From Herbidospora sakaeratensis (lineage in GTDB: Bacteria > Actinomycetota > Actinomycetes > Streptosporangiales > Streptosporangiaceae), in the NCBI RefSeq assembly GCF_001570525.1, contig NZ_BBXC01000007.1:938679-1002678 (forward strand): a stretch of 64,000 nt of DNA, given 5' to 3'. Each line of letters starts with the position of its first letter. The stretch's first letter is position 1. A model generated the notes under the pieces. The model saw only the letters and a program-made list of their open reading frames with translations. It had not been told where the DNA came from and did no database searches. The position numbers were made by a program, and so were the translations under genes. Positions 1-64,000 of this stretch are shown one piece after another.

Positions 1-164
1 CCGCCGCGGCGTTCACCGCCGCGCTGGCCGGGGCCGATCCCGTCCGGGTACGCCTCACGCCCGGCGACGTCCTGCTGGTCGACAACCGCCGCACCCTGCA
101 CGGCCGGACCGCGTTCGCCGACCCCCGGCGGCTGATGCTGCGCGTCCGGGTGTGGTCGCGATGA
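1..164 (+). CDS. TauD/clavaminate-synthase-like Fe(II)/2-oxoglutarate dioxygenase, 3' end only
   Basis: Only the last ~53 codons are in the window, so this gene is cut by the left edge. The visible tail reads GDVLLVDNRRTLHGRTAF and then RRLMLRVRV before the stop. This matches the C-terminal part of TauD/asparagine-oxygenase-type enzymes, where a histidine (here in LHGR) is the last iron ligand and a downstream arginine binds 2-oxoglutarate. Such enzymes hydroxylate amino acids, free or carrier-bound, in peptide pathways. Its stop codon overlaps the next start as ATGA, so the two are probably translationally coupled. The substrate and the N-terminal HxD motif cannot be seen. Confidence 0.72.
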   Translation, partial: AAAFTAALAGADPVRVRLTPGDVLLVDNRRTLHGRTAFADPRRLMLRVRVWSR

Positions 165-1090
165 CGCTGACCCGCGACGACTCGGCCATGTGGGCCTGGG
201 CGGCCGGGCGGGCCCTGGCGGCCGGGGACGTCCCGGCGTCGGGCGCGGAGGCGGCCGCCTGGACGGTCCGGGGGTGGGCCGAGATCGCCCTCGGCTGCGC
301 CCTCCTGGGGCCGGCGGCCTTCGACGGCCTCGACGCGGTCGTCCAGGCCACCGGCGTCCGCCACGGCGGCCCGGCGGCCGACCGGCTGCGCGCGTTGCGG
401 GCCCGGTGCGGGCCGGTCCCGCGCGGCTACCCGGACGCCGCCGACCCCGGTCCCGTCGACCCGCCGGGGGAGGAGACCCGGGAGGCCTGCCGACGGCTGG
501 CCGCCTGGTGCGCGACCATCCCCGACGGCTCCGGCCGGAGCCGCCCGGTCCGCGACCCCCTGCGCTGGGGCGAACGCCACCGCCCCCACGCCACCCGCGA
601 CGTCACGGCCGTCGACGGGTCCCGGTTCGCGGGTCTGGCCTGGCGCACCTGGATGCGCCTGCCCGGCGAGCACGGCCCGATCACCGTCGTGGTCGAGGGC
701 ACCCACCGCGCGCCCGAACCGCGCAGGCGGGTGTGGCGGGGCGTGCACGACGGCGCGCACCTCGACCTGCTGGCCGCCTGCGGCGACGAGGTCGAGTTCG
801 GCCGGGGGCTGCTGGCGGCCGAGAGCTACGCCATGGCCGTCGAGCTGGTCGCCCTGGCCGAGACGGCCGACCCGGTGGTCCGGCGTGTGCTGAAGCAGGG
901 GGTCAGGGAGCGTATCGGCCGCATCGCGGGCCACCCGGAGCTCGGCCTCCTGCCCACGCTGGCGGCGGCCTACGTCACGGGGGCGCTCGGGCTCCTGGAG
1001 GGCGGGGCGGGGGGCGTACCGGAGGAACTGGCGGAGCCCCTGCGGGCCCGCTGGGGCCGGGTCGGTCAGGTCTCGTTAACGCCTCGGTGA
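161..1090 (+). CDS. Unrecognised protein with HDGAH and downstream Glu motif
   Basis: Encodes about 309 residues. I chose the ATG in the ATGA overlap with the upstream dioxygenase rather than a GTG nine bases earlier. I do not recognise the family. The most striking segment, near residue 195, is a helix-like GVHDGAHLDLL followed about 20 residues later by LLAAESYAMAVELVALAE. That His-x3-His plus Glu layout resembles zinc-binding gluzincin-like helices (HExxH...E), but the usual catalytic Glu between the histidines is replaced by Gly-Ala, so protease function is not supported. No signal peptide or membrane segment is evident. Tight coupling to the dioxygenase and the location in the peptide cluster suggest a pathway role. 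Confidence 0.6.
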   Translation: MTLTRDDSAMWAWAAGRALAAGDVPASGAEAAAWTVRGWAEIALGCALLGPAAFDGLDAVVQATGVRHGGPAADRLRALRARCGPVPRGYPDAADPGPVDPPGEETREACRRLAAWCATIPDGSGRSRPVRDPLRWGERHRPHATRDVTAVDGSRFAGLAWRTWMRLPGEHGPITVVVEGTHRAPEPRRRVWRGVHDGAHLDLLAACGDEVEFGRGLLAAESYAMAVELVALAETADPVVRRVLKQGVRERIGRIAGHPELGLLPTLAAAYVTGALGLLEGGAGGVPEELAEPLRARWGRVGQVSLTPR

Positions 1091-1143
1091 CGGGGCAGGG
1101 GCACCTGCGGCCGACACCGTCCGAGTTCGAGGGGATCCCGCGG

Positions 1144-2028
1144 ATGCGAGCGAGCGCGAAGGCACGGCACCAGAGCGTCGACGTCGACGGCATCGAGGTC
1201 TTCTACCGGGAGGCCGGCACTCCGGACCGGCCGTGCGTGCTGCTGCTGCACGGCTTCCCCAGCTCCTCCCACTGCTTCCGGCGGGTGCTCGCGCCGCTCG
1301 CCGGCGTGAGCCGGGTCGTCGCGCCCGACCTGCCGGGCTTCGGGTTCTCCGCCGCGCCCACGATCGACGAGTACGAGTACACCTTCGCCAACCTGGCCCA
1401 GACCATGGAGGGCTTCCTGGAGCGGATCGGCGTCGAGGAGTTCTTCGTCTACCTGCACGACTTCGGCGCGCCGGTCGGCTACGAGCTCGCGCTGCGGCGT
1501 CCCGAGCGCATCCTGGGACTGATCGTGCAGAACGGCAACGCCCACGACGACGGGCTGGGCGAGCAGTGGGACGGCGCCCGCGCCTACTGGGCCGACCCGT
1601 CGGAGGAGAACCGGGCGAAGTTGCCCGAGTGGCTCAATTTCGAGGGCACCCGGGGGCAGTACCTCGACGGGCTGCCCGAGCGGCTGCGCGTCCTGCACCC
1701 GCCCGAGACCTGGCACCTCGACTGGGAGCGCATGTCGCGGCCGGGCGACCTCGACGTCCAGTTCCAGCTGTTCCGCGACTACGGCGGGTACGTCGGCCGG
1801 TTCGGCGAGCTGGCCGGCTACCACCGCGAACACCAGCCGCCGTGCCTGCTGTTGTGGGGCCGCCACGACGCGTTCTTCGACCTGGCCGAGATCATGGGCT
1901 ACGCCCGCGACCTCGACCGGATCGAGATGCACGTCTACGACGCCGGCCACTACCTGCTGGAGACGCACGCCGACGAGAGCGCGGCGGCCATCGCCGCGTT
2001 CGTCGCCGACGTCTCACAGGCCCAGTAG
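1144..2028 (+). CDS. Alpha/beta-fold hydrolase, epoxide hydrolase / haloalkane dehalogenase type
   Basis: A 294-residue alpha/beta hydrolase. It has the oxyanion motif LLHGFP near residue 37 and a nucleophile elbow HDFGAP near residue 107. The nucleophile is therefore aspartate, as in epoxide hydrolases and haloalkane dehalogenases, rather than serine. A late acid appears in WGRHDAFF and the catalytic histidine in DAGHYLLE. The start is supported by GAGGGG nine bases upstream of the ATG. The gene follows the HDGAH protein after a 53-bp gap, and its 3' end overlaps the convergent cysNC by 15 bp. It may open an epoxide or cleave an ester in the pathway, or be unrelated housekeeping; the substrate is unknown. 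Confidence 0.82.
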   Translation: MRASAKARHQSVDVDGIEVFYREAGTPDRPCVLLLHGFPSSSHCFRRVLAPLAGVSRVVAPDLPGFGFSAAPTIDEYEYTFANLAQTMEGFLERIGVEEFFVYLHDFGAPVGYELALRRPERILGLIVQNGNAHDDGLGEQWDGARAYWADPSEENRAKLPEWLNFEGTRGQYLDGLPERLRVLHPPETWHLDWERMSRPGDLDVQFQLFRDYGGYVGRFGELAGYHREHQPPCLLLWGRHDAFFDLAEIMGYARDLDRIEMHVYDAGHYLLETHADESAAAIAAFVADVSQAQ

Positions 2029-3843
2029 GGCGCACACCGCCTCGGCCGCCTCGTCGGGCGAGCCGGTCCCGTCGATCACCAGGTCGGGGTGGCCGGGCGG
2101 CTCGTAGGGCTGGCCCTGGCCGGTCAGGTTCGGCAGCCGCCCTGCCTTGGCCTGGGCGTAGAGGCCCCTCGGGTCGCGGCGGGCGCACTCCTCGGGCGGG
2201 GTGTCGACCCAGACCTCGGTGAAGTCGCCGTCGGCGAACAGGTCCCGGGCCGCGGCCCGGTCGGTGCGGAACGGGGACACCAGCGCCACGACGACGATGA
2301 GCCCGGCGTCCACCAGGATGCGGGCCACCTCGGCGACCCGGCGCACGTTCTCGGCGCGGCCCTGCGGGGTGAAGCCGAGGTCCCTGTTCAGCCCGCCGCG
2401 CACGTTCTCGCCGTCGAGCACGTAGGTGTGCAGGCCCATGCCGTGCAGCCGCCGCTCCAGGGTGTTGGCGACGGTCGACTTGCCGGCGGCCGGCAGGCCG
2501 GTCAGCCACACCACCCGGGCCCGCTGGCCCTTGAGCCGCTGCCGGGCCTCGCGGTCGACGGTGTAGGCGTGCGGGGCGACGTTGCGGCCGCGCCGCAGCG
2601 CGTGCCGCACCATGCCGGCCGCGACCGTCTCCTTGGTGACCCGGTCGACGAGCAGCAGGCTGCCGGTGTGCCGCGACTCGCGGTAGGCGTCGAGGGCGAC
2701 CGGGGTGTCGGTGGTCAGCTCGACGGTGCCGATGTCGTTGAGGTCGAGGGTGCGCGCGGCGAGCTTCTCGCCGCTCACCACGTCGAGCCGGTCGCGCACG
2801 GCGGTGACCACGGCGGGCATCGTGCGCCCGCCGACGCGCAGCAGGTAGGAGCGGCCGTTGCGGAGCGGCTCCTCGGCGGTCCAGATCAGCGTGACGGAGT
2901 AGGCGGTCGCCGGGGACAGGCCGTCGTCGGGCGGGGCCAGCAGGTCGCCGCGGCGCACGTCGACGTCGTCGGCCAGCGTCACCGTCACGGCGGCGCCGGG
3001 CGCGGCCCGGTCGAGGCCGGCCCCGCCGGGCGCGAGCAGCCGCTCGATCGTGGACGTCGTCCCACCGGCCGTCCCACCGACCCGCACAGGGTCGCCCGGC
3101 CTGACCGGGCCGCCGAACACGGTGCCCGCGAAGCCGCGGAAGCCGTCGGCGCGGATGACGTACTGGACCGGCAACCGGTAGCCCTCGTCGGGAGCGGGGC
3201 CCGGTTCCCAGGCGGTCAGCGCCCCCAGCAGGGTGGGGCCGTCGTACCAGGGCAGGCGGGGGGAGGGCTCGACCACGTTGTCGCCGTCGAGGGCGCTGGC
3301 CGGGATGACGTCGGCCCGCATGCCGAAGCCGTCGGCCGCCGCCCGCACCTCGCCCGCCAGGGTCTCGAACACCGGCTGCTCCCAGCCGACGGCGTCGAGC
3401 TTGTTCACCACCGCGATGACCGACGGCACCCCCATCAGCGCGCAGATCGCCAGGTGGCGGCGGGTCTGCTCGCGCACGCCCTTGGTGGCGTCCACGAGCA
3501 GCACCGCGACGTCGGCGGTGGACGCCGCGACCGCCATGTTCCGGGTGTACTGCTCGTGGCCGGGCGCGTCGGCGACGATCACCCGGCGGCCCGACGGCAG
3601 GTCCATGAACAGGTGGGCGACGTCGATGGTGATGCCCTGCTCGTGCTCGGCCTCCAGCCCGTCGGTCAGCAGCGAGTAGTCGACCTCCCCGGCCGCCACC
3701 GTGGAGCCGCCGCGCCGCGTCTCGCGGGCGTAGTCGAGCTGGTCGTCGGTGGCGCCGCCGGTGGCGGCCAGCAGCCGGCCGATCAGGGTGGACTTGCCGT
3801 CGTCGACCGAGCCGCACGCCACGACCCTCAGTACCGCGACCAT
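2014..3843 (-). CDS. cysNC: Bifunctional sulfate adenylyltransferase large subunit / APS kinase
   Basis: A 609-residue fusion. Residues ~1-430 are an EF-Tu-like GTPase (P-loop GSVDDGKST, DAPGHEQY, NKLD), the CysN part that drives sulfate adenylation with CysD. Residues ~440-609 are APS kinase, with a second P-loop GLPAAGKST and DGENVRGGLN. The fusion turns sulfate, ATP and GTP into PAPS. Its ATG shares one base with the cysD stop (TGATG), so the pair is coupled. No PAPS/APS reductase (CysH) or sulfite reductase lies alongside, whereas a sulfotransferase lies 1.5 kb away. This points to PAPS for sulfation rather than cysteine synthesis. Confidence 0.95.
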   Translation of the reverse strand: MVAVLRVVACGSVDDGKSTLIGRLLAATGGATDDQLDYARETRRGGSTVAAGEVDYSLLTDGLEAEHEQGITIDVAHLFMDLPSGRRVIVADAPGHEQYTRNMAVAASTADVAVLLVDATKGVREQTRRHLAICALMGVPSVIAVVNKLDAVGWEQPVFETLAGEVRAAADGFGMRADVIPASALDGDNVVEPSPRLPWYDGPTLLGALTAWEPGPAPDEGYRLPVQYVIRADGFRGFAGTVFGGPVRPGDPVRVGGTAGGTTSTIERLLAPGGAGLDRAAPGAAVTVTLADDVDVRRGDLLAPPDDGLSPATAYSVTLIWTAEEPLRNGRSYLLRVGGRTMPAVVTAVRDRLDVVSGEKLAARTLDLNDIGTVELTTDTPVALDAYRESRHTGSLLLVDRVTKETVAAGMVRHALRRGRNVAPHAYTVDREARQRLKGQRARVVWLTGLPAAGKSTVANTLERRLHGMGLHTYVLDGENVRGGLNRDLGFTPQGRAENVRRVAEVARILVDAGLIVVVALVSPFRTDRAAARDLFADGDFTEVWVDTPPEECARRDPRGLYAQAKAGRLPNLTGQGQPYEPPGHPDLVIDGTGSPDEAAEAVCALLGL

Positions 3844-4736
3844 CAGAAATACCCTTCCGACTTCTTGCTCTCCATGGACGTGCCGCCCTCGCCGTCGATG
3901 AGCCGCCCGGCGCGTTCGGACCTGCGGTCGCGCCGCATCTCGTCGATGACCTCGTCGACGTTCTCCGCCTTGGACTCCACGGCCGCCGTCAGCGGGTAGC
4001 AGCCGAGGGTGCGGAACCGGACCCGGCGCTCCTCCGGCCGCTCGCCGGGCTCCAGGGGGTAGCGGTCGTCGTCCACCATGATCAACGAGCCGTTCCGCTC
4101 GACGACCGGGCGCGGCGCGGTGAAGTAGAGCGGCACGACGGGGATGTCCTCGCGCCTGATGTAGCGCCAGACGTCGAGCTCGGTCCAGTTCGACAGCGGG
4201 AACACCCGCATCGTCTGGCCCTCGGCGAGCTCGGTGTTGGCCTGCCACCAGAACTCGGGGCGCTGCGAGCGGGGCTCCCAGCGGTGGCCGGGCTCGCGCA
4301 GCGAGAAGATGCGCTCCTTGGCCCGCGAGCGCTCCTCGTCGCGCCGCGCGCCGCCGATCGCCGCCTCGAACCCGCCGTCGTCGAGCGCCTTGCGCAGGGT
4401 GAGGGTCTTCTTGATCCGGGTGTACTCGTGGGCGCCGTGGGAAAAGGGGGTGGCCCCGTCGGGGTTGGTGTGCACCCGCAGGTCGAGCCCCAGCCGCTCG
4501 GCCGTGGCGTCGCGGAAGGCGATCATCTCGCGGAACTTCCAGCCGGTGTCGACGTGGACGACCGGGAACGGCATCCGGCCGGGCGCGAACGCCTTCAGCG
4601 CCAGGTGCAGCAGCACCGAGGAGTCCTTGCCGATCGAATAGAGCAGCACCGGCCGCCGGAACGCACCGGCGACCTCGCGCAGGATGTGCACCGCCTCGGC
4701 TTCGAGCGTGTCGAGGACGTCGTCTTCTCCGGCCAT
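3843..4736 (-). CDS. cysD: Sulfate adenylyltransferase small subunit
   Basis: A 297-residue CysD, full length for the family. The PP-loop appears as SIGKDSSV near residue 33. Other family landmarks are visible, including [36 protein letters not shown] and LGCYPLT. It adenylates sulfate to APS together with the CysN half of the downstream fusion. A GGAGG eight bases before the ATG supports the start. The first gene of a two-gene operon, it reads away from the shared operator at 4762-4795. Co-regulation with the peptide cluster rather than with cysteine genes is likely. Confidence 0.95.
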
Positions 4737-4761
4737 GTCCCGGACCTCCGGCTTCTGGTTG

Positions 4762-4795
4762 GAGTAACCTGTAAATAGATGTTCATGGGTTATCT
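4762..4795. promoter_or_regulatory. Cluster operator site 1 (GAGTAACC-N18-GGTTATC)
   Basis: An inverted repeat sits in the 71-bp gap between divergent cysD and the acetyltransferase. The left half is GAGTAACC (4762-4769) and the right half GGTTATC (4788-4794), with half-site starts 26 bp apart. The same halves at the same spacing occur at 8545-8578, and in weaker form at 20617-20650. The 14-mer GGAGTAACCTGTAA here differs from its counterpart at 8544 by one base. I infer a cluster-specific operator serving both divergent genes; the bound protein is not shown. Confidence 0.62.
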
Positions 4796-4807
4796 GGAGG
4801 TGGCGCG

Positions 4808-5374
4808 ATGAGTTCCCTGACCGTCAGAGAGCTGTCGAAGGAGACCTGGGGCGACTTCGAGTCGGTTCTGGGCGCCAACGGCGGCGCCCGCGGGTGCTGG
4901 TGCATGCACTGGCGGCTGTCCATCAAGGAGTGGACGGCGGGCAAGGGCGAGGGCAACAAGAAGGCCATGAAGCGCCTGGCCGGTCGCGAACCCGTGCCCG
5001 GCCTCGTCGTCTACGACGGGGACGCCCCCGTCGCGTGGTGCTCGCTCGGCCCGCGTTCGGCCTTCCCCCGGCTGGAGCGCTCGCCGCTGCTGTCGGGCGT
5101 CGACGACGAGGAGGTCTGCGCGATCGCGTGCGTGTACGTCGAGAAGGGACATCGTGGCTCCGGGTTGTTGCCGGGCATCCTGGAAGCGGTCTGCGACTGG
5201 GCCTCGGCGGCGGGCTACGCCACCGCCGAGGGCTATCCGGTCGAACCCCGTGCGGGGAGACGGGCCGGGGCCGACACGGCGATGACCGGCATCGCCAGCG
5301 CCTTCCTCGACGCCGGGTTCTCCGAGGTGGCCCGCCCGCGCGCCGACCGGCCGATCATGCGGCGGAAGGTCTAG
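4808..5374 (+). CDS. GNAT-family N-acetyltransferase
   Basis: A 188-residue GNAT protein. The acetyl-CoA binding segment is visible as [20 protein letters not shown] near residues 100-120, an (R/Q)xxGxG/A-like motif, followed by the usual helix and YPVEP. A GGAGG seven bases upstream fixes the start. It is transcribed from the operator region shared with cysD and overlaps the convergent sulfotransferase by 20 bp at its 3' end. Possible roles are acetylating an amine in the product, self-resistance, or an unrelated function. Family assignment is firm; the substrate is not. Confidence 0.82.
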
Positions 5375-6071
5375 CCCGCGCGAGGGCCTCGTAGTAGGGC
5401 CGGTGGTGGTCGGCGACGCGGCGCAGGTGCTCGTCGGTCGACGGCGTCGCCCGCGGCTTGGGCGCCGTCGCCACCAGCCCGCTGCTGCCGGCCACCTCCG
5501 TGTGCCACCGGTTGGTGCGCCGCCAGTCGGCCTGCTCGCCCGGGTCCCAGCGCATCGCCTCGGGCCGGAACTCCAGCCCGACGTGCGCGCAGTAGGCCCG
5601 GACGGTCTCCTCCGGCCGCGCCACCAGGTCGTCGCCGTCGATCACCAGCGGCGTCTCGCCGGTGGCCGACCGCACGGCCTCGAAGACGGCGTGCAGGTAC
5701 TCGAAGCCGTACTCGTCGAGCGTCGCCTCGGGGTTGACGGCGTAGTGGGAGGCGATGGCGCTCTCGGGCTCGCGGATCATGAACGTGTTGATCACGTCGG
5801 TGAACAGGCGCTCGTCCTGGAACAGCGGCGTGTACGTGTAGTCGGAGGTGTCCTTGGCGAACACCCGCCGCCCGGCGGCCCCGAGGTCGAGCATCACGTC
5901 GAGCAGCTCGACCGGCGAGGTGACGGTCCGGCCGGCCAGCGTGAAGCTGCCGTCGTCCTGGAGGTAGGAGAACGGCTCGTGGGCCACCTCCAGGTCGCCG
6001 CGCTCCATCATGATGCGCAGGAACGCGGTCGACCGCGACCGGGGCACCGCCCACAACAGGATCGGCTTCAC
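5355..6071 (-). CDS. PAPS-dependent sulfotransferase
   Basis: About 238 residues. It opens with a hydrophobic strand and a P-loop-like PRSRSTAFLR at residues ~10-19, the 5'-phosphosulfate loop of PAPS sulfotransferases. MIREPESAIASHY near residue 100 corresponds to the 3'-phosphate-binding RxP...S region. I place the start at the GTG that overlaps the upstream reductase stop (GTGA), preceded by GGAG eight bases away. An ATG 30 bp further up would run inside the reductase gene. It should transfer sulfonate from PAPS, made by cysD/cysNC, to an alcohol or amine in the product. It is coupled to the reductase and argininosuccinate-synthase-like genes. Confidence 0.88.
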   Translation of the reverse strand: MKPILLWAVPRSRSTAFLRIMMERGDLEVAHEPFSYLQDDGSFTLAGRTVTSPVELLDVMLDLGAAGRRVFAKDTSDYTYTPLFQDERLFTDVINTFMIREPESAIASHYAVNPEATLDEYGFEYLHAVFEAVRSATGETPLVIDGDDLVARPEETVRAYCAHVGLEFRPEAMRWDPGEQADWRRTNRWHTEVAGSSGLVATAPKPRATPSTDEHLRRVADHHRPYYEALARARPSAA

Positions 6072-7051
6072 TGCGACCACTCCGTCGGCCGGCGGTCCCA
6101 TCGGTGCTCGCGCAGCTCCGCCATCAGCGCCTCGCTCAGCGGTTCGGCGTCGCTCGCGGCCAGGTTGGCGCGGACGTGGGCGGGTTTGCGCATGCCCGGG
6201 ATGACGGTGGAGACGTCGGGGTTCTGCAGGATGAACCGCAGGGCGAGCTCGGGCAGGGTCATGCCCTCGGGCAGTACGCGTTTGAGCCGCTCGGCCCGGT
6301 CGACGCTCGGCCCCAGGTTCTCCGGCACGAAGTAGGTGTTGCGCCAGTCGCCCTCGGGCCAGCGGCTGTCACGGGTGAGGGCGCCGGTGAGCGTGCCCTC
6401 GTCGAAGGGCACCCGGGCGACCACCGCGACGTCGAGCTCGCGGCAGGCCGGGAACAGCTCGTCTTCCGGGGCCTGGTCGAAGATGTTGTAGATGACCTGG
6501 ACGGCGTCGATCAGCCCGGTCTTCAGGGTCTCCAGCACGTTCCAGGGCTCCCAGCGGTTGACGCTGACGCCCACCCCCTTGATCAGCCCGCGTTCGCGCA
6601 TCTCGGCGACGGTGTCCTGCCACGAGCTGTCGTGGGCCCAGGCGTCCTCCCAGACGTGGAACTGGAACAGGTCGACCGAGGAGGTCCCCAGCGCGTCGAG
6701 GCTGCGGTGCAGGTACTCCCAGAGGTGGTCGGGCGGGTAGACGTCGGCCAGCTTGGAGTCGCGGGTGGACGGCCACGCGCGGTCCTTGGGCGGCGGTTTG
6801 GTGGCGACGTGGAGGCGGCGTTCGGGATGGCGTGCCAGCAGCCGGCCGAGCATGCGCTCGCTCTCGCCGCGGCCGTAGATCCAGGCGGTGTCGAAGTAGT
6901 CGCAGCCCAGCCCGACGGCCTCGTCGAGCGCGGCGTCGCCGGTCGCGTCGTCGGCGCCGGTCCAGCCGCCCTCGCCTCCCGCGATGCCCCACATGCCGTA
7001 GCCGACGTCGCCGACCGTCCAGCCGAGCCGGCCGAAGCGGCGCTCACGCAT
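6068..7051 (-). CDS. Aldo/keto reductase
   Basis: A 327-residue TIM-barrel aldo/keto reductase. The catalytic tetrad is readable: Asp in YFDTAW, Tyr in IYGRGESE, Lys in VATKPPP and His in FQFHVWED. The C-terminal region IPGMRKPAHVRAN is the NADPH-binding end. Its ATG overlaps the preceding stop by eight bases and its stop overlaps the sulfotransferase start, so the three genes form a tight operon. A natural partner is the A-T-R protein across the operator: that enzyme would release an aldehyde which this enzyme could reduce to an alcohol, and the sulfotransferase could then sulfate it. That route is inference. Confidence 0.88.
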   Translation of the reverse strand: MRERRFGRLGWTVGDVGYGMWGIAGGEGGWTGADDATGDAALDEAVGLGCDYFDTAWIYGRGESERMLGRLLARHPERRLHVATKPPPKDRAWPSTRDSKLADVYPPDHLWEYLHRSLDALGTSSVDLFQFHVWEDAWAHDSSWQDTVAEMRERGLIKGVGVSVNRWEPWNVLETLKTGLIDAVQVIYNIFDQAPEDELFPACRELDVAVVARVPFDEGTLTGALTRDSRWPEGDWRNTYFVPENLGPSVDRAERLKRVLPEGMTLPELALRFILQNPDVSTVIPGMRKPAHVRANLAASDAEPLSEALMAELREHRWDRRPTEWSQ

Positions 7052-8210
7052 GGCCTTCTCCTTCCCGGCTCCAGCGGTTGCCGCCCGAGCCGAAGCGGGT
7101 CTGCTGCACGACGTGGCTCGCCGCCTTCATGCCCTCGGGGCGGGCCACGCCCCGGTGCACCGACAGGGTCACGCTGCCGCTGAGGTCGCCGACGAGCCGG
7201 TCGATCGCCTCGCGCGCCGCCTGGGCGGCGGGGTCGAGCCAGCGGGCCTCGTACACGGCGGCGCCCAGGACGGCGGCCAGCCGGTCGTAGAGCTCGCGGC
7301 CGGCCGCGTCGAGACCGGCCTGCAGAATGCGGGTCCAGGCGCGTTCGAGCAGCTCCAGGCCGGGCGACTCGTAGATGCCCCGGCAGACCGTGCCGATGAT
7401 GCGCCGTTCGACGACGTCGCGCAGCCAGACGCCGTGGCGGGCGCCGACCGTGTTGGCCGCGGCCATCCAGGCGACCGGGTCGGGGCCGCTGCCCTCGACG
7501 TCGGCGACCCGCCCGTCGCGGAAGGTGATGGTGACGGTCTCGGGGTCGGCCGGGGCCTCGTGGGGCCAGGCGCTCCAGCGCGGCCGCAGCCGGGTGACCG
7601 GCGTCGCCAGGTCTTCGAGCTCGGCCGACTCGTGGGACGCGCCGGCGAGGTTGGCGTCGGTGGACCGGTCGGCGGCGCTGCCCCGGTCGAGGCGCAGCCC
7701 GCTTCGGGCGACCGCCGCCGCCATGGCGGTCCGGTCGGGGAACCGGCCGAGGGCGCCGGGGTCGGTCCACGGTTCGACGCGGGCCATCCCGGGGGCGACC
7801 TGGCCGCCGTAGCGCGCGAACCGGCGCTGGTCGTTGCCGCCGCCGACGCAGCCGTGCACGAAGGTCTCGCAACCGTCGGCCCGCATCAGCGGCAGCAGTT
7901 CGCTCACCAGCACGAAGCGGGACGCGCCGGTGGTGTTCCAGTAGCCGCCGTCGTGGCGGGCGCGGTAGCGCAGCAGGTCGGACGCGACGGCGGCCATCGC
8001 CGCCCGCAGGTCGACGACGACCACGTCGGCGCCGGAGTCGCGCAGGGAGGACGCCAGCGCGTCGATCTCCGCGCGGTCGGACTGGCCGAGGTCGGCGAGG
8101 TAGTGCCGCGCCGGGACGGACGTCTCACGCAGCCACACTCCGACGGCCAGAGAGGACAGCCCTCCTGATTGGAATAACCCCGTCGTCGGGGTGCCATCGG
8201 CTATTCCCAC
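7044..8210 (-). CDS. Argininosuccinate synthase paralogue with altered ATP loop
   Basis: A 388-residue ArgG homologue. I chose the GTG preceded by AAGGAGG rather than a TTG 33 bp upstream. Family landmarks are HGCVGGGNDQRRFARY (residues ~119-134), DANLAGASHESAELED and a C-terminal SVHRG. Two normally conserved motifs are changed. The N-terminal SGGLDTS loop that binds ATP pyrophosphate reads SGGLSS (residues 15-20), losing the aspartate. GCTGKGND reads GCVGGGND, losing the lysine. It is the first gene of the reductase-sulfotransferase operon. It may join aspartate or another amine to a pathway substrate, or be catalytically changed. No argininosuccinate lyase partner is in the window. Confidence 0.85.
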   Translation of the reverse strand: MGIADGTPTTGLFQSGGLSSLAVGVWLRETSVPARHYLADLGQSDRAEIDALASSLRDSGADVVVVDLRAAMAAVASDLLRYRARHDGGYWNTTGASRFVLVSELLPLMRADGCETFVHGCVGGGNDQRRFARYGGQVAPGMARVEPWTDPGALGRFPDRTAMAAAVARSGLRLDRGSAADRSTDANLAGASHESAELEDLATPVTRLRPRWSAWPHEAPADPETVTITFRDGRVADVEGSGPDPVAWMAAANTVGARHGVWLRDVVERRIIGTVCRGIYESPGLELLERAWTRILQAGLDAAGRELYDRLAAVLGAAVYEARWLDPAAQAAREAIDRLVGDLSGSVTLSVHRGVARPEGMKAASHVVQQTRFGSGGNRWSREGEGHA

Positions 8211-8674
8211 GACCTCCTCCTTGCGTTGGGAGATTTCTGACAATGTGTCAAGCCTTGCCCACGATACCCAAGGAAATCAAGTCCGCACGCCATTGTCGGC
8301 CGATGATTCGAATGTGTCTCCTGGTGCCTCTGTGACTCGGAATGATCGTTCACGCTTTTTTCGAGAAAGAACGCCGATCTGTGATTAGCCCCTGCGGCCT
8401 CGGGTATCGGGGCGCTCGGACACCGGTCGGCGCCTGCCGCCTGCCGGGTAGGGATAGAACAATCGTTTCCGCAGGTGAACGCTGTGTTTTGGGCGGCCTC
8501 GGCGACGTCCGGGCTTGCGGACCGCAGCCCGTTGGCACAGTATGGAGTAACCCGTAAGACCCGGAATGATGGTTACTCAATCTTTCCCAGAGGGGAGCGA
8601 CCGGTCACGCCGAAAAGCATTTTCCTGCCCATCTGAATAGTGACTGATCTGCCTGACCTGACCATGGAAGCACG
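8211..8674. other. Divergent regulatory region of the peptide cluster
   Basis: This is a 464-bp gap between the ArgG-like gene (leftward) and the A-T-R gene (rightward). It is visibly more A/T-rich than the genes, for example near 8230-8370, as expected of promoter DNA. It holds one strong inverted repeat at 8545-8578. Short open frames inside it (such as 8342-8557) lack a ribosome site and family features, so I call no gene here. Confidence 0.6.
8545..8578. promoter_or_regulatory. Cluster operator site 2 (GAGTAACC-N18-GGTTACTC)
   Basis: This is the best copy of the cluster repeat: GAGTAACC at 8545-8552 and its exact reverse complement GGTTACTC at 8571-8578, separated by 18 bp. It lies 97 bp upstream of the A-T-R start and 335 bp upstream of the divergent ArgG-like gene. 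The left half is followed by CGTAA, which could be part of a -10 element (TAAGAC, with TTGGCA 17 bp upstream). A bound regulator could therefore act directly on the promoter. The exact symmetry and the matched spacing elsewhere support an operator. Confidence 0.68.
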
Positions 8675-11600
8675 ATGCCACGCCATCAGCAGACGCACTT
8701 TGACGAAAACGCTCATCCATTCCTCGGCCCGCAGCGCGAATTTCCGTCGCGAAGCACCGTCCTCGACCTTTTCCTCGAACAGGTGGAGAACGCGCCGGAC
8801 CGTCCCGCCGTCCGATATCGCGACCTGACGACCACCTACGCCGACCTCGACGCGGCGGCCGGCGCGACCGCCCGCCGGCTGATCGGCGGCGGCGTGGAGA
8901 AGCACCGTCTGATCCCCGTTCTGGTGGCCGACGGACGCGAGTTCCCCGCCGCGCTCATCGCGGTGCTGAAGGCCGGCGCGGCGTTCGTGCCGCTCGATCC
9001 CGCCTGGCCCGCCGACCGGCTCAACGCGATCGTGGCCGAGCTGTCGCCGCCCGCCGTCGTGGTCTCCCCGGCGACCGCCGACATCCTCGCGGGCCTCGAC
9101 GCACCCGTCCCGGCGGTGGTCGTCGACTGCGACGCGCCCGGCGACGCCGGGCCGATGCCCGCCGACCGGCGGCCCGCCCCCGGCGACCTCATCTACGGGT
9201 TCTACACCTCCGGTTCGACGGGCCGGCCCAAGTGCGCGCTCAACCGCCACCGCGGCCTGGTCAACCGCCTGACCACGATGTCGCGCCGCTTCGGCGACGG
9301 GGCCGGCCACGTGACCCTGCAGAACAGCCGCTCCACCTTCGACTCCTCGATGTGGCAGGTGCTCTGGCCGCTGACCTCCGGCGGGCAGGTCGTGCTGCCC
9401 GACCGCGACGGCATCCTCGACCTGGAGCAGACCGCGACCACCATCGGCCGGTACGGCGTCACGATGACCGACTTCGTGCCGTCGGTGCTGGCCGCGTTCG
9501 TGGCCCTGCTGGAGGAGCGCGACGACCTGCGCGCCGCGGTGTCGAGCCTGCGCCGCATGCTGATCGGCGGCGAGCCGGCCGGTCCCGGCGTGGTGCGCCG
9601 GCTGCGCGCGCTGCTGCCCGGCCTGGCCGTCACCAACACGTTCGGCCCGACGGAGTGCTCGATCGGATCGGTTTTCCACGACGTCACCGACCCCGACGCC
9701 GACCGGATCCCCATCGGCCGCCCCATCGACAACACCGCCGCGATCGTGCTCGACGGCGACCTGCGCCCCGTGCCGCCGAACACGCCCGGCGAGCTCTACC
9801 TCGGCGGCGAGTGCGTCGGCGCGGGCTACCTGGACGACCCGGCGCGGACCGCCCGCACGTTCGTGCCCAACCCGTTCCCGGAGATCCCCGGCCCCACCCT
9901 CTACCGCACCGGCGACCTGGCGCGGGCCGGCGACGACGGGCTGCTCCACTTCGCCGGCCGGCTCGACGAGCAGGTCAAGCTCGGCGGGGTGCGGGTGGAG
10001 CTCGGCGACGTCGCCGCCGCCCTGGAAAGCCATCCGCTCGTCGGCGACGCGACGGCGGTCGTGCTCGGCGAGGCCCCCGACGCCACGCTGGTCAGCTGCG
10101 TCACCCCGCGCTCGCCCGCCGAGACGCCCTCGGCCGAGCAGCTGCGCGGCTACGCCGCCGGCAAGCTCCCGGCCGAGCAGGTCCCGCACCGGATCGTGGT
10201 GCTCGACGAGCTGCCGCTCAACCACAACGGCAAGGCCGACCGCAAGGCGCTGGCCGCGCTGATCGTCGCCGAGAGCGGGGAGGAGCACGTCGAGCCCCCG
10301 GAAGGCCCGATGGAGGAACTGGTCCGCGCGGCCTGGCGCGAGGTGCTCGGCCGCGACCGGATCTCGGTGGTCGTGCCCTTCTCCGATTACGGCGGCACCT
10401 CGCTGCTGGCCTACCGGGTCGTCACCGCCGTCGGCGAACGGCTCGGCCGGCCGGTCCGCCCCCGCGACCTGCTCGCCGAGCCGACCGTGCGGGCCCAGGC
10501 CGCCCGCCTTTCGGGTGGCGTCGACGACGACAGCGCCGAACTGGCCTACGTCCGGCAGGACCTGGCCTGGCGGCCGCCCCGCACGCTGCTGCTGACCGGC
10601 GCGACCGGGTTCATCGGGGCGCACGTCCTGGCCGAGCTGCTGACCCGCACCAACGCCGAGGTGGTCTGCCTGGTCCGGTGCGCCGACCCGGCCGACGGCG
10701 CCGACCGGCTGACCGAGGTCCTCGACCGCTACGGGCTGACCTCCGCCTGGCGGCAGCTGCCCGCCGCGATCAGCGCCGGACGCGTCGAGGTGGTGCCCGG
10801 CGACCTGGCCGGGGACCTGCTCGGGCTGCCGCAGCGGCGTTTCGACGCCCTCGCCTCGACCGTGTCGGGCGTCGTCAACGCCGCGGGCGCGGTGAACTTC
10901 CTGTCGGGCTACCTCGACCACCGGCCGGCCAACGTGCTGGGCGTACAGGAGCTCATCAAGCTGGCCGCCGGCGGCGGCGCGCGGCTGCACCTGCTCTCCA
11001 CCCTGAGCATCTTCGGCCCCGCCGACCGGACCGGCCCGCCCATCACCGAAGACCGCATCCCGGTGCCCGACGAGGTCGCCGCCGACGGCTACAACCGGTC
11101 GAAGTTCGTCGCCGAGAGCCTGGTCGCCGACGCGCACCGCCAGGGCGTGAGCTCGGTGGTCTACCGCCTCGGCGAGGTCTGGCCGCACCGCGCGACCGGC
11201 GCGGCCAACCCCGACTCGCTGGCCCACAACCTGCTGTACGCCTGCGCCCGCACCCGGTGCGTGTTCCCGACCGAGGCCGCGACCGACGTGACCCCGGTCG
11301 ACGTGGTCGCCCGGTTCCTGGCCGGCGCCGCGACCGGCGACCTCGACGTGCCCGACGGCGCGATGCACGTGTTGTGGCCGACGGGGCTGCGCTTCGCCGA
11401 CGCCCTCGACGCGCTCGCCGGGCGGTGCGGCGCCGACCGGGTCGGCTACGCGGAGTTCCGCGACCGCCTGGAGGCGATCGCTGAGCCCGACGAGCGGCTC
11501 ACCGCGCTCAGCCTGCTGCTGCCGCCACCCGAGGCCGGCCGCGACGCCGCCCCGGCCGCGTTCGACGAGATGTTCACCGACGGATCCCGCCACTTCGACA

Positions 11601-11734
11601 TCCGGCGGTTCGACCGCCACGGGGCCGCGCTCGCCCGCCCGGAGGCCGACGGCCTCGCCGCGATCGACCGCTACCTCACCCAGCTGACCGACACGCTGAC
11701 CGACACCTCCGCCTTCGTACCTCAAGAAAGGTAG
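8675..11734 (+). CDS. Non-ribosomal peptide synthetase A-T-R (adenylation, carrier, thioester reductase)
   Basis: A 1019-residue protein with three domains. Adenylation spans residues ~25-520 ([28 protein letters not shown]). The carrier domain has DYGGTSL with Ser ~576. A short-chain-dehydrogenase-type thioester reductase runs from ~635 to the end ([16 protein letters not shown] near 806). It resembles Lys2/CAR-style enzymes that activate an acid, tether it and release it as an aldehyde using NADPH. There is no condensation domain. By motif alignment I read the pocket as D235 S236 W239 D278 L299 G301 T322 I330 G331. Asp235 implies an alpha-amino acid; I cannot name which. It is first in the rightward operon downstream of operator site 2. 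Confidence 0.93.
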
Positions 11735-11739
11735 GCGCA

Positions 11740-11916
11740 ATGGAAGAGCAGTTCGCCGTGGTGATCAACCACGAGGAGCAGTACTCAATATGGCCCGCCG
11801 GCCGCGAGATCCCGAACGGCTGGCGCGCGGCCGGATTCGAAGGCGGCAAGGACGAGTGCCTGGCGCACATCGCGAGCGTGTGGACGGATCTGCGACCGCT
11901 GAGCGTCCGACGGTGA
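11740..11916 (+). CDS. MbtH-like protein
   Basis: A 58-residue protein starting five bases after the A-T-R stop. It carries the MbtH signature: QYSIWP near residue 15, [21 protein letters not shown] in the middle and VWTDLRPLS at the end. MbtH proteins bind adenylation domains and help them fold and act. The GAAAGG upstream of the ATG is a fair ribosome site. It is slightly shorter than the usual 60-75 residues. The position between the two adenylating enzymes suggests it serves one or both. Confidence 0.95.
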
Positions 11917-11933
11917 AGGAGGAGAAGGAGACC

Positions 11934-14900
11934 ATGTCCACGCCCGAAGAGCGCAACGTCGGCGACATCAAGCGCGCCCTACTGGAGCGGAAGGTCCGCC
12001 AGCGGGTGGCCGAGAAGGCCGAACGCGAGAAGATCGTCCCGGTTCCGCGCACCGGCAAGATGGCCATCGCGGAGCAGCAGCGATTCCTGTGGTTCCTGCA
12101 CCAGATGGTGGCCGGCGCCCCCGTCTACAACGTCCCGTTCGCGATGCGCCTGCGCGGCCCGCTCGACGTCGACGCGCTCTCGCGGGCGCTGCGCGGCATC
12201 GTGACCCGCCACGAGAGCCTGCGTACCCGGTTCGGCGACGAGCACGGCGTGCCGTTCCAGACCGTCGACCCGCCGCCCGAGAAGTGGGACCTGCCGGTCA
12301 CCGACGGGACCGAGGCCGGGATCCAGGAGTGGATCGACGGCCAGGTGCGCGAGGAGTTCGACCTGCGCAACCACCCGCCCTACCGGTTCGGCCTGCTGCG
12401 CCTGGGCGACGGCGACCACGTGCTGTCCATCGTCTGGCACCACATCGTCATCGACGGATGGTCCTCGCGCCAGTTCGCCGAGGAGCTGACCGCCCGCTAC
12501 GCCGACCCGGAGGGGGCGCGGTTCCCCGACCTGACCCTGCACCCCGCCGACTTCGCGGCCTGGCAGCGGCTCTGGCTGCTCAGCGAGGAACCGGCCAAGC
12601 AGATCGAGTCGTGGCGCACCGCCCTGGAGGGCATGGAGCCGCTGGAGTGGCGCGGCGACCGCGAGCGCCCGTCGGCGCCCACCGGGGCCGGCCGCATCTA
12701 CGAGGGCCGCCTGCCCGACGACCTCGCCCGCGGCATCCGCGACCTGGCCCAGGCCGAGAACGTGTCCCTGCTGGCCCTGACCATGACCGGCTACCAGATC
12801 GTGATCAACCGCTACACCGGCCAGGACGACATCGCCCTCGGCTCGGTCTTCTCCGGGCGCACCCGCTCGGAGACCGAACCCATGATGGGCTTCTTCGCCA
12901 ACACCGTCGCGGTCCGCGGGAACCTCGCGGGCAACCCGGTCTTCCGCGACCTCGTCCACGTCACCAACGACACCGTGCTCGACGCCATGGCCCGCCAGGA
13001 CATGCCGTTCGGCCGGATGATCGAGGAACTGAGCCCCGAGCGGGTGCCCGGCCGCAACCCGCTGGTCGCGCACCTGTTCACGCTGCTGCCCGAGCCGATG
13101 ATCGCGCGCTGGGAGTTCCAGGGCCTGGACGTCGAGATGCTCACCCCGCAGCCCGAGACCACCCGGTTCGACCTCACCTTCCAGATCAACGACCTGCCCG
13201 ACGGCGGCCTGGGCGTGTGGATCGAGTACTCCTCCGAGTTGTTCGACCACGAGCGGGTCGAGGCCCTCGTCGAGCACTTCACCACGGTCATGGCCGACGC
13301 GCTGGCGAACCCGGCCGCCCGGATCGACGAGCTCGACCTGATGTCCAACGAGGAGTACCTGCGGGTGCTCACCGCGTGGAACCCCGAGCCCCGCGAGCGC
13401 GACGAGCGCCTGCTGCACGAGCTGGTCGCGGCCCGCGCCGCCGAGGCGCCCGACGCGGTCGCCATGCGGTTCGGCGGCGACGACCTGACCTACCGGCAGC
13501 TCGACGAGCGGTCGAACCGCCTGGCCCACACGCTCGCCGACGAGTTCAAGGTGACCGCCGGGACCGTGGCAGGGGTGCTGCTGGAGCGCGGCTTCGACCT
13601 GCCGGCCGCCGAGCTCGGCGTGCTCAAGGCGGGCGGCGCGTGGTTGCCGCTCGACCCGCAGTACCCGCCCGACCGGCTGGCCTACCAGCTCGGCGACGCC
13701 GAGGTCGCGGTGGTCGTGACGACGTCCGACCTGGCCGACAAGGTGCCCGCCGAGGTGCCGCGCATCCTGCTCGACGGCGACGCGCTCGACGGCCGCGCCG
13801 ACGCGCCGCCCTCGGTGACCGTGTCGCACGAGGACACCGCGTACGTCATCTACACCTCCGGCTCCACCGGCACCCCGAAGGGCGTCATGGTGCCGCACCG
13901 CGCGGTGGTCAACTTCTGCACCGCCTTCCAGCGCATGTTCCAGGTCACGCCCGACGACCGGATCCTGCAGTTCTCCAACCCGGCCTTCGACGTGAGCGTC
14001 TCGGACGTCTTCTCGACCCTCACCGCCGGCGGCACCATCGTCGGCGCGCCGCGCGCCGAGCTGCTCGACCCCGAGTCGCTGCAGGACCTGCTCGCCCGCG
14101 AGCGGGTGACGATGGTGGACATCCCGCCCGCCGTGCTCGGGCTGCTCGACCCCGCCACCCTCGACGACCTGCGGGTCTGCTTCATCGGCATGGAGCCCTT
14201 CGGCCCCGAGCTGGTCAACAGGTGGAGCCGGCCGGGCCGCGAGTTCCACAACGGCTACGGCCCCACCGAGGTCACCGTCACCTGCGTCGACTACCTGTGC
14301 CCGCCCGAGCCCATCGAGGGCGCCCCGCCGATCGGCCGGGCGATGGACAACCAGCGCGCCTACGTCCTGGACAGGGCCCTGCGGCCGGTCCCGGTCGGCG
14401 TGCCGGGCGAGCTGCACATGGCGGGCGCCGGGCTGGCCGTCGGCTACCTCGGCCGGCCCGACCAGACCGCCGAGAAGTTCCGGCCCGACCCCTTCGCCGC
14501 CAAACCCGGCGAGCGCATGTACGCCACCGGCGACCTGGCCCGCTGGAACTCCGACGGCCAGCTGGAGTTCCTCGGCCGGGCCGACCGCCAGGTGAAGCTG
14601 CGCGGCCTGCGCGTGGAGCTCGGCGAGATCGAGCACGCCATCGAGGGCGTCGACGGCGTGCGCCAGTGTGTCGTGACCGTGCGCGACCAGGGCACGCCCT
14701 CGGCGTGGCTGGCCGCCTACGTGGTCGGCGACGTCGAGCCGGACGCCCTGCGCGAGCACCTGTCCGGGCGGCTGCCCATGCACATGGTGCCCACCGACTA
14801 CGTCACGCTCGACCAGCTCCCGCTGACCCCCGCGGGGAAGGTCGACCACAAGAAGCTGCCCGACCCCCGTCCCGGCGGCGGCGCGGCCAAGGTCGAGCTG

Positions 14901-15227
14901 ACCACCGACACCGAACGCCGCATCGCCGAGATCTGGACCGGCCTGCTCGGCCTGGAGCCCGGCAGCGTCGGCGCGCAGGACAACTTCTTCGTCCTGGGCG
15001 GCAACTCGCTGCAGGTGACCCAGATGATCTCCCGGGTGCGGGACGCCTTCCAGGTGACGCTCGACCCCCGGCGGTTGTTCAGCTACCCGCTGCTCAGCCA
15101 GTTCTCCGCCCAGGTCGACGACGCGCAGCGCGCGCTGCTCGGCGACGACGAGGTGGCCAAGCTGGAGGCGCAGGTCGCCGACCTGTCCGAGGAGGAGCTC
15201 GACCGCCTGCTGAAAGAGCAGAGCTGA
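11934..15227 (+). CDS. Non-ribosomal peptide synthetase module C-A-T
   Basis: A 1097-residue single module. The N-terminal ~45 residues are highly charged and helical, like a docking or linker helix. Condensation spans ~45-480 with an intact HHIVIDG active site (His ~169/170). Adenylation spans ~500-1000 (YTSGSTGTPKG, GPTE, YATGDLARW, LTPAGKVDHKK). The carrier domain has LGGNSL with Ser ~1025. By motif alignment I read the pocket as D235 V236 S239 D278 F299 G301 G322 V330 T331. I do not recognise the code. GGAG precedes the chosen ATG. It condenses an upstream donor with its own amino acid; the donor could be the A-T-R-bound residue. The stop overlaps the thioesterase start (TGATG). Confidence 0.94.
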   Translation: MSTPEERNVGDIKRALLERKVRQRVAEKAEREKIVPVPRTGKMAIAEQQRFLWFLHQMVAGAPVYNVPFAMRLRGPLDVDALSRALRGIVTRHESLRTRFGDEHGVPFQTVDPPPEKWDLPVTDGTEAGIQEWIDGQVREEFDLRNHPPYRFGLLRLGDGDHVLSIVWHHIVIDGWSSRQFAEELTARYADPEGARFPDLTLHPADFAAWQRLWLLSEEPAKQIESWRTALEGMEPLEWRGDRERPSAPTGAGRIYEGRLPDDLARGIRDLAQAENVSLLALTMTGYQIVINRYTGQDDIALGSVFSGRTRSETEPMMGFFANTVAVRGNLAGNPVFRDLVHVTNDTVLDAMARQDMPFGRMIEELSPERVPGRNPLVAHLFTLLPEPMIARWEFQGLDVEMLTPQPETTRFDLTFQINDLPDGGLGVWIEYSSELFDHERVEALVEHFTTVMADALANPAARIDELDLMSNEEYLRVLTAWNPEPRERDERLLHELVAARAAEAPDAVAMRFGGDDLTYRQLDERSNRLAHTLADEFKVTAGTVAGVLLERGFDLPAAELGVLKAGGAWLPLDPQYPPDRLAYQLGDAEVAVVVTTSDLADKVPAEVPRILLDGDALDGRADAPPSVTVSHEDTAYVIYTSGSTGTPKGVMVPHRAVVNFCTAFQRMFQVTPDDRILQFSNPAFDVSVSDVFSTLTAGGTIVGAPRAELLDPESLQDLLARERVTMVDIPPAVLGLLDPATLDDLRVCFIGMEPFGPELVNRWSRPGREFHNGYGPTEVTVTCVDYLCPPEPIEGAPPIGRAMDNQRAYVLDRALRPVPVGVPGELHMAGAGLAVGYLGRPDQTAEKFRPDPFAAKPGERMYATGDLARWNSDGQLEFLGRADRQVKLRGLRVELGEIEHAIEGVDGVRQCVVTVRDQGTPSAWLAAYVVGDVEPDALREHLSGRLPMHMVPTDYVTLDQLPLTPAGKVDHKKLPDPRPGGGAAKVELTTDTERRIAEIWTGLLGLEPGSVGAQDNFFVLGGNSLQVTQMISRVRDAFQVTLDPRRLFSYPLLSQFSAQVDDAQRALLGDDEVAKLEAQVADLSEEELDRLLKEQS

Positions 15228-16009
15228 TGGACGCCACCCTCGAGGAGAAACGGAAGGCGCTGCTGCGCCACGAACTGCGGCGCAGACGGGAGGAGGCCCT
15301 CCGGCTGCCGCGTCCCGAACGGCGGCCGGAGTCCGCCCTGGTCCCGCTGGGCGGGGCGGGGGACCAGCCGCCGCTGTTCCTGGTGCACGCCGCCGGCGGC
15401 TCGGTCGCCCCCTACGTCGCGCTGGCCGCGGCCCTGGGCGACGACCGCCCCGTCTACGCCCTGGAGGACCCGGGCCTGCACGAGGGCGTCACCGGCGACC
15501 GCGACCTCGCCGACCTGGCCGCCCGCTACCTGGCCGAGGTCCGCGAGCTGCGGCCCTACGGCCCGCTCCACCTGGGCGGCTGGTCGGTCGGCGGCGCGGT
15601 GGCGCTGGAGATGGCCCGCCTCGACGGCGGCGCCGCGCTCACGTTCCTCCTCGACACCGGCCTCGCCGACGAGCCGTCGAGGCCCGGCGACGACGAGCTG
15701 GCCGCCTGGTTCGACGCCGACCTCGCCGCGATGGACGCGGAACTCGACGACGCCGAACGGGCCCGGCGGTTCCCGGTGTTCGCCGCGAACGTGCGCGGCC
15801 TGCTGGCCTTCCGCCCCACGCGGGTGGAGGGCCGGGTGGTGCTGCTCTGCGCCGAGGGTTGCGAGCCGGCCAGGCTCGACCGCTGGCGGCCCTACGCCGA
15901 CCACGTCCAGGTGGTGGCGGGCGACCACTACACGATGCTCCAGGCGGCGCGCGCCGAGGCGCTCGCCGCCGTGATGCGCGAGAGATTCAGCGAGGTGAGT
16001 GTGCGATGA
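15227..16009 (+). CDS. Stand-alone thioesterase (alpha/beta hydrolase)
   Basis: A 260-residue thioesterase. The nucleophile motif is GGWSVGG (Ser ~120), the acid is probably in LLDTG, and the histidine lies in GDHYTML (His ~234). The N-terminal ~35 residues form a charged helix rich in Lys/Arg/Glu, resembling the start of NRPS modules, as if this domain was split from the C-A-T protein and docks back on it. It overlaps the NRPS stop by one base and the next gene by four. It could release the peptide from the C-A-T carrier, or edit misloaded carriers as type II thioesterases do. The docking helix favours release. Confidence 0.9.
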   Translation: MDATLEEKRKALLRHELRRRREEALRLPRPERRPESALVPLGGAGDQPPLFLVHAAGGSVAPYVALAAALGDDRPVYALEDPGLHEGVTGDRDLADLAARYLAEVRELRPYGPLHLGGWSVGGAVALEMARLDGGAALTFLLDTGLADEPSRPGDDELAAWFDADLAAMDAELDDAERARRFPVFAANVRGLLAFRPTRVEGRVVLLCAEGCEPARLDRWRPYADHVQVVAGDHYTMLQAARAEALAAVMRERFSEVSVR

Positions 16010-17118
16010 CCGACTTCAGGGAGGAAGTCTGCGCGCTGCTGTGCGAGGACGCGGTACGCGCGGAGATCGCCCAGTCGCGGCGGATGCCGTACGGGCAGGA
16101 GAGCGGGCTGCTCGACGTGCACCGGCGGCTCGGCAAGCTCGGCTGGCTCGCGATCAACTGGCCCGAGCGGTACGGCGGCTCGGGGGCCACGATCGTCGAG
16201 AAGGCGATCGTCACCGAGGAGATGATCCGGCATGGCGTGCCGGAGAACGTGCACTCGCTCGGCGTCGACATCGTCGGCAACGCCATCAACCTCATGGGCA
16301 CCGACGAGCAGAAGGAGCGGTACCTGCCCGGCCTGGCGCGCGGCGAGACCACGGCCAACGTGCTGTTCAGCGAGCCCGACGTCGGATCCGACCTCGGTTC
16401 CCTCGGCGCGCGCGCCGAGCCCGACGGCGACGGCTACCGGCTGACCGGCCGCAAGATCTACAACATGAAGGCGCAGCACAGCGACTTCGCGTTGTGCGCG
16501 GCCCGCACCTCGACCGGCCCGGTGAACTACGCCGGGATCACCCTGTTCCTGGTCCCGCTGCACAGCCTGGGCACCGTCATCGAGCCGGTGTGGAACCTGT
16601 CGGAGGAGCGGTTCGACCTGATCACGCTCGACGGCATCAGGATCGGCCGTGAGGACGTGCTCGGCGAGGTCGACGACGGCTGGCAGGTGCTCAACCGGGT
16701 GCTGCCGTTCGAGCGCACCGGGCTCGACCACTCCGCCAAGGCCGAACGCACGCTGGCCGCGCTGCGCGAGCACGCGCCGCCCGGCTGCGAGGAGCGCCTG
16801 GACCGGCTGGAGACCCGGGTGCGCGCGGCCCGGCTGCTGGCCTGGCGGTGCATCGCCAACCTGCACGAGGGCAAGCCCGACGAGATCCACTCGGCGACCG
16901 CCAAGTGGTACACGTCCGAGACGGCCAAGGAGGTGTCGGTGGCGGCGGTCGAACTGCTCGGCCCGCGCGCCCTGCTCGACGCGCGCGACCCCGACGCGAT
17001 CGCCGACGGCGTCTTCGACGCCGTGTTCCGGGAGGCCCCGGGGCTGACGCTGGCCCAGGGCTCCTCGGAGATCATGCTCTACTTCGTCGCCACATCGAAA
17101 CTGGGGTTGCCGTCATGA
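16006..17118 (+). CDS. Acyl-CoA dehydrogenase family protein, first of a pair
   Basis: A 370-residue flavoprotein. The N-terminal helical domain is followed by FSEPDVGSDLGSL (FAD/substrate segment, residues ~120-135) and LTGRKIYNMKA, then the C-terminal helical bundle with QGSSEIM. It is linked by ATGA overlaps to both the thioesterase and the second dehydrogenase. Family enzymes oxidise the alpha-beta bond of CoA or carrier-bound acyl chains; in peptide clusters they often act on aminoacyl-carrier intermediates. I expect it to desaturate a precursor or a tethered residue, possibly as a heteromer with its neighbour. The substrate is unknown. Confidence 0.9.
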   Translation: MTDFREEVCALLCEDAVRAEIAQSRRMPYGQESGLLDVHRRLGKLGWLAINWPERYGGSGATIVEKAIVTEEMIRHGVPENVHSLGVDIVGNAINLMGTDEQKERYLPGLARGETTANVLFSEPDVGSDLGSLGARAEPDGDGYRLTGRKIYNMKAQHSDFALCAARTSTGPVNYAGITLFLVPLHSLGTVIEPVWNLSEERFDLITLDGIRIGREDVLGEVDDGWQVLNRVLPFERTGLDHSAKAERTLAALREHAPPGCEERLDRLETRVRAARLLAWRCIANLHEGKPDEIHSATAKWYTSETAKEVSVAAVELLGPRALLDARDPDAIADGVFDAVFREAPGLTLAQGSSEIMLYFVATSKLGLPS

Positions 17119-17993
17119 CGACCACGATCGCCGAGTTCTTCGAAGGGGACCTGGCCCCGCTGGTCCGGCGGATGGCCGACCGCCCGCGCGGCGAGGGCGG
17201 CGACACCGACGACGACCGCCGCGAGACCCGCGCGATGGTGTGGGAGGGCCTGGTCGGCCTCGGCGCCCTCGACGGCTCCGACGCCGTGGGCCTGGCCGAA
17301 CTCCTCGGCTCGGTCCTCTACCAGGGGCCGCTCCTCGACACCCTGACCGCGCGGGAGCTGTTCCCCGACCTCGGTCCCGCGCCGGTGGCGCTCGCCGAGG
17401 GTTCCTGCTCCGACCAGGACGACACGGTCACCGCCCGGTGCGACTTCGTCGGGTTCGCCGCCGAGGTCGAGCACTTCGCCGTGGTCGGCGGGGCGCGGTC
17501 GGCGCTCGTCCGGGCCGGGCATCCGTCCATCACGACGCGGCGGCACGAGGAGACCGGCCGGGGCGAGCTCTACCGGGTCGACTTCGACGGCACGCCCGTG
17601 ACCGCCTGGGCCGGCCCGCTCGACTGGGCGGGCGCCCAGGTCCGGCAGGCGGCCTATCTCGTCGGCCTGGCCCAGGCGGCGCTCGACCACGCGGTCGACC
17701 ACGCCAAGACGCGCCGCCAGTTCGGCCGCGCCATCGGCGCCAACCAGGCGCTCTCCTTCCGGCTCGCCGAGATGTCGATGCGCGTCGACGCGGCCCGCCT
17801 GCTGGTCCACGACCCCGGCACGGCCGCGCACGCGGCGGCCACCCTCGCCGAGACCGCCGACCTGGCCCGGACGGTCACCACCCGGACCATGCAGATCCAC
17901 GGCGCGGCGGGCATGCGGTCCGACGACGACGCGCAGCTCTACTACCGCAGGGCGGCGGCCGAATCGGTCCGGCTCCCGCAGCCGCGGGGGTGA
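17115..17993 (+). CDS. Acyl-CoA dehydrogenase family protein, second and shorter
   Basis: At 292 residues this is much shorter than its 370-residue neighbour. The first ~170 residues are weakly conserved. The C-terminal helical domain is clear: YLVGLAQAALDHAVDH, KTRRQFGRAIGANQ and MQIHGAAGM, which carry the FAD-diphosphate and subunit contacts. Actinobacterial dehydrogenases often occur as adjacent unequal genes forming alpha2-beta2 heteromers (known from steroid-degrading FadE pairs). The ATGA overlap and size difference fit that pattern, and the pair likely forms one oxidase. An alternative is that this gene is decaying, but the reading frame is intact. Confidence 0.86.
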   Translation: MTTTIAEFFEGDLAPLVRRMADRPRGEGGDTDDDRRETRAMVWEGLVGLGALDGSDAVGLAELLGSVLYQGPLLDTLTARELFPDLGPAPVALAEGSCSDQDDTVTARCDFVGFAAEVEHFAVVGGARSALVRAGHPSITTRRHEETGRGELYRVDFDGTPVTAWAGPLDWAGAQVRQAAYLVGLAQAALDHAVDHAKTRRQFGRAIGANQALSFRLAEMSMRVDAARLLVHDPGTAAHAAATLAETADLARTVTTRTMQIHGAAGMRSDDDAQLYYRRAAAESVRLPQPRG

Positions 17994-17996
17994 CCG

Positions 17997-19196
17997 ATGA
18001 ACCTGGTGATCCAGAAGTACGGCGGCACATCACTGGGTGACGTGGACAAGATCGCTCACGCGGCGAAGCGCATCGCCGCCGCGAACGCGTCGGTGGTGGC
18101 CGTCGTCTCCGCGATGGGCGGCGCCACCGACGCCATGCTCGGCCTGGCCCGCGAGCTCACCGACAACCCGCACGCCCGGGAACTCGACCTGCTGCTCAGC
18201 ACCGGCGAGCAGGCGTCCGCCGCCGCGCTCGCCATGGCGCTGCACGAGCTGGGCGTGCCGGCCCGCTCGTTCAACGCCCGCGACGGCGGCATCGTCACCG
18301 ACGGCGTCCACGGCTGCGCGAGCATCGTCAACGTGCGGCCCGCGCTGATCCGCGAGTGCGTGCGGACGGGCTACGTCCCGGTGGTGACCGGGTTCCAGGG
18401 CATCGCGGCCGGGAGCGGCGAGCTGACCACGCTCAGCCGGGGCGGCTCCGACACCACCGCCGTCGCGCTGGCGGCGGCGCTGCGGGCCGACGCCTGCGAG
18501 ATCCTCACCGACGTCGAGGGCGTGTTCACCGCCGATCCGCGGCACGTCGCCGACGCCCGCAAGCTCGACCGCCTCTCCTACGAGGACATGGCCGAGCTGG
18601 CCGCCGGGGGAGCCACGGTGCTGGCCCACTCCAGCGTCGCACTCGCCGGGGCGCACCGCGTGCCCGTCCACGTGCGGTCGAGCACGACCGACGGCGCGGG
18701 CACCTGGGTGACCTCGGCCCCGCCCGACGACGGGACGTTCGCCGCCGTCGGCGTCGCCCACCGGACCGGCCGGCTCCGCGGCCGCCTCGACGGGGTCGAC
18801 CCGGCCGCGCTGACCACGATCGCCGCCGCGCTGGCCGACCTCCCGCTGACCGTCGACCTGCTCGACCACTTCACCGCCGCGAGCGGCTACGCGTTGCGGT
18901 TCACGGCAGACGCCGACGACCGCGACCAGATCGAGGAGCTGCTCGACGGCCTGCGCGCGGCCGGGGCCTGCACCGGCTGCCACTGGTCGCCGCCCGTGGG
19001 CACGGTGTCGCTGGTCGGCCGGGGGTTCCGGCCGCACCACCCGCAGGTGCGTCTGCTCCCCGACACGCTCCGCGCGGCCGGCGTCCGGGTGCGCGACCTG
19101 ACGGTCCGTCCCCGGCGGATCTCCGTCACCTGCCCCGAGCCCGACGTCCTGAAGGCGGTGACGCGACTGCACGGCCTGTTCCTGACCCCCGGCTGA
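17997..19196 (+). CDS. Aspartokinase
   Basis: A 399-residue aspartate kinase. The N-terminal kinase motif is VIQKYGGTSLGD; further motifs are LLLSTGEQASA, TLSRGGSDTTAVALA and TDVEGVFTADPR. The C-terminal ~140 residues form a regulatory ACT-type region with weak conservation. The reaction is aspartate to aspartyl-4-phosphate, the entry to aspartate semialdehyde, homoserine, threonine, methionine and lysine/diaminopimelate. It starts three bases after the dehydrogenase pair, inside the NRPS operon. I therefore infer a dedicated, possibly feedback-insensitive copy feeding an aspartate-derived building block. Confidence 0.94.
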   Translation: MNLVIQKYGGTSLGDVDKIAHAAKRIAAANASVVAVVSAMGGATDAMLGLARELTDNPHARELDLLLSTGEQASAAALAMALHELGVPARSFNARDGGIVTDGVHGCASIVNVRPALIRECVRTGYVPVVTGFQGIAAGSGELTTLSRGGSDTTAVALAAALRADACEILTDVEGVFTADPRHVADARKLDRLSYEDMAELAAGGATVLAHSSVALAGAHRVPVHVRSSTTDGAGTWVTSAPPDDGTFAAVGVAHRTGRLRGRLDGVDPAALTTIAAALADLPLTVDLLDHFTAASGYALRFTADADDRDQIEELLDGLRAAGACTGCHWSPPVGTVSLVGRGFRPHHPQVRLLPDTLRAAGVRVRDLTVRPRRISVTCPEPDVLKAVTRLHGLFLTPG

Positions 19197-19212
19197 ACCG
19201 AAAGGCATGGGC

Positions 19213-20640
19213 ATGAACCTGGCGACGCACGAGAACGGACGGGCCCACGGCACGTCCCGATCACGGCGGTTCTGGCCGCTGGCCGTCATCTGCGGCACCC
19301 AGTTCCTGATCGCCGTCGACTACTCGATCATCAACGTGGCCGCCCCGAGCATCCGGGAGGGCCTCGACTTCGGCCCCGGCGGCGGCGTCGCCTGGGTGTT
19401 GTCGGCCTACCCGCTCACCTTCTGCGGCTTCCTCCTGCTCGGCGGCCGGGTCGCCGACCTCTACGGCCGCAGGCGGGTGTTCGTCTGGGGCCTGGCCGCC
19501 TTCGGCCTCGCCTCGCTCCTCGCGGGCCTGGCCTGGTCGCCGGCCGCGCTGATCGCGGGCCGCGCCCTCCAGGGGGTGGCGGCGGCGTTCATCGCCCCGG
19601 CGGGCCTGGGCCTGCTCCAGGCGACCGTCCCGGAAGGGCCGCAACGCGAACGTGCTCTGGGCGTGTACGGGGCGGCGCTGTCGGCCGGGTTCGTCTCCGG
19701 CATGGTGCTCGGCGGCATCCTCACCGAGTACGCCGGATGGCGGTCGGTCTTCCTGGTCAACGTGCCGATCGTGGTGCTCTTCGGCGTCCTTGCCATCATG
19801 CACCTGGAGGAGAGCCGCGACACGAACGCCTCCCGCCACCTCGACCTCGCCGGGGTCGTGCTGGCCGCCACCGGCATGGTCGCCTTCGTGTTCGCGCTGA
19901 CCGAGGGGGAGGAGTACGGCTGGACGTCGCCCCCGATCCTGCTGGCGGCGGCCGTCGCGATCCCGGCGGCGGCCCTGTTCGTCTGGCTGGAGTCGCGCAG
20001 GCGGGACGCCCTGGTGCCGATCTCGCTCTTCCGCACCGCCGCGATCGGCCCGGCCAACCTGATCACCGTCCTGCTGATCTGCTCGTACGGCGGCATGCTC
20101 TTCATCCTCACGCTCTACCTGCAGACCCACCTCGGCCTGGGCGCGCTCGCGACCGGCCTGGCGTTCGCCCTCTCCGGCGCGGTGGCGGTCGTCACCGGGA
20201 TCTACGCCGGGAAGCTGGTCGAGCGGTTCGGGCTCTACCGGGTGCTGCTGGGCGGGATCGTCGTCGAGACCGCCGGCATCGTGGTCATGGTGGGCCTGCC
20301 GGACGACCACGGGCTCACGCTCGTGCTGGTCGGCACCTCGGTGAACGCCTTCGGCCACATCCTGGCCCTGATCACGACCAGCATCGCCGGCACGAACGGC
20401 GCGGAGGAGGGCCGCCGGGCCACCGCCGGGGCGCTGATCAACGTCTCGCAGCAGCTCGGGCTGGCCGTCGGGGTCGGCGTCGTGACATCGGTGGCGGCCC
20501 ACTTCGCCGCCGGGCCGGGCGGCGAGTTGTCCGGCTGGCGCTGGGCCCTGTGGTGCTCGGTCGCGTTCGCGGCGGCGGCCGCCGTCGTGACCGTCGTGCT
20601 CCGGCGACGGCTGAAGGGGGAACCAGATATAGTGGGTTAA
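19213..20640 (+). CDS. MFS drug exporter, DHA2-like
   Basis: About 475 residues with some 14 predicted membrane segments. It has the signature FLIAVDYSIINVAAPSI in TM1, GGRVADLYGRRRV in the first cytoplasmic loop (motif A) and GPANLITVLLICSYGGML later on. DHA2-type transporters export drugs by proton antiport. An ATG six bases upstream is possible, but the AAAGG site sits seven bases before the ATG chosen here and only one base before the other. Its TAA is immediately followed by the regulator ATG, and its last codons contain the left half of operator site 3. Product export and self-resistance are likely. Confidence 0.92.
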   Translation: MNLATHENGRAHGTSRSRRFWPLAVICGTQFLIAVDYSIINVAAPSIREGLDFGPGGGVAWVLSAYPLTFCGFLLLGGRVADLYGRRRVFVWGLAAFGLASLLAGLAWSPAALIAGRALQGVAAAFIAPAGLGLLQATVPEGPQRERALGVYGAALSAGFVSGMVLGGILTEYAGWRSVFLVNVPIVVLFGVLAIMHLEESRDTNASRHLDLAGVVLAATGMVAFVFALTEGEEYGWTSPPILLAAAVAIPAAALFVWLESRRRDALVPISLFRTAAIGPANLITVLLICSYGGMLFILTLYLQTHLGLGALATGLAFALSGAVAVVTGIYAGKLVERFGLYRVLLGGIVVETAGIVVMVGLPDDHGLTLVLVGTSVNAFGHILALITTSIAGTNGAEEGRRATAGALINVSQQLGLAVGVGVVTSVAAHFAAGPGGELSGWRWALWCSVAFAAAAAVVTVVLRRRLKGEPDIVG

Positions 20641-20650
20641 ATGGTTACTC
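20617..20650. promoter_or_regulatory. Cluster operator site 3 (GGGGAACC-N18-GGTTACTC)
   Basis: The right half GGTTACTC (20643-20650) is identical to that of site 2 and overlaps the first codons of the CGNR regulator. Exactly 26 bp upstream is GGGGAACC, which matches six of eight bases of GAGTAACC. A second GGTTA copy lies at 20635. Because it covers the regulator's start, it would suit autoregulation. The left half is degenerate and lies in exporter coding sequence, so this site is weaker than the other two. Confidence 0.48.
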
Positions 20651-21198
20651 TGACGTCTCGGGTCAGGCCACCGTGGGAGGACGCCCACTTCGTCGGCGGC
20701 CACCTGGTCCTCGACCTCACGAACACCGTCTTCGACCGGACTCTCCCGGCCGGAGAGGACGTCGAACTGCTGCGCACCCCCTCCGACGTGCTGAGCTGGT
20801 GCCTGTCGGCCGGGCTGTTCGACGAGGCGCCCGATCCCGTCGCCGGCGCCCTCGTCACGGAGACGCGGACCGTCCGCGAACAGGCCTGGGCCGTGTTCGA
20901 CACGATCGCCCGGGGCGGCGCCGCGCCCGCCGGCCCCTTCGGCGCGCTGCTGGAGCGGGCCGGGAAGGGCCTGCGGGCGTCCGCCGGCTGGGCCGCGCCC
21001 GGGGCGATCCCCGCCGCGCTCGCGCTCCAGGCGGTCGAGGCGGTGTTCACCCTGCCGCCCGCCCGGATCAGGGCGTGCGGCCGGTGCGGCTGGTTGTTCC
21101 TCGACTCCTCACGCGGCGGCCGCCGCCGCTGGTGCAGCATGAGCATCTGCGGCAACCGGGAGAAGGCCCGCCGTCACCGGCAGAACCTCACGAGTTGA
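20641..21198 (+). CDS. CGNR zinc-finger / ABATE-domain putative regulator
   Basis: A 185-residue protein. The N-terminal ABATE-like domain contains GGHLVLDLTNTV near residue 20. The C-terminal zinc finger reads CGRCGWLFLD, then RRRWCSMSICGNREKARRH, the Cys-x2-Cys...Cys-x4-CGNR signature. Such proteins are predicted DNA-binding regulators (family knowledge; few are characterised). The ATG directly abuts the exporter stop with no ribosome site of its own, so translation may be coupled or leaderless. Operator site 3 overlaps its start, making it the prime candidate for the protein that binds the GAGTAACC/GGTTACTC repeats. It overlaps the convergent hydrolase by 11 bp. Confidence 0.88.
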   Translation: MVTLTSRVRPPWEDAHFVGGHLVLDLTNTVFDRTLPAGEDVELLRTPSDVLSWCLSAGLFDEAPDPVAGALVTETRTVREQAWAVFDTIARGGAAPAGPFGALLERAGKGLRASAGWAAPGAIPAALALQAVEAVFTLPPARIRACGRCGWLFLDSSRGGRRRWCSMSICGNREKARRHRQNLTS

Positions 21199-21847
21199 GG
21201 AAGGCCGCCACCTCTTTGACGAAGCCGTCGGGATCCTCGGCGTGCACGCTGTGCCCGGCGCCGAGCACCACCCGCCGCCCGTCGGGCAGCGCCGCGGTGA
21301 ACGCGGCCAGCGCCTCCTGCGGCACCAGCTCGCTGTACGCCCCTCCGACGACCAGCACCGGCATGGTCAGCTCGCCCAGCCGCGCCCACCACGTGGGGTC
21401 GACCGTGCGCACCCCGGTCCTGATCAGGTCGACCACGGCCGGGTCGAAGTCGACCTCGTCGCCCAGCTCGACGTAGGGCTCGATCACCTGCGGCTCGTGG
21501 GGGGCCGGGAACGAGTCCTCCAGCACCAGCCGCCGGACCAGCCCGGGCCGCTCGCGCGCCACCAGCGTGGCGACCCGGCCGCCCATCGAGTGGCCGACCA
21601 GGTCGATCTCGGTGAGGCCGCGGGCGTCGAGGAACGCCAGGGTGTCGGCGGCCATCAGGTCGAGGGTGTAGGCGGAGTGACGGGGGCTCGCCCCGTGACC
21701 GCGCATCTCGGGGGCGATCCAGTGCCGCCCGAGGGCGGGCGCGATCTGGTCCCACGTGCCGGAGGTGCCGGTCAGGCCGTGGATCAGGACGACCGGGACG
21801 TCTCCGGGCGGCCCGCCTTCTTTCCAAGCGAGGGGTAGCGCATCCAT
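21188..21847 (-). CDS. Serine alpha/beta hydrolase
   Basis: A 219-residue hydrolase with LIHGLTGTSGTW (oxyanion loop), the nucleophile elbow GHSMGG near residue 85 and the catalytic histidine in GAGHSVHAE near residue 200. PEMRGHGAS is typical of esterase/lactonase-like members. There is no signal peptide, so it is cytoplasmic. It converges on the CGNR regulator and probably lies just outside the peptide cluster. The substrate cannot be deduced. Confidence 0.85.
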   Translation of the reverse strand: MDALPLAWKEGGPPGDVPVVLIHGLTGTSGTWDQIAPALGRHWIAPEMRGHGASPRHSAYTLDLMAADTLAFLDARGLTEIDLVGHSMGGRVATLVARERPGLVRRLVLEDSFPAPHEPQVIEPYVELGDEVDFDPAVVDLIRTGVRTVDPTWWARLGELTMPVLVVGGAYSELVPQEALAAFTAALPDGRRVVLGAGHSVHAEDPDGFVKEVAAFLNS

Positions 21848-21856
21848 GGCGTCACC

Positions 21857-22555
21857 CTACGGGCCCGGGACCGTGATCCAGATGGCGCGCGCCCGCGCGA
21901 CCACCCCGTCCGCCGACAGCAGAGCCGAGGCGCTGAACGACTTGCGCCCGGACGACCCCAGCGCCCACCCCACCGCCACCAGGCGTTCCCCGGCCCGCAC
22001 CCCCCGGCCGATCTCGGCCTCCAGCGTGCCGAGGAGGGCGATGACGTCGGTGCCCTGGGCGAACGGCGGATAGCCGGCGCAGTCGAGCGCCGCCCACAGG
22101 ATCTCCGGCCGCACGATCCCGTTCTCGGCGACGCTCTCGTCGGGTTCGAAGGGCGAGGCGCACACGTCGGCGTCCGGGAGCCGCCCGGGGGTGACCCGCA
22201 GCCCGTCGGCCCGGCCGTGCCCGCAGACGAAGCAGCCGGTCAGCAGGTTGCCGGCGCCGATCCACGGGTGCCGGTCCCGGGCCCGCGCCGCCTCCGCGAG
22301 GTCGGGGCGCACCGGCGGGTCGAGGAATCCGGCGTCCGAGGGCCCGGCCTCCATCACCAGCGCGCCGTCGTGCAGGACGCGGACGGCCCCGCCGTCGCGC
22401 ACCACGTCGAGCGGGGTCTCCAGCGGCGGCGGCCGGCGCAGGGACACCCGCGCGGGGCCGTCGACGAACGCGGCGGCCAGCCCGGCGGCGTATCCGCCGT
22501 TGGCCGTGGTGGGCGGCCCGTTGTACCGGGCCCCGATGACGATCTGCGCTGCCAC
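21857..22555 (-). CDS. Hot-dog-fold thioesterase-like protein
   Basis: About 232 residues. Two hot-dog-like halves are suggested: IGARYNGPPTTANGGYAAGL at the start, and later GCFVCGHGRADGLRV with PEILWAALDCAGYPP. The GxCFVCG segment is common in actinobacterial acyl-CoA thioesterase-like proteins. I chose a GTG just before the conserved region; another GTG 18 bases upstream is possible, and neither has a good ribosome site. It is divergent from the DUF2332 gene with a gap of about 44 bp. A role in hydrolysing or binding acyl thioesters is inferred from fold only. Confidence 0.72.
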   Translation of the reverse strand: MAAQIVIGARYNGPPTTANGGYAAGLAAAFVDGPARVSLRRPPPLETPLDVVRDGGAVRVLHDGALVMEAGPSDAGFLDPPVRPDLAEAARARDRHPWIGAGNLLTGCFVCGHGRADGLRVTPGRLPDADVCASPFEPDESVAENGIVRPEILWAALDCAGYPPFAQGTDVIALLGTLEAEIGRGVRAGERLVAVGWALGSSGRKSFSASALLSADGVVARARAIWITVPGP

Positions 22556-22599
22556 GCCCCCAGTGAACCGCACCCGGGCCGCCGGGAGAGGATCCGGGT

Positions 22600-23535
22600 A
22601 TGGACACCGCCGACGTCTACCGCGCCTTCGGCCGCCGCGAGGCCCGGGGCGCGTACCGGGAGCTCGCCGTCGCGATCGCCGCAGACCCCGCCCTGATCGC
22701 CCTCATCGACGCCCTCCCGCAGCCGAAACGGCAGCCCAACCTGGTCCTGGCCGCGGTCCGGTTCGAGGGCGGCCCGGACACCGAGGAGGGCGGCTTCCGC
22801 GCCTGGGCCAGGGAGCACTGGCCCCGCGTCGAGCGCACCGTCCTGGCCCGCCGCACCCAGACCAACGAGGCCGGCCGCTGCGCCAGCCTCTTACCCGTCC
22901 TCGCGCGCATCCCCGGCCCGCTGGCCCTCGTCGAGGTCGGCGCCTCGGCCGGCCTCTGCCTCCAGCCCGACCGCTACCGGTACGCCTACGACGCCCGCCC
23001 GGCGGTCGGCACCGGGCCGGTGACCCTCACCTGCGCGACCGAGGGCGATCCGCCGATCCCCGGCGCGCTGCCCGAGATCGCCTGGCGGGCGGGCGTCGAC
23101 CTGGCCCCGATCGACGTCACCGACCCCGAGGAGCGCCGCTGGCTCGAATGCCTGGTCTGGCCCGGGGAGGACGCCCGCCGCGACCGGCTGCGCGCCGCCC
23201 TCGCCCTCGCCGCCGGAGACCCGCCCCGGCTGGTGCGCGGCGACGCCGCCGAGGCCCTGCCCGGCCTGGTCGAGGAGGCGAGGGAGCACGGCACGGTGGT
23301 CGTCTACCACTCGGCGATGTTGCCCTATCTGACCCCCGAGGCCAGGGACCGGTTCGTCGGCCTGGTCACCGGCCTGGGGGTGCGGTGGATCTCCAACGAG
23401 GGCACGATGCGCCTCCCGGGGCTGGTGATCCCCGAGGGTGTGGTCCCCGGCGACCGGCTCGTGTTCGTGACCGCCCTCGACGGCGTGCCCCAGGCGATCA
23501 CCGACCCGCACGGCTCCTGGTTGCGGTGGCTCTGA
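22600..23535 (+). CDS. DUF2332 family protein
   Basis: A 311-residue protein with the DUF2332 layout: RRTQTNEAGRCASLLPVL near residue 85, then LVEVGASAGLCLQPDRYRY. The VEVGASAGL segment looks like a nucleotide- or SAM-binding glycine loop. Later landmarks are WLECLVWPGE, VVYHSAMLPYL and the near-C-terminal HGSWLRWL. The family is common in actinobacteria and uncharacterised; the VGASAGL loop hints at a methyltransferase-like fold but no activity is shown. The start is at the ATG divergent from the hot-dog gene. Confidence 0.85.
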   Translation: MDTADVYRAFGRREARGAYRELAVAIAADPALIALIDALPQPKRQPNLVLAAVRFEGGPDTEEGGFRAWAREHWPRVERTVLARRTQTNEAGRCASLLPVLARIPGPLALVEVGASAGLCLQPDRYRYAYDARPAVGTGPVTLTCATEGDPPIPGALPEIAWRAGVDLAPIDVTDPEERRWLECLVWPGEDARRDRLRAALALAAGDPPRLVRGDAAEALPGLVEEAREHGTVVVYHSAMLPYLTPEARDRFVGLVTGLGVRWISNEGTMRLPGLVIPEGVVPGDRLVFVTALDGVPQAITDPHGSWLRWL

Positions 23536-23539
23536 GGCG

Positions 23540-24103
23540 TCAGGCCCGGCGGCCTTCGGCGAGCAGGGTCTCGATGCGGATCAGGCGCTCCTCCAGCCGG
23601 GCGACGTCGGCCAGGGTCGCGTTCTCCTCCTCGGGCCGGAGCCGGACCACCACGGTCCCGCCCGGTTCGAGGGTCGCCTCGGCGACGTCCTCGACCCGGG
23701 TGCCGCCCTGGCGTTTGATCGCCACGTCGAGGTCGGCGTGCCGCAGGCCGAGGCGTCTCAGGGCGCGGTCGTCGTAGCGGCCGTCGTGGGCCAGGACCGT
23801 CGGCTTGCTCTCGAACAGCCTCGCCAGCCAGCCCCACTGGGCCGCCGCCCGGGTCAGCAGCGCGTTGCCCGACACCAGCACGACCGCCCCGATGATCCCG
23901 CCGAGCAGGGAGTTGTCGGGGCCGATGATGGCGTTCTGCACGACGTTCGACAGCAGCAGCATGACCACCAGGTCGAACGTGTTGAGCTGGGCCATGTCCC
24001 GCTTCCCGACCAGCCGGAGCAGGACCACCACGCAGAGGTAGACGGCGACGGTCCGGACCACCTTGTCCAGGACCGGCACCCCGAGGGTCAGGATGTCGCT
24101 CAT
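23540..24103 (-). CDS. DUF421 (YetF-like) membrane protein
   Basis: A 187-residue protein. The N-terminal ~90 residues carry three hydrophobic helices and the family landmarks LLRLVGKRDMAQLNTFDLVVMLLLSN and VQNAIIG. The cytoplasmic tail includes LRRLGLRHADLDVAIKRQG and a final coiled-coil-like stretch (LADVARLEERLIRIETLL). YetF-type proteins are membrane proteins of unclear role, linked in Bacillus to spore or stress functions. The ATG overlaps the preceding RibD-like stop by four bases, so the two are co-translated. Confidence 0.85.
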   Translation of the reverse strand: MSDILTLGVPVLDKVVRTVAVYLCVVVLLRLVGKRDMAQLNTFDLVVMLLLSNVVQNAIIGPDNSLLGGIIGAVVLVSGNALLTRAAAQWGWLARLFESKPTVLAHDGRYDDRALRRLGLRHADLDVAIKRQGGTRVEDVAEATLEPGGTVVVRLRPEEENATLADVARLEERLIRIETLLAEGRRA

Positions 24104-24720
24104 GCGACACGGTAACGCAGCCAGACCAGGCCCCCGCGGAAGGTGTCGCTGTCGATCAGCTGGAGCGACCGCGCCGGCGGCGGGGCCTCGCCCCACCACG
24201 GCCGGGTGCCCGCGCCCATGACCGGATGGACCAGCAGGCTGACCTCGTCGACCAGCCCCGCGGCCAGCAGCCGGCCGACCAGCCGCCCGCCGCTGACCAC
24301 CCGCACCACCGCGACGCCCGGCCGCCGCCCGATCGCGCGCAGCGCCGCCGCCAGGTCGACCTGGTCGTCGCCGACGACGAGTTCGGGCACGTAGCGGCCG
24401 ACGGGGCGGGGCGGGGTGGCGCGGCAGTGCAGCGCGAGCACCTCCGACCAGTGGCCGGCGGCGCGCAGCTCCTCCCACTGGGTGACCCGGGCGCGGCCGT
24501 CGACCACGGCGAGCAGCGGCCCCGGGTCACGCGTGCGGGGGCCGTGGACGAGGGTGGGGTCGAAGGCCAGCACGGAGTCGGATCCGGCCAGGGTGGCGTC
24601 CTCGTGCCAGGTGGTGCCGACGAGCTGGTGGAAGCGGGTGCGGTCGAGGGGGAACCCGTCGGTCTTCCCGTCGAGCGAAACGGCCAGGTGGGCGACCACA
24701 TAGGGCGTGTCGGTCGGCAT
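24100..24720 (-). CDS. RibD C-terminal / dihydrofolate-reductase-like protein
   Basis: A 206-residue protein of the RibD_C/DHFR fold. VVAHLAVSLDGKTDG at the start is the family opening. VRVVSGGRLVGRLLAAGLVDEVSLLVHPVMGAG is the NADPH-binding and dimer segment. Members reduce pyrimidine or pterin-like substrates; many stand-alone actinobacterial copies have no known substrate. The ATG has only a weak ribosome site. Its stop overlaps the DUF421 start. Confidence 0.82.
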   Translation of the reverse strand: MPTDTPYVVAHLAVSLDGKTDGFPLDRTRFHQLVGTTWHEDATLAGSDSVLAFDPTLVHGPRTRDPGPLLAVVDGRARVTQWEELRAAGHWSEVLALHCRATPPRPVGRYVPELVVGDDQVDLAAALRAIGRRPGVAVVRVVSGGRLVGRLLAAGLVDEVSLLVHPVMGAGTRPWWGEAPPPARSLQLIDSDTFRGGLVWLRYRVA

Positions 24721-24784
24721 GTCACCGAGCGTAGTCGAGGGTAAACCGGTTGCCCGGGTCGGCTCGCGTGACCACACTGACCGG

Positions 24785-25294
24785 ATGCTGATCAGACGTG
24801 AGACCCCGGGCGACGTGGCCGCGATCCGCGAGGTCGTCCGGCGGGCCTTCGCCCGGCCCGAGACGCCCGACCCGGTCGAGTCCCCGCTGGTCGACGAGCT
24901 GCGCGCGGACAAGGGCTGGATCCCGGCCCTGTCGATGGTCGCCGAGGCCGACGGCGCGGTGGCCGGTCACGTGGTCTGCACCCGCGCCGACCTCGGCGGC
25001 GCGCCCGTGCTCGGCCTCGGCCCGCTCGCGGTCGCGCCCGAGCGGCAGCGCCAGGGGGTCGGGCTGGCGCTGATGCACGCGGTCCTCGGGGCCGCCGACG
25101 CGCTCGGGGAGCCCCTCGTGGTGCTGCTGGGCAACCCCGCCTACTACTCCCGCTACGGCTTCGGCCCCGCCGCCGACCTGGGCGTCGTCTCTCCCGACCC
25201 GCAGTGGGGCCACCACTTCCAGGCGCGGACGCTGTCGGCGTACCGGGGAGAGCGGGGCGTGTTCGCCTACGCCGAGCCGTTCACCCGGTTGTGA
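24785..25294 (+). CDS. GNAT-family N-acetyltransferase (YhbS-like)
   Basis: A 169-residue protein. The acetyl-CoA site is clear: LGLGPLAVAPERQRQGVGLALMHAVL (residues ~78-100). NPAYYSRYGFGPA near residue 118 is characteristic of the YhbS-like branch. The start ATG lies 64 bp from the divergent RibD-like start. The 3' end overlaps the convergent FMN reductase by 14 bp. The substrate is unknown. Confidence 0.86.
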   Translation: MLIRRETPGDVAAIREVVRRAFARPETPDPVESPLVDELRADKGWIPALSMVAEADGAVAGHVVCTRADLGGAPVLGLGPLAVAPERQRQGVGLALMHAVLGAADALGEPLVVLLGNPAYYSRYGFGPAADLGVVSPDPQWGHHFQARTLSAYRGERGVFAYAEPFTRL

Positions 25295-25892
25295 ACGGCC
25301 GCAGGGCGGCCAGCTGCTGCTCGAACGGGATGAGCGTCTCCTCGGCCGGCCGTTTGGGCGCGGCGTGGGAGAGCAGGGCGGCCAGTTCGCCCGCCGCCCG
25401 GTCGACCCGGGAGGCCAGGCCGTCGCCCGAGGCGGCGCCCCAGTCCTCCGAGGCCGCGTAGACGGCCGTCGGCACGACGACCGCGCGCAGGTAGGTGAAC
25501 ATCGGCCGCAGCGCGTGCTCCAGCGCCAGCGAGTGGCGGGCGGTGCCGCCGGTCGCGGCGATCAGCACCGGGGTGCCCTGCAGGGCGGTGTTGTCGAGCA
25601 CGTCGAAGAACGACTTGAACAACCCGCTGTACGACGCCGTGAAGATCGGCGTGACCGCGATCAGCCCGTCGGCCCGCTCCACCGTCTCCAGCGCCTCCTT
25701 CAGCGCGGGGGAGGGGAACCCGGTCACCAGGTTGTTGGCGATGTCGACGGCCAGGCCGCGCAGCTCGACGACGCGGATCTCGGTGTTCTCCGCGGCGAGG
25801 TGGCGGCCGGCGGCCTCGGCCAGGCGGTCGGCCAGCAGCCTCGTGGAGGAGGGCTGGCTGAGCCCGGCCGAGACGACGGCGATGACGGTCAT
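25281..25892 (-). CDS. NADPH-dependent FMN reductase
   Basis: A 203-residue flavodoxin-fold reductase: MTVIAVVSAGLSQPSSTRLLADRL at the N-terminus (FMN phosphate loop), TPIFTASYSGLFKSFFDVLD near residue 85 and AATGGTARHSLALEHALRPMF. It resembles the CE1759 branch that accompanies luciferase-like monooxygenases in actinobacteria. It lies nine bases downstream of such a monooxygenase, so it probably supplies reduced FMN to that partner. Confidence 0.9.
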   Translation of the reverse strand: MTVIAVVSAGLSQPSSTRLLADRLAEAAGRHLAAENTEIRVVELRGLAVDIANNLVTGFPSPALKEALETVERADGLIAVTPIFTASYSGLFKSFFDVLDNTALQGTPVLIAATGGTARHSLALEHALRPMFTYLRAVVVPTAVYAASEDWGAASGDGLASRVDRAAGELAALLSHAAPKRPAEETLIPFEQQLAALRPFTTG

Positions 25893-25901
25893 GGGGGTCT
25901 C

Positions 25902-26993
25902 CTAACCGGCGACGAGGGCGGCGTCTCGCTTCTGCACGAGCGCGGCGTGGGTGGGGGCCTCGGCGACGCCCTGCTTGCGGCGGGCGGCGAACTCCTTGCG
26001 CAGCACCGGCACGACCTCCTCGCCGAGAAGGTCGAGCTGCTCCAGCACGGTCTTCAGCGGCAGGCCCGCGTGGTCCATCAGGAACAGCTGGCGCTGGTAG
26101 TCGCCGAAGGAGTCGCGGAAGGTCAGCGTCTTGTCGATGACCTCCTGCGGGCTGCCGACGGTCAGCGGCGTCTGCTCGGTGAAGTCCTCCAGCGACGGGC
26201 CGTTGCCGTAGACGGGGGCCTTGTCGAAGTAGGGGCGGAACTCGCGGACCGCGTCCTGGGAGTTCTTCCGCATGAACGCCTGGCCGCCGAGGCCGACGAT
26301 CGCCTGGTCGGGGGTGCCGTGCCCGTAGTAGGCGAACCGGGTGCGGTAGAGCTCGATCAGCCGGGCGAAGTGCTCCTTCGGCCAGAAGATGTTGTTGGCG
26401 AAGAAGCCGTCGCCGTAGTAGGCGGCCTGCTCGGCGATCTCCGGGCTGCGGATCGAGCCGTGCCAGACGAACGGCGGCACGCCGTCGAGCGGCCGGGGCG
26501 TCGAGGTGAAGCCCTGGAGCGGGGTGCGGAAGTTGCCCTCCCAGTCGACGACGTCCTCGCGCCACAGGCGGTGCAGCAGCGCGTAGTTCTCGATGGCCAG
26601 GGGGATGCCGTTGCGGATGTCCTGCCCGAACCACGGGTAGACCGGGCCGGTGTTGCCGCGGCCCATCATCAGGTCGACCCGGCCGTCGGCCAGGTGCTGC
26701 AGCATCGCGTAGTCCTCGGCGATCTTCACCGGGTCGTTGGTGGTGATCAGGGTGGTGGACGTCGACAGGATGAGCTTGTCGGTCCTGGCGGCGATGTACC
26801 CGAGCATCGTGGTCGGCGACGAGGGCACGAACGGCGGGTTGTGGTGCTCGCCCATGGCGAAGACGTCGAGCCCGACCTCCTCGGCCTTCAGGGCGATCGT
26901 CACCATGGCCTTGATCCGCTCGGCCTCGGTGGGGGTGGTGCCGTTCGTCGGGTCCGTGGTGACGTCACCGACGGTGAAGATCCCGAACTGCAT
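25902..26993 (-). CDS. LLM class flavin-dependent monooxygenase
   Basis: A 363-residue bacterial-luciferase-like monooxygenase, TIM barrel. Landmarks include MGEHHNPPFVPSSPTTMLGYIAA, LSTSTTLITTNDPVKIAEDYAMLQHLADGRVDLMMGRGN, and SFGDYQRQLFLMDHAGLPL near the C-terminus, typical of the CE1758 branch. It uses FMNH2 and O2 to oxygenate a small substrate. GGAG five bases upstream fixes the start. With the adjacent reductase it forms a two-component oxygenase. The substrate is unknown. Confidence 0.9.
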   Translation of the reverse strand: MQFGIFTVGDVTTDPTNGTTPTEAERIKAMVTIALKAEEVGLDVFAMGEHHNPPFVPSSPTTMLGYIAARTDKLILSTSTTLITTNDPVKIAEDYAMLQHLADGRVDLMMGRGNTGPVYPWFGQDIRNGIPLAIENYALLHRLWREDVVDWEGNFRTPLQGFTSTPRPLDGVPPFVWHGSIRSPEIAEQAAYYGDGFFANNIFWPKEHFARLIELYRTRFAYYGHGTPDQAIVGLGGQAFMRKNSQDAVREFRPYFDKAPVYGNGPSLEDFTEQTPLTVGSPQEVIDKTLTFRDSFGDYQRQLFLMDHAGLPLKTVLEQLDLLGEEVVPVLRKEFAARRKQGVAEAPTHAALVQKRDAALVAG

Positions 26994-27086
26994 CTCTGCT
27001 CCTTTTTTCGAGTACGCGCCCTCAAGCGCCACCGCGCGCCAACTTATTCCGCGCCGCAAGTATCTCTGTCATGGGAGGCTGTGCCA

Positions 27087-27779
27087 ATGCGACGTACCGG
27101 ACAGACCTTGATTTTCGACGCGGATGACACCCTGTGGGAGAACAACGTCTTCTTCGAGCGGGTGATCGACGACTTCCTCGACTGGGCCGCGCATCCGACG
27201 CTCGACCGGGTCCAGATCCGGCAGATCCTGAACGACATCGAGCGGGCCAACGCGGTCACCCACGGCTACGGCAGCCGGGTCTTCCTGCGCAACCTGCACG
27301 AGACCTTCGAGCGGCTCCAGGAACGCCCCGCCTCGCTCGACGAGCGGGAGCGCATCGACCGGCTGGCCGACCGCCTGGTCCGGGGCGAGGTCGACCTGAT
27401 CCCGGGCGTGGCCGACACCCTGGCCGAGCTGGCGTCGCGGCACGAGTTGTTCCTGCTGACCAAGGGCGACCCGGAGGAGCAGCAGCGCAAGATCGACGCC
27501 TCGGGCCTGTCCTCCTGGTTCCGCAAGGCGCACATCGTCCGGGAGAAGGACGCCGAGGTCTACCGGCGGCTCGCGCGGGAGTCGGGCTTCGCGGTCGACC
27601 GCACCTGGATGATCGGCAACTCCCCGAAGTCGGACATCGGCCCGGCCCGCGCCGCCGGGATGGGCGCCGTGTTCATCCCCCACGAGCACACGTGGGTGCT
27701 GGAGTTCGCCGAGCTCGACCCGTCGGACGCGGGCGTGCTGACCCTCCAGCGGTTCACCGAACTCGTGGACCATTTCTGA
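27087..27779 (+). CDS. HAD-superfamily hydrolase
   Basis: A 230-residue HAD phosphatase. Motif I is FDADDTLWE at residues ~10-18 with both aspartates, motif II LLTKGD, and motif IV NSPKSDIGPARAAGM. The cap between motifs I and II is helical. GGGAGG eight bases upstream of the ATG supports this start over an earlier ATG at 27071. It is divergent from the monooxygenase. Substrate specificity cannot be read from the sequence. Confidence 0.88.
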   Translation: MRRTGQTLIFDADDTLWENNVFFERVIDDFLDWAAHPTLDRVQIRQILNDIERANAVTHGYGSRVFLRNLHETFERLQERPASLDERERIDRLADRLVRGEVDLIPGVADTLAELASRHELFLLTKGDPEEQQRKIDASGLSSWFRKAHIVREKDAEVYRRLARESGFAVDRTWMIGNSPKSDIGPARAAGMGAVFIPHEHTWVLEFAELDPSDAGVLTLQRFTELVDHF

Positions 27780-27825
27780 GCCCCGGTGATCCGTTGGCGG
27801 GGCATAGTGCGGCAAACTTAGGCGT

Positions 27826-29466
27826 ATGGTGCATCAGCGTGCTGGGCAGCCCGCGCTGCCGACCGATCTGGTCGACGTCCCCCGCCTCCTGACCAGCTAC
27901 TACGCGTTGCGCCCCGACGTGGAGCAGCCGTCGCAGCGGGTCGCCTTCGGCACCTCGGGACACCGGGGTTCGTCGCTGAACACGGCGTTCAACGAGGACC
28001 ACATCCTGGCCACCACCCAGGCCATCTGCGAATACCGCCGCGCGCAGGGCGTCGACGGCCCGCTGTTCCTCGGCGTCGACACCCACGCCCTCTCGGAGCC
28101 CGCGCGGGTGTCGGCCCTGGAGGTGCTGGCGGCCAACGAGGTGCGGGTGCTGATCGACGTCCACGACGGCTTCACGCCCACCCCGTCGATCTCGCACGCC
28201 ATCCTGACCCACAACCGGGGCAAGACCTCGGGCCTGGCCGACGGCATCGTCGTCACCCCCTCGCACAACCCCCCGCAGGACGGCGGCTTCAAGTACAACC
28301 CGCCCAACGGCGGCCCCGCCGACACCGACGCCACCGGCTGGATCCAGAACCGCGCCAACGAGCTGATCGCCGGCGGCCTGAAGGAGGTGCGCCGCATCCC
28401 GTTCGAGCGCGCCCTGAAGGCCGACACCACCGGGCGTTACGACTTCATGGGCTCCTACGTGGCCGACCTGCCCTCGGTGGTCGACCTCGACGCGATCCGG
28501 GCCGCGGGTGTACGGATCGGCGCCGACCCCCTCGGCGGCGCGAGCGTGGCCTACTGGGGCGAGATCGCCGACCGGCACCACCTCGACCTCACCGTGGTCA
28601 ACCCGCTGACCGACCCGACGTGGCGCTTCATGACGCTCGACTGGGACGGCAAGATCCGCATGGACTGCTCCTCGCCCTACGCGATGGCCTCCCTGATCGC
28701 GTCCAAGGACACGTTCGACATCGCCACGGGCAACGACGCCGACAGCGACCGCCACGGCGTCGTGACCCCCGACGGCGGCCTGCTCAACCCCAACCACTAC
28801 CTGGCCGTCGCCATCTCCTACCTGTACGCCCACCGCGACGGCTGGCGGGCCGACGCGGGCGTCGGCAAGACCCTGGTCAGCAGCAGCATGATCGACCGCG
28901 TCGTGGCCGGCCTGGGCCGCCGCCTGGTCGAGGTCCCGGTGGGCTTCAAGTGGTTCGTCCCCGGCCTGCTCGACGGCTCGCTCGGCTTCGGCGGCGAGGA
29001 GAGCGCGGGCGCGTCCTTCCTGCGCCGCGACGGCCACGTCTGGACGACCGACAAGGACGGCCTCATCCTGGCGCTGCTCGCCTCGGAGATCACCGCCGTG
29101 ACCGGCAAGTCGCCCAGCGCCCACTACCGCGACCTGACCGAACGTTTCGGCGACCCCGCCTACGCCCGGGTCGACGCCCCCGCGTCACGCGAGGAGAAGG
29201 CGGTGCTGGCCAAGCTCTCGGCCGGTCAGGTGAGCGCCGACAGCCTGGCGGGCGAGCCGATCACCAACGTGCTGACCCACGCCCCGGGCAACGGCGCGGC
29301 CCTGGGCGGCCTGAAGGTCGAGACGGCCAACGCGTGGTTCGCGGCCCGGCCGTCGGGGACCGAGGACGTCTACAAGATCTACGCCGAGTCGTTCCTCGGG
29401 CCGGAGCACCTAGCCGAGGTTCAGCAGGAGGCAAAGACTGTGGTCTCGGCGGCACTCACCGCCTGA
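27826..29466 (+). CDS. pgm: Phosphoglucomutase (alpha-D-glucose specific)
   Basis: A 546-residue phosphohexomutase of full length. Landmarks are [10 protein letters not shown] near residue 42, the phosphoserine loop [13 protein letters not shown] near 145, the metal loop [10 protein letters not shown] near 304 and the sugar-phosphate loop [15 protein letters not shown] near the end. It interconverts glucose-1-phosphate and glucose-6-phosphate for glycogen, trehalose and nucleotide-sugar metabolism. There is no obvious ribosome site before the ATG; the leader may be very short. This is a core metabolic gene and marks a non-accessory stretch. Confidence 0.96.
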
Positions 29467-29518
29467 AAATCACCATAAAGGCCACTCTTTCTGGATTATT
29501 CGGGCAGCTAGTGTCCGA

Positions 29519-31738
29519 ATGGTGGATCGTTGGCTGAGACGCGAGGACGAGCGCCTGCTCACCGGGGCGGGCCGCTTCGTCGCCGATCTGCGCGTGGACG
29601 GCCGCCTCGACGCCGTCTTCGTGCGCAGCGAGGTCGCCCACGGGGTGCTGCGCGAGGTCGACTGCTCGGCCGCCCGTGAGACGCCGGGCGTGGCCGGGGC
29701 GTGGTCGGCCGCCGACCTGCCCGGCCTGCCGCCGATGCCCGGGGGAGAACCCGCCCGGGAATGGCCCGCCCTGGTCGAGGACCGGGTGCGCTACCCCGGC
29801 GAGGCGCTGGCCGTGGTGCTGGGCGACGACCGCTACCACGCCGAGGACGGGGCCGCCCGGGTCCGGACGCGGATCGACCCGCTGCCCGCCGTGGTGACGG
29901 CGCGGGACGCGGCCGCCGATTCGGTCGCCTTGTTCGACGGGCTCAGCAACGTCGCCCTGCGCGGCGAGGCCGGGTCGCCGATCGCCGGCGAGGTGTGGGA
30001 GCGGGCGGCCGTCGTGGTCGAGAGCCGCTACCGGCAGCAGTTGCTGATGCCCTCGCCGATGGAGTGCCGGACCATCCTGTGCGTGCCCGAGGGCGACCGG
30101 CTGACCGTCTGGTCGGGCCACCAGGCCCCCCACCGGCTGCGGAGCGAACTCGCCGCGCTGCTCGACCGGCCCGAGGAGAGCGTGCGGGTCGTCGTGCCCG
30201 ACACCGGGGGCGCGTTCGGCTCCAAGAGCGCGGTGTTCCCGGAGTTCATCGTCGTCGCCTGGCTGGCCGTCCGGCTCGGCCGCCCGGTCCGGTGGGTGGA
30301 GGACCGGCGCGAGTCCCTGCTGGTCGCGACCCGGGGGCGGGGGCAGGACCAGCACGTCCGGCTGGCCGCCGACGCCGACGGGCGGCTGCTGGCCTACGAG
30401 CTGACCGTCGAGGCCGACGTGGGCGCCTATCCGCACCTCGGCGTCGCCTTCCCGATGCAGACGGCGTGGATGGCGACGGGGCCGTACACCACCCCGCTCG
30501 TGCACGCCACGGTCCGCTCGGTGCTCACCAACACCATGATCACCTACCCCTACCGGGGCGCCGGCCGCCCCGAGGCCACCAGCCCCCTCGAACGCACCAT
30601 GGACGTGCTGGCCAGGCGGCTGGACCTCGACCCGGCCGAGCTGCGCCGCCGCAACCTCATCCCGCCGGAGCTGTTCCCCTACCGCACCCCCACCGGCCGC
30701 ACCTACGACAGCGGCGACCACCCCGCCGCCCTCGACCTGGCGCTGCGCACCCTCGGCTACGACGGCTGGCGCGCCGAGCAGGCCCGCCGCCGCGCCGACC
30801 CCGCCGCCCTGCCCGTCGGCATCGGCCTGTCCTGCTACGTCGAACGGTCCGGCGGCGAACGGGGCTCCCTCCACGACTACGTCGGCGTCGAGGCGGGCGA
30901 GGACGGCACCGTCGTCGCCCGCTGCGGCGCCGCGTCCAGCGGGCAGAGCCACTCGACCGTCTTCCCCGCGCTCGTCGCCGAGACCCTCGGCGTCGAACCG
31001 GCGCGGGTCCGCCTGATCGAGGGCGACACCGACGAGCTGCCCGGCGGCGTCGGCTCGTTCGGCAGCCGGTCGGCCCAGATCGACGGCGCCGGATTGCAAC
31101 ACGCCGCCGGCCTGCTCATCGAGGAGGCCAGGGAACGCGCCGCCCGGATGTGGGACCTCCCGGTGGAGGAGACCGCCTGGTCGGAGGGGGCCGTCCACCC
31201 GGTGCGCGGCACCGCCGCCATGGGCCTGTCGGAGCTGGTCAAGCGCACCGGCCCGCTGCGGATCGACGAACGCTACGAGGCCGACATGGCGTTCCCGTTC
31301 GGCACCCACGCGGCCGTGGTGGAGGTCGACCCCGACCTGGGGACGGTGCGCGTCCTCCGGCTGGTCGCCGTGGACGACTGCGGCCGCGCCCTCGACCCGG
31401 CGGTGGTCCGGGGGCAGGCGTTCGGCTCGATCGTCCAGGGCCTCGGGCAGGCGCTGTACGAAGGCGTGCCCTTCGGCGACGACGGCGTCCCGCTGCTGGC
31501 CAACGGGCTGCTCGACTACCTGCTGCCGACGTACGCCGAGATCCCGCCCATCGACCTGAGGGAGACCCGCACCCCGACGCCGCGCACCCCGCTGGGCGCG
31601 AAGGGCGCGGGGGAGTCGGGCTGCATCGGCACCCCGCCCGCGATCGTCAACGCCGTCGCCGACGCGCTCCGGCTCGACCACCCCGAGAGGCTCCAGATGC
31701 CGCTGACCCCCGACGTGGTCTGGCGGGCGGCGGCATGA
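29519..31738 (+). CDS. Xanthine dehydrogenase family molybdopterin-binding subunit (CoxL-like)
   Basis: A 739-residue large subunit of a molybdenum hydroxylase. It contains GGAFGSKSAVFPE, the active-site-region segment YPYRGAGRPEAT, and the catalytic glutamate in GAKGAGESGCIG near the C-terminus. True form I CO dehydrogenase has AYRCSFR here; the RGAGR form is found in form II or aldehyde/purine-type enzymes, so CO oxidation is not supported. It is coupled by ATGA to the FAD subunit and then the iron-sulfur subunit. Preceding A/T-rich DNA (29467-29518) probably carries the promoter. Confidence 0.92.
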   Translation: MVDRWLRREDERLLTGAGRFVADLRVDGRLDAVFVRSEVAHGVLREVDCSAARETPGVAGAWSAADLPGLPPMPGGEPAREWPALVEDRVRYPGEALAVVLGDDRYHAEDGAARVRTRIDPLPAVVTARDAAADSVALFDGLSNVALRGEAGSPIAGEVWERAAVVVESRYRQQLLMPSPMECRTILCVPEGDRLTVWSGHQAPHRLRSELAALLDRPEESVRVVVPDTGGAFGSKSAVFPEFIVVAWLAVRLGRPVRWVEDRRESLLVATRGRGQDQHVRLAADADGRLLAYELTVEADVGAYPHLGVAFPMQTAWMATGPYTTPLVHATVRSVLTNTMITYPYRGAGRPEATSPLERTMDVLARRLDLDPAELRRRNLIPPELFPYRTPTGRTYDSGDHPAALDLALRTLGYDGWRAEQARRRADPAALPVGIGLSCYVERSGGERGSLHDYVGVEAGEDGTVVARCGAASSGQSHSTVFPALVAETLGVEPARVRLIEGDTDELPGGVGSFGSRSAQIDGAGLQHAAGLLIEEARERAARMWDLPVEETAWSEGAVHPVRGTAAMGLSELVKRTGPLRIDERYEADMAFPFGTHAAVVEVDPDLGTVRVLRLVAVDDCGRALDPAVVRGQAFGSIVQGLGQALYEGVPFGDDGVPLLANGLLDYLLPTYAEIPPIDLRETRTPTPRTPLGAKGAGESGCIGTPPAIVNAVADALRLDHPERLQMPLTPDVVWRAAA

Positions 31739-32589
31739 AACCCTCCGCCTTCGACTACGTCGCGCCCCGGACGGTGGCGGACGCCGTCGACGCCCTCGCG
31801 GCCGGGGCCCAGGTGCTGGCCGGCGGGCAGAGCCTGCTGCTGGACATGCACCTCCAGCGCGCCCACCCGGCCCTGGTCGCCGACATCAACCACGTCCCCG
31901 GCCTCGACGAGCTGACCGCCTCCGACGGGACGCTGACGGTCGGCGCGCTGGTGCGCCACCAGACCTTCGAGTCGCCCGGCGCGGTGCCCGGCCCGCTCGG
32001 CGACCTGTTCGCGCGGGCCGTGGTCACCATCGCCCACCCGCCGATCCGCGCCCGCGGCACCATGGCCGGCAGCCTGGCGTGGGCCCACCCGGCCTCGGAG
32101 TGGTGCGCCCTGGCGGTCGCCCTGGACGCCGTCGTCGAACTCCGCAGCACCCGGGGCACACGGGAGATCCCGGCCGGAGAGTACTTCCTGGGCCCCTTCC
32201 AGACCGCCCGGGAGCCGGACGAACTCCTCACCGCCGTCCGCTACCCCCTGCTCGCCCCGGACACGGGCGTCGCCTTCACCGAGCACCGCCGCACCGGCTT
32301 CTCCTTCGCCCAGGTGGCGGTGGGGGCGGCCCTGACCGTGCGGGACGGAGTGATCACCGAGGCGAGGATCGGCCTGGCCAACTGCGCCGACCGCCCCCTG
32401 AGGGCCCACGCCGCCGAGCGGACGTTGATCGGCGCCGAGCCCTCGTCACCCGCCTTCACCATGGCCGGCGAGGCCGCGTCCACCGAGGACGCCGCCCCCG
32501 TGCCCGAGCCGTACGCCGACGTCGACTACCGCCGCCACGTCATCGCCGTCCTGGTCGCCCGCACCCTGAGAGAGGCCGCCCCGGTATGA
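31735..32589 (+). CDS. FAD-binding medium subunit of molybdenum hydroxylase (CoxM-like)
   Basis: A 284-residue FAD subunit. The FAD pyrophosphate motif is AGGQSLLLDMHL near residue 34, and AHPPIRARGTMAGSLAWAHP near residue 100 is the second FAD contact. It passes electrons between the iron-sulfur subunit and the external acceptor. The ATG overlaps the large-subunit stop, and its own stop overlaps the small-subunit start (both ATGA), so the three are made in step. Confidence 0.92.
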   Translation: MKPSAFDYVAPRTVADAVDALAAGAQVLAGGQSLLLDMHLQRAHPALVADINHVPGLDELTASDGTLTVGALVRHQTFESPGAVPGPLGDLFARAVVTIAHPPIRARGTMAGSLAWAHPASEWCALAVALDAVVELRSTRGTREIPAGEYFLGPFQTAREPDELLTAVRYPLLAPDTGVAFTEHRRTGFSFAQVAVGAALTVRDGVITEARIGLANCADRPLRAHAAERTLIGAEPSSPAFTMAGEAASTEDAAPVPEPYADVDYRRHVIAVLVARTLREAAPV

Positions 32590-33080
32590 AGATCACCCTC
32601 ACCGTGAACGACGCGGCCTACCCGCTCGACGTCGAACCCCGCCGGGTCCTGGCCGACGCCCTCCGCGACGACTGCGGCCTCACCGGCACCCACCTGGGCT
32701 GCGAACAGGGCGTCTGCGGCGCGTGCACGGTCCTGGTCGACGGCGAGGCGGTGAGGTCGTGCCTGATGCTGGCCGTCCAGTGCGACGGCGTCCCCATCCG
32801 CACCGTAGAGGGCCTGGCCGGCCCCGGCGGCGAACCGCACCCCCTGCAACGCGCCTTCTCCGCCGAACGCGGCCTCCAGTGCGGCTTCTGCACCCCGGGC
32901 TTCCTGATGCTCGCCGCCGGAGCGCTGGACCACGACCCGCGACTCGGCGACGAGGAGGTGGCCGACCTGGTCCGCTCGAACCTGTGCCGCTGCACCGGCT
33001 ACGAACCCATCCGCCGCGCCATCACCCGCGCCGCCCGAGATCACCAGAACGGCCAGGAGGGCCGCCACCGGTCGGTGTGA
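32586..33080 (+). CDS. 2Fe-2S small subunit of molybdenum hydroxylase (CoxS-like)
   Basis: A 164-residue iron-sulfur subunit with both clusters. The N-terminal plant-type ferredoxin cysteines are in LGCEQGVCGACTVL plus a later Cys, and the C-terminal cluster is in QCGFCTPGFL and NLCRCTGY. Length and order match CoxS/XdhC-type subunits. It is the last gene of the large-medium-small operon. It overlaps the convergent truncated phosphatase by 40 bp. Confidence 0.94.
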   Translation: MKITLTVNDAAYPLDVEPRRVLADALRDDCGLTGTHLGCEQGVCGACTVLVDGEAVRSCLMLAVQCDGVPIRTVEGLAGPGGEPHPLQRAFSAERGLQCGFCTPGFLMLAAGALDHDPRLGDEEVADLVRSNLCRCTGYEPIRRAITRAARDHQNGQEGRHRSV

Positions 33081-33442
33081 AGGACGTAGTGCCAGCCTTC
33101 CTGCCACCCGAAGGGCGCGTCGACCAGGTCCTCGATCGCGGCCTTGTCCAGCAGGCAGTCGAGCGCCCATTTGCTGGCCGAGTGGCCGATCAAGAGGATG
33201 CGTTGGCCGTCCCAGTCGGCGGCCAGGTCGTGCAGGAAGTCGCCCGTGGCCTCCAGCACCTGGCGATAGCTCTGGCCGCCGGGAAACGGATCGTCGACGT
33301 GTTCGGCCCGCATGGCGGCAACGACGCTCACCGGGCAGCCGTTGAACGCGCCGTAGTCGCACTCGCGCAGCCGCCGGTCCTGATGGACGGTGACGGGTGC
33401 GCCCGCGAAGGCGATCTGCGCGGTCTCCACCGCCCGGTGCAA
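33041..33442 (-). pseudogene. Histidine phosphatase (phosphoglycerate mutase-like), N-terminus missing
   Basis: About 133 residues can be read from a TTG. The C-terminal half of a histidine phosphatase is present: ETAQIAF, LRECDYGAFNG, and the second catalytic histidine in LLIGHSASKWALDCLL. The N-terminal strand with the catalytic RHG motif is absent, and no start lies upstream in this frame before a stop. Immediately upstream (19 bp) is the end of the GAF gene. Without RHG the protein cannot form the phosphohistidine, so I call it a 5'-truncated remnant. A regulatory pseudoenzyme is the alternative. Confidence 0.6.
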
Positions 33443-33461
33443 GGTCGTGCGCCGTGAGGGC

Positions 33462-34265
33462 TCAGACGGCGAGGCCGATCGCCAGGAGCAGGGCGAACAG
33501 CCGGACCGCCTGCTCGTCGAGTTCGTTCAGGCCGCCCGCCACCGGCGAGTCGAGCGCCAGCACGCCGAACACCTGGTCGCCCAGGGCGACCGTGGCGCAG
33601 GTGAACGCCTTGTAGCTGCGCTCCCCGTTCCAGCCCTTCATGTCCCATCCGGGTGGACGCCCCCCGGGCGAGTCGACGTCGCGGACCAGGACGTGGCCGC
33701 GTTCGTCGACCATGCGGAGCATGTAGGAACCCCGGTCGGTGCCTTCGGCGAATATCGTCCGGGGAGGCCGGTCGCGGCCGTGCCAGAGATTGTCGGCGCA
33801 GAAAAGGCGCCGGCCCGCCGGCGTCGCCGAATAGGTCAGGAACGACGCCCGGACATTCTGCTGGTCGATGCGGTTGCACAGCAGGTCGACGGCCAATCTT
33901 TTGAGCTGGCCTTTTCTGATGTCGCGCCGGTTGGCGTCGTTTTCTTCCACGATCGCGGCCACTTGGGTGGAAAGGACGAAAACGCGGTCCTGTAATCCGC
34001 TGCGCACCTTCGCCGCCTCGATCGTGGCCAGCGTCGTCGCCTCCTGGGTGAGGATCTCCTGCTTCTTCTGCTCGCGCAGCGGGAGGACGATGGCGACCGC
34101 GGCGCTCAGCGCTCCACCGGCCAGCAGTCCGATGTGCCCCCAGAAGGGAAGTTCCTGGCCGAGCTGCACCTGGGCGATGTAGCCCACCCCGGAAAGGGCG
34201 GCCGCGCCATAAGTGATGCGCCTCCAGCGCGGCCATTGTGTAGCCGGGCCCTTCTCCTCTGTCAC
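33462..34265 (-). CDS. Membrane protein with C-terminal GAF-like domain
   Basis: A 267-residue protein. Two hydrophobic segments lie near residues 17-35 and 40-62. They are followed by a charged helix, with coiled-coil character, up to ~125. A GAF-like domain (~130-260) ends with SYKAFTCATVALGDQVFGVLALDSPV and EQAVRLFALLLAIG, the usual final strand and helix. GAF domains bind small ligands; membrane anchoring suggests a sensor. No kinase or output domain is fused. The start is a GTG. The downstream truncated phosphatase is in the same orientation. Confidence 0.72.
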   Translation of the reverse strand: MTEEKGPATQWPRWRRITYGAAALSGVGYIAQVQLGQELPFWGHIGLLAGGALSAAVAIVLPLREQKKQEILTQEATTLATIEAAKVRSGLQDRVFVLSTQVAAIVEENDANRRDIRKGQLKRLAVDLLCNRIDQQNVRASFLTYSATPAGRRLFCADNLWHGRDRPPRTIFAEGTDRGSYMLRMVDERGHVLVRDVDSPGGRPPGWDMKGWNGERSYKAFTCATVALGDQVFGVLALDSPVAGGLNELDEQAVRLFALLLAIGLAV

Positions 34266-34496
34266 GAGCCGCAGATTACACCCAAGATTGGGGCCAAGTG
34301 GCTCTCATGGTCACATGTCGGCCACAAGGTAAATATGATGAAATCGGGCAGGCGCTTACCCGGGTTTCGGGCCCGACATCCAGGTTTCGAAGATGCGGCC
34401 CCCACGCCCGACCTACGATCGGTGCCAACAGTGTCACTTGACGTTAATTCGCCCCCAAGATTGAATGCAGACAATCGCCGATCGAGGAGGTGGCCG

Positions 34497-34691
34497 ATGC
34501 GGAACGACGATTTGATCGACGAAGTGCTCGCCGATTCCGACGCCTATCTGATCCGCGCCAACGACCTGCGCAGGCGGGAGGCCAGGGAGTTCGTGCAAGA
34601 ACGAATGGAACAGGCCGCCGAGAAAATCCGGGAGCGCAGTTTCGGCCAGAAGGCGTTGCGCATCCTGCGGGGCATGAAACCGTCGGCGTGA
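34497..34691 (+). CDS. Small charged helical protein, unknown
   Basis: A 64-residue protein fixed by a strong ribosome site (GAGGAGG, six bases before the ATG). The sequence is almost entirely helical and highly charged (RRREAREFVQERMEQAAEKI), ending in a basic LRILRGMKPSA. No domain is recognised. It is divergent from the membrane GAF gene across a 231-bp gap in which I see no gene. It may be a small regulator or DNA- or protein-binding helix. Confidence 0.6.
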   Translation: MRNDDLIDEVLADSDAYLIRANDLRRREAREFVQERMEQAAEKIRERSFGQKALRILRGMKPSA

Positions 34692-34755
34692 AAGTTTCGT
34701 GAAGTTCGCTGCGGGCTGATCGCCAATCGGGGACGAAACCCCAGATGATGGCCTC

Positions 34756-35730
34756 ATGCCCTTCTCCGATCTGCCGCTGCCCCAGCTGCGCGCCCACGTC
34801 TCCGCCGTCGCCGAGCCCGACGACTTCGACGACTTCTGGGCCGCGACCCTGTCCGAGACCCGCTCCCACGAGCTGGCCCCCGTCTTCTCGCCCGTCGCCA
34901 CGGGCCTGACCACGGTCGACGTCTTCGACGTCGCGTTCCAGGGGTGGGGCGGGCAGCCGGTGCGGGGCTGGTTCCTCGTCCCGGCCAATGCGGAGGGGCC
35001 GCTGCCCTGCGTGGTGCGCTACCAGGGCTACGGCGGCGGCCGGGGCCTGCCGCACCAGTGGCTCTACTGGCCGAGCGCCGGCTTCGCCCACCTCGTCATG
35101 GACACCCGGGGTCAGGGCAGCGGCTGGTCCACCGGCGACACCCCCGACCCCGAGGGCTCGGCCCCGGCCCACCCCGGCTACATGACTCGCGGCATCGGCG
35201 ACCCGGCCACCTACTACTACCGCCGCGTGTTCAGCGACGCCGTCAGGGCGGTCGAGACGGTGCGGCAACATCCGCTCGTCGACCCGGCCAAGGTCGCGAT
35301 CACCGGCGGCAGCCAGGGCGGCGGCATCACCCTGGCCGTGTCGGCGCTGCTGCCCGACGTCGCGGCGGCCATGCCCGACGTGCCGTTCCTGTCGGACTTC
35401 CCGCGCTCGATCCGGGTGACCGGCAAGGATCCGTACACCGAGATCGCCCGCTACCTGAAGATCCACCGCACCGAGGTGGCCCGGGTGGAGAACACCCTGT
35501 CCTACTTCGACGGCGTCAACTTCGCCAAGCGGGCCGCCGCCCCGGCGCTGTTCTCGGTCGGGCTGATGGACGAGATCTGCCTGCCCTCGACCGTCTACGC
35601 CGCCTACAACGCCTACGCGGGGGCCGCCAAGCACATGGAGGAGTACGCCTTCAACGACCACGAGGGCGGCGCCGACGCCCACCTGCCGGTGCAGCTGGCC
35701 TGGCTGAAGACCTGGGTCACCGCTCAGTAA
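34756..35730 (+). CDS. Acetylxylan esterase / cephalosporin-C deacetylase (CE7)
   Basis: A 324-residue carbohydrate esterase family 7 protein of normal length. RYQGYGGGRGLPHQWLYW and MDTRGQGSGWS are family landmarks, the nucleophile is in GGSQGGG near residue 185, and the charge-relay Asp and His are in GLMDEICLPS and NDHEGG. It removes acetyl groups from xylo-oligosaccharides and small acetyl esters. There is no signal peptide, as expected for CE7. Its 3' end overlaps the convergent TetR gene by 14 bp. Confidence 0.92.
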   Translation: MPFSDLPLPQLRAHVSAVAEPDDFDDFWAATLSETRSHELAPVFSPVATGLTTVDVFDVAFQGWGGQPVRGWFLVPANAEGPLPCVVRYQGYGGGRGLPHQWLYWPSAGFAHLVMDTRGQGSGWSTGDTPDPEGSAPAHPGYMTRGIGDPATYYYRRVFSDAVRAVETVRQHPLVDPAKVAITGGSQGGGITLAVSALLPDVAAAMPDVPFLSDFPRSIRVTGKDPYTEIARYLKIHRTEVARVENTLSYFDGVNFAKRAAAPALFSVGLMDEICLPSTVYAAYNAYAGAAKHMEEYAFNDHEGGADAHLPVQLAWLKTWVTAQ

Positions 35731-36337
35731 GCAGCGCGGAGGTCTCCGCCGACACCGGCGTGGCCAGCACCGACGCGACGACGTCGATCAGGTGGCTGGT
35801 GAAGAGCCGCTCGTCGCGGCCCTCGCCGGTCTCGGCGCGGCGGGCCAGTTCCGTGTACGTCACCCGGATCGCCGTGAACCGCCGGTGCAGCCGCGTCACG
35901 GCGATCTCGGGCAGCAGCGGCCCGACCGTCTCCCGCCACCGGTTGACGCTCGTCGGCTCCTGGGTCGAGGCCCGCAGCGCGCCGGGGCTCGCCCGGCGCA
36001 CCACCTGGTCGAGCAGCCGCAGGTAACGCCGGCCGCCGGGCTCGGCCAGGCAGGCGGCGAGGGGCCGCACGAACGCCGCCGCCAGGGGCCGCAGCGGCTC
36101 GGCGGGCGGGGCGGCGTCGAAGGCGTCGAGCAGCGCGTGGCGGGCCGTCTCCACCGACGGGTGGTGCCGGGCCAGGACCGCCCGCAGCAGGCCCTCCCGG
36201 TCGCCGAAGTGATATTGCAGCGCCGACGCGTTCCGCTGCCCGGCGGCGGCGTTGACCTCCCGGAGCGACACGGCGTCGATGCCCCGCTCGGCGAACAGCT
36301 CCTCGGCGGCCAGCGTCAGCTTCAGGCGGCCGTCCAC
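35717..36337 (-). CDS. TetR-family regulator
   Basis: A 206-residue TetR regulator starting at a GTG. The N-terminal helix-turn-helix reads LTLAAEELFAERGIDAVSLREVNAAAG and then LQYHFGDREGLLRAVL, the last part being the usual Y-H-F recognition-helix segment. The C-terminal ligand domain is poorly conserved. A near-perfect palindrome lies 20 bp upstream, between this gene and the divergent acyl-CoA dehydrogenase. It is probably an autoregulating repressor of the dehydrogenase/SDR operon, with an acyl-CoA or related inducer. Confidence 0.9.
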   Translation of the reverse strand: MDGRLKLTLAAEELFAERGIDAVSLREVNAAAGQRNASALQYHFGDREGLLRAVLARHHPSVETARHALLDAFDAAPPAEPLRPLAAAFVRPLAACLAEPGGRRYLRLLDQVVRRASPGALRASTQEPTSVNRWRETVGPLLPEIAVTRLHRRFTAIRVTYTELARRAETGEGRDERLFTSHLIDVVASVLATPVSAETSALLTER

Positions 36338-36356
36338 GATGCACCCCCTGTGCGGA

Positions 36357-36374
36357 TTAAGGCGATCGCATTAA
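36357..36374. promoter_or_regulatory. Palindromic operator for the TetR / dehydrogenase divergon
   Basis: The 18-bp sequence TTAAGGCGATCGCATTAA is a palindrome apart from one base pair (G at 36361 against A at 36370). It is centred on GCGATCGC. It lies 20 bp before the TetR GTG and 11 bp before the dehydrogenase ATG at 36385, in the only A/T-rich patch nearby. Size and symmetry suit a TetR dimer. A ribosome site for the dehydrogenase is not obvious, so that transcript may be nearly leaderless. Confidence 0.7.
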
Positions 36375-36384
36375 TATACGGCCC

Positions 36385-37602
36385 ATGGCCATCGACTTCA
36401 CGCTCGATCCCGAGCACGAGGAGATCCGCCGCCGGGTCCGCGCGTTCGTCCAGGACGTCGTCGTCCCGGCGAAGACCGAGGGCCTGCCGCGCGACGACTA
36501 CCTGCGCACGATCTTCGGCCTCCGCGAGAAGGCCAGGGCCGAGGGCCTGTGGTTGCCGCACATGCCCGTCGCGGTCGGCGGCATGGGCCTCGGGCACGTC
36601 GCGCTCGCGATGGTGCAGTCGGAGGCGGCCAAGACCCGGCTCGGCCCGTGGGTGCTCAACTGCCAGGCGCCCGACGAGGGCAACATGCACACGCTGCTCC
36701 ACTGGGCCACCGAGGAGCAGAAGGAGAAGTACCTCCGGCCGTTGCTGGAGGGCCGGGCCATGTCGTGCTTCGCGATGACCGAACCCGAGGTGGCCGGCTC
36801 CGATCCCACGCTGATCCGCACGACCGCCGTCCAGGACGGCGACGAATGGATCGTCAACGGCCACAAGTGGTTCATCTCCAACGCCCGCCGGGCGAACTTC
36901 GCGATCCTCATCGCCCGCACCGAACCGGACGTGCCGGAAGGACAACGGGGAGCCACCACGGCGTTCCTGGTCGACCTGCCGTCACCGGGCTGGACCGACG
37001 TGCGCGAGGTCGAGACGATGCACGGCTCGACCGGCCACAGCGAGATCGTCATCGAGGACCTGCGCCTGCCGGAGTCGCAGATCCTGGGCGGCCGGGGCAA
37101 CGGCCACCGCCTGGGGCAGTACCGGCTGGGCCCGGCCCGGCTGGCGCACTGCATGCGGTGGATCTCCCAGGCCGAGACGGCGCTCGACATGATGGTCGAC
37201 CGGGCGCTCAACCGCTACAGCCACGGCTCGCTGCTGGCCGACAAACAGGGTGTGCAGTGGCTGATCGCCGACTCGGCGATGGAGCTCTACCAGTGCAAGC
37301 TGATGGTCCTGCACGCCGCCTCGAAGATCGACAAGGGCGACGACTTCCGCACCGAGGTCTCCATGGCCAAACACTTCGTGGCCAACTCGCTCAACCGCAT
37401 CGTCGACCGGGCGATCCAGGTGCACGGCGCGCTCGGCTACTCGACCGACACCCCGCTGGCGAGCATGTTCCAGCACGCCCGCTGGGCGCGCTTCGCCGAC
37501 GGCGCCGACGAGATCCACCAGATGCGCATCGCCGAACGCACCATCGCCGCCTATCGTGACACCGGCTCGACGCGGGCCGCGACGGGAGGACTGCCGCTGT
37601 GA
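36385..37602 (+). CDS. Acyl-CoA dehydrogenase
   Basis: A 405-residue acyl-CoA dehydrogenase of usual length for the FadE2/ACAD10-11-like branch. It contains FAMTEPEVAGSDPTLIRTTAV (FAD and substrate segment), WIVNGHKWFISNARRANF, SLLADKQGVQW and AIQVHGALGYSTDTPLA. It oxidises an acyl-CoA to the enoyl-CoA in the cytoplasm. It is the first gene of an operon with the SDR (GTGA overlap). Divergent TetR control is likely. Confidence 0.93.
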   Translation: MAIDFTLDPEHEEIRRRVRAFVQDVVVPAKTEGLPRDDYLRTIFGLREKARAEGLWLPHMPVAVGGMGLGHVALAMVQSEAAKTRLGPWVLNCQAPDEGNMHTLLHWATEEQKEKYLRPLLEGRAMSCFAMTEPEVAGSDPTLIRTTAVQDGDEWIVNGHKWFISNARRANFAILIARTEPDVPEGQRGATTAFLVDLPSPGWTDVREVETMHGSTGHSEIVIEDLRLPESQILGGRGNGHRLGQYRLGPARLAHCMRWISQAETALDMMVDRALNRYSHGSLLADKQGVQWLIADSAMELYQCKLMVLHAASKIDKGDDFRTEVSMAKHFVANSLNRIVDRAIQVHGALGYSTDTPLASMFQHARWARFADGADEIHQMRIAERTIAAYRDTGSTRAATGGLPL

Positions 37603-38303
37603 ATGACACGGTGAAGGTCGCACTGGTCACCGGGGGCAGCAGCGGCATCGGCGCGGGCGTCGCCCGCCGCCTGCGGGCTTCCGGGACGAAGGTCGTGGTC
37701 GCCGACGTCGCCGAGCCGGCCGACGTGCGCTGCGACGTCTCCGTCTTGGAGGACAACCTCAACGCCGTCGACTTCGTGATGAAGGAGCACGGCCGCCTCG
37801 ACCTGGCCTTCCTCAACGCGGGCGTGGCCTCCGGCTGCGGCGTCGGCGACGACTTCGACCCGGCCCTCTACCGCCGCGCCATGGGCGTCAACCTCGACGG
37901 CGTCGTCTTCGGCGCGCACGCCGCCATCCCCGCGCTGAAGGCGTCGGGCGGCGGCGTCATCGTCGCGACCGCGTCGATGGCCGGCATCGTCGGCATCCCG
38001 CTCGACCCGATCTACGCGGCCAACAAACACGCCGTCGTCGGCCTGATCCGCTCCCTGGGCGCGACCCTGGCCGCCGACGGCATCAGGGCCCAGGCCCTCT
38101 GCCCGTCGTTCGCCGACACCGCGATCCTGGGCGACGCCCGCGTCCTGCTCGAATCCGAGGGCTTCCCGATCCTGCGGGTCGACGACGTCGTCGACGCCTT
38201 CGAGCAGGTCGTCGCCAGCGAGGGCACCGGCGAATGCTGGTTCGTCGTCCCCGGCCGCGAAAGCCAGCCCTTCGCCTTCCGCCGCGCTCCCGGACCCCGA
38301 TAG
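37599..38303 (+). CDS. Short-chain dehydrogenase/reductase
   Basis: A 234-residue classical SDR. The cofactor motif is TGGSSGIGAG near residue 11, then LNAGVA (NAG motif), a serine in TASMAGIVG and the catalytic YAANK near residue 140. GTGA overlap with the dehydrogenase stop fixes the start. It probably oxidises a hydroxyacyl-CoA or reduces a ketone in the same degradative route as its neighbour. Confidence 0.92.
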   Translation: MNDTVKVALVTGGSSGIGAGVARRLRASGTKVVVADVAEPADVRCDVSVLEDNLNAVDFVMKEHGRLDLAFLNAGVASGCGVGDDFDPALYRRAMGVNLDGVVFGAHAAIPALKASGGGVIVATASMAGIVGIPLDPIYAANKHAVVGLIRSLGATLAADGIRAQALCPSFADTAILGDARVLLESEGFPILRVDDVVDAFEQVVASEGTGECWFVVPGRESQPFAFRRAPGPR

Positions 38304-38451
38304 ACATTCTTTCCGTTACGGCTCCGCCCACCCCGGCCCCGCCCGCCGCTCGGGGCCCCTGCCGCAGCCGGCGCCAACCGGCCGCGCGGGCCCGGCTCCG
38401 CACCGAGAAACCCGAATGCGCCGGTTCGACGTGATCGGTTATGGTTCGGCC

Positions 38452-39606
38452 ATGACCTGGCGACATTGATCCACACCTGAGTCCCGATTCGCCCGGCGTC
38501 TCTACGCCCTGGCGTTCTTCGAGGAGTTCGTCCTCCTCTACCCCGTCTACGCGCTGCTGTTCGCCGACCACGGGCTCTCACCCGGCCAGATCTCGACGCT
38601 CTTCGTCATCTGGTCGCTGACCTCGTTCCTGCTGGAGATCCCCTCGGGCGCGTGGGCCGACGCGTTCTCGCGCCGCCGCCTGCTGGTGCTGTCGCCGCTG
38701 CTCACCGCCGCCGGTTTCGGGTTGTGGACCTTCCTGCCGGGCTACTGGTCGTTCGTCGCCGGGTTCGTGTTGTGGGGGGTCGCGACCGCGATCGGCTCTG
38801 GCACCTCCGAGGCCCTCGTCTATGAGGAACTGGCCCGGCTCGACGCCGCCGACGCCTACCCCCGGATCACCGGCCGCGCCGAGGCCGTCGGCACCACCGC
38901 CATGATGATCGCCAGCGGCATCGCCGCCCCGGCGATGGCCTGGGGCGGCTACGAGGCGGTCGGCGTCGCGTCCATGGCCACCCTCGTCGTCGCCGCCCTG
39001 GTCGCCCGCACCCTCCCCGAGACCCGGGAGGAGCGGGACGAGGACGACGGCTACCTCGACGTCCTGACGGCGGGCTTCCGCGAGGTGCGCGGCTCCAGGA
39101 CGCTTGGGCGGCGGTTGCTGCTGGTCTCGACCGTCACCGGCCTGAGCGCCTTCGACGAGTACCTGCCGCTGCTGGCCCAGGGCACCGGCGTCGGCGACGA
39201 ATGGGTGCCGCCGCTGATGGTGCTCGTCTCGGCCGGGTTCGCCGCCGGGGGTTTCCTGGCCGGTCGCGGCCTGCGGTGGACCGGCCCGATCACCTGCGCC
39301 GGCGGCCTGCTGCTGATCGCGGGGGCGGCGGTGCGCAGCCCGTGGGGCTTCGTGTTCGTGGCCGCCGCGTTCGGGGTGATCCAGTGGGCGATCACGGCGG
39401 CCGACACCCGCCTCCAGCACGGCCTGTCGGACCGGTCACGCGCGACGGTGACCTCGATGTCGGGCTTGGGCACCGAGGTCATGGCGGTGCTGACCTTCGC
39501 CTTCTACGGGTTCGGGTCGGCGCTCGCGCCGTCGTGGGTGCTGTTCGCCGTGCTGGCGGTGCCGTACACGCTGATCGGGGCCTTTCAGGGCCGCAGGGCC
39601 GAGTAG
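38452..39606 (+). CDS. MFS transporter with an in-frame stop at codon 6 (possible pseudogene)
   Basis: From about 38485 the frame encodes a complete-looking MFS protein: RRLYALAFFEEFVLLYPVYALLF (TM1), LEIPSGAWADAFSRRR (motif A) and a further set of helices to the end. But the only ATG before TM1 in this frame, at 38452, gives MTWRH and then TGA at 38467-38469. No ATG, GTG or TTG occurs between that stop and TM1-TM2; the next GTG (38686) would delete the first two helices. Either a point or frameshift mutation inactivated the start, or a non-standard start is used. Expression is doubtful, though the rest of the frame is undamaged. Confidence 0.62.
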
Positions 39607-40091
39607 AGCACCTGGTCGTGCCAGGCCCCCTCGCGCCACTGCCCCCGGCGGATCACCCCTTCGCGGACGAACCCGGCCTTCTCCAGCGCCCGCTGCTCGG
39701 CGACGTTCTCGGCGTCGGTGAACGACTGGATGCGCTCGGCCCGGGTGTGCGAGAACAGGTAGGCGGCCAGCTGGACCTGCGCCTGGGTGCCGACGCCCTT
39801 GCCCCGGTAGCCGGAGAACACGCAGATCCCCGTCGACCAGCACCACGAGGTCAGGTCGGGCCCCCACGAGTTCATCCACCACGCCACCCACCCGACGGGC
39901 ACCCCGTCGCCCTCGATGGTCATCCGGCCGGAGTCGGGCCCGAGGAACCCGTTCTCGGCGAACTCGCGGTGGAACGGCTGCGGCGGGCGGTGCCCGAACC
40001 ACTGGTAGGGGCCGGTGCCCTCCCGGTCGGCGCGCTCCCGCTCGAAGAGCTCGAGATCCTTGGCCCGGACGGGGCGAAGTGTGACCTCCAT
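39585..40091 (-). CDS. GNAT-family N-acetyltransferase (RimJ-like)
   Basis: A 168-residue GNAT of the RimJ/RimL type. MEVTLRPVRAKDLELF opens the fold, GICVFSGYRGKGVGTQAQVQLAAYLF (~90-115) is the acetyl-CoA loop, and AENVAEQRALEKAGFVREGVIRRGQWREG is the characteristic final strand-helix. GGAG five bases upstream supports the ATG. The 3' end overlaps the MFS gene by 22 bp. The substrate is unknown; family members acetylate protein N-termini or small molecules. Confidence 0.88.
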   Translation of the reverse strand: MEVTLRPVRAKDLELFERERADREGTGPYQWFGHRPPQPFHREFAENGFLGPDSGRMTIEGDGVPVGWVAWWMNSWGPDLTSWCWSTGICVFSGYRGKGVGTQAQVQLAAYLFSHTRAERIQSFTDAENVAEQRALEKAGFVREGVIRRGQWREGAWHDQVLYSALRP

Positions 40092-40202
40092 GGAAACTCC
40101 TTTCATGCGGGTATGACGCAATCTTCCTCCTATACACCCGGGCGGCGGAAAGATTCGTACACAAACGGAAACCCCACGTCCGGGGGCCGCACGCTGGTCG
40201 GG

Positions 40203-40901
40203 ATGGACCGATCCCCGCGCGAGCGCGCGTTCACCGCGATCTACGACCGGCAGCTCCGGGGGATCGCCGCCTGCCGCTGCGGCCAGGTCGACGTCGAGGA
40301 CCTCCATGAGCACCTGATCGCCGCCTACCACGACCACGCCCCCTGGGCCCCGTGGCCCGGCCACGGCGACTGCCCGCCGTCGCGGGGGCCGTCCGACGAC
40401 CAGGTCCGCCGCCTGCTCGACCAGGTGGCGGCCGGGCTGCCGGCCCGCGACCGGCGGCTCTACGACCTGGTGGTCCGGCGCGGCGCGAGCGGCCGGGAGG
40501 TGGCCGAGGCGCACTGCGTCGACCTGCCCCGGGCCGGGCTGCTGCTGCGCGACCTGCGCCGGACGCTGACCGGCGGGCTCCGCCTGCTGCTGCTGGCCCG
40601 GGAGGCGCCCGGCTGCCTCGACGCCGGCGGCTGGGACGGGGTGACGCTGACCCGGCCGGTCCGGCTGGCCGCCGAGCGGCACCTGAGGACGTGCGACGCG
40701 TGCGGGAAGACGGCCGAGGAGGCGGTGCGCCGCCAGCTGCCCGGCCTGGTGCCGGTGCTGCTGCCCGCGATGCGGGAGGAGATGCTGGCCCGGATCGCCC
40801 GGCCCGCGCGCGGGTTCGGGCCGTTGTGGCAGCGGGCGGGCGCGGTCGTGCTGGTGGTGGCGGCGCTGGTGCTGCTGGCCGCGTGGGCGGCGGGCGGCTG
40901 A
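40203..40901 (+). CDS. Sigma-region-4-like protein with HC2-type zinc motif and C-terminal membrane helix
   Basis: About 232 residues. Residues ~70-125 read like a sigma-70 region 4 helix-turn-helix (LPARDRRLYDLVVRRGASGREVAEAH). A putative anti-sigma-type zinc motif follows: ERHLRTCDAC, i.e. His-x3-Cys-x2-Cys as in zf-HC2 proteins. The last ~25 residues form one hydrophobic helix (VVLVVAALVLLAAW). The N-terminal region has CRCGQVDVEDLHEHL. Sigma-like and anti-sigma-like parts in one membrane-anchored chain are unusual. The start is uncertain: an in-frame ATG 91 bp upstream would add 30 residues, and neither has a good ribosome site. Confidence 0.7.
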   Translation: MDRSPRERAFTAIYDRQLRGIAACRCGQVDVEDLHEHLIAAYHDHAPWAPWPGHGDCPPSRGPSDDQVRRLLDQVAAGLPARDRRLYDLVVRRGASGREVAEAHCVDLPRAGLLLRDLRRTLTGGLRLLLLAREAPGCLDAGGWDGVTLTRPVRLAAERHLRTCDACGKTAEEAVRRQLPGLVPVLLPAMREEMLARIARPARGFGPLWQRAGAVVLVVAALVLLAAWAAGG

Positions 40902-40903
40902 GG

Positions 40904-41482
40904 TCAGACGTCGAGTTCCAGGCGTGACAGCGGCTCGACGAGTTCCTCCTCCTCGTACGCCAGATGCGACAGCAGCGCCTCGGTCAGGGCGGCCACCTGG
41001 CGGCGGACCTCGTCGAGGCCCGAGGGGTCGGTCACCATCGCCACCAGGGCCGCGTCGAGGCCGGTGAGGAGGCCCGCGATGACCTCGTGCTCCTCCTCCA
41101 GCCGCCCGATCACCGGGGCCAGCGACGCCTCGGCCGCGACCAGGCCGGGGAACATGTGGGCGTCCTCGATCGAGTGGTGGGCGGTCAGCACGCGGCAGTA
41201 GGAGGCGCAGAAGCTGCCCAGCGTCCAGTAGTTCTGCCGCATGGTCAGGTCGTTGATCAGCGACCGGACCTCCGCCGCCTCGGCCCGGCCCTGCGCGACC
41301 TGCTCGACGGCCGTGCCGATGCGGGCGAGCTCCTGCCGGAGGTGGTCGTGGATGAGGACCAGCCGGTTGCCGATCTCCCGCTGCCGGGGGGACAGCAGGG
41401 CGAAGTCACGCTTGGCCGACCTCGGCCGCGTCGCGTCGTCGATGCCGGTCTTGGTGGTTTCCGTCCGGATAAGATCGCCCAC
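40904..41482 (-). CDS. Hemerythrin-domain (HHE) protein
   Basis: About 192 residues, a four-helix hemerythrin-like bundle. Likely iron ligands are His in [22 protein letters not shown] (HxxxExxH pattern), [10 protein letters not shown], and the final [15 protein letters not shown]. Such proteins bind a di-iron centre and sense or scavenge O2 or NO. The start is uncertain; I chose a GTG without a convincing ribosome site. It is divergent from the thiamine-binding protein. Confidence 0.85.
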
Positions 41483-41517
41483 GCCGCCCAACGCTACCAA
41501 AGGAAGCAGGTCAGCCC

Positions 41518-41817
41518 ATGTCCGTGCTCGTCGCGTTCAGCGTCACCCCGATCGGCGCCGGCGAGGAGGTGGGGGAGCACGTCGCGGAGGCCGTCAGGGT
41601 GGTCCGGGCCTCCGGCCTGCCGAACCGGACCGACGCGATGTTCACCACCGTCGAGGGGGAGAGCTGGGATCAGGTGATGGCGGTCGTGCAGGCCGCGGTG
41701 GCCGCCGTCGAGGCCCGTTGCGACCGGGTGAGCCTGGTGCTGAAGGCCGACATCCGGACCGGCGCGGCCGGGCGCATGGAGGAGAAGGTGGCCTCGATCG
41801 AACGCCACCTGGCCTGA
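41518..41817 (+). CDS. MTH1187-family thiamine-binding protein
   Basis: A 99-residue protein of the MTH1187/YkoF-like family: [34 protein letters not shown] at the start, then TTVEGE and [13 protein letters not shown]. It is a ferredoxin-like fold that binds thiamine or related ligands as a tetramer. Length matches the family. Its stop lies one base before the end of the convergent TIR-NACHT gene. Confidence 0.88.
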
Positions 41818-41818
41818 C

Positions 41819-44800
41819 TCAGAACTCCTCCTGCTGCACCATGAGCCGCACGTCGTCGAGGTAGGGGTCGAGCTCGCCCGGGTCGAAGCGGCACATCGCG
41901 ATGGCGAACCAGAACTCGCCGTGGACGTTGCCCTCCTGCTTGTAACGCCCGTCGGGGGCGAAGGCGGCCCACCCGCCGGGCACCCCGAGCAGGCTGACCC
42001 TGCGGACCGGTTCGGGGCCCGACAGGTCCCACAGGATGATCAGGCCGTCGTTCCCGGCCGAGGCCAGCAGCGGCTCGGCCGGGCTGAACGCCACCGACAC
42101 CACCCGGCGCGAGTGGCCCGCCAGCGTGTGCAGGTGACGGCCGGTGGCGACGTCCCACAACCGCACGAGCCGGTCGTCGCCGGCCGTCGCAAGGATCGAG
42201 CCGTCGGTGCTGAAGTCGCCCGTCCACAGGCGGCCCGTGCCGGTGGCCAGCGCCTGCAGCTCACGGCCGGTGGTGTGGTCCCAGATCCGGGCCACGCCGT
42301 CGTTGCCGATGCTGGCCAGCGCCGTGCCCATCGGGTTGAACACCACCCGGTAGACGCGGTCGGTGTGCCCCGACATGATCCGCAGGCACTCGCCCGTGGC
42401 GGCGTCCCAGACGCGGACCAGCCGGTCGTCGCAGCCCGTCGCCACCAGGCGGCCGTCGGGGCTGAAGTCGATCGAGCGCACCCGGCCCTGGTGCGGGGCC
42501 GGCCTGGTGACGTGGGTGTTGCTGGTCCGGTACCAGAGCTGGAGCGTGTCGTCGTCGTTGGCGGTGGCCAGCACCTTGCCGTCCGGGCTGAACGCCTGCG
42601 CCCAGACCGACTCGGTGTTGGTGTCGAGTTCGCGTTCGAAGTCCCAGCCCGCCGTCTGCCGCAGGTGCACCGCGCCGTCGTTGGTGGTGGTGGCGATGCG
42701 CTCGCCGTCGGGGCTGAACACCGCCGAGGTGAGCTGGTCGTTGACCCCGCTGAACTCCTTGATCAGCCGCCCGGTCGGCGGCTCCCAGATGCGCACCGCC
42801 CCGTCGTTGCCGCTGCTGGCCAGCATCGTGCCGTCGGGGGAGAAGTTCACCGAGGTGACCCGGCGGCCGTGCCCGCGCAGGGTGCGCGTCAGCTGGCCGG
42901 TGCCCAGGTCCCACAACCGGATCGAGTCGTCGTTGCTGGTGGTGGCCAGCTGCGCGCCGTTGGGGTGGATCGCGAACGGCCAGATCGACCCCCGGTGCCC
43001 GGCCAGCCCCGCCCTCGGCTGCCCCAGCTCGCCCTGCCACATGCGCAGCGACCCGTTGCTGTCGACGCTGATGAGGTTCTTCCCGTCGGGGGTGTACGAC
43101 ACCTGGTAGACCGCCCCGGTGTGCCCGGCCAGCTGGCGCGGCACCAGCGGGGCGCGCAGGTTCCACACCCGGATGGTGCCCATGGTGTCGCCGGTGGCCA
43201 GGTGGGTGCCCTCGGGGTGGAAGTCGACGGCGTAGACCCGCCCGGGGTGGCCGCGCAGCTCGTGCACGACCCGCCCGCTCGCCGTCTCGAACAGCCGGAT
43301 CAGGCCGTAGTGGTCGCCGGCGGCCAGCAGCGACCCGTCGGGGCTGAGCGCCAGCCGGTAGACCGGCCCGGTGCCCTCCGACAGCACCACCCGCAGCTCG
43401 CCGGTGGTCAGGTCCCACACCCGGACGTTGGCGGAGGCGTCGCCGGTGATCAGGCTGGTGCCGTCGGGGCCGAACACCGCCGTGTAGACGGGCGGGGTGT
43501 GCCCCGGCAGCTCGCAGCGCAGCGCACCGGTCGCGGTCTCCCACACCAGCAGCGTGCCGTCGGGCGACCCGGCCGCCAGCAGGGTGCCGCCCTCGTTGAA
43601 CAGCAGCGGCCAGACCCCCTTGGGATGCACCGGCAGCACGTGGGCGCACTCGCCGGTCGCGGTGTCCCAGATCCGCACGTCGCCGTCGGCCGACCCGGTG
43701 GCCAGCAGATCCTGCGCGCCGAAGGCCAGGGCGTAGGCCCGGTCGCGGTGCCCCCACAGGGTGCGGACCGGCCGCCCCGAGGGCGCCTCGAAGACCATCA
43801 CCCCGCCGTTGTCGCAGCCCACCGCGAAGATCTGCCCGTCGGTGTTGTACGCGATCGGGTTCGGCAACCGGGTCGTCAGCGGGTCGAACCCGTAGGGCAC
43901 GCCCACCGCCGGGGGAGCGACCTGCACCTCGATCGAGCAGCCCGGCACCACGGCGGCGTCGCGCAGCTCCGGGGCGCGCAGCACCCGGTCGCCCGCCGTC
44001 ACGTTGACCAGCGTGGCCCGCGTCCACCGGCTGCCCGACACGACCGCGTCGCGCAGGTCGGTTCTGGCCAGCCGGGCCCGGGTCAGGTCGGCCCCGCGCA
44101 GGTCGGCGCCGGTCAGCCGGGCCTCGTCGAGCCAGGCGCCGGCCAGCTTGGTGCCGCGCAGGATCGCCCGCGACAGGTTGGTGCCCACCAGCCGGGCGTC
44201 GGTCAGGTCGGCGTCGGTGAGGTCGACCTCCTGCAGGTCGCGGTGGGACAGGTCCTCGCCGCGCAGCTGCGCGCCGCGCAGGCTCGTCTGGGCGGGGGTG
44301 CGCAGCCTGGTGATGATCTTGAGGGCGTTCTTGCGCGCGGTGTTCCCGGCCCCGGGGTCGGCCAGCACCCGGTCGGCCCACAGCTGGCAGTCGTGCGCCT
44401 CGGCCAGGTCGCACAGGAAGTCGACGGTCAGCTGCGACAACTCCCGGCGGCTCAGCGCGGTCGGGTTGGCGCGGTCGCGGCCGAACTCGTCGGCGATGAA
44501 GTGGGCGACCAGCCACTCGGCCACCGACCCGTGGATGAACCCGAACAGGCCGTCGTAGGTGCGCACCAGCAAGCTCGCGGTGCCCACGGTGTGGGTGGCC
44601 TGCTCGCCCGACATGCGCCCGTCGGCCAGCCCCGACAACGTCTCGGCGACCTCGGCCAGCTCGGCCAGCCGCAGGTAGGGCTCGTTGGTCTCCCAGAGCC
44701 GCATCGCCAGGGTGCGCACGGCGTGCCACAGGTCGGCCTCGTCGAGCCCGGCCTGCGCGCCGCGCTGGTTGCCCAGCCGCCGCTGCTCGTAGCGCAACCA

Positions 44801-47521
44801 GGTGCCGAGGATCTCCTGGTAGAGCGTGGCCGCGCTGACGGTCCGGTGGGCGTGCGCGACCGCGCGCAGCCGGTCGTCGGCCAGGTCGGCGATGAAGGTC
44901 AGCATGCGCGGGTTGCGGGCCAGCCCGCTCAGGTCCTGGATGCTGCGCAGCAGCCGGAGCCGCTCTTCGGCCAGCGCCCGGTCGCCGTAGGCGTTGATCA
45001 GGTAGGCCAGGACCTGCTCGGACGAGAAGCCCTCGATGCTGAAGACCCGCCGCTGCGGCAGGATGCCGACCATCTCGCCGAGCTTGGTGAACACCTGGGC
45101 GTCCGACTTGAAGTGCTGGGTGCGGCTCGCGACGACGATCTTCGCCTGGTCCTGCGCCGCCTGGAGCAGGGTCTCGAGGTGGTCGGCGGCCCGGTCGTAG
45201 GTGACCCGGGTGACCAGTTCGTCGAACCCGTCGAAGAACAACACGATCCGGCCCTGCCGGAGCATGTACTGGACGGCCTTGAGGTCGATCTGGTCTTCGC
45301 CGTGGTTGGCCAGGTGGGCGGCGATCAGGGTCTCGACCGAGTGGGCCTTGTCGAGGGTGCGCAGGTCGATCAGGATCGGCGTCAGGTGGGGGGTCTCGGT
45401 GGCCATCCGCCGGACCACCTGGCGCAGCACGAACGTCTTGCCGCGCCCGAAGTCGCCCAGCACCAGCACGAACCTGCCCTGGTCGCCGTGGAGCTGGGAG
45501 ATCAGCTCACCGGCCAGGTCGTGGCGGATCTCGCCGCCGGTCGGGTCGAGCTCGCGGTAGTCCTGGGTGACGTAGAGGTGGGCGGGGTAGGTCGTGTCGG
45601 CGTTCAGCTGCCGGGTCTGCGCCGCGACGTAGCCCGACAGGTCGACCAGGCCCTGGAACTCGATCAGGCTGCGCAGCCGCACGCCCCGGCGGGCCGCGTC
45701 CTCGCGCAGGCTGCGCGGCGGGGTCGGGCCCAGGTAGACCAGCTCGGCCGACTGCCCCATGTGGCCCGCGTGCACGTGGCGGACGAACTCGTCGACCTCG
45801 TCGGCCGTCGGCTCGCCCACGATCACGCCGGCCCAGAACTCCCGGACGAACCCGCCGTCGCGGTAGCTGACCCGCAGGTGGGGCGGGTCGTCGTCGACGG
45901 TCCGGATGACGGCGTGGTCGAAGCGGGTCTCGCACGCCTCGGCGACCCGGTCGAGCAGCTGGGCGCGCGGCCCCTGCGCCCGCGCCGGGGCCGGCCGGTC
46001 GGGCTCGGGACCGCCGACGGCCAGCGGCACCGGCACCGCGCCCGGCGCGGGGAAGATCCCGCCGGCCGAGATCCAGCGCCGTTCGACCGTGTTGGGCGGC
46101 GCGCTGGTGCGGTGGACGACCAGGCCGTCGGGGGTGAACTCGAGCACCTGCTGGCGGCCCGGCTCCAGTGGCGGCAGCACGAGCGCGCCGGCCCCCAGCT
46201 CCGACGGGTCGCCGTCGCGCCCGCCGCCCTGCAGGATCGTGTGCAGCTTGCCGCCGAGCAGCCCCTCGACGACGGCCGCGTCGGTGAGCGACTCGGGGTG
46301 GCCCGGCGTCAGGGCGTGGTGGACCACGCCGAGGCGTAACCAGCCCTCCCGCTCGAAGGCGCGCACCCGCTCGGCGAACCACGCCGCCTGCGACTCGCCC
46401 ACCAGGCCGAACCGGTGCTCGGTCCGGTGGCTGATCGCCATCGTCGAGTTGAGCCCGGCCACCACGACCTTGATCTCGGGGATCGCGAAGAGCGTCCACG
46501 GCTGGGCGCTGTCGAACATGACCGAGTCGACGCCCTGGTAGAACTCGCGGAACAACGACGCGAAGTGCCGCCACTTCGGCCAGTAGGGCGCCTCGGGGCG
46601 TTCGTCGTCGGCCTTGCAGTCGTTGAAGTAGGCCTCGCAGGCGGCCAGGTTCACGTCGCGCGCGCCCGGCACCAGCACCACCCGCTGGGGTTCGAGCCCG
46701 GCGAGCGCGCGCAGCCCCGTGAGGAAGGTGAGCGCGTCGGTCATCTGCTTGCGGCTGCCCGCCGCCGTCAGGTCGCCGGCCACCACCATCAGCTCGGGCC
46801 GGGGCACCCCCGCGTCGGTCAGCCGGGTCAGCTCGGCGAAGATGTGGGACTGCAGGCCGGCGGGGCTCAGGGGCGGCTCGGCGCCCATCGTGCGGCCGAA
46901 CCGGGGGCCCGCGACGTGGAGCACGCTCAGGCTGTCGCGCCGGGCCGGCGGCTCGAAGTCGGCCGGATAACCCGGCGGCACCACCGGCACCCGGCGGGCC
47001 CGCCGCTGCCCGGTGAGCACGGTCGGCCGGGGCGAGGTGAGCGGCGCGGGCGGCTCGGCGCCGGACCCGGGGGTCGGGAAGGCGGGGCGTGACTCGGGCT
47101 TGGCCCGCCCGGCCAGCGCCTCGCGGATGCGGGTCAGCACCAGCCCTCGCGCGTGTTCGGGGGTGGTCACCCCGACGAGGTCGACCCACGTGATGTTCGA
47201 GAGGAGCCCGTCGACCCGGCAATCCTCGATGCGCACCGTGATGAGTTTGTTTTCTGGATTATCCGGATTGGCGCGGAGCGCCGCCTGCCATTCGAGTTTC
47301 CCGTAACGCGAACCCAAATAGTTCTCGGTCAGCAGGGCGAGGACGACGGCGGCCTCCCGGACACCTCGGTCCATGAAGTCGACGAAATTGGTGCCGGGTA
47401 CGAAATCCCAGGCCTGCAGCATGGTGCGGTATCCTGCTGCCTCGAGTTCCCAGCCCAGCCACGACGCCCAGCGTTCGTCAGCCGGAGAGTAGCTGATGAA
47501 AATGTCGATCGGCCGCTCCAT
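41819..47521 (-). CDS. TIR / phosphoesterase-like / NACHT NTPase / pentapeptide / WD40 giant protein
   Basis: A 1900-residue multidomain protein. Residues 5-135: TIR domain (IFISYSPADERWASWLGWEL) with a candidate NADase Glu at ~77 (GKLEWQ). About 195-475: calcineurin-like phosphoesterase remnant (VVAGDLT, VLVPGARDVN for the usual GNHD, VVHHALTPGHP), probably inactive because several metal ligands differ. About 515-640: unassigned. About 685-1000: NACHT NTPase, Walker A GDFGRGKT (689-696), Walker B LFFDGFDEL (761-769). About 1078-1165: pentapeptide repeats. About 1215-1840: about 14 WD40 repeats. Such proteins fit prokaryotic NLR-like conflict sensors, where the repeats sense and TIR is the toxic effector. 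That role is inference. The frame is intact. Confidence 0.93.
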   Translation of the reverse strand: MERPIDIFISYSPADERWASWLGWELEAAGYRTMLQAWDFVPGTNFVDFMDRGVREAAVVLALLTENYLGSRYGKLEWQAALRANPDNPENKLITVRIEDCRVDGLLSNITWVDLVGVTTPEHARGLVLTRIREALAGRAKPESRPAFPTPGSGAEPPAPLTSPRPTVLTGQRRARRVPVVPPGYPADFEPPARRDSLSVLHVAGPRFGRTMGAEPPLSPAGLQSHIFAELTRLTDAGVPRPELMVVAGDLTAAGSRKQMTDALTFLTGLRALAGLEPQRVVLVPGARDVNLAACEAYFNDCKADDERPEAPYWPKWRHFASLFREFYQGVDSVMFDSAQPWTLFAIPEIKVVVAGLNSTMAISHRTEHRFGLVGESQAAWFAERVRAFEREGWLRLGVVHHALTPGHPESLTDAAVVEGLLGGKLHTILQGGGRDGDPSELGAGALVLPPLEPGRQQVLEFTPDGLVVHRTSAPPNTVERRWISAGGIFPAPGAVPVPLAVGGPEPDRPAPARAQGPRAQLLDRVAEACETRFDHAVIRTVDDDPPHLRVSYRDGGFVREFWAGVIVGEPTADEVDEFVRHVHAGHMGQSAELVYLGPTPPRSLREDAARRGVRLRSLIEFQGLVDLSGYVAAQTRQLNADTTYPAHLYVTQDYRELDPTGGEIRHDLAGELISQLHGDQGRFVLVLGDFGRGKTFVLRQVVRRMATETPHLTPILIDLRTLDKAHSVETLIAAHLANHGEDQIDLKAVQYMLRQGRIVLFFDGFDELVTRVTYDRAADHLETLLQAAQDQAKIVVASRTQHFKSDAQVFTKLGEMVGILPQRRVFSIEGFSSEQVLAYLINAYGDRALAEERLRLLRSIQDLSGLARNPRMLTFIADLADDRLRAVAHAHRTVSAATLYQEILGTWLRYEQRRLGNQRGAQAGLDEADLWHAVRTLAMRLWETNEPYLRLAELAEVAETLSGLADGRMSGEQATHTVGTASLLVRTYDGLFGFIHGSVAEWLVAHFIADEFGRDRANPTALSRRELSQLTVDFLCDLAEAHDCQLWADRVLADPGAGNTARKNALKIITRLRTPAQTSLRGAQLRGEDLSHRDLQEVDLTDADLTDARLVGTNLSRAILRGTKLAGAWLDEARLTGADLRGADLTRARLARTDLRDAVVSGSRWTRATLVNVTAGDRVLRAPELRDAAVVPGCSIEVQVAPPAVGVPYGFDPLTTRLPNPIAYNTDGQIFAVGCDNGGVMVFEAPSGRPVRTLWGHRDRAYALAFGAQDLLATGSADGDVRIWDTATGECAHVLPVHPKGVWPLLFNEGGTLLAAGSPDGTLLVWETATGALRCELPGHTPPVYTAVFGPDGTSLITGDASANVRVWDLTTGELRVVLSEGTGPVYRLALSPDGSLLAAGDHYGLIRLFETASGRVVHELRGHPGRVYAVDFHPEGTHLATGDTMGTIRVWNLRAPLVPRQLAGHTGAVYQVSYTPDGKNLISVDSNGSLRMWQGELGQPRAGLAGHRGSIWPFAIHPNGAQLATTSNDDSIRLWDLGTGQLTRTLRGHGRRVTSVNFSPDGTMLASSGNDGAVRIWEPPTGRLIKEFSGVNDQLTSAVFSPDGERIATTTNDGAVHLRQTAGWDFERELDTNTESVWAQAFSPDGKVLATANDDDTLQLWYRTSNTHVTRPAPHQGRVRSIDFSPDGRLVATGCDDRLVRVWDAATGECLRIMSGHTDRVYRVVFNPMGTALASIGNDGVARIWDHTTGRELQALATGTGRLWTGDFSTDGSILATAGDDRLVRLWDVATGRHLHTLAGHSRRVVSVAFSPAEPLLASAGNDGLIILWDLSGPEPVRRVSLLGVPGGWAAFAPDGRYKQEGNVHGEFWFAIAMCRFDPGELDPYLDDVRLMVQQEEF
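42004..43879 (-). repeat. WD40 repeat array within the NACHT protein
   Basis: About 14 tandem units of roughly 42 codons each, with the pattern GH....V....F.PDG..LA....D...R.WD..TG. Copies differ clearly at the protein level, and synonymous sites also vary, so this is an old array rather than a recent DNA-level amplification. The units should close into two seven-bladed propellers. These would be the ligand- or phage-sensing end of the protein. Confidence 0.85.
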
Positions 47522-47556
47522 GACGCCGGTATCACCCGCCTCGCCGGAATGAAGTC

Positions 47557-48792
47557 ATGATACTTTCTACCGTGGGCGACGAAGGGTCACCGTCCGTGCC
47601 GTTCTGGAAACGGGCCGTACGAGCACCGAGTGTACTCGATTGGATTCGAATCGGCCTGCTTTTCATCGGGGTCGGTTGCGTATTGACGGGTCTGCTGCCG
47701 ATTGCCGAGGCGCGGGCGAGCGTCGAGCGAATAGCTCCGCTCATGCTGTTTCTGGTCAGCGTTATCGTGCTGGCCGAACTCACCAAAGAGGCGCAGGTAT
47801 TCGACGTCATCGCGGCGCGGCTCGCGCTGCTGGGCCGGGGGGCCTATCCGGCGCTGTTCCTGCTGTGCGTCGCGTTCGCCTCGGCCACCACGATCTTCCT
47901 CAACCTCGACACCACGGCGGTGCTGCTCACGCCCGTCATGCTGGCGCTCGCCCCGCGGGCGAAGATCGCGCCGCTGCCCCTGGCGATGACCACGGTCTGG
48001 CTGGCCAACACCGCCAGCCTGCTGCTCCCGGTGAGCAACCTGACCAATCTGCTGGCGCTCAACAAGCTGGGCCTGTCGGCGCCCGAGTTCGCGGTCCGCA
48101 TGTGGCTCGCGCAGACGGTCGCGATCGCCGGCACGATGGTGTTGTTGTGGGTGTTCTACTGGCGGCGCGGGGTGCGCGGGGCCGACCGCTACGAGCCCGC
48201 CCCGCCCGAGCCGATCAGAGACCCGGTGCTGTTCTGGGGCACCGGCGCGGCCTGCCTGCTGTTCATCGCGGCGATCCTGGCCGGGGTGCACATCGAGGTC
48301 GCGGCGATCGTCGCCGCCGCGCTGGCGGTCACCGCCTACCTGTTCCGCGACCGCGCCGCGCTGCGCCCCTCGCTCATCCCGTGGCAGCTGATCGTGTTCG
48401 TGACCGGGTTGTTCCTGGTGGTGCCGACGCTGATGCGCCACGGCCTGAACGACCTGATGACCTGGCTCGTCGGCACGGGCGAGGGGTTCGCCGGGCTGCT
48501 GCGCACCGCCGCCGCCGGCGCGGGCCTGTCGAACACGGTCAACAACCTGCCCGCCTATGTCGCGGGCGAGCAGGTCGTGCCCGCCGCCAATCTCGACCAG
48601 TTGCTGGCCCTTCTGGCGGGCACCAATGTCGGCTCGGTCATCACGCCCTGGGCGTCGCTGGCCACGCTGCTCTGGTTCGAATGGTGCCGCCGCCGCGACG
48701 TCAAGGTGCCATTGGGGAAATTCGTGCTGACCGGGGCGGTGCTCGCCATTGTCCTGCTGCCCTCGGTGGTCTGGGTGCTGACGTTCACCTGA
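47557..48792 (+). CDS. ArsB/SLC13-like membrane transporter
   Basis: A 411-residue membrane protein with about 11 hydrophobic helices. Landmarks of the ArsB/NhaD (ion transporter) superfamily are LNLDTTAVLLTPVMLALA near residue 125, LANTASLLLPVSNLTNLLAL near 150 and GLSNTVNNLPAYVAG near 325. They correspond to the paired re-entrant loops of that fold. Members move arsenite, Na+/H+ or carboxylates. Only 35 bp separate it from the divergent TIR-NACHT gene. The start is uncertain; GTG codons a few residues in are alternatives, and the ribosome site is weak. Confidence 0.85.
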   Translation: MILSTVGDEGSPSVPFWKRAVRAPSVLDWIRIGLLFIGVGCVLTGLLPIAEARASVERIAPLMLFLVSVIVLAELTKEAQVFDVIAARLALLGRGAYPALFLLCVAFASATTIFLNLDTTAVLLTPVMLALAPRAKIAPLPLAMTTVWLANTASLLLPVSNLTNLLALNKLGLSAPEFAVRMWLAQTVAIAGTMVLLWVFYWRRGVRGADRYEPAPPEPIRDPVLFWGTGAACLLFIAAILAGVHIEVAAIVAAALAVTAYLFRDRAALRPSLIPWQLIVFVTGLFLVVPTLMRHGLNDLMTWLVGTGEGFAGLLRTAAAGAGLSNTVNNLPAYVAGEQVVPAANLDQLLALLAGTNVGSVITPWASLATLLWFEWCRRRDVKVPLGKFVLTGAVLAIVLLPSVVWVLTFT

Positions 48793-48808
48793 AATATAGA
48801 CTGAGCCC

Positions 48809-49453
48809 ATGTCGGGTCTTCCGGTTTACGACGCGGTGCTGTTGCCCGGCGCCGAAGTCGAAGAACGTTCGACACGCCTGAGCGCGTGGTGCGCGGAATT
48901 CGCGCCGGTCGAATTCACGCTGCGGAGCGGTGCGCTCTATCCGCACATCTCGCTTTACATGGCGAATTTCGAATCATCCCGGCTGGGCGAGGTGGGCGAG
49001 ACGCTGCGCCGCGTCGGCGCGGCGACCCCCGGGATCCCGCTCGAAGGCGGCCATTTCGCCGCCAACGACCAGGGCATGTTCGAACTGTTCTACCGGAAGA
49101 CCGCCGCGGTCACCCGGCTCCAGGAAGACCTGCTCGCCGGGCTCGGCCCGCTGCGCACCGGGCTGCGCGAACGCGACCCGGTCGGCCGGGTGCTGGCCGA
49201 GCACCGGCTCGTCGCGCCGCCGGAGGCCCGCGCCAACCTCGACCGCCACGGCTACGACGAGATCGGCGGGCTGTTCCGCCCCCACATCACCCTGACCCGG
49301 TTCCGCGACCGGGGCCGCCAGGTGCCCGCCGACCTGCTGCCGCCGGTCGGCTCGTTCGACGAGGTCTACCGCACCCTCGCGTTGTGCGTGATGGGGGAGC
49401 ACGGCACCTGCACCGAGGTCGTCGAGGTGGTGGAGCTGGGCTCAGCCGTCTGA
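48809..49453 (+). CDS. 2H phosphoesterase (2'-5' RNA ligase-like)
   Basis: A 214-residue protein with the two His-x-Ser/Thr motifs of the 2H superfamily: YPHISLYM near residue 48 and FRPHITLTRF near residue 158, each followed by hydrophobic residues as in the family. 2H enzymes cleave or ligate 2',3'-cyclic or 2'-5' phosphodiesters, including oligoadenylate-type signals. It begins 16 bp after the transporter and is probably in one transcript with it. Proximity to the TIR-NACHT gene makes a role in nucleotide signalling or RNA repair conceivable. The GAAATATAGACTGAGCCC leader has no strong ribosome site. Confidence 0.85.
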   Translation: MSGLPVYDAVLLPGAEVEERSTRLSAWCAEFAPVEFTLRSGALYPHISLYMANFESSRLGEVGETLRRVGAATPGIPLEGGHFAANDQGMFELFYRKTAAVTRLQEDLLAGLGPLRTGLRERDPVGRVLAEHRLVAPPEARANLDRHGYDEIGGLFRPHITLTRFRDRGRQVPADLLPPVGSFDEVYRTLALCVMGEHGTCTEVVEVVELGSAV

Positions 49454-49493
49454 GGGCCAGACCCGGGCGGCGGCGACGGCCACGGCGGCGCCC

Positions 49494-50147
49494 TCAGCCG
49501 GTGGTGTACTGGGCGGCCAGGCCGGCGGTCGCGACGGCGGCGGCCCTGGCCGACTCGGCGTCGCCGCACACGTGCCGGCGCTGGGTGTGGCTGGGCGCGT
49601 CGAGCGGCCCGAGCGACAGGTCGGCGCCCGAGCGGATCATCCGCCCGAGCGCGACGGTCGCCGCCTCGCCCGAGCCCTCGATCACCGTGCTGTGGAAGAC
49701 GCCGGCGGCCAGCGAGTAGCTGTCGCCCGCGCCGAACCGCTCCAGGCGTTCGGGCCGGTAGTCGACCACCCGGCCGGTGGCCGTGATGACGTCGTCGTCG
49801 CCGCGCCCGCCCACCTCGAAGAGCCGGTGGACGGTCCCGTCGGAGACCCGGCCGAGGACGTTGCACACCCGGCCGTACAGGACGAAGCTCAGCAGGTCCC
49901 AGCTGTGGCAGTGCACCAGCGAGGTGCTGCTGCCCGAGGTGGTCAGCTGCGGCGACCAGATGTGCAGGCAGACGCCCAGGTCGCCGTCGCGTTCGACGGG
50001 CAGGCAGAAGAAGCCGAGCGGGTGGCGCACCGCCGGGACGCGCAGGGCCCCGGCGGTGACCGCCTGGAGCACCGACCCGGCCCATGCCGGGATGGTCGAG
50101 GCGGCGGTGCCCTGGTCGATCTCGTGCCGTAGATCGGAGTAGCGCAT
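49494..50147 (-). CDS. Cupin / cysteine-dioxygenase-like protein
   Basis: A 217-residue single-domain cupin. HCHSWDLLSFVLYGRVCNVLGRV near residue 80 matches cupin motif 1 with two candidate metal histidines. GDSYSLAAGVFHSTVIEG near residue 142 is motif 2 with a third. The shape recalls cysteine-dioxygenase-like proteins, but I see no cysteine-tyrosine pair I could assert. It is 21 bp downstream of the membrane protein gene on the same strand. The substrate is unknown. Confidence 0.72.
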   Translation of the reverse strand: MRYSDLRHEIDQGTAASTIPAWAGSVLQAVTAGALRVPAVRHPLGFFCLPVERDGDLGVCLHIWSPQLTTSGSSTSLVHCHSWDLLSFVLYGRVCNVLGRVSDGTVHRLFEVGGRGDDDVITATGRVVDYRPERLERFGAGDSYSLAAGVFHSTVIEGSGEAATVALGRMIRSGADLSLGPLDAPSHTQRRHVCGDAESARAAAVATAGLAAQYTTG

Positions 50148-50168
50148 GTCGCCTCTCTGGGTTCTATC

Positions 50169-51194
50169 TCACCGGTAGGGCTCGGCGGGCGGCAGCGCGC
50201 GGCGGGTCAGGTCGGCCACCTCCGGGTCGTCGAGGTGGTCGAGTGACAGGCCGAGCATCTCGAAGACGTCGCGCACCTCGTCGACCGTCGGCTCGTCGCC
50301 GAGCGAGGCGGTCAGCACGTTCTCGACGGGCAGCTTCCGCGACTGGGCGAAGCTGGCGTTCAGCTCGGTCTCGCACCAGGCGTAGTAGAGCTTGCCCTGG
50401 TGGGCCAGCAGCGCCGGGGCGGTCGGATCCTCGCGGGTGACCACGACGCGCGAGGCGGACATGTCCCAGCGGCAGGTCGACATCGTCGCCGACAACCCGA
50501 CCCGGATGGTGAGGAAGTCGGTGTGCCGGGCGTACCAGCTCGCGGCCAGGATCGTCGCGTACGCCTCCCTGCGGACGCGGTCGGCCGTCCAGGGGTCGGC
50601 GCGGTTGGTGAGGAGCGACTGGCGGAACCGGGCGTACACCTCGCAGGTGATCGGGTTCTCGGGGTCGATGATCTCCAGCTGCACCTGGAGGCGGCGGCGG
50701 GCGACCCGGGAGTGCTCCACGCACTCGGGCAGGGTGACGCCGCGGACGAAGGCGCCGGTGCCGCCCTTGAAGATCCACGTGTTGGTGTGCTGGGCCGCCG
50801 CCAGGAGTTCGGCCCCCACCTGCGCGCCCGGCAGCAGCGACACCACCGACATCTGGTCGATCGCCTGCCGCGACTTCTCCAGCAGTTCGGAGACCTCGCC
50901 GAGCCGCTCGGGCACCTGGTGCAGCGCCTCGCCCGAGTCGGTCAGCGCCCGCCGCAGCTCGTTCTCGACCGCCCCGGTGCGCATCCGGCTGCGCACCAGC
51001 GTGCTGGCGATCAGGGCGAGCACGACGAGCGTGGCCTCCTGCACCGGCTGGTCCACGGCGTCGGTCAGGCCCCAGATCGCGACGCCCACGGCGATCAGGA
51101 ACGCGATGACGACCTCGGGTTCGTCGCGCAGCCAGGCGAACCGTTCCGCCAGCGACTGCCTGCGCGTATCGCCCCCGCCGTGCTCGACCGACAT
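50169..51194 (-). CDS. Two-TM protein with soluble C-terminal domain, unknown
   Basis: About 341 residues. Two adjacent hydrophobic helices lie at ~28-45 and ~52-68, followed by a coiled-coil-like linker (~75-120), then a soluble domain of ~210 residues. That domain begins NTWIFKGGTGAFVRGVTLPE, continues RRRLQVQLEIIDPENPITCEVYARFR, and contains REAYATILAASWYARHTDF. The strand-loop pattern ending in IIDPEN is reminiscent of the first half of phospholipase-D-like domains, but no HKD motif is present. I do not assign a function. Similar TM-plus-soluble-domain proteins accompany conflict systems, hence the note on context. Confidence 0.68.
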   Translation of the reverse strand: MSVEHGGGDTRRQSLAERFAWLRDEPEVVIAFLIAVGVAIWGLTDAVDQPVQEATLVVLALIASTLVRSRMRTGAVENELRRALTDSGEALHQVPERLGEVSELLEKSRQAIDQMSVVSLLPGAQVGAELLAAAQHTNTWIFKGGTGAFVRGVTLPECVEHSRVARRRLQVQLEIIDPENPITCEVYARFRQSLLTNRADPWTADRVRREAYATILAASWYARHTDFLTIRVGLSATMSTCRWDMSASRVVVTREDPTAPALLAHQGKLYYAWCETELNASFAQSRKLPVENVLTASLGDEPTVDEVRDVFEMLGLSLDHLDDPEVADLTRRALPPAEPYR

Positions 51195-51206
51195 GAACCC
51201 ATCCCC

Positions 51207-51908
51207 ATGGACCGCATTCCGGCTTACCCCGCGTATATCGTCCCTGGCGTGGTGGAAATCCGCCACCCAAAAGCCGCAGCGCCCGTGGATCAGGTCGAGA
51301 TCGTCGTCGCCCATTCCGAGCGCGCCCCCTGCGCGTCGGCGAGCCGTTCCTGAAGGTGGACGCCGACCGGGCGCGCCTCGACGCCGAAGCCGAGGCGATG
51401 GCCCTGGTGCCGGTCCCGACCCCGGAGATCCTGTGGCGCCGGCCGCACGTGCTCGCGCTCGCCGCCCTGCCGGGGACGGCGCTCGCCCGCCTCGGCGAGC
51501 CGTCGCCCGCGTCACCGGCGCCGCGATCCGGAGACTGCACGACGCGCCGCCGCCCCGGTGTTCACCCACGGCGACCTGCGGGCCGATCACGTGTTCGTCG
51601 ACGGTGACGAGGTCACCGGCGTGCTCGACTGGTCGGAGGCGGGCCGCGGCGACGCCCTGTTCGACCTCGCCGTCGTGACGCTCGGGCACGAGGAGAACCT
51701 CGGCGACCTCCTCAACGGCTACGGCAACGGCTACGGCGCCGGCGTCGACCTCGACGTGATCCGCGGGTGGCGGGCGCTGCGCAGCCTGGTCGCGATCCGC
51801 TGGCCGACCGGGCACGGCTTCGACCCGTTCGCGCCGGGGTGCGAGGTCGACGTGCTCAGGCGGACACCAGCTTCACCACGTCGAGGGCGCAGCCCCAGCT
51901 CATGCTGA
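51207..51908 (+). pseudogene. Aminoglycoside phosphotransferase-like gene, frameshifted and internally deleted
   Basis: Segments of one phosphotransferase are spread over three frames. MDRIPAYPAYIVP starts in frame 0 and runs to VVAHSERA. PLRVGEPFLKVDADRARLDAEAEAM continues from about 51325 in another frame to LARLGEPS. ARVTGAAIRRLHDAPPP is in the third frame. THGDLRADHVFVDG and VTGVLDWSEAGRGDALFDLAVV return to frame 0 near 51560. Between RRLHDAPPP and THGDLR the usual ~40-residue helical spacer is missing. The catalytic HGD and the DWSEA metal motif survive, but no continuous protein can be made. The end overlaps the convergent oxidase gene. Confidence 0.78.
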
Positions 51909-52806
51909 CCCCAACGCCGCCGTGCCCGTAGTTGTGGATGAGCCGCCCCTGATCGACCTGCTGCTCCTCCAGGCGGATCGAGGGCCGGGCCGGGCGCAGG
52001 CCGACGTCCACCTTGATCACCCGGGCGTCGGCCAGGCGGGGCTCGACCTCGGCGCAGCGCCGCAGGATGTCGGCCGTCTGGGCCTCGTCGGGTTCGAGGT
52101 TCCAGTCGCCCTTGCGGGCGTTGCCGCCCAGGACGACGCGGTCGCCGTGCGGGAAGAAGCCGGTCCAGTCGTCGTCGGCGCCGCCCTCGTAGAAGAACTC
52201 GGTCAGGCCGGGGTTCTCGACGACGACGTGCTGGCCGCGCACGGGGGTCACCGAGTCGTCGCAGGCCAGCGTGCCCCCGGCCACGCCGGCGCAGTTGACC
52301 ACGACGGGCGCGTGGGAGGTGGGCTGCTCCAGCGAGGCCACCGTGCAGATCTCCAGGTCGCCGCCCGCGCGGCAGAGCCGGTCGACGAGGTAGTCGAGGT
52401 AACACGGCATGTCGGCGATCGGGCTGGTGATCCAGAAGCCCGCCTTGAACCCGGCCAGTTCGTCGGGGGAGCACTCGGCGAAGCCGGGCAGCTCGTGCGC
52501 CCACGGCGGGGTGCCCTCGTCCATGCGGGTGACCAGGCGGCCGCGCGCGGCGGTCACGCCGCTGTGAGCGTGGGTGGCCAGCTCGTCGAAGATCTCCAGC
52601 CCGGTCTTCTGCCAGCGCACCGCCTCGTCGCGGGGCTCGGTCATGACGGGACCGCCCAGCAGGGCGCCCGCGACGGCGGAGGTGGTCAGCCGGGGGACCT
52701 CGGCGGTCCACACGACCGTCCGGAGCCCGGCCTCGTTCAGGGCGATCGCGGTCGTGAGACCGACGACGCCTCCCCCCACCACGACGACATCGGCATGCTG
52801 CGCCAT
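51856..52806 (-). CDS. FAD-dependent D-amino-acid oxidase family protein
   Basis: A 316-residue DAO-type flavoprotein. The Rossmann FAD motif is VVVVGGGVVGLTTAIALNEAG at residues ~7-27. Later landmarks are VVNCAGVAGG, PVRGQHVVVENPG and the C-terminal NYGHGGVGVSMSWGCALDVV, the DAO signature with the conserved GHGG. The ATG follows GGAGG by nine bases, preferred over an ATG 63 bp upstream. It oxidises a D-amino acid or related amine to the imino acid with H2O2. A 39-codon ORF and a hairpin lie just upstream on the same strand. Confidence 0.92.
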   Translation of the reverse strand: MAQHADVVVVGGGVVGLTTAIALNEAGLRTVVWTAEVPRLTTSAVAGALLGGPVMTEPRDEAVRWQKTGLEIFDELATHAHSGVTAARGRLVTRMDEGTPPWAHELPGFAECSPDELAGFKAGFWITSPIADMPCYLDYLVDRLCRAGGDLEICTVASLEQPTSHAPVVVNCAGVAGGTLACDDSVTPVRGQHVVVENPGLTEFFYEGGADDDWTGFFPHGDRVVLGGNARKGDWNLEPDEAQTADILRRCAEVEPRLADARVIKVDVGLRPARPSIRLEEQQVDQGRLIHNYGHGGVGVSMSWGCALDVVKLVSA

Positions 52807-52873
52807 CGACGACGACCTCCTCGGCAAACGAATGGTGCGGAACTTCCCGCAAAAAGGGCCCGCATGCACGAGA

Positions 52874-52900
52874 CCCGCCCCTCACCTGTCGAGGGGCGGG
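52874..52900. terminator. Perfect 10-bp stem hairpin between small ORF and oxidase
   Basis: CCCGCCCCTC (52874-52883) pairs exactly with GAGGGGCGGG (52891-52900) around a seven-base loop. On the minus strand it falls 25 bp after the small ORF stop and 68 bp before the oxidase ATG. There is no immediate U-tract; a T5 run occurs about 21 bases later. It could act as a weak terminator, an mRNA-stabilising hairpin or a leader structure for the oxidase. Confidence 0.5.
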
Positions 52901-52924
52901 ATCGCGGTGCATTCAGCGGTGCAT

Positions 52925-53044
52925 TCAGTGGTGCGGTTCGCGATCGGCCGGGGCGGCCAGCCGATCGGCTTCCCATTGGAGGGCCTCCACGAGGACGAGC
53001 TCCAGCCGGAGATCTCCGTCGAGGAGGGTGTCCAGGACGTCCAT
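52925..53044 (-). CDS. 39-residue small ORF upstream of the oxidase
   Basis: A short reading frame with a convincing ribosome site (AAGGGAGG, five bases before the ATG). The peptide begins MDVLDTLLDGDLRLELVLVEALQ, is acidic and amphipathic-helical, and ends REPHH. No family is recognised. It lies on the same strand as the oxidase 118 bp downstream, with a strong hairpin between. It may be a leader peptide or an independent small protein. The ribosome site and clean helical character are the support. Confidence 0.5.
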   Translation of the reverse strand: MDVLDTLLDGDLRLELVLVEALQWEADRLAAPADREPHH

Positions 53045-53133
53045 ACGGGCCTCCCTTGCCAGACAGGACGCCCCAGGGGTCACTTCGGTTCACCGGATTG
53101 AACCACCGCCGTCCACCCCGCGTATCCCCGGGC

Positions 53134-53610
53134 GTGCTGACTGTTTCGCGCCATGCCGCCTTCGCCGCCGCCGCTCTGGCGGTCGCGTCGCTGTCCGCCT
53201 GCTCGGGCGGCGATCCATCGCCCGCCGGGGGCGCCTACCAGGTGTCCGACCCGGCCCCCGCCGCGGCCGCCGCACCCGTCGAGGCCGGGCCCGCCCCGAC
53301 CGTCGAGGAACTCGCCGAGAAGGTCGGGTGCGACGTCAAGATCCAGGTCGACGCCGAGGAGCTGCGCACCGGCGCCTGCTCGACCAAGGCCGGGGACTTC
53401 TTCGTCAACACCTTCGCCACCGAGAAGGGCAAGGACGCCTGGATGGACCAGGCGCCCGAGTACAACCCCCATCTCGTGGGCCGGCTCTGGACCGTGCTCG
53501 GGACCCGGGAGACCCTCGACAAGCTGCGCCCCGACCTCGGCGGCGACCTGCACCTCAGCGACCACCGGGTGACCCCGAAGGCGGTGCCGTCGGCCCCGGC
53601 CGCGTACTGA
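53134..53610 (+). CDS. Secreted lipoprotein, unknown
   Basis: A 158-residue protein from a GTG. A signal peptide of ~22 residues (hydrophobic AAFAAAALAVASL) ends in the lipobox LSAC, so it should be lipid-anchored outside the membrane. An Ala/Pro-rich linker (~30-50) leads to a small domain of ~100 residues with VGCDVKIQVDAEELRTGACSTKAGDF, which has two cysteines that could form a disulfide. The domain resembles small actinobacterial lipoproteins of unknown role. It is divergent from the 39-codon ORF. Confidence 0.75.
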   Translation: MLTVSRHAAFAAAALAVASLSACSGGDPSPAGGAYQVSDPAPAAAAAPVEAGPAPTVEELAEKVGCDVKIQVDAEELRTGACSTKAGDFFVNTFATEKGKDAWMDQAPEYNPHLVGRLWTVLGTRETLDKLRPDLGGDLHLSDHRVTPKAVPSAPAAY

Positions 53611-53636
53611 AACGATCTTGTGGTTGAGTTCGGTGC

Positions 53637-54359
53637 GTGGAGATCCTCGTCCTTGCCCTGGTGGGGGTCGCGACGGGGATCGTGAGCACGGTCGTGTCAC
53701 TCGCCTCGATCGTCTCCTACCCGGCTCTGCTGGCCTTCGGGCTGCCGCCGCTGGCGGCCAACGTCACCAACACGGTGTCGCTCACCTTCACCGGGGTCGG
53801 GTCGGCCGCGGCGTCGCGGCCGGAGCTCAGGGGCCAGGGGCCCCTGGTGCTGCGCCTGTGCGCGGTGACCGCGCTCGGCGGCGCCACCGGGGCCGCGCTC
53901 CTGCTGCTGACCCCGCCGACGGCGTTCGAACTGGTCGCGCCCGTGCTGGTCGCGGGCGCGTCGCTGGCCCTGCTGCGGGTGCCCAGGCCCGCGGCCCTGC
54001 GCGGGTGGGCGTTCTACGCGGGGGTGTACGCCGTCGCGATCTACACCGGCTACTTCGGGGCGGCCGGCGGGGTGATCATGTTCGCCATCCTGACGGCGGC
54101 CCTCGACCAGAGCCCGGCCCGCGTCAACGCCGTGAAGAACGTGATCGCGATGTCCTCCAACGGCGTGGCCGCCCTCGGCTTCGCGCTGTTCGGGCCCGTG
54201 CGCTGGGACGTGGTCGTGCCGCTGTCGGCCGGCATGGTCGTCGGCGGCTGGATCGGCCCGCTGATCGCCCGCCGGCTGCCCGGCCGGTCGCTGCGGATGC
54301 TGACCGCCGTGGCGGGGCTGGTCGTCGCGGTCAAGCTCGGGCTCGACACCTACACCTAG
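53637..54359 (+). CDS. TauE/SafE-family membrane permease
   Basis: A 240-residue membrane protein with about seven or eight hydrophobic helices, starting at a GTG. Family landmarks are GIVSTVVSLASIVSYPALL near the start and YTGYFGAAGGVIMFAIL near residue 137, the repeated half-motif of TauE/SafE transporters. The family exports sulfite, sulfoacetate or other organosulfur anions. It ends 51 bp before the convergent polyprenyl synthase stop. A link to the distant sulfation genes is possible but not shown. Confidence 0.88.
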   Translation: MEILVLALVGVATGIVSTVVSLASIVSYPALLAFGLPPLAANVTNTVSLTFTGVGSAAASRPELRGQGPLVLRLCAVTALGGATGAALLLLTPPTAFELVAPVLVAGASLALLRVPRPAALRGWAFYAGVYAVAIYTGYFGAAGGVIMFAILTAALDQSPARVNAVKNVIAMSSNGVAALGFALFGPVRWDVVVPLSAGMVVGGWIGPLIARRLPGRSLRMLTAVAGLVVAVKLGLDTYT

Positions 54360-54410
54360 GACACCTGGGAGCGGCGCCGGGCGTCCTCGTCACCGCCCGG
54401 CACCGCCGTC

Positions 54411-55445
54411 TCAGAGGGTGCGCCGGGCCATCAGCGTCGACAACGCCGTGAGCTCGGCCGCCGGGCGGGCCGCGCAGCCCGCCTCCGCCAGGTGCACGGG
54501 CGCCCGCGCGAGCAGCCCGTCGGCGGTCTCCCGGCACCAGTCGCGGCCCCCGGCCCGCTCGACCAGGTCGGCGGCCCTGGCCAGCTCGGCGTCGGACAAC
54601 ACGGTGCCCGACCGGTAGATCGCGGCCAGCTCCGCGGCCTCCCCGGTCGCGGAGGTGAGCGCGGCCACCACCGGCAGCGACTTCTTCCGGTTGGCCAGGT
54701 CGGAGAACACCGGCTTGCCGGTCACCTCCGGGTCGCCCCAGATGCCGAGCAGGTCGTCGGCCAGCTGGAAGGCCAGCCCCAGCTCGGCGCCGAACGTGCG
54801 CAGGTGCTCGATCGCCCGCGCGTCGGCTCCCCCGTAGAGGGCGCCCAGCGCGCAGGCGCACGCGATGAGCGCGCCGGTCTTCGACCCGGCCATCCGGATG
54901 CACTCCGGCAGCGTCACGTCGGCCCGGTCCTCGAACCCGACGTCGGCGCTCTGCCCGTCGAGCAGGTCGAGCACCGTCGCGTTCAGCAGGCCCGCCCCCT
55001 CGTGGGCCAGCGGATGGCCGCTCTCGGCCAGCCGCGCGAACGCCAGCGACACCAGCGCGTCACCGGCCAGGATCGCCTGGCTCACCCCGAACACCCGCCA
55101 CGCCGTGGGCCGGTGCCGCCGGGTGGCGTCGCCGTCCATCACGTCGTCGTGCAGCAGCGAGAAGTCGTGGACGAGCTCGACCGCCACCGCGGCAGGCAGC
55201 GCCCCCTCGGCCGTCCCGCCCACCGCCTCGGCGGCCAGCAGCGCCAGCGCCGGGCGCACCGACTTGCCGGAACCGTTCGCGGTCGGCCGGCCCCGCTCGT
55301 CCCACCAGCCCATGTGGTAGCCGGAGATGTGCCGCATCGAGGCCGGCAGGGTGGCGGCCGCCTCCCGGATCGCCGGCTGCACCAGGTCGCGGCTCCAGGC
55401 GAGCACCTCCGCGACGTCGCGAGCCCCCGTCTCGGTCGTCGTCAT
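54411..55445 (-). CDS. Polyprenyl diphosphate synthase, probable encapsulin cargo
   Basis: A 344-residue trans-prenyltransferase. The first aspartate-rich motif is [10 protein letters not shown] and the second [31 protein letters not shown] is the IPP-binding region, and [18 protein letters not shown] is the C-terminal landmark. It condenses IPP with allylic diphosphates; chain length cannot be fixed by eye. Its ATG overlaps the shell-1 stop (ATGA), so it is made together with the encapsulin. Family 2B encapsulins are known to be paired with prenyltransferases or terpene synthases carrying disordered N-termini. Here the stretch before the fold is short (~8 residues up to [10 protein letters not shown]), so the loading signal is not obvious. 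Confidence 0.93.
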
Positions 55446-56809
55446 CGATGCCCGAGTTCCACGTTCTCCAGGACGCCGAGCGCGTCCGGGATCAGGATCG
55501 CCGCCGAGTAGTAGGCGCTGACCAGATAGTTGATCACCGCCCGGTCGTCGACGCCCATGAACCGCACGTTGAGGCCGGGCTGGTATTCGTCGGGGATGCC
55601 GGTCTGGTGCAGGCCCACCACGCCCTGGTTGTCCTCGCCGAGCCGCATCGCCATGATCGAGGTGGTGCGGGCCTCGCTGATGGGCAGCTTGTTGCACGGC
55701 AGGATCGGCACCCCCCGCCACGCGGTCAGCCGCACCCCCTCGACCTCCACGTTGGTCGGGTAGACGCCCCGCTTGGTGCACTCGCGGCCGAACGCGGCGA
55801 TGGCCTGGGGGTGGGCCACGAAGTACTGCGTCTTGCGGCGGCGGCAGAGCAGGTCGTCCATGTCGTCGGGGGTGGGCGGGCCCGACCGCGACTGGAGCCG
55901 CTGCTTCAGGTCGGCGTTGGCGAGCAGGCCGAACTCGCGGTTGTTGACGATCTCGTGTTCCTGGCGCTCGCGCAGCGCCTCGATGGTCAGCCGGAGCTGC
56001 TGCTCGACCTGGTCCATCGGGTCGTTGTAGAGGTCGGCCACCCGCGAGTGCACCCGCAGCACGGTCTGCGCGACGCTCAGCTCGTACTCGCGGGGCGAGG
56101 TCTCGTAGTCGACGAACGTGCCCGGCAGCGCCGCCTCGCCGTGGTGGCCGGCTGCGAGCGCGATCTCGGCCTGCCCGTGCCGGTCCTGCGGTCGTTCGGG
56201 GCTGCTCCGGTACGCGTCCACGTGGGCCCGCAGCGTCTCGAAGCGGTCGGCCAGCTCCTCGAACGCGCGCCGGCCCAGCGTCAGCACCGTGCCCGCCGTC
56301 GTGGCCTTCACGGTGAACTCCCACGTGCCGGGCGCGAGCAGGGCGTGATCGCCGACGTGGTCGCCGTCGCCGAGGAGGCCGAGCGCGGTCTCGCCCCCGT
56401 AGGCGCCGGTGCCGACCTTGGTGAGCTTGCCGTGCGCGACCAGGATGACCTCGTCGGCCTGGTCGCCCTGCCCGGCGATGACGTCGCCGGCGGCGAAGTC
56501 GCGCTGGGAGAACCGCCCCGCGAGGGCCTCGAGGGCCTCGGGGTCGTCGAAACCGCGGAGGAGGGGGAGTTCGGTGAGCTCGGCCGGGATGACCCGCACC
56601 TGGCCCGACTGGACGGTGAAGGTGACCCGCCCGTCGCCGACGGCGTAGGACAGGCGCCGGTTGACCCGGTAGGCGCCGCCGGAGACCTCGACCCAGGGCA
56701 GCACCTTCAGCAACCACCGGCTGCTGATGCCCTGCATCTGGGGGACGGTCTTGGTGGTGGTGGCCAGTTTCCTGGCTGCCGCCGTGCCCAGGCTCAGTTG
56801 ATCGTTCAC
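55442..56809 (-). CDS. Family 2B encapsulin shell protein with cNMP-binding-like insert, shell 1 (EshA-like)
   Basis: A 455-residue HK97-fold shell protein. It opens [23 protein letters not shown], the family 2 N-terminal arm. Residues ~90-205 form an inserted cyclic-nucleotide-binding-like domain ([35 protein letters not shown]). The rest ([38 protein letters not shown] to the C-terminus) is the shell fold. The GTG start is preferred because AAGGGA precedes it. In the cNMP pocket the usual GE...RA(A/T)V cassette reads GD...GTWEFTVKA, lacking the phosphate-binding Arg. It is coupled to the prenyl synthase by ATGA. It probably co-assembles with shell 2. Confidence 0.93.
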
Positions 56810-56837
56810 GGCACTCCCTTGCTGGTGGGAATCAAAA

Positions 56838-56871
56838 AGGGCGGCCCGGGAATTCACGCGTGGGCCGCCCT
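56838..56871 (-). terminator. Intrinsic terminator or attenuator between the two shell genes
   Basis: Read on the minus strand, AGGGCGGCCC (56871-56862) pairs perfectly with GGGCCGCCCT (56847-56838) across a 14-base loop, and the stem runs straight into TTTTT. It lies between the shell-2 stop (56886) and the shell-1 start (56809), within a 76-bp gap. This is a textbook Rho-independent terminator in mid-operon, or an attenuator letting part of the transcripts read on. The same gap has the shell-1 ribosome site. Confidence 0.8.
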
Positions 56872-56885
56872 GGGGGAACCTTTTT

Positions 56886-58262
56886 CTAATGACCGACTTC
56901 GACGTTCTCCAGAATTCCGAGGGCGTCGGGGACGAGGATCGCGGCCGAATAGTAGGCGCTCACCAGATATTTGATGATGGCCTTCTCGTCGATGCCCATG
57001 AAGCGCACCGAGAGGCTCGGCTGGTATTCGTCGGGGATGCCGACCTGGTGGAGGCCGACCACCCCCTGCTTCTCCTCGCCGAGCCGCATCACGATCATCG
57101 AGGAGGTGCGGGTGTCGGTCACCGGGATCTTGTTGCAGGGCAGGATCGGCACCCCGCGCCACGACGGGAAGTGGTGCCCCCCGACGTCGACGCTGGTCGG
57201 GTAGACCCCGCGGGCGCTGCACTCCCGCCCGAAGGCCGCGATGGCCAGCGGGTGGGCCAGGATGTACGACGGCTCCCGCCACACCAGCGACAGCAGCTCG
57301 TCGACGTCGTCGGGGGTCGGCGGGCCCGACCGGGTGTGGGTGCGCTGCTTGAGGTCGGCGTTGGCGAGCAGGCCGAACTCGCGGTTGTTGACGATCTCGT
57401 GCTCCTGGCGCTCTCGCAGCGCCTCGATGGTCAGCCGGAGCTGCTGCTCGATCTGGTCCATCGGGTCGTTGTAGAGGTCGGCCACCCGCGAGTGCACCCG
57501 CAGCACGGTCTGCGCGACGCTCAGCTCGTACTCGCGCGGTGAGGTCTCGTAGTCGACGAACGTGCCGGGCAGCGAGGGCTCGCCGTGGTGGCCGGAGGAG
57601 ACCTCGATGGCGGCCTCGCCGTATTCGTCCTGCGGGCGGCCCGAGCCGGCCTGGTAGGACTCGACGTGGGCGCGCAGCGCGTCGGACTGGTCGACCAGCC
57701 GCTCGAACTCGCCGCGGGGGAGGGTCAGCACGGTGCCGGCGGTGGTGGCCTTGACCGTGTAGTCCCAGGTGCCGGAGGCCAGCAGGGTCTGGTCGCCGAT
57801 GTGGTCGCCGTCGGCCAGCAGGCCCAGGGCGACCTGGTCGCCGTAGGGGCCGGTGCCGATCTTGGTCAGCTTGCCGTGGGCCACCAGGATCACCTGGTCG
57901 GCGGGCTGGCCCGCCTCCACGATGACGTCGCCGGCGGCGAAGTCGCGCTGGGTGAAGCGCTCGGACAGGGCGGTCAGGGTGTCGGGGTCGTCGAATCCGC
58001 GGAGCAGGGGCAACTCGGTGAGCTCGGCCGGGATCACCCGGACCTGGCCCGACTGGACGGTGAAGGTGACCCGCCCGTCGCCGACGGCGTAGGACAGGCG
58101 GCGGTTGACGCGGTAGGCGCCGCCGGAGACCTGGACCCAGGGCAGCACCTTCAGCAACCACCTGCTGCTGATGCCCTGCATCTGCGGGACGGTTTTCGTG
58201 GTGGTGGCCAGTTTCCTGGCCGCCGCCGTGCCCAGGCTCAATTGCTCGTTCTCAACGGTCAA
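56886..58262 (-). CDS. Family 2B encapsulin shell protein with cNMP-binding-like insert, shell 2 (EshA-like)
   Basis: A 458-residue shell paralogue, roughly three-quarters identical by eye to shell 1, with the same order: N-terminal arm ([21 protein letters not shown]), cNMP-like insert (~90-205; [21 protein letters not shown]), then the HK97-type fold ending [25 protein letters not shown] chose a TTG start with AGGAG five bases upstream; the frame stays open well beyond it but without family residues. The divergence is largest in the cNMP insert and the surface loops. EshA of Streptomyces, a relative, influences antibiotic production and ppGpp levels. It is the first gene of the operon, with its own promoter at 58346-58375. 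Confidence 0.92.
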
Positions 58263-58345
58263 CTCGACTCCTGTTCCTGCGGCGAAGCGAAAACAATTCA
58301 GGGGGGCCCGCGCGAGAAACCTCATTGGGCTGGCCGAACGGATCA

Positions 58346-58375
58346 ATAATGCAGGGGCGATCTTCGGAGTGTCAA
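58346..58375 (-). promoter_or_regulatory. Sigma-70-like promoter of the encapsulin operon
   Basis: On the minus strand a consensus -35 TTGACA (58375-58370) is followed after 18 bp by CATTAT (58351-58346), a four-of-six match to TATAAT. It lies 84 bp upstream of the shell-2 start. Eleven bases above the -35 box is the palindrome CATTCGAATG (58387-58396), a possible operator. TTGACA is rare in DNA this G/C-rich, which adds weight. Confidence 0.6.
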
Positions 58376-58529
58376 TTGCGAGTTTGCATTCGAATGACTC
58401 AACCCCAAAACACCGAAATAGGTGGTGATTATCCGTAGTGGGTCCGTTACCCCTTTTGGTAGATTGTTCCCGTGTTAACCTCTGAAAGGGCCGCGTCTGT
58501 GGGGTCGGGGCCCGTAGGAGGCGAGGGCA

Positions 58530-59129
58530 GTGCAGCAGCGTGCACTGGCGACCCGTGAACGGCTGCTCCGGGCGGCCGCCGAGATCTTCGCGGCCAACGG
58601 GTACGCCGGGACCAGCCTGACCGAGATCCACGAGCGGGCCGGTGTGACCAAGGGCGCGATCTACTTCCACTACCCGAACAAGGAGTCGGTGGCCGAGGCC
58701 ATCGTCGAGCGGCAGCTCGAACGCTGGCCCGCCCTCGTCAAACGGTTCTGCGGCGAGGAGTCCGACCCGGTCGTGGTGGTGGTCGCGCTGACCTTCGCCA
58801 TCACCCGCGCGTTCCGCGACGAACCGGTCATGCGCGCGGGGGCCCGGCTGGCCCTCGACCGCAACGTCGGCGCGTGGGAGGCCGCGTTCACCCAGGTGCT
58901 CCAGCCGGCCGAGCGGGCCGGCGAGCTCGCCGAGGGCGTCACCGCCGAGAAGGCCGCGCGGGTCGTCGTCAGCTCGTTCTTCGGGGTCTTCCAGGTCAGC
59001 GACACGCTCGGCCGGGCCGACACCGAGGAGCGGCTGCGCGAGATGTGGCGCGTCGTGCTGTTCGGCATCCAGGCCGAACCCTCGCCGCGGACCACCGTCC
59101 GGCGGGCCGAGGCGCTCGCCCTCACCTGA
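58530..59129 (+). CDS. TetR-family regulator, ArpA/ScbR (gamma-butyrolactone receptor)-like
   Basis: A 199-residue TetR regulator. The DNA-binding domain reads [49 protein letters not shown]; the [14 protein letters not shown] helix is typical of ArpA/ScbR-type autoregulator receptors. The ligand domain contains [15 protein letters not shown], like that group. It starts at a GTG with AGGAGG eight bases before it. Divergent from the encapsulin operon across 267 bp, it is the obvious candidate to control it. An imperfect palindrome TACC-N6-GGTA (58448-58461) lies in its leader. A true butyrolactone ligand is inference; no synthase (AfsA) is in the window. Confidence 0.87.
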
Positions 59130-59235
59130 GCGACAGGTTCTGCTGTCCCCCCTTCAGTTCGCCCCGAGTCGGCCCTATAAAAATACATTCCGGTCGGTTT
59201 TTTTCGGGGACGTCTAACGCGCTGAAGGGACCGTC

Positions 59236-59982
59236 ATGGAACGGATCGGCACGCTGGCCAAAGCCATGATCGTGCTGCGCACTCTGGCCACGTCGCCGGA
59301 GCCGGTCAGCCTCACCACCCTGGCACGCCAGGTCCAGATGCCCAAGTCCACGGTCCACCGGCTGCTCGCCGCTTTGGAGGCCGACGACCTGGTGGGCCGT
59401 ACCGGAGCCGACTACCGCGTCGCCGCCACGCTGCGCCCCTACGCGCAGCCCGAGCGGGTCCGGCACTTCCAGTGGTTGCGCCGCATGGCCACGCCCCACC
59501 TGCTGGAGCTCTACGAGAACACCCGCCAGATCGTCTCGATCGCGGTGCTGACCGACCGCCAGGCCGAGTACGTGATGACGCTCTATCCGCGCACCCACAC
59601 CAAGGCGTTGTGGCGCACCGCCGAACTCGCCCCCGCCCACTGCACGGCGGCCGGGAAGGTGCTGCTGGCCTACCAGGGCGGCCCGCCCGACCTGCGCGTC
59701 CCGCTGCGCCGCCACACCGATCGCACCATCACCGACCCGGGCGTGCTCGACCGCCAGCTGGCCGTGATCCGCCGCCAGGGGGTGGCGTGGTGCGTCGAGG
59801 AGTACGTCCAGGGGCTCAGCGCCATCGCGGTCCCGGTGCTCGGCGTGCCCAACTTCGGGGTGGTGGCGGTGGGCGTGTCCGGGCCGATGAAGCTGCTGCA
59901 GGCCGGCCCGGCCGAGGCGGCGGTGCGCCGGGCGGGACACGAGCTGGCGGTCACCCTGCGGACGGCCCGGCTGGCCGGATGA
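59236..59982 (+). CDS. IclR-family regulator
   Basis: A 248-residue IclR regulator. The N-terminal winged helix reads LAKAMIVLRTLATSPEPVSLTTLARQVQMPKSTVHRLLAALEADDLV. The C-terminal effector domain has TAAGKVLLAY near residue 140 and GVAWCVEEYVQGLSAIAVPV near residue 180, the usual IclR signature. AAGGGA seven bases before the ATG fixes the start. A perfect palindrome (60008-60024) lies just downstream, before the next gene, and is a likely binding site. The effector is unknown. Confidence 0.9.
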   Translation: MERIGTLAKAMIVLRTLATSPEPVSLTTLARQVQMPKSTVHRLLAALEADDLVGRTGADYRVAATLRPYAQPERVRHFQWLRRMATPHLLELYENTRQIVSIAVLTDRQAEYVMTLYPRTHTKALWRTAELAPAHCTAAGKVLLAYQGGPPDLRVPLRRHTDRTITDPGVLDRQLAVIRRQGVAWCVEEYVQGLSAIAVPVLGVPNFGVVAVGVSGPMKLLQAGPAEAAVRRAGHELAVTLRTARLAG

Positions 59983-60007
59983 ACGGCCCCCGCCTTAGGT
60001 GCCATTT

Positions 60008-60024
60008 GTTCCAATATTTGGAAC
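60008..60024. promoter_or_regulatory. Perfect palindrome GTTCCAA-TAT-TTGGAAC, probable IclR operator
   Basis: A 17-bp site with two exact 7-bp arms around TAT, in the 122-bp gap between the IclR gene and the downstream ligase-like gene. The TTCCA/TGGAA arms and A/T centre resemble known IclR boxes. It is A/T-rich amid high-GC DNA. A regulator bound here would sit about 80 bp upstream of the ATG at 60105. Confidence 0.68.
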
Positions 60025-60104
60025 GTGTCGTGGCGTCCCGGAAAAATCCCGACTTACGCTCTCGGTCCGAGAGCACGCCCCCCTCTCCGACCGAGGAGCG
60101 CCCC

Positions 60105-61250
60105 ATGCCTCCACAACGGACCTGCGCAGCGATCCCCCGCCCCCGGCTCCTGTCCGGGCTCGCCCCGAACGCACCGCGCGGCCGGGCATCCGCGCGGCCG
60201 GGCAGCGGGCCCGGCCAGGACGGTCCCGCGCTCGACGCGCGCGACACCCGGGTGATCGACGCGCGCACCGACGAGATCCTCTACGGCCCCGTGCTGCGGC
60301 GGGCCGTCCAGCGGGCCGCGCTGCGGCTGGCGCGGCTGCCCGGCGGGCTGCTGATGCTGGCCGCGTCGGCCACCGCCGAGGTGATCGTCACCTACCTGGC
60401 CGCCCTGCGCGCGGGGCGGCCGGTCGCGCCGGTCGATCCGCGGCTCGTCCGCTCCCGCGCGGGCGACCTCGTGACCCGGTTCGCGCCGGCCGCCCTGCTC
60501 GGGGCGCCGGGGGCACCGCCGCCCGGATACCGCGCCGACGGGCGGGCGTGGGTGCGCACGGACCCCGGCGCCCCGGTCCACCCCGATCTGGCGGTGGTGC
60601 TGCTCGACGGGCCCGGCGGGATGCGACTGTCCCGCCGGGCCGTGCGGGCCGAGGGCGAGGCGGTGGCGCGGGCGCTGCGCATCCGCTCCGGCGAGGCCAC
60701 GCTGACCAGCCCGCCCCTCTTCACCGGCGCGGGGCTGGCGCTGCTCAACGCCCACCTCGCCGCCGGTGCGGCCGTCGTCGCGGCCGAGGGCTCGGTCGCG
60801 GGCGCGGAGTTCTGGGCCGCCGCCGAACGGTGGGCGTGCGGGTCGTTCGCCGCCTCCCCGTGCGTGTTCGCGCTGCTGCACCGGCTCGGCTGGGCGCCCG
60901 TCCGGCACCGCTCCCTGCGCACGCTGACCATGGTCGGCGGCGCGCCGCCGGAGGGCTTCGCCTCTCTGCTGTACGGGGTCGCCGCCACCCCGCCCGGCCA
61001 GGCCCGCCCCGGTTCGGTCGGCCCGGCGCTGCCCGGCGGGCGGTTGTCGATCACCCGCGGCGAGGTCGTCTACGAGGGCGACACCGTCGGCATGGGCCCG
61101 GCCCGGTCGGCCCGCGACCTGGCCCGGGGCGACGACCTGCGCGGCGTGCTGCGCACCGGCGAACGCGGCCGCCTCGACGCCGACGGCTTCCTCCACCTGG
61201 CCCGCGACCACCGCTACCTGTTCGACTCCGGATTCGGCACGGTGGCCTGA
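60105..61250 (+). CDS. Shortened adenylate-forming-enzyme (AMP-ligase) homologue
   Basis: About 381 residues, with GAGGAG before the ATG. The order of elements follows an acyl-CoA synthetase/NRPS A domain: ATAEVIVTYLAALRAGRPVAPVDPRLV, then DLAVVLLDGPGGMRLSRRAV where the P-loop TSGSTGxPK should be, PCVFALLHRLGW, and a C-terminal LRTGERGRLDADGFLHLARDHRYLF. The ATP-binding loop is degenerate. The C-terminal subdomain, with its catalytic lysine, is missing: the protein ends after the hinge-like GER.RLD.DGFL region. Adenylation activity is therefore unlikely. It could be a carrier-binding or regulatory pseudoenzyme, or a decaying gene. It is probably under the IclR regulator. Confidence 0.72.
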   Translation: MPPQRTCAAIPRPRLLSGLAPNAPRGRASARPGSGPGQDGPALDARDTRVIDARTDEILYGPVLRRAVQRAALRLARLPGGLLMLAASATAEVIVTYLAALRAGRPVAPVDPRLVRSRAGDLVTRFAPAALLGAPGAPPPGYRADGRAWVRTDPGAPVHPDLAVVLLDGPGGMRLSRRAVRAEGEAVARALRIRSGEATLTSPPLFTGAGLALLNAHLAAGAAVVAAEGSVAGAEFWAAAERWACGSFAASPCVFALLHRLGWAPVRHRSLRTLTMVGGAPPEGFASLLYGVAATPPGQARPGSVGPALPGGRLSITRGEVVYEGDTVGMGPARSARDLARGDDLRGVLRTGERGRLDADGFLHLARDHRYLFDSGFGTVA

Positions 61251-61270
61251 ACACGGTGGCCTGAGAGCGG

Positions 61271-61335
61271 ACGGCCCGCGCGCGAAACAGGAGCCCCCCA
61301 CCCGCTCCCGTCTTGGTTCGCCGCGCGCGGGCCGT
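61271..61335. terminator. Long inverted repeat between convergent genes
   Basis: ACGGCCCGCGCGCG (61271-61284) and CGCGCGCGGGCCGT (61322-61335) are exact 14-bp complements flanking 37 bp. The right arm ends directly at the stop codon of the LuxR-type gene, and the left arm starts 20 bp after the ligase-like stop. Position between converging genes suggests a bidirectional terminator, though no U-tract follows either arm. Confidence 0.55.
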
Positions 61336-64000
61336 TCAGGTCAGCAGCCGCACCAGCTCGACCCGCGACCGGATGTCGAGCTTGGCGAAGATGTTGCGCA
61401 GGTGGTGCTCGACCGTCCGGGGGCTCAGGTAGAGCTGGGCGGCGACCTCCCGGTTCGTCGCGCCGTCGGCGACCATGCGGGCGATCTGGAACTGCTGGGC
61501 GGTCAGCTCCTCGGCCGCCTTCGGCCGGGCCGTCCTGACCGGCTCGCCGGCCGCGCGCAGCTCGCTCCGCGCCTGGTCGGTCCAGAGCCGGGCCCCGTAG
61601 CGGTCGAAGGTGTCGAGGGCGCTGTAGAGGTGTTCCCTGGCGGCGCCCGGACGGCGGTCGCGGCGCAGGGCGGAGCCGTACAACAACTCGGTTCTGGCCG
61701 TCTCGAACTCCGAGAAGCCCTGGTGATGCAGGTCGAGGGCGGCGCGGAACAGGTCGTCGGCCTCGCCCGGCGGGGCGAGCAGGGCGCGGGAGCGCACGGC
61801 GAGCGCCCGCCGGTCGGGGCTGGCCGTGCTGTCGGCCCAGCGTTCGAAGACGCGCAGCGCGCGGACGGCCTGGTCGCGCTCGCCGGTCCGGGCGGCCGCC
61901 TCGACGAAGTGCGGGGTCGCGGTGACCTGCACGACCAGGTGGGTGTTGCGCACGTCGGCCCGCGCGGTCGGCCGCAACCGCTGCACCGCCGCCGCCGGCC
62001 GGCCCGAGGCCAGGTCGATCTGGGCCAGCGCCCAGTTGCCCAGCGCCCCCGCGATGCTCACGCCGTGGGCGCCGGCCAGCTCGATCGCGGCGCGGGCCCG
62101 GGTCTGCACGGTCTCCTCGTCGCCCTGGACGGCGGCCATCATCGACAACCAGCCCAGGTGCTGCCCGGCGCTGCCGCGCTGACCGGTCTCCTGGGCCAGC
62201 CGCAGCCCCTCCGAGGCGTTGGCGGCGGCCGAGGCGAACCGGCCGAGCCAGAACTCGCTGTTGATCGCGAACTCCAGCACCTGCGGCACGGTCGCCACCG
62301 CGCCCAGCGCGCGGGCCGTCTCGACGGCGCGGGTGGAGAGCCGGAACGCCTGCGCGTCGTCGCCCAGCATCAGGCTCGACACGGCCGCCCACACCAGCAC
62401 AGACGGGCTGTGCACGTGCGGCGCGAGCTCGACCACCCGGCGCAGCGGCCCGGCCGCCTCGCCGTGGCGGCCCCGGAACGAGGCGGCCATGCCGGTCAGG
62501 TACTCGAACATGAGCCGGATCGCGGGCGGGTCGTCGTCGCGCCGCAGCGTCAGGGCGTCGCGGGCGATGGCGACGAACCGCTGGTGGTCGCCGGCCAGGT
62601 AACTGGCCTCGGCGGCGCGCACCAGGGCCCTGACCGCCATCGTGCGGTCGCGGTCGAGCAGAGAGGAGGCGACCGCGAGGAGCTCGTCGCGGGCGAAGCT
62701 GGTCTCGCCGCCGCGTAACTCCAGCCGCGCCCGGATGCTCTCGGCCTGCTGCCGGAGCTCGGCCGAGACCGCGCCGGTGCGCAGCCGGTCGAGCAGGGCG
62801 TGCGCGCGGTGCGGGCGGCCTTCGAGGCGGGCGTACTGGGCGGCGGCGGCCAGCCGGGCGGCCTTGGCGTCGGCGCGGGTGCTCAGCTCGGCGGCCCGCT
62901 CGTAGGCCAGCGACAACGCCGGGAACGGGCAGGGCGAACCGGTCGCGGTGGCGGCGGCGTCGAGTTCGTCGGCCAAATCCTCGGGCGGCCCGTCGAGGGC
63001 GGCGGCCCGGTGCCAGGCCCGCCGGAGGCGGTGGTGGGCCAGCGCTCCGGCGAGCGATCGGTGGGCGGCGCGGCGGGCCAGCAGCGACGTGCCGTGGTAG
63101 ACCACCGGCCCGGCCGCCGGGTCGCGGAACCGGAACCGGTCGCCGGCCACCTCGACGACCCCGGCCCGCTCGGCCGCCTCCAGCGCCGTGAAGGCGTCGC
63201 CGTCGAACGCCCGCACCAGCGTGGCCGTGTCGAGGCGCGGGTCGGCGGCCAGCAGGAGCAGCAGGGCGCGCGTCGGGCCGGGCAGGTCCTCGATCTGGCT
63301 CGTGTACGCCCGCCACAACCGCCCCTCGCGCGGCAGGGTCGCCGGAGGGGCGGCCGTCCCGGCGAGCTGCTCGGGCGTGAGGGCGGCGGCGAGTTCGGTG
63401 AGCGCCAGCGGGTTGCCCCGGGCGATCTGGTCGAGCGCGGCCCGCAGGTCGTCGGGCAGCCCGCCGGGCACCAGGTCGTCGGTGAGCTCCCGGGCGGCCC
63501 GTTCGTCGAGGTTGTCGAGCTGCCGCACCGGCACCGCCCCCGCCCACACGTCGGAGCGTGCGGCCGCGACCAGCGCCACGGGTTCACCGGCCAGGCGCCG
63601 GGCGGTGAACAGCAGGGCCTCGCGGCTGGGCGCGTCGAGGTGGTGCAGGTCGTCCACGACCGCGACGACCGGACGCTCGGCCGCCGCCAGCGACAGCAGC
63701 GTGAGCACGGCGGCCGGGACGACCAGGCGGCCCGCCGGCGCCCCCAGGTCCAGGGCCTCGGTCAGCGCCTCGCCCTGCGCCTTCGGCAGCGCCGCCAGCC
63801 GGTCGCGCAGCGGGCGCAGCAGGCCGTGCAGCCCGGCGTAGGGCAGGTCGCGTTCGCACGCCACCCCGCGCGCGTGCAGCACCAGCAGGCCGGCCGCCTC
63901 GGCGGCGCAGAGGTCGAGCAGCGCCGACTTGCCCGTTCCCGCCGCGCCGACGAGAAGGAGGGCGCCGCCCGACCCGGCCCGCGCGCCGGCCGGCACCTCC
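61336..64000 (-). CDS. LAL-type LuxR regulator, N-terminus cut by window edge
   Basis: At least 886 residues are visible. The Walker A motif GAAGTGKSALLD lies near the visible N-terminus and Walker B AVVDDLHHLD about 80 residues later. A long helical (TPR-like) middle follows, and the C-terminal LuxR helix-turn-helix reads LTAQQFQIARMVADGATNREVAAQLYLSPRTVEHHLRNIFAKL. LAL proteins are ATP-dependent activators, often of secondary metabolism. A GTG at 63996 could start the frame, but family members usually have 15-25 residues (GRxxE segment) before the P-loop, so the true start is probably beyond 64000. Confidence 0.93.
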   Translation of the reverse strand, partial: EVPAGARAGSGGALLLVGAAGTGKSALLDLCAAEAAGLLVLHARGVACERDLPYAGLHGLLRPLRDRLAALPKAQGEALTEALDLGAPAGRLVVPAAVLTLLSLAAAERPVVAVVDDLHHLDAPSREALLFTARRLAGEPVALVAAARSDVWAGAVPVRQLDNLDERAARELTDDLVPGGLPDDLRAALDQIARGNPLALTELAAALTPEQLAGTAAPPATLPREGRLWRAYTSQIEDLPGPTRALLLLLAADPRLDTATLVRAFDGDAFTALEAAERAGVVEVAGDRFRFRDPAAGPVVYHGTSLLARRAAHRSLAGALAHHRLRRAWHRAAALDGPPEDLADELDAAATATGSPCPFPALSLAYERAAELSTRADAKAARLAAAAQYARLEGRPHRAHALLDRLRTGAVSAELRQQAESIRARLELRGGETSFARDELLAVASSLLDRDRTMAVRALVRAAEASYLAGDHQRFVAIARDALTLRRDDDPPAIRLMFEYLTGMAASFRGRHGEAAGPLRRVVELAPHVHSPSVLVWAAVSSLMLGDDAQAFRLSTRAVETARALGAVATVPQVLEFAINSEFWLGRFASAAANASEGLRLAQETGQRGSAGQHLGWLSMMAAVQGDEETVQTRARAAIELAGAHGVSIAGALGNWALAQIDLASGRPAAAVQRLRPTARADVRNTHLVVQVTATPHFVEAAARTGERDQAVRALRVFERWADSTASPDRRALAVRSRALLAPPGEADDLFRAALDLHHQGFSEFETARTELLYGSALRRDRRPGAAREHLYSALDTFDRYGARLWTDQARSELRAAGEPVRTARPKAAEELTAQQFQIARMVADGATNREVAAQLYLSPRTVEHHLRNIFAKLDIRSRVELVRLLT

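Follow-up and report, generated by a model that had tools for sequence, protein, structure and literature searches.

The window analysed here, a stretch of 64,000 nucleotides from Herbidospora sakaeratensis, was found to carry a gene (designated T) encoding a 1900 amino acid (aa) protein in a single open frame, which starts with ATG and runs on the minus strand from 47521 to 41819 (coordinates 41819–47521). The plus-strand frame opposite contains two internal stops. As the T frame is conserved in 80 loci, a chance frame or an annotation artefact was ruled out. The T product includes, in order, a TIR domain (TIR_2, residues 7–118; coordinates 47168–47503), a degenerate calcineurin-like phosphoesterase (MPE, approximately residues 199–495; 46037–46927), NA-iREase3 (a NACHT-associated inactive restriction endonuclease, residues 520–628; 45638–45964), a NACHT P-loop NTPase (residues 683–842; 44996–45475), pentapeptide repeats (approximately residues 1080–1178; 43988–44284) and WD40 repeats (42002–43864), all encoded on the minus strand. 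The MPE was placed using NCBIfam and by alignment to relatives that pass Pfam Metallophos, and the other domains using Pfam. TIR_2 scored 118.8 bits against a cut-off of 28 (E 2.5e-34 on the TIR piece), NA-iREase3, located before NACHT, 129.5 bits against 27 (E 1.3e-37), and NACHT 50.8 bits against 26.7, with Pentapeptide and WD40 also above their cut-offs. The WD40 region consists of 14 Pfam stretches spaced mostly 42 aa apart, and its blades are diverged, with a mean identity of 31% among 12 of them.

A first-pass annotation had described a TIR-phosphoesterase-NACHT-pentapeptide-WD40 protein of 1900 residues in one intact frame with about 14 WD40 units, and the Pfam and NCBIfam profiles bear this out. 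It had not recorded the minus strand, the NA-iREase3 domain (which falls within its residues 515–640), the conserved neighbouring genes or the relatives with a live phosphoesterase. TIR_2, NACHT, Pentapeptide and WD40, the profiles it had expected, were recovered in the window protein, but no Pfam family was matched by the phosphoesterase-like piece. The roles that it proposed, with the WD40 end as sensor, NACHT oligomerising and the TIR killing or signalling, are still inferred.

Conservation was examined in a set of 81 T-type proteins, comprising the window protein and those from the best 80 loci of 118 stretches encoding a relative. The candidate catalytic Glu77 of the TIR domain, located within GKLEW (residues 74–78), is kept in all 79 proteins that include this stretch, the TIR stretch of L020 and L068 being missing at contig ends. 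The Walker A (GDFGRGKT, residues 689–696) and Walker B (LFFDGFDE, residues 761–768) motifs proposed earlier are present, and Lys695, Asp764 and Glu768 are kept in 81/81. Homologues uniformly lacking Glu77 and the Walker residues, the pattern named by the first-pass annotation as speaking against its reading, are contradicted by these counts.

In known families, NACHT domains assemble and TIR domains consume NAD+. The NACHT of T would, by analogy, assemble in an NTP-driven manner, and the TIR is probably a live enzyme that may be active as an NADase. However, the best PDB matches of the TIR were animal TLR/MyD88 TIRs, which have the glutamate in common with T and which are not known to be NADases, and this tempers the NADase assignment; the shared glutamate is at most necessary for such activity. 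Five families in PADLOC-DB matched T at E 0.01, all within residues 2–115 and including bSEFIR and Aga_TIR, the latter presumably an Argonaute-linked TIR, and no PADLOC-DB system matched T beyond the TIR part at this threshold. The likeness to these two families and to Thoeris III ThcB4 (NCBIfam, 16.7 of 220 bits) is partial, as only the TIR matches.

The NCBIfam model that matches the phosphoesterase is DS9_1_antiphage (residues 234–406, E 2e-14), although the score of 53.3 bits is far below the model's cut-off of 420. The placing of its metal motifs is supported by the match of a profile built from eight MPE rows, of which six keep every ligand, to the PDB chain of Rv0805 (E 2.2e-14). In the window protein, the ligand columns are occupied by G205, R207, D250, A287, R288 and H402, and there is no GHxH. 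The altered metal ligands reported in the first-pass annotation proved general, with one to three of eight kept in each of the 81 T-type proteins (two in 73 proteins, three in seven and one in one). Column 205 is Gly in 81/81, column 207 is Arg in 70/81 and column 402 is His in 81/81.

T was not confined to the window. The order of domains, previously thought uncommon, turned out to be common in the group, and loci in Herbidospora, Nonomuraea, Microbispora, Streptosporangium, Actinomadura and Streptomyces (11 of the best 80 loci) have it. Four Herbidospora species have stretches 96–97% identical to a 485-aa MPE-iREase query. Matches were found in 131 of 297 genomes of the order, and exclusion of six with distant relatives only leaves 125/297 with an ortholog, whole or in part (fragments only in G125, G132 and G171), and 172/297 with none; these genome-wide counts rest on the MPE-iREase match and not on a TIR in each genome, and L131 in the T clade has no TIR. 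For two genera, judged from places shared with known loci, 50/54 Nonomuraea genomes and 49/65 Actinomadura genomes match, the latter becoming 48/65 (five only partial) when the distant relative in G160 is removed, with one match at E 1e-60 in each matching genome. In the family of the Streptomyces-like genome G319, 20/249 genomes match. A phylum-wide profile search, with three candidates scored per genome in the matches listed, gave the window genome alone among 396, a result that is not taken to show absence from the others.

T is dispensable, as defence genes are, since it is absent from 172/297 genomes and has been lost or has decayed at loci where the neighbouring gene B remains (T is decayed, a remnant or gone in L148, L152 and L155). 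T has also moved between genomes at least once, as G181 contains two copies, the canonical one and a second in a Herbidospora-like T-B-H-M block (T and B both 87% identical) without C and X. Of five ORFs tested around the G181 copy, four matched metabolic or cupin families and one matched none. Carriage of T by mobile elements was considered and rejected, as no match was found in 50,697 phage records and the only match in a plasmid collection was to an 11.85-Mb, chromosome-sized record.

The genes next to T were found to form a recurrent block. Gene B (47557–48792, plus strand), encoding an ArsB/CitMHS-type membrane transporter, is divergent from T with 35 nt between the start codons, and is followed by H (48809–49453, plus strand), the product of which is weakly 2H-phosphoesterase/LigT-like (below Pfam cut-offs). 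C (49494–50147, minus strand) encodes a weakly cupin-like protein (below the Pfam cut-off), and M (50169–51194, minus strand) a protein with two apparent TM segments, judged by eye, and a soluble domain with a conserved W..KGGTG motif that is invariant across 19 members. A longer M ORF reaching 51815 is probably over-extended. Neither Pfam nor the PDB yielded a convincing match to profiles of M and C. A further gene, X, encoding an inositol-monophosphatase-like protein (IMPase), is present in 72/80 loci; it is present in L011–L014, whereas neither L010 nor any part of the window matched it. M, C, B and T are all found in 73/80 loci, the other seven being short on that side. H accompanies the block in 6 of these 80 loci (best 80 of 118), and also in L154 and L155.

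Upstream of T, a -10-like ATACC motif (47528–47532, minus strand) lies 11 nt before the ATG. After exclusion of L020, L040 and L068, 54/77 orthologs have ATAC[TC] 11 nt (44 loci) or 12 nt (10 loci) before an in-frame ATG/GTG, whereas 200 mononucleotide shuffles gave 1.6 on average and never more than 5, though the motif was picked after viewing 18 of the same upstream regions. The motif is missing from 23 orthologs, among them each of the 10 Streptomyces loci tested. It is a candidate -10-like element, from which a leaderless T message may be produced.

Whether T works with its neighbours depends on how the block came to be conserved. Inherited synteny with no working relation between T and B, X, C or M is a real possibility, though we lean against it. 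In its favour, 60/80 loci have coaE or uvrB (recognised from their PDB matches) in the flank that was fetched, and M and C are 5–8 kb from B in L039, L042, L047 and L048 (L039 and L047 being Microbispora relatives) and inverted in L050. B (E 1e-90) is present in 123/125 genomes with T against 20/172 without, and C (E 1e-15) in 123/125 against 9/172, but shared descent, which confounds co-occurrence, is uncorrected in these counts. However, the 20 loci without coaE/uvrB are those of the four Herbidospora, Acrocarpospora, 11 Streptomyces and, on short contigs, L040, L062, L063 and L070, and M, C, B and T occur together with neither of these genes in the fetched flank in Acrocarpospora, 3/4 Herbidospora and 9/11 Streptomyces, the rest starting at contig ends. 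Two Herbidospora genomes (G101 and G097) have intact flanks with no match to T, B, H, C or M between them, a B-like gene that is 59–60% identical being located elsewhere in each, and the extra T-B-H-M block in G181 likewise argues against synteny alone.

The same observations bear on the idea that T is the receptor of a multi-gene membrane system, in which the TIR would not be an NADase and would serve either as a homotypic interaction module or as the source of a signal nucleotide read by M or B. The TLR/MyD88-like TIR, the co-occurrence of B and of C with T, and the retention of the M-C-X-B-T set in other genomic settings are consistent with this, but the PADLOC bSEFIR and Aga_TIR models match the TIR, G060 has T, X, C and M without B, and the second block in G181 is without C and X, so that we consider such a system quite improbable.

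The phosphoesterase was further examined in the relatives. Nine proteins outside the T clade have the iREase-NACHT-pentapeptide chassis. All eight ligands, together with a Metallophos score over the cut-off, were found in L123, L124, L125 (cut by a contig end before the WD40 part), L127, L128 and L130 (in which the chassis is divided over two overlapping frames), and none of these six has a TIR. The phosphoesterase forms the N-terminal start of all of them but L127. In L126, L127 and L133, Trypsin_2 is located at the N-terminus, fused before phosphoesterase-iREase-NACHT-WD40, and the ligands kept are 3/8, 8/8 and 2/8, respectively. L129 retains 2/8 ligands, and no effector domain was seen by eye in its upstream frames. 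A rule that the phosphoesterase is dead only when another effector has been added was therefore rejected, as L129 is dead without a new effector and L127 has all ligands beside its trypsin domain.

Of 11 relative stretches, L132 was left out of the trees (weak MPE match), and L131 was included in the iREase-NACHT tree only; 26 of the 81 T-type rows were used in the iREase-NACHT tree and 20 in the phosphoesterase tree. The dead MPE domains fall in separate groups in both, with long branches for L126, L130 and L133 in the iREase-NACHT tree. A single loss of activity followed by domain shuffling was disfavoured, as forcing the dead MPE domains into one clade cost 33 log-likelihood units (p-AU 0.049), but this support is borderline and the constraint was chosen after seeing the tree. 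Gly is found at the ligand-Asp column 205 in L126, L129 and L133 as well as in T, and Arg at the next ligand column in L126 and L133 as well as in most T-type proteins, and for this reason the changes look like repeated remodelling rather than plain decay. L131 includes a 2367-aa frame (L131:2661-9761) with the order NNH7, NACHT, NA-iREase3-type stretch, NACHT, pentapeptide and WD40. In the iREase-NACHT tree it clusters with the T proteins (fork support 92/99), with NNH7 and the second NACHT replacing the TIR and phosphoesterase.

To estimate selection, dN/dS was counted pairwise for each domain within four genera (5, 5, 6 and 6 sequences), giving averages and not values for single sites. Every T domain is under purifying selection on average, the TIR most (mean dN/dS 0.025–0.105, the lowest domain in all four genera) and WD40 least (0.08–0.39 for the WD40 halves, one half being the highest in each genus at 0.15–0.39). 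The dead MPE domain is still constrained, its mean of 0.11–0.27 being near that of NACHT (0.08–0.26). A diversifying sensor was rejected, as no mean exceeds 0.39, though a WD40 half is the highest in each genus and averages allow positively selected sites.

According to PMC13092281, the DefensePredictor metallophosphatase systems DS-8 and DS-9 are validated in phage defence, and both the phosphatase and the NACHT residues of DS-8 are needed for defence. DS-8 combines a metallophosphatase with NACHT, and the MPE of T resembles DS9_1 while its NACHT part weakly matches the NCBIfam DS8 model. However, T is below both curated cut-offs (53.3 of 420 and 19.9 of 790 bits), has lost the metal ligands, and has a TIR in front as well as iREase, pentapeptide and WD40 parts. 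It is probable that a live phosphoesterase effector akin to that of DS-8/DS-9 was superseded and kept as a scaffold, and we read the relatives as a case in which effectors were exchanged while the receptor stayed the same and the former enzyme was retained as structure. As DS-8 defence needs its phosphatase and NACHT residues, the live ancestor plausibly served as an effector in defence, by analogy. The series of live MPE alone, trypsin with live MPE, trypsin with dead MPE and TIR with dead MPE resembles successive stages of effector replacement preserved in nature, with the old enzyme kept as a scaffold. Ternary and TRADD-N conflict systems (PMC7159879, PMC8195603), whose effectors are of the TIR, trypsin or calcineurin type, use the same interchangeable effector pool as T.

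Bacterial NLR-related (bNACHT) proteins defend against phage and have an effector, NACHT, sensor plan, according to PMC12169576, and T has this plan with its Walker motifs. T differs in having a dead phosphoesterase and a domain of an inactive-nuclease family between effector and NACHT, and in being frequent and single-copy. Among NCBIfam models, HyoA scored 13.4 of 1200 bits for T and EruA at most 45 of 1000 for the relatives. T could be an ordinary single-gene antiphage bNACHT, in which a phage protein, directly or via a host chaperone, would trigger NACHT assembly and abortive infection by the TIR. The architecture, the coupling of metallophosphatase and NACHT in DS-8, the loss or decay of T in some genomes, the transfer of the block to G181 and the fastest evolution in the WD40 part would all fit. 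However, this appears rather unlikely given the single matches in most genomes of two genera, the adjoining coaE or uvrB in 60/80 loci, the low mean dN/dS of the WD40 halves and the absence of T from the phage records.

Most genomes of two genera have T in a single copy, it usually lies within the block, and each of its domains is on average under purifying selection. For these reasons, a trigger that is conserved or comes from the host is more likely than a phage protein that changes rapidly; a sensor for the latter is hard to reconcile with a single-copy gene close to fixation, though WD40 evolves faster than the other parts. With roughly even confidence, T is therefore proposed to be an NLR-like (STAND/NACHT) TIR switch for NAD+-consuming arrest or death that responds to a conserved or host-derived trigger. 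The resting protein would be kept closed by its WD40, pentapeptide and helical parts, and on triggering the NACHT domains would bind NTP and assemble, so that clustered TIR domains could consume NAD+, or make a nucleotide signal, and the cell would be stopped or killed. The phosphoesterase would be a dead remnant of the live effector still at the same place in relatives, serving with NA-iREase3 as a rigid adaptor, and T may guard a cell process, perhaps its own block partners. Several observations count against this reading: dN/dS peaks in a WD40 half in every genus, as a conflict sensor might show, the best PDB matches of the TIR are TLR/MyD88 TIRs, T is dispensable and has moved between genomes, and L129 has a dead phosphoesterase without a new effector.

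A further, improbable, reading is that T is a core-genome NLR that filamentous actinomycetes use as a housekeeping switch for death or dormancy, with the dead MPE now a phosphate- or nucleotide-binding sensor. It is similarly improbable that this sensor reports to the TIR, with the transporter, IMPase, cupin-like and two-TM proteins supplying it or being guarded. Work on NLR-like proteins of bacteria usually treats them as antiphage genes of patchy occurrence, whereas T is found in most species of two soil actinomycete groups. A single-copy gene in a defined block provides a genetic handle on whether NLR-like receptors guard normal cell functions, a possible example being programmed death in mycelial bacteria.

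Apaf-1-like and fungal NLRs share a plan of STAND and WD40, and the WD40 part of T matched Apaf-1, among other PDB entries, although the T blades have diverged. No description of the T architecture or block was recognised in the open-licence literature searched (including PMC7159879, PMC8195603 and PMC10907252), a scope outside which most subscription papers fall. The ligand loss set against TIR-less live relatives, the block and the per-domain purifying selection are new here.

The window's genome contains twelve NACHT matches, one of which is just outside the window at C7:1008899. Beyond M, an encapsulin region (54411–58250) includes an encapsulin-type shell protein (SrpI-like with a cyclic-nucleotide-binding domain; coordinates 55442–56857, minus strand), a second encapsulin-type copy with 78% identity (56889–58250, minus strand) and a polyprenyl synthetase domain within 54411–56717 (minus strand).
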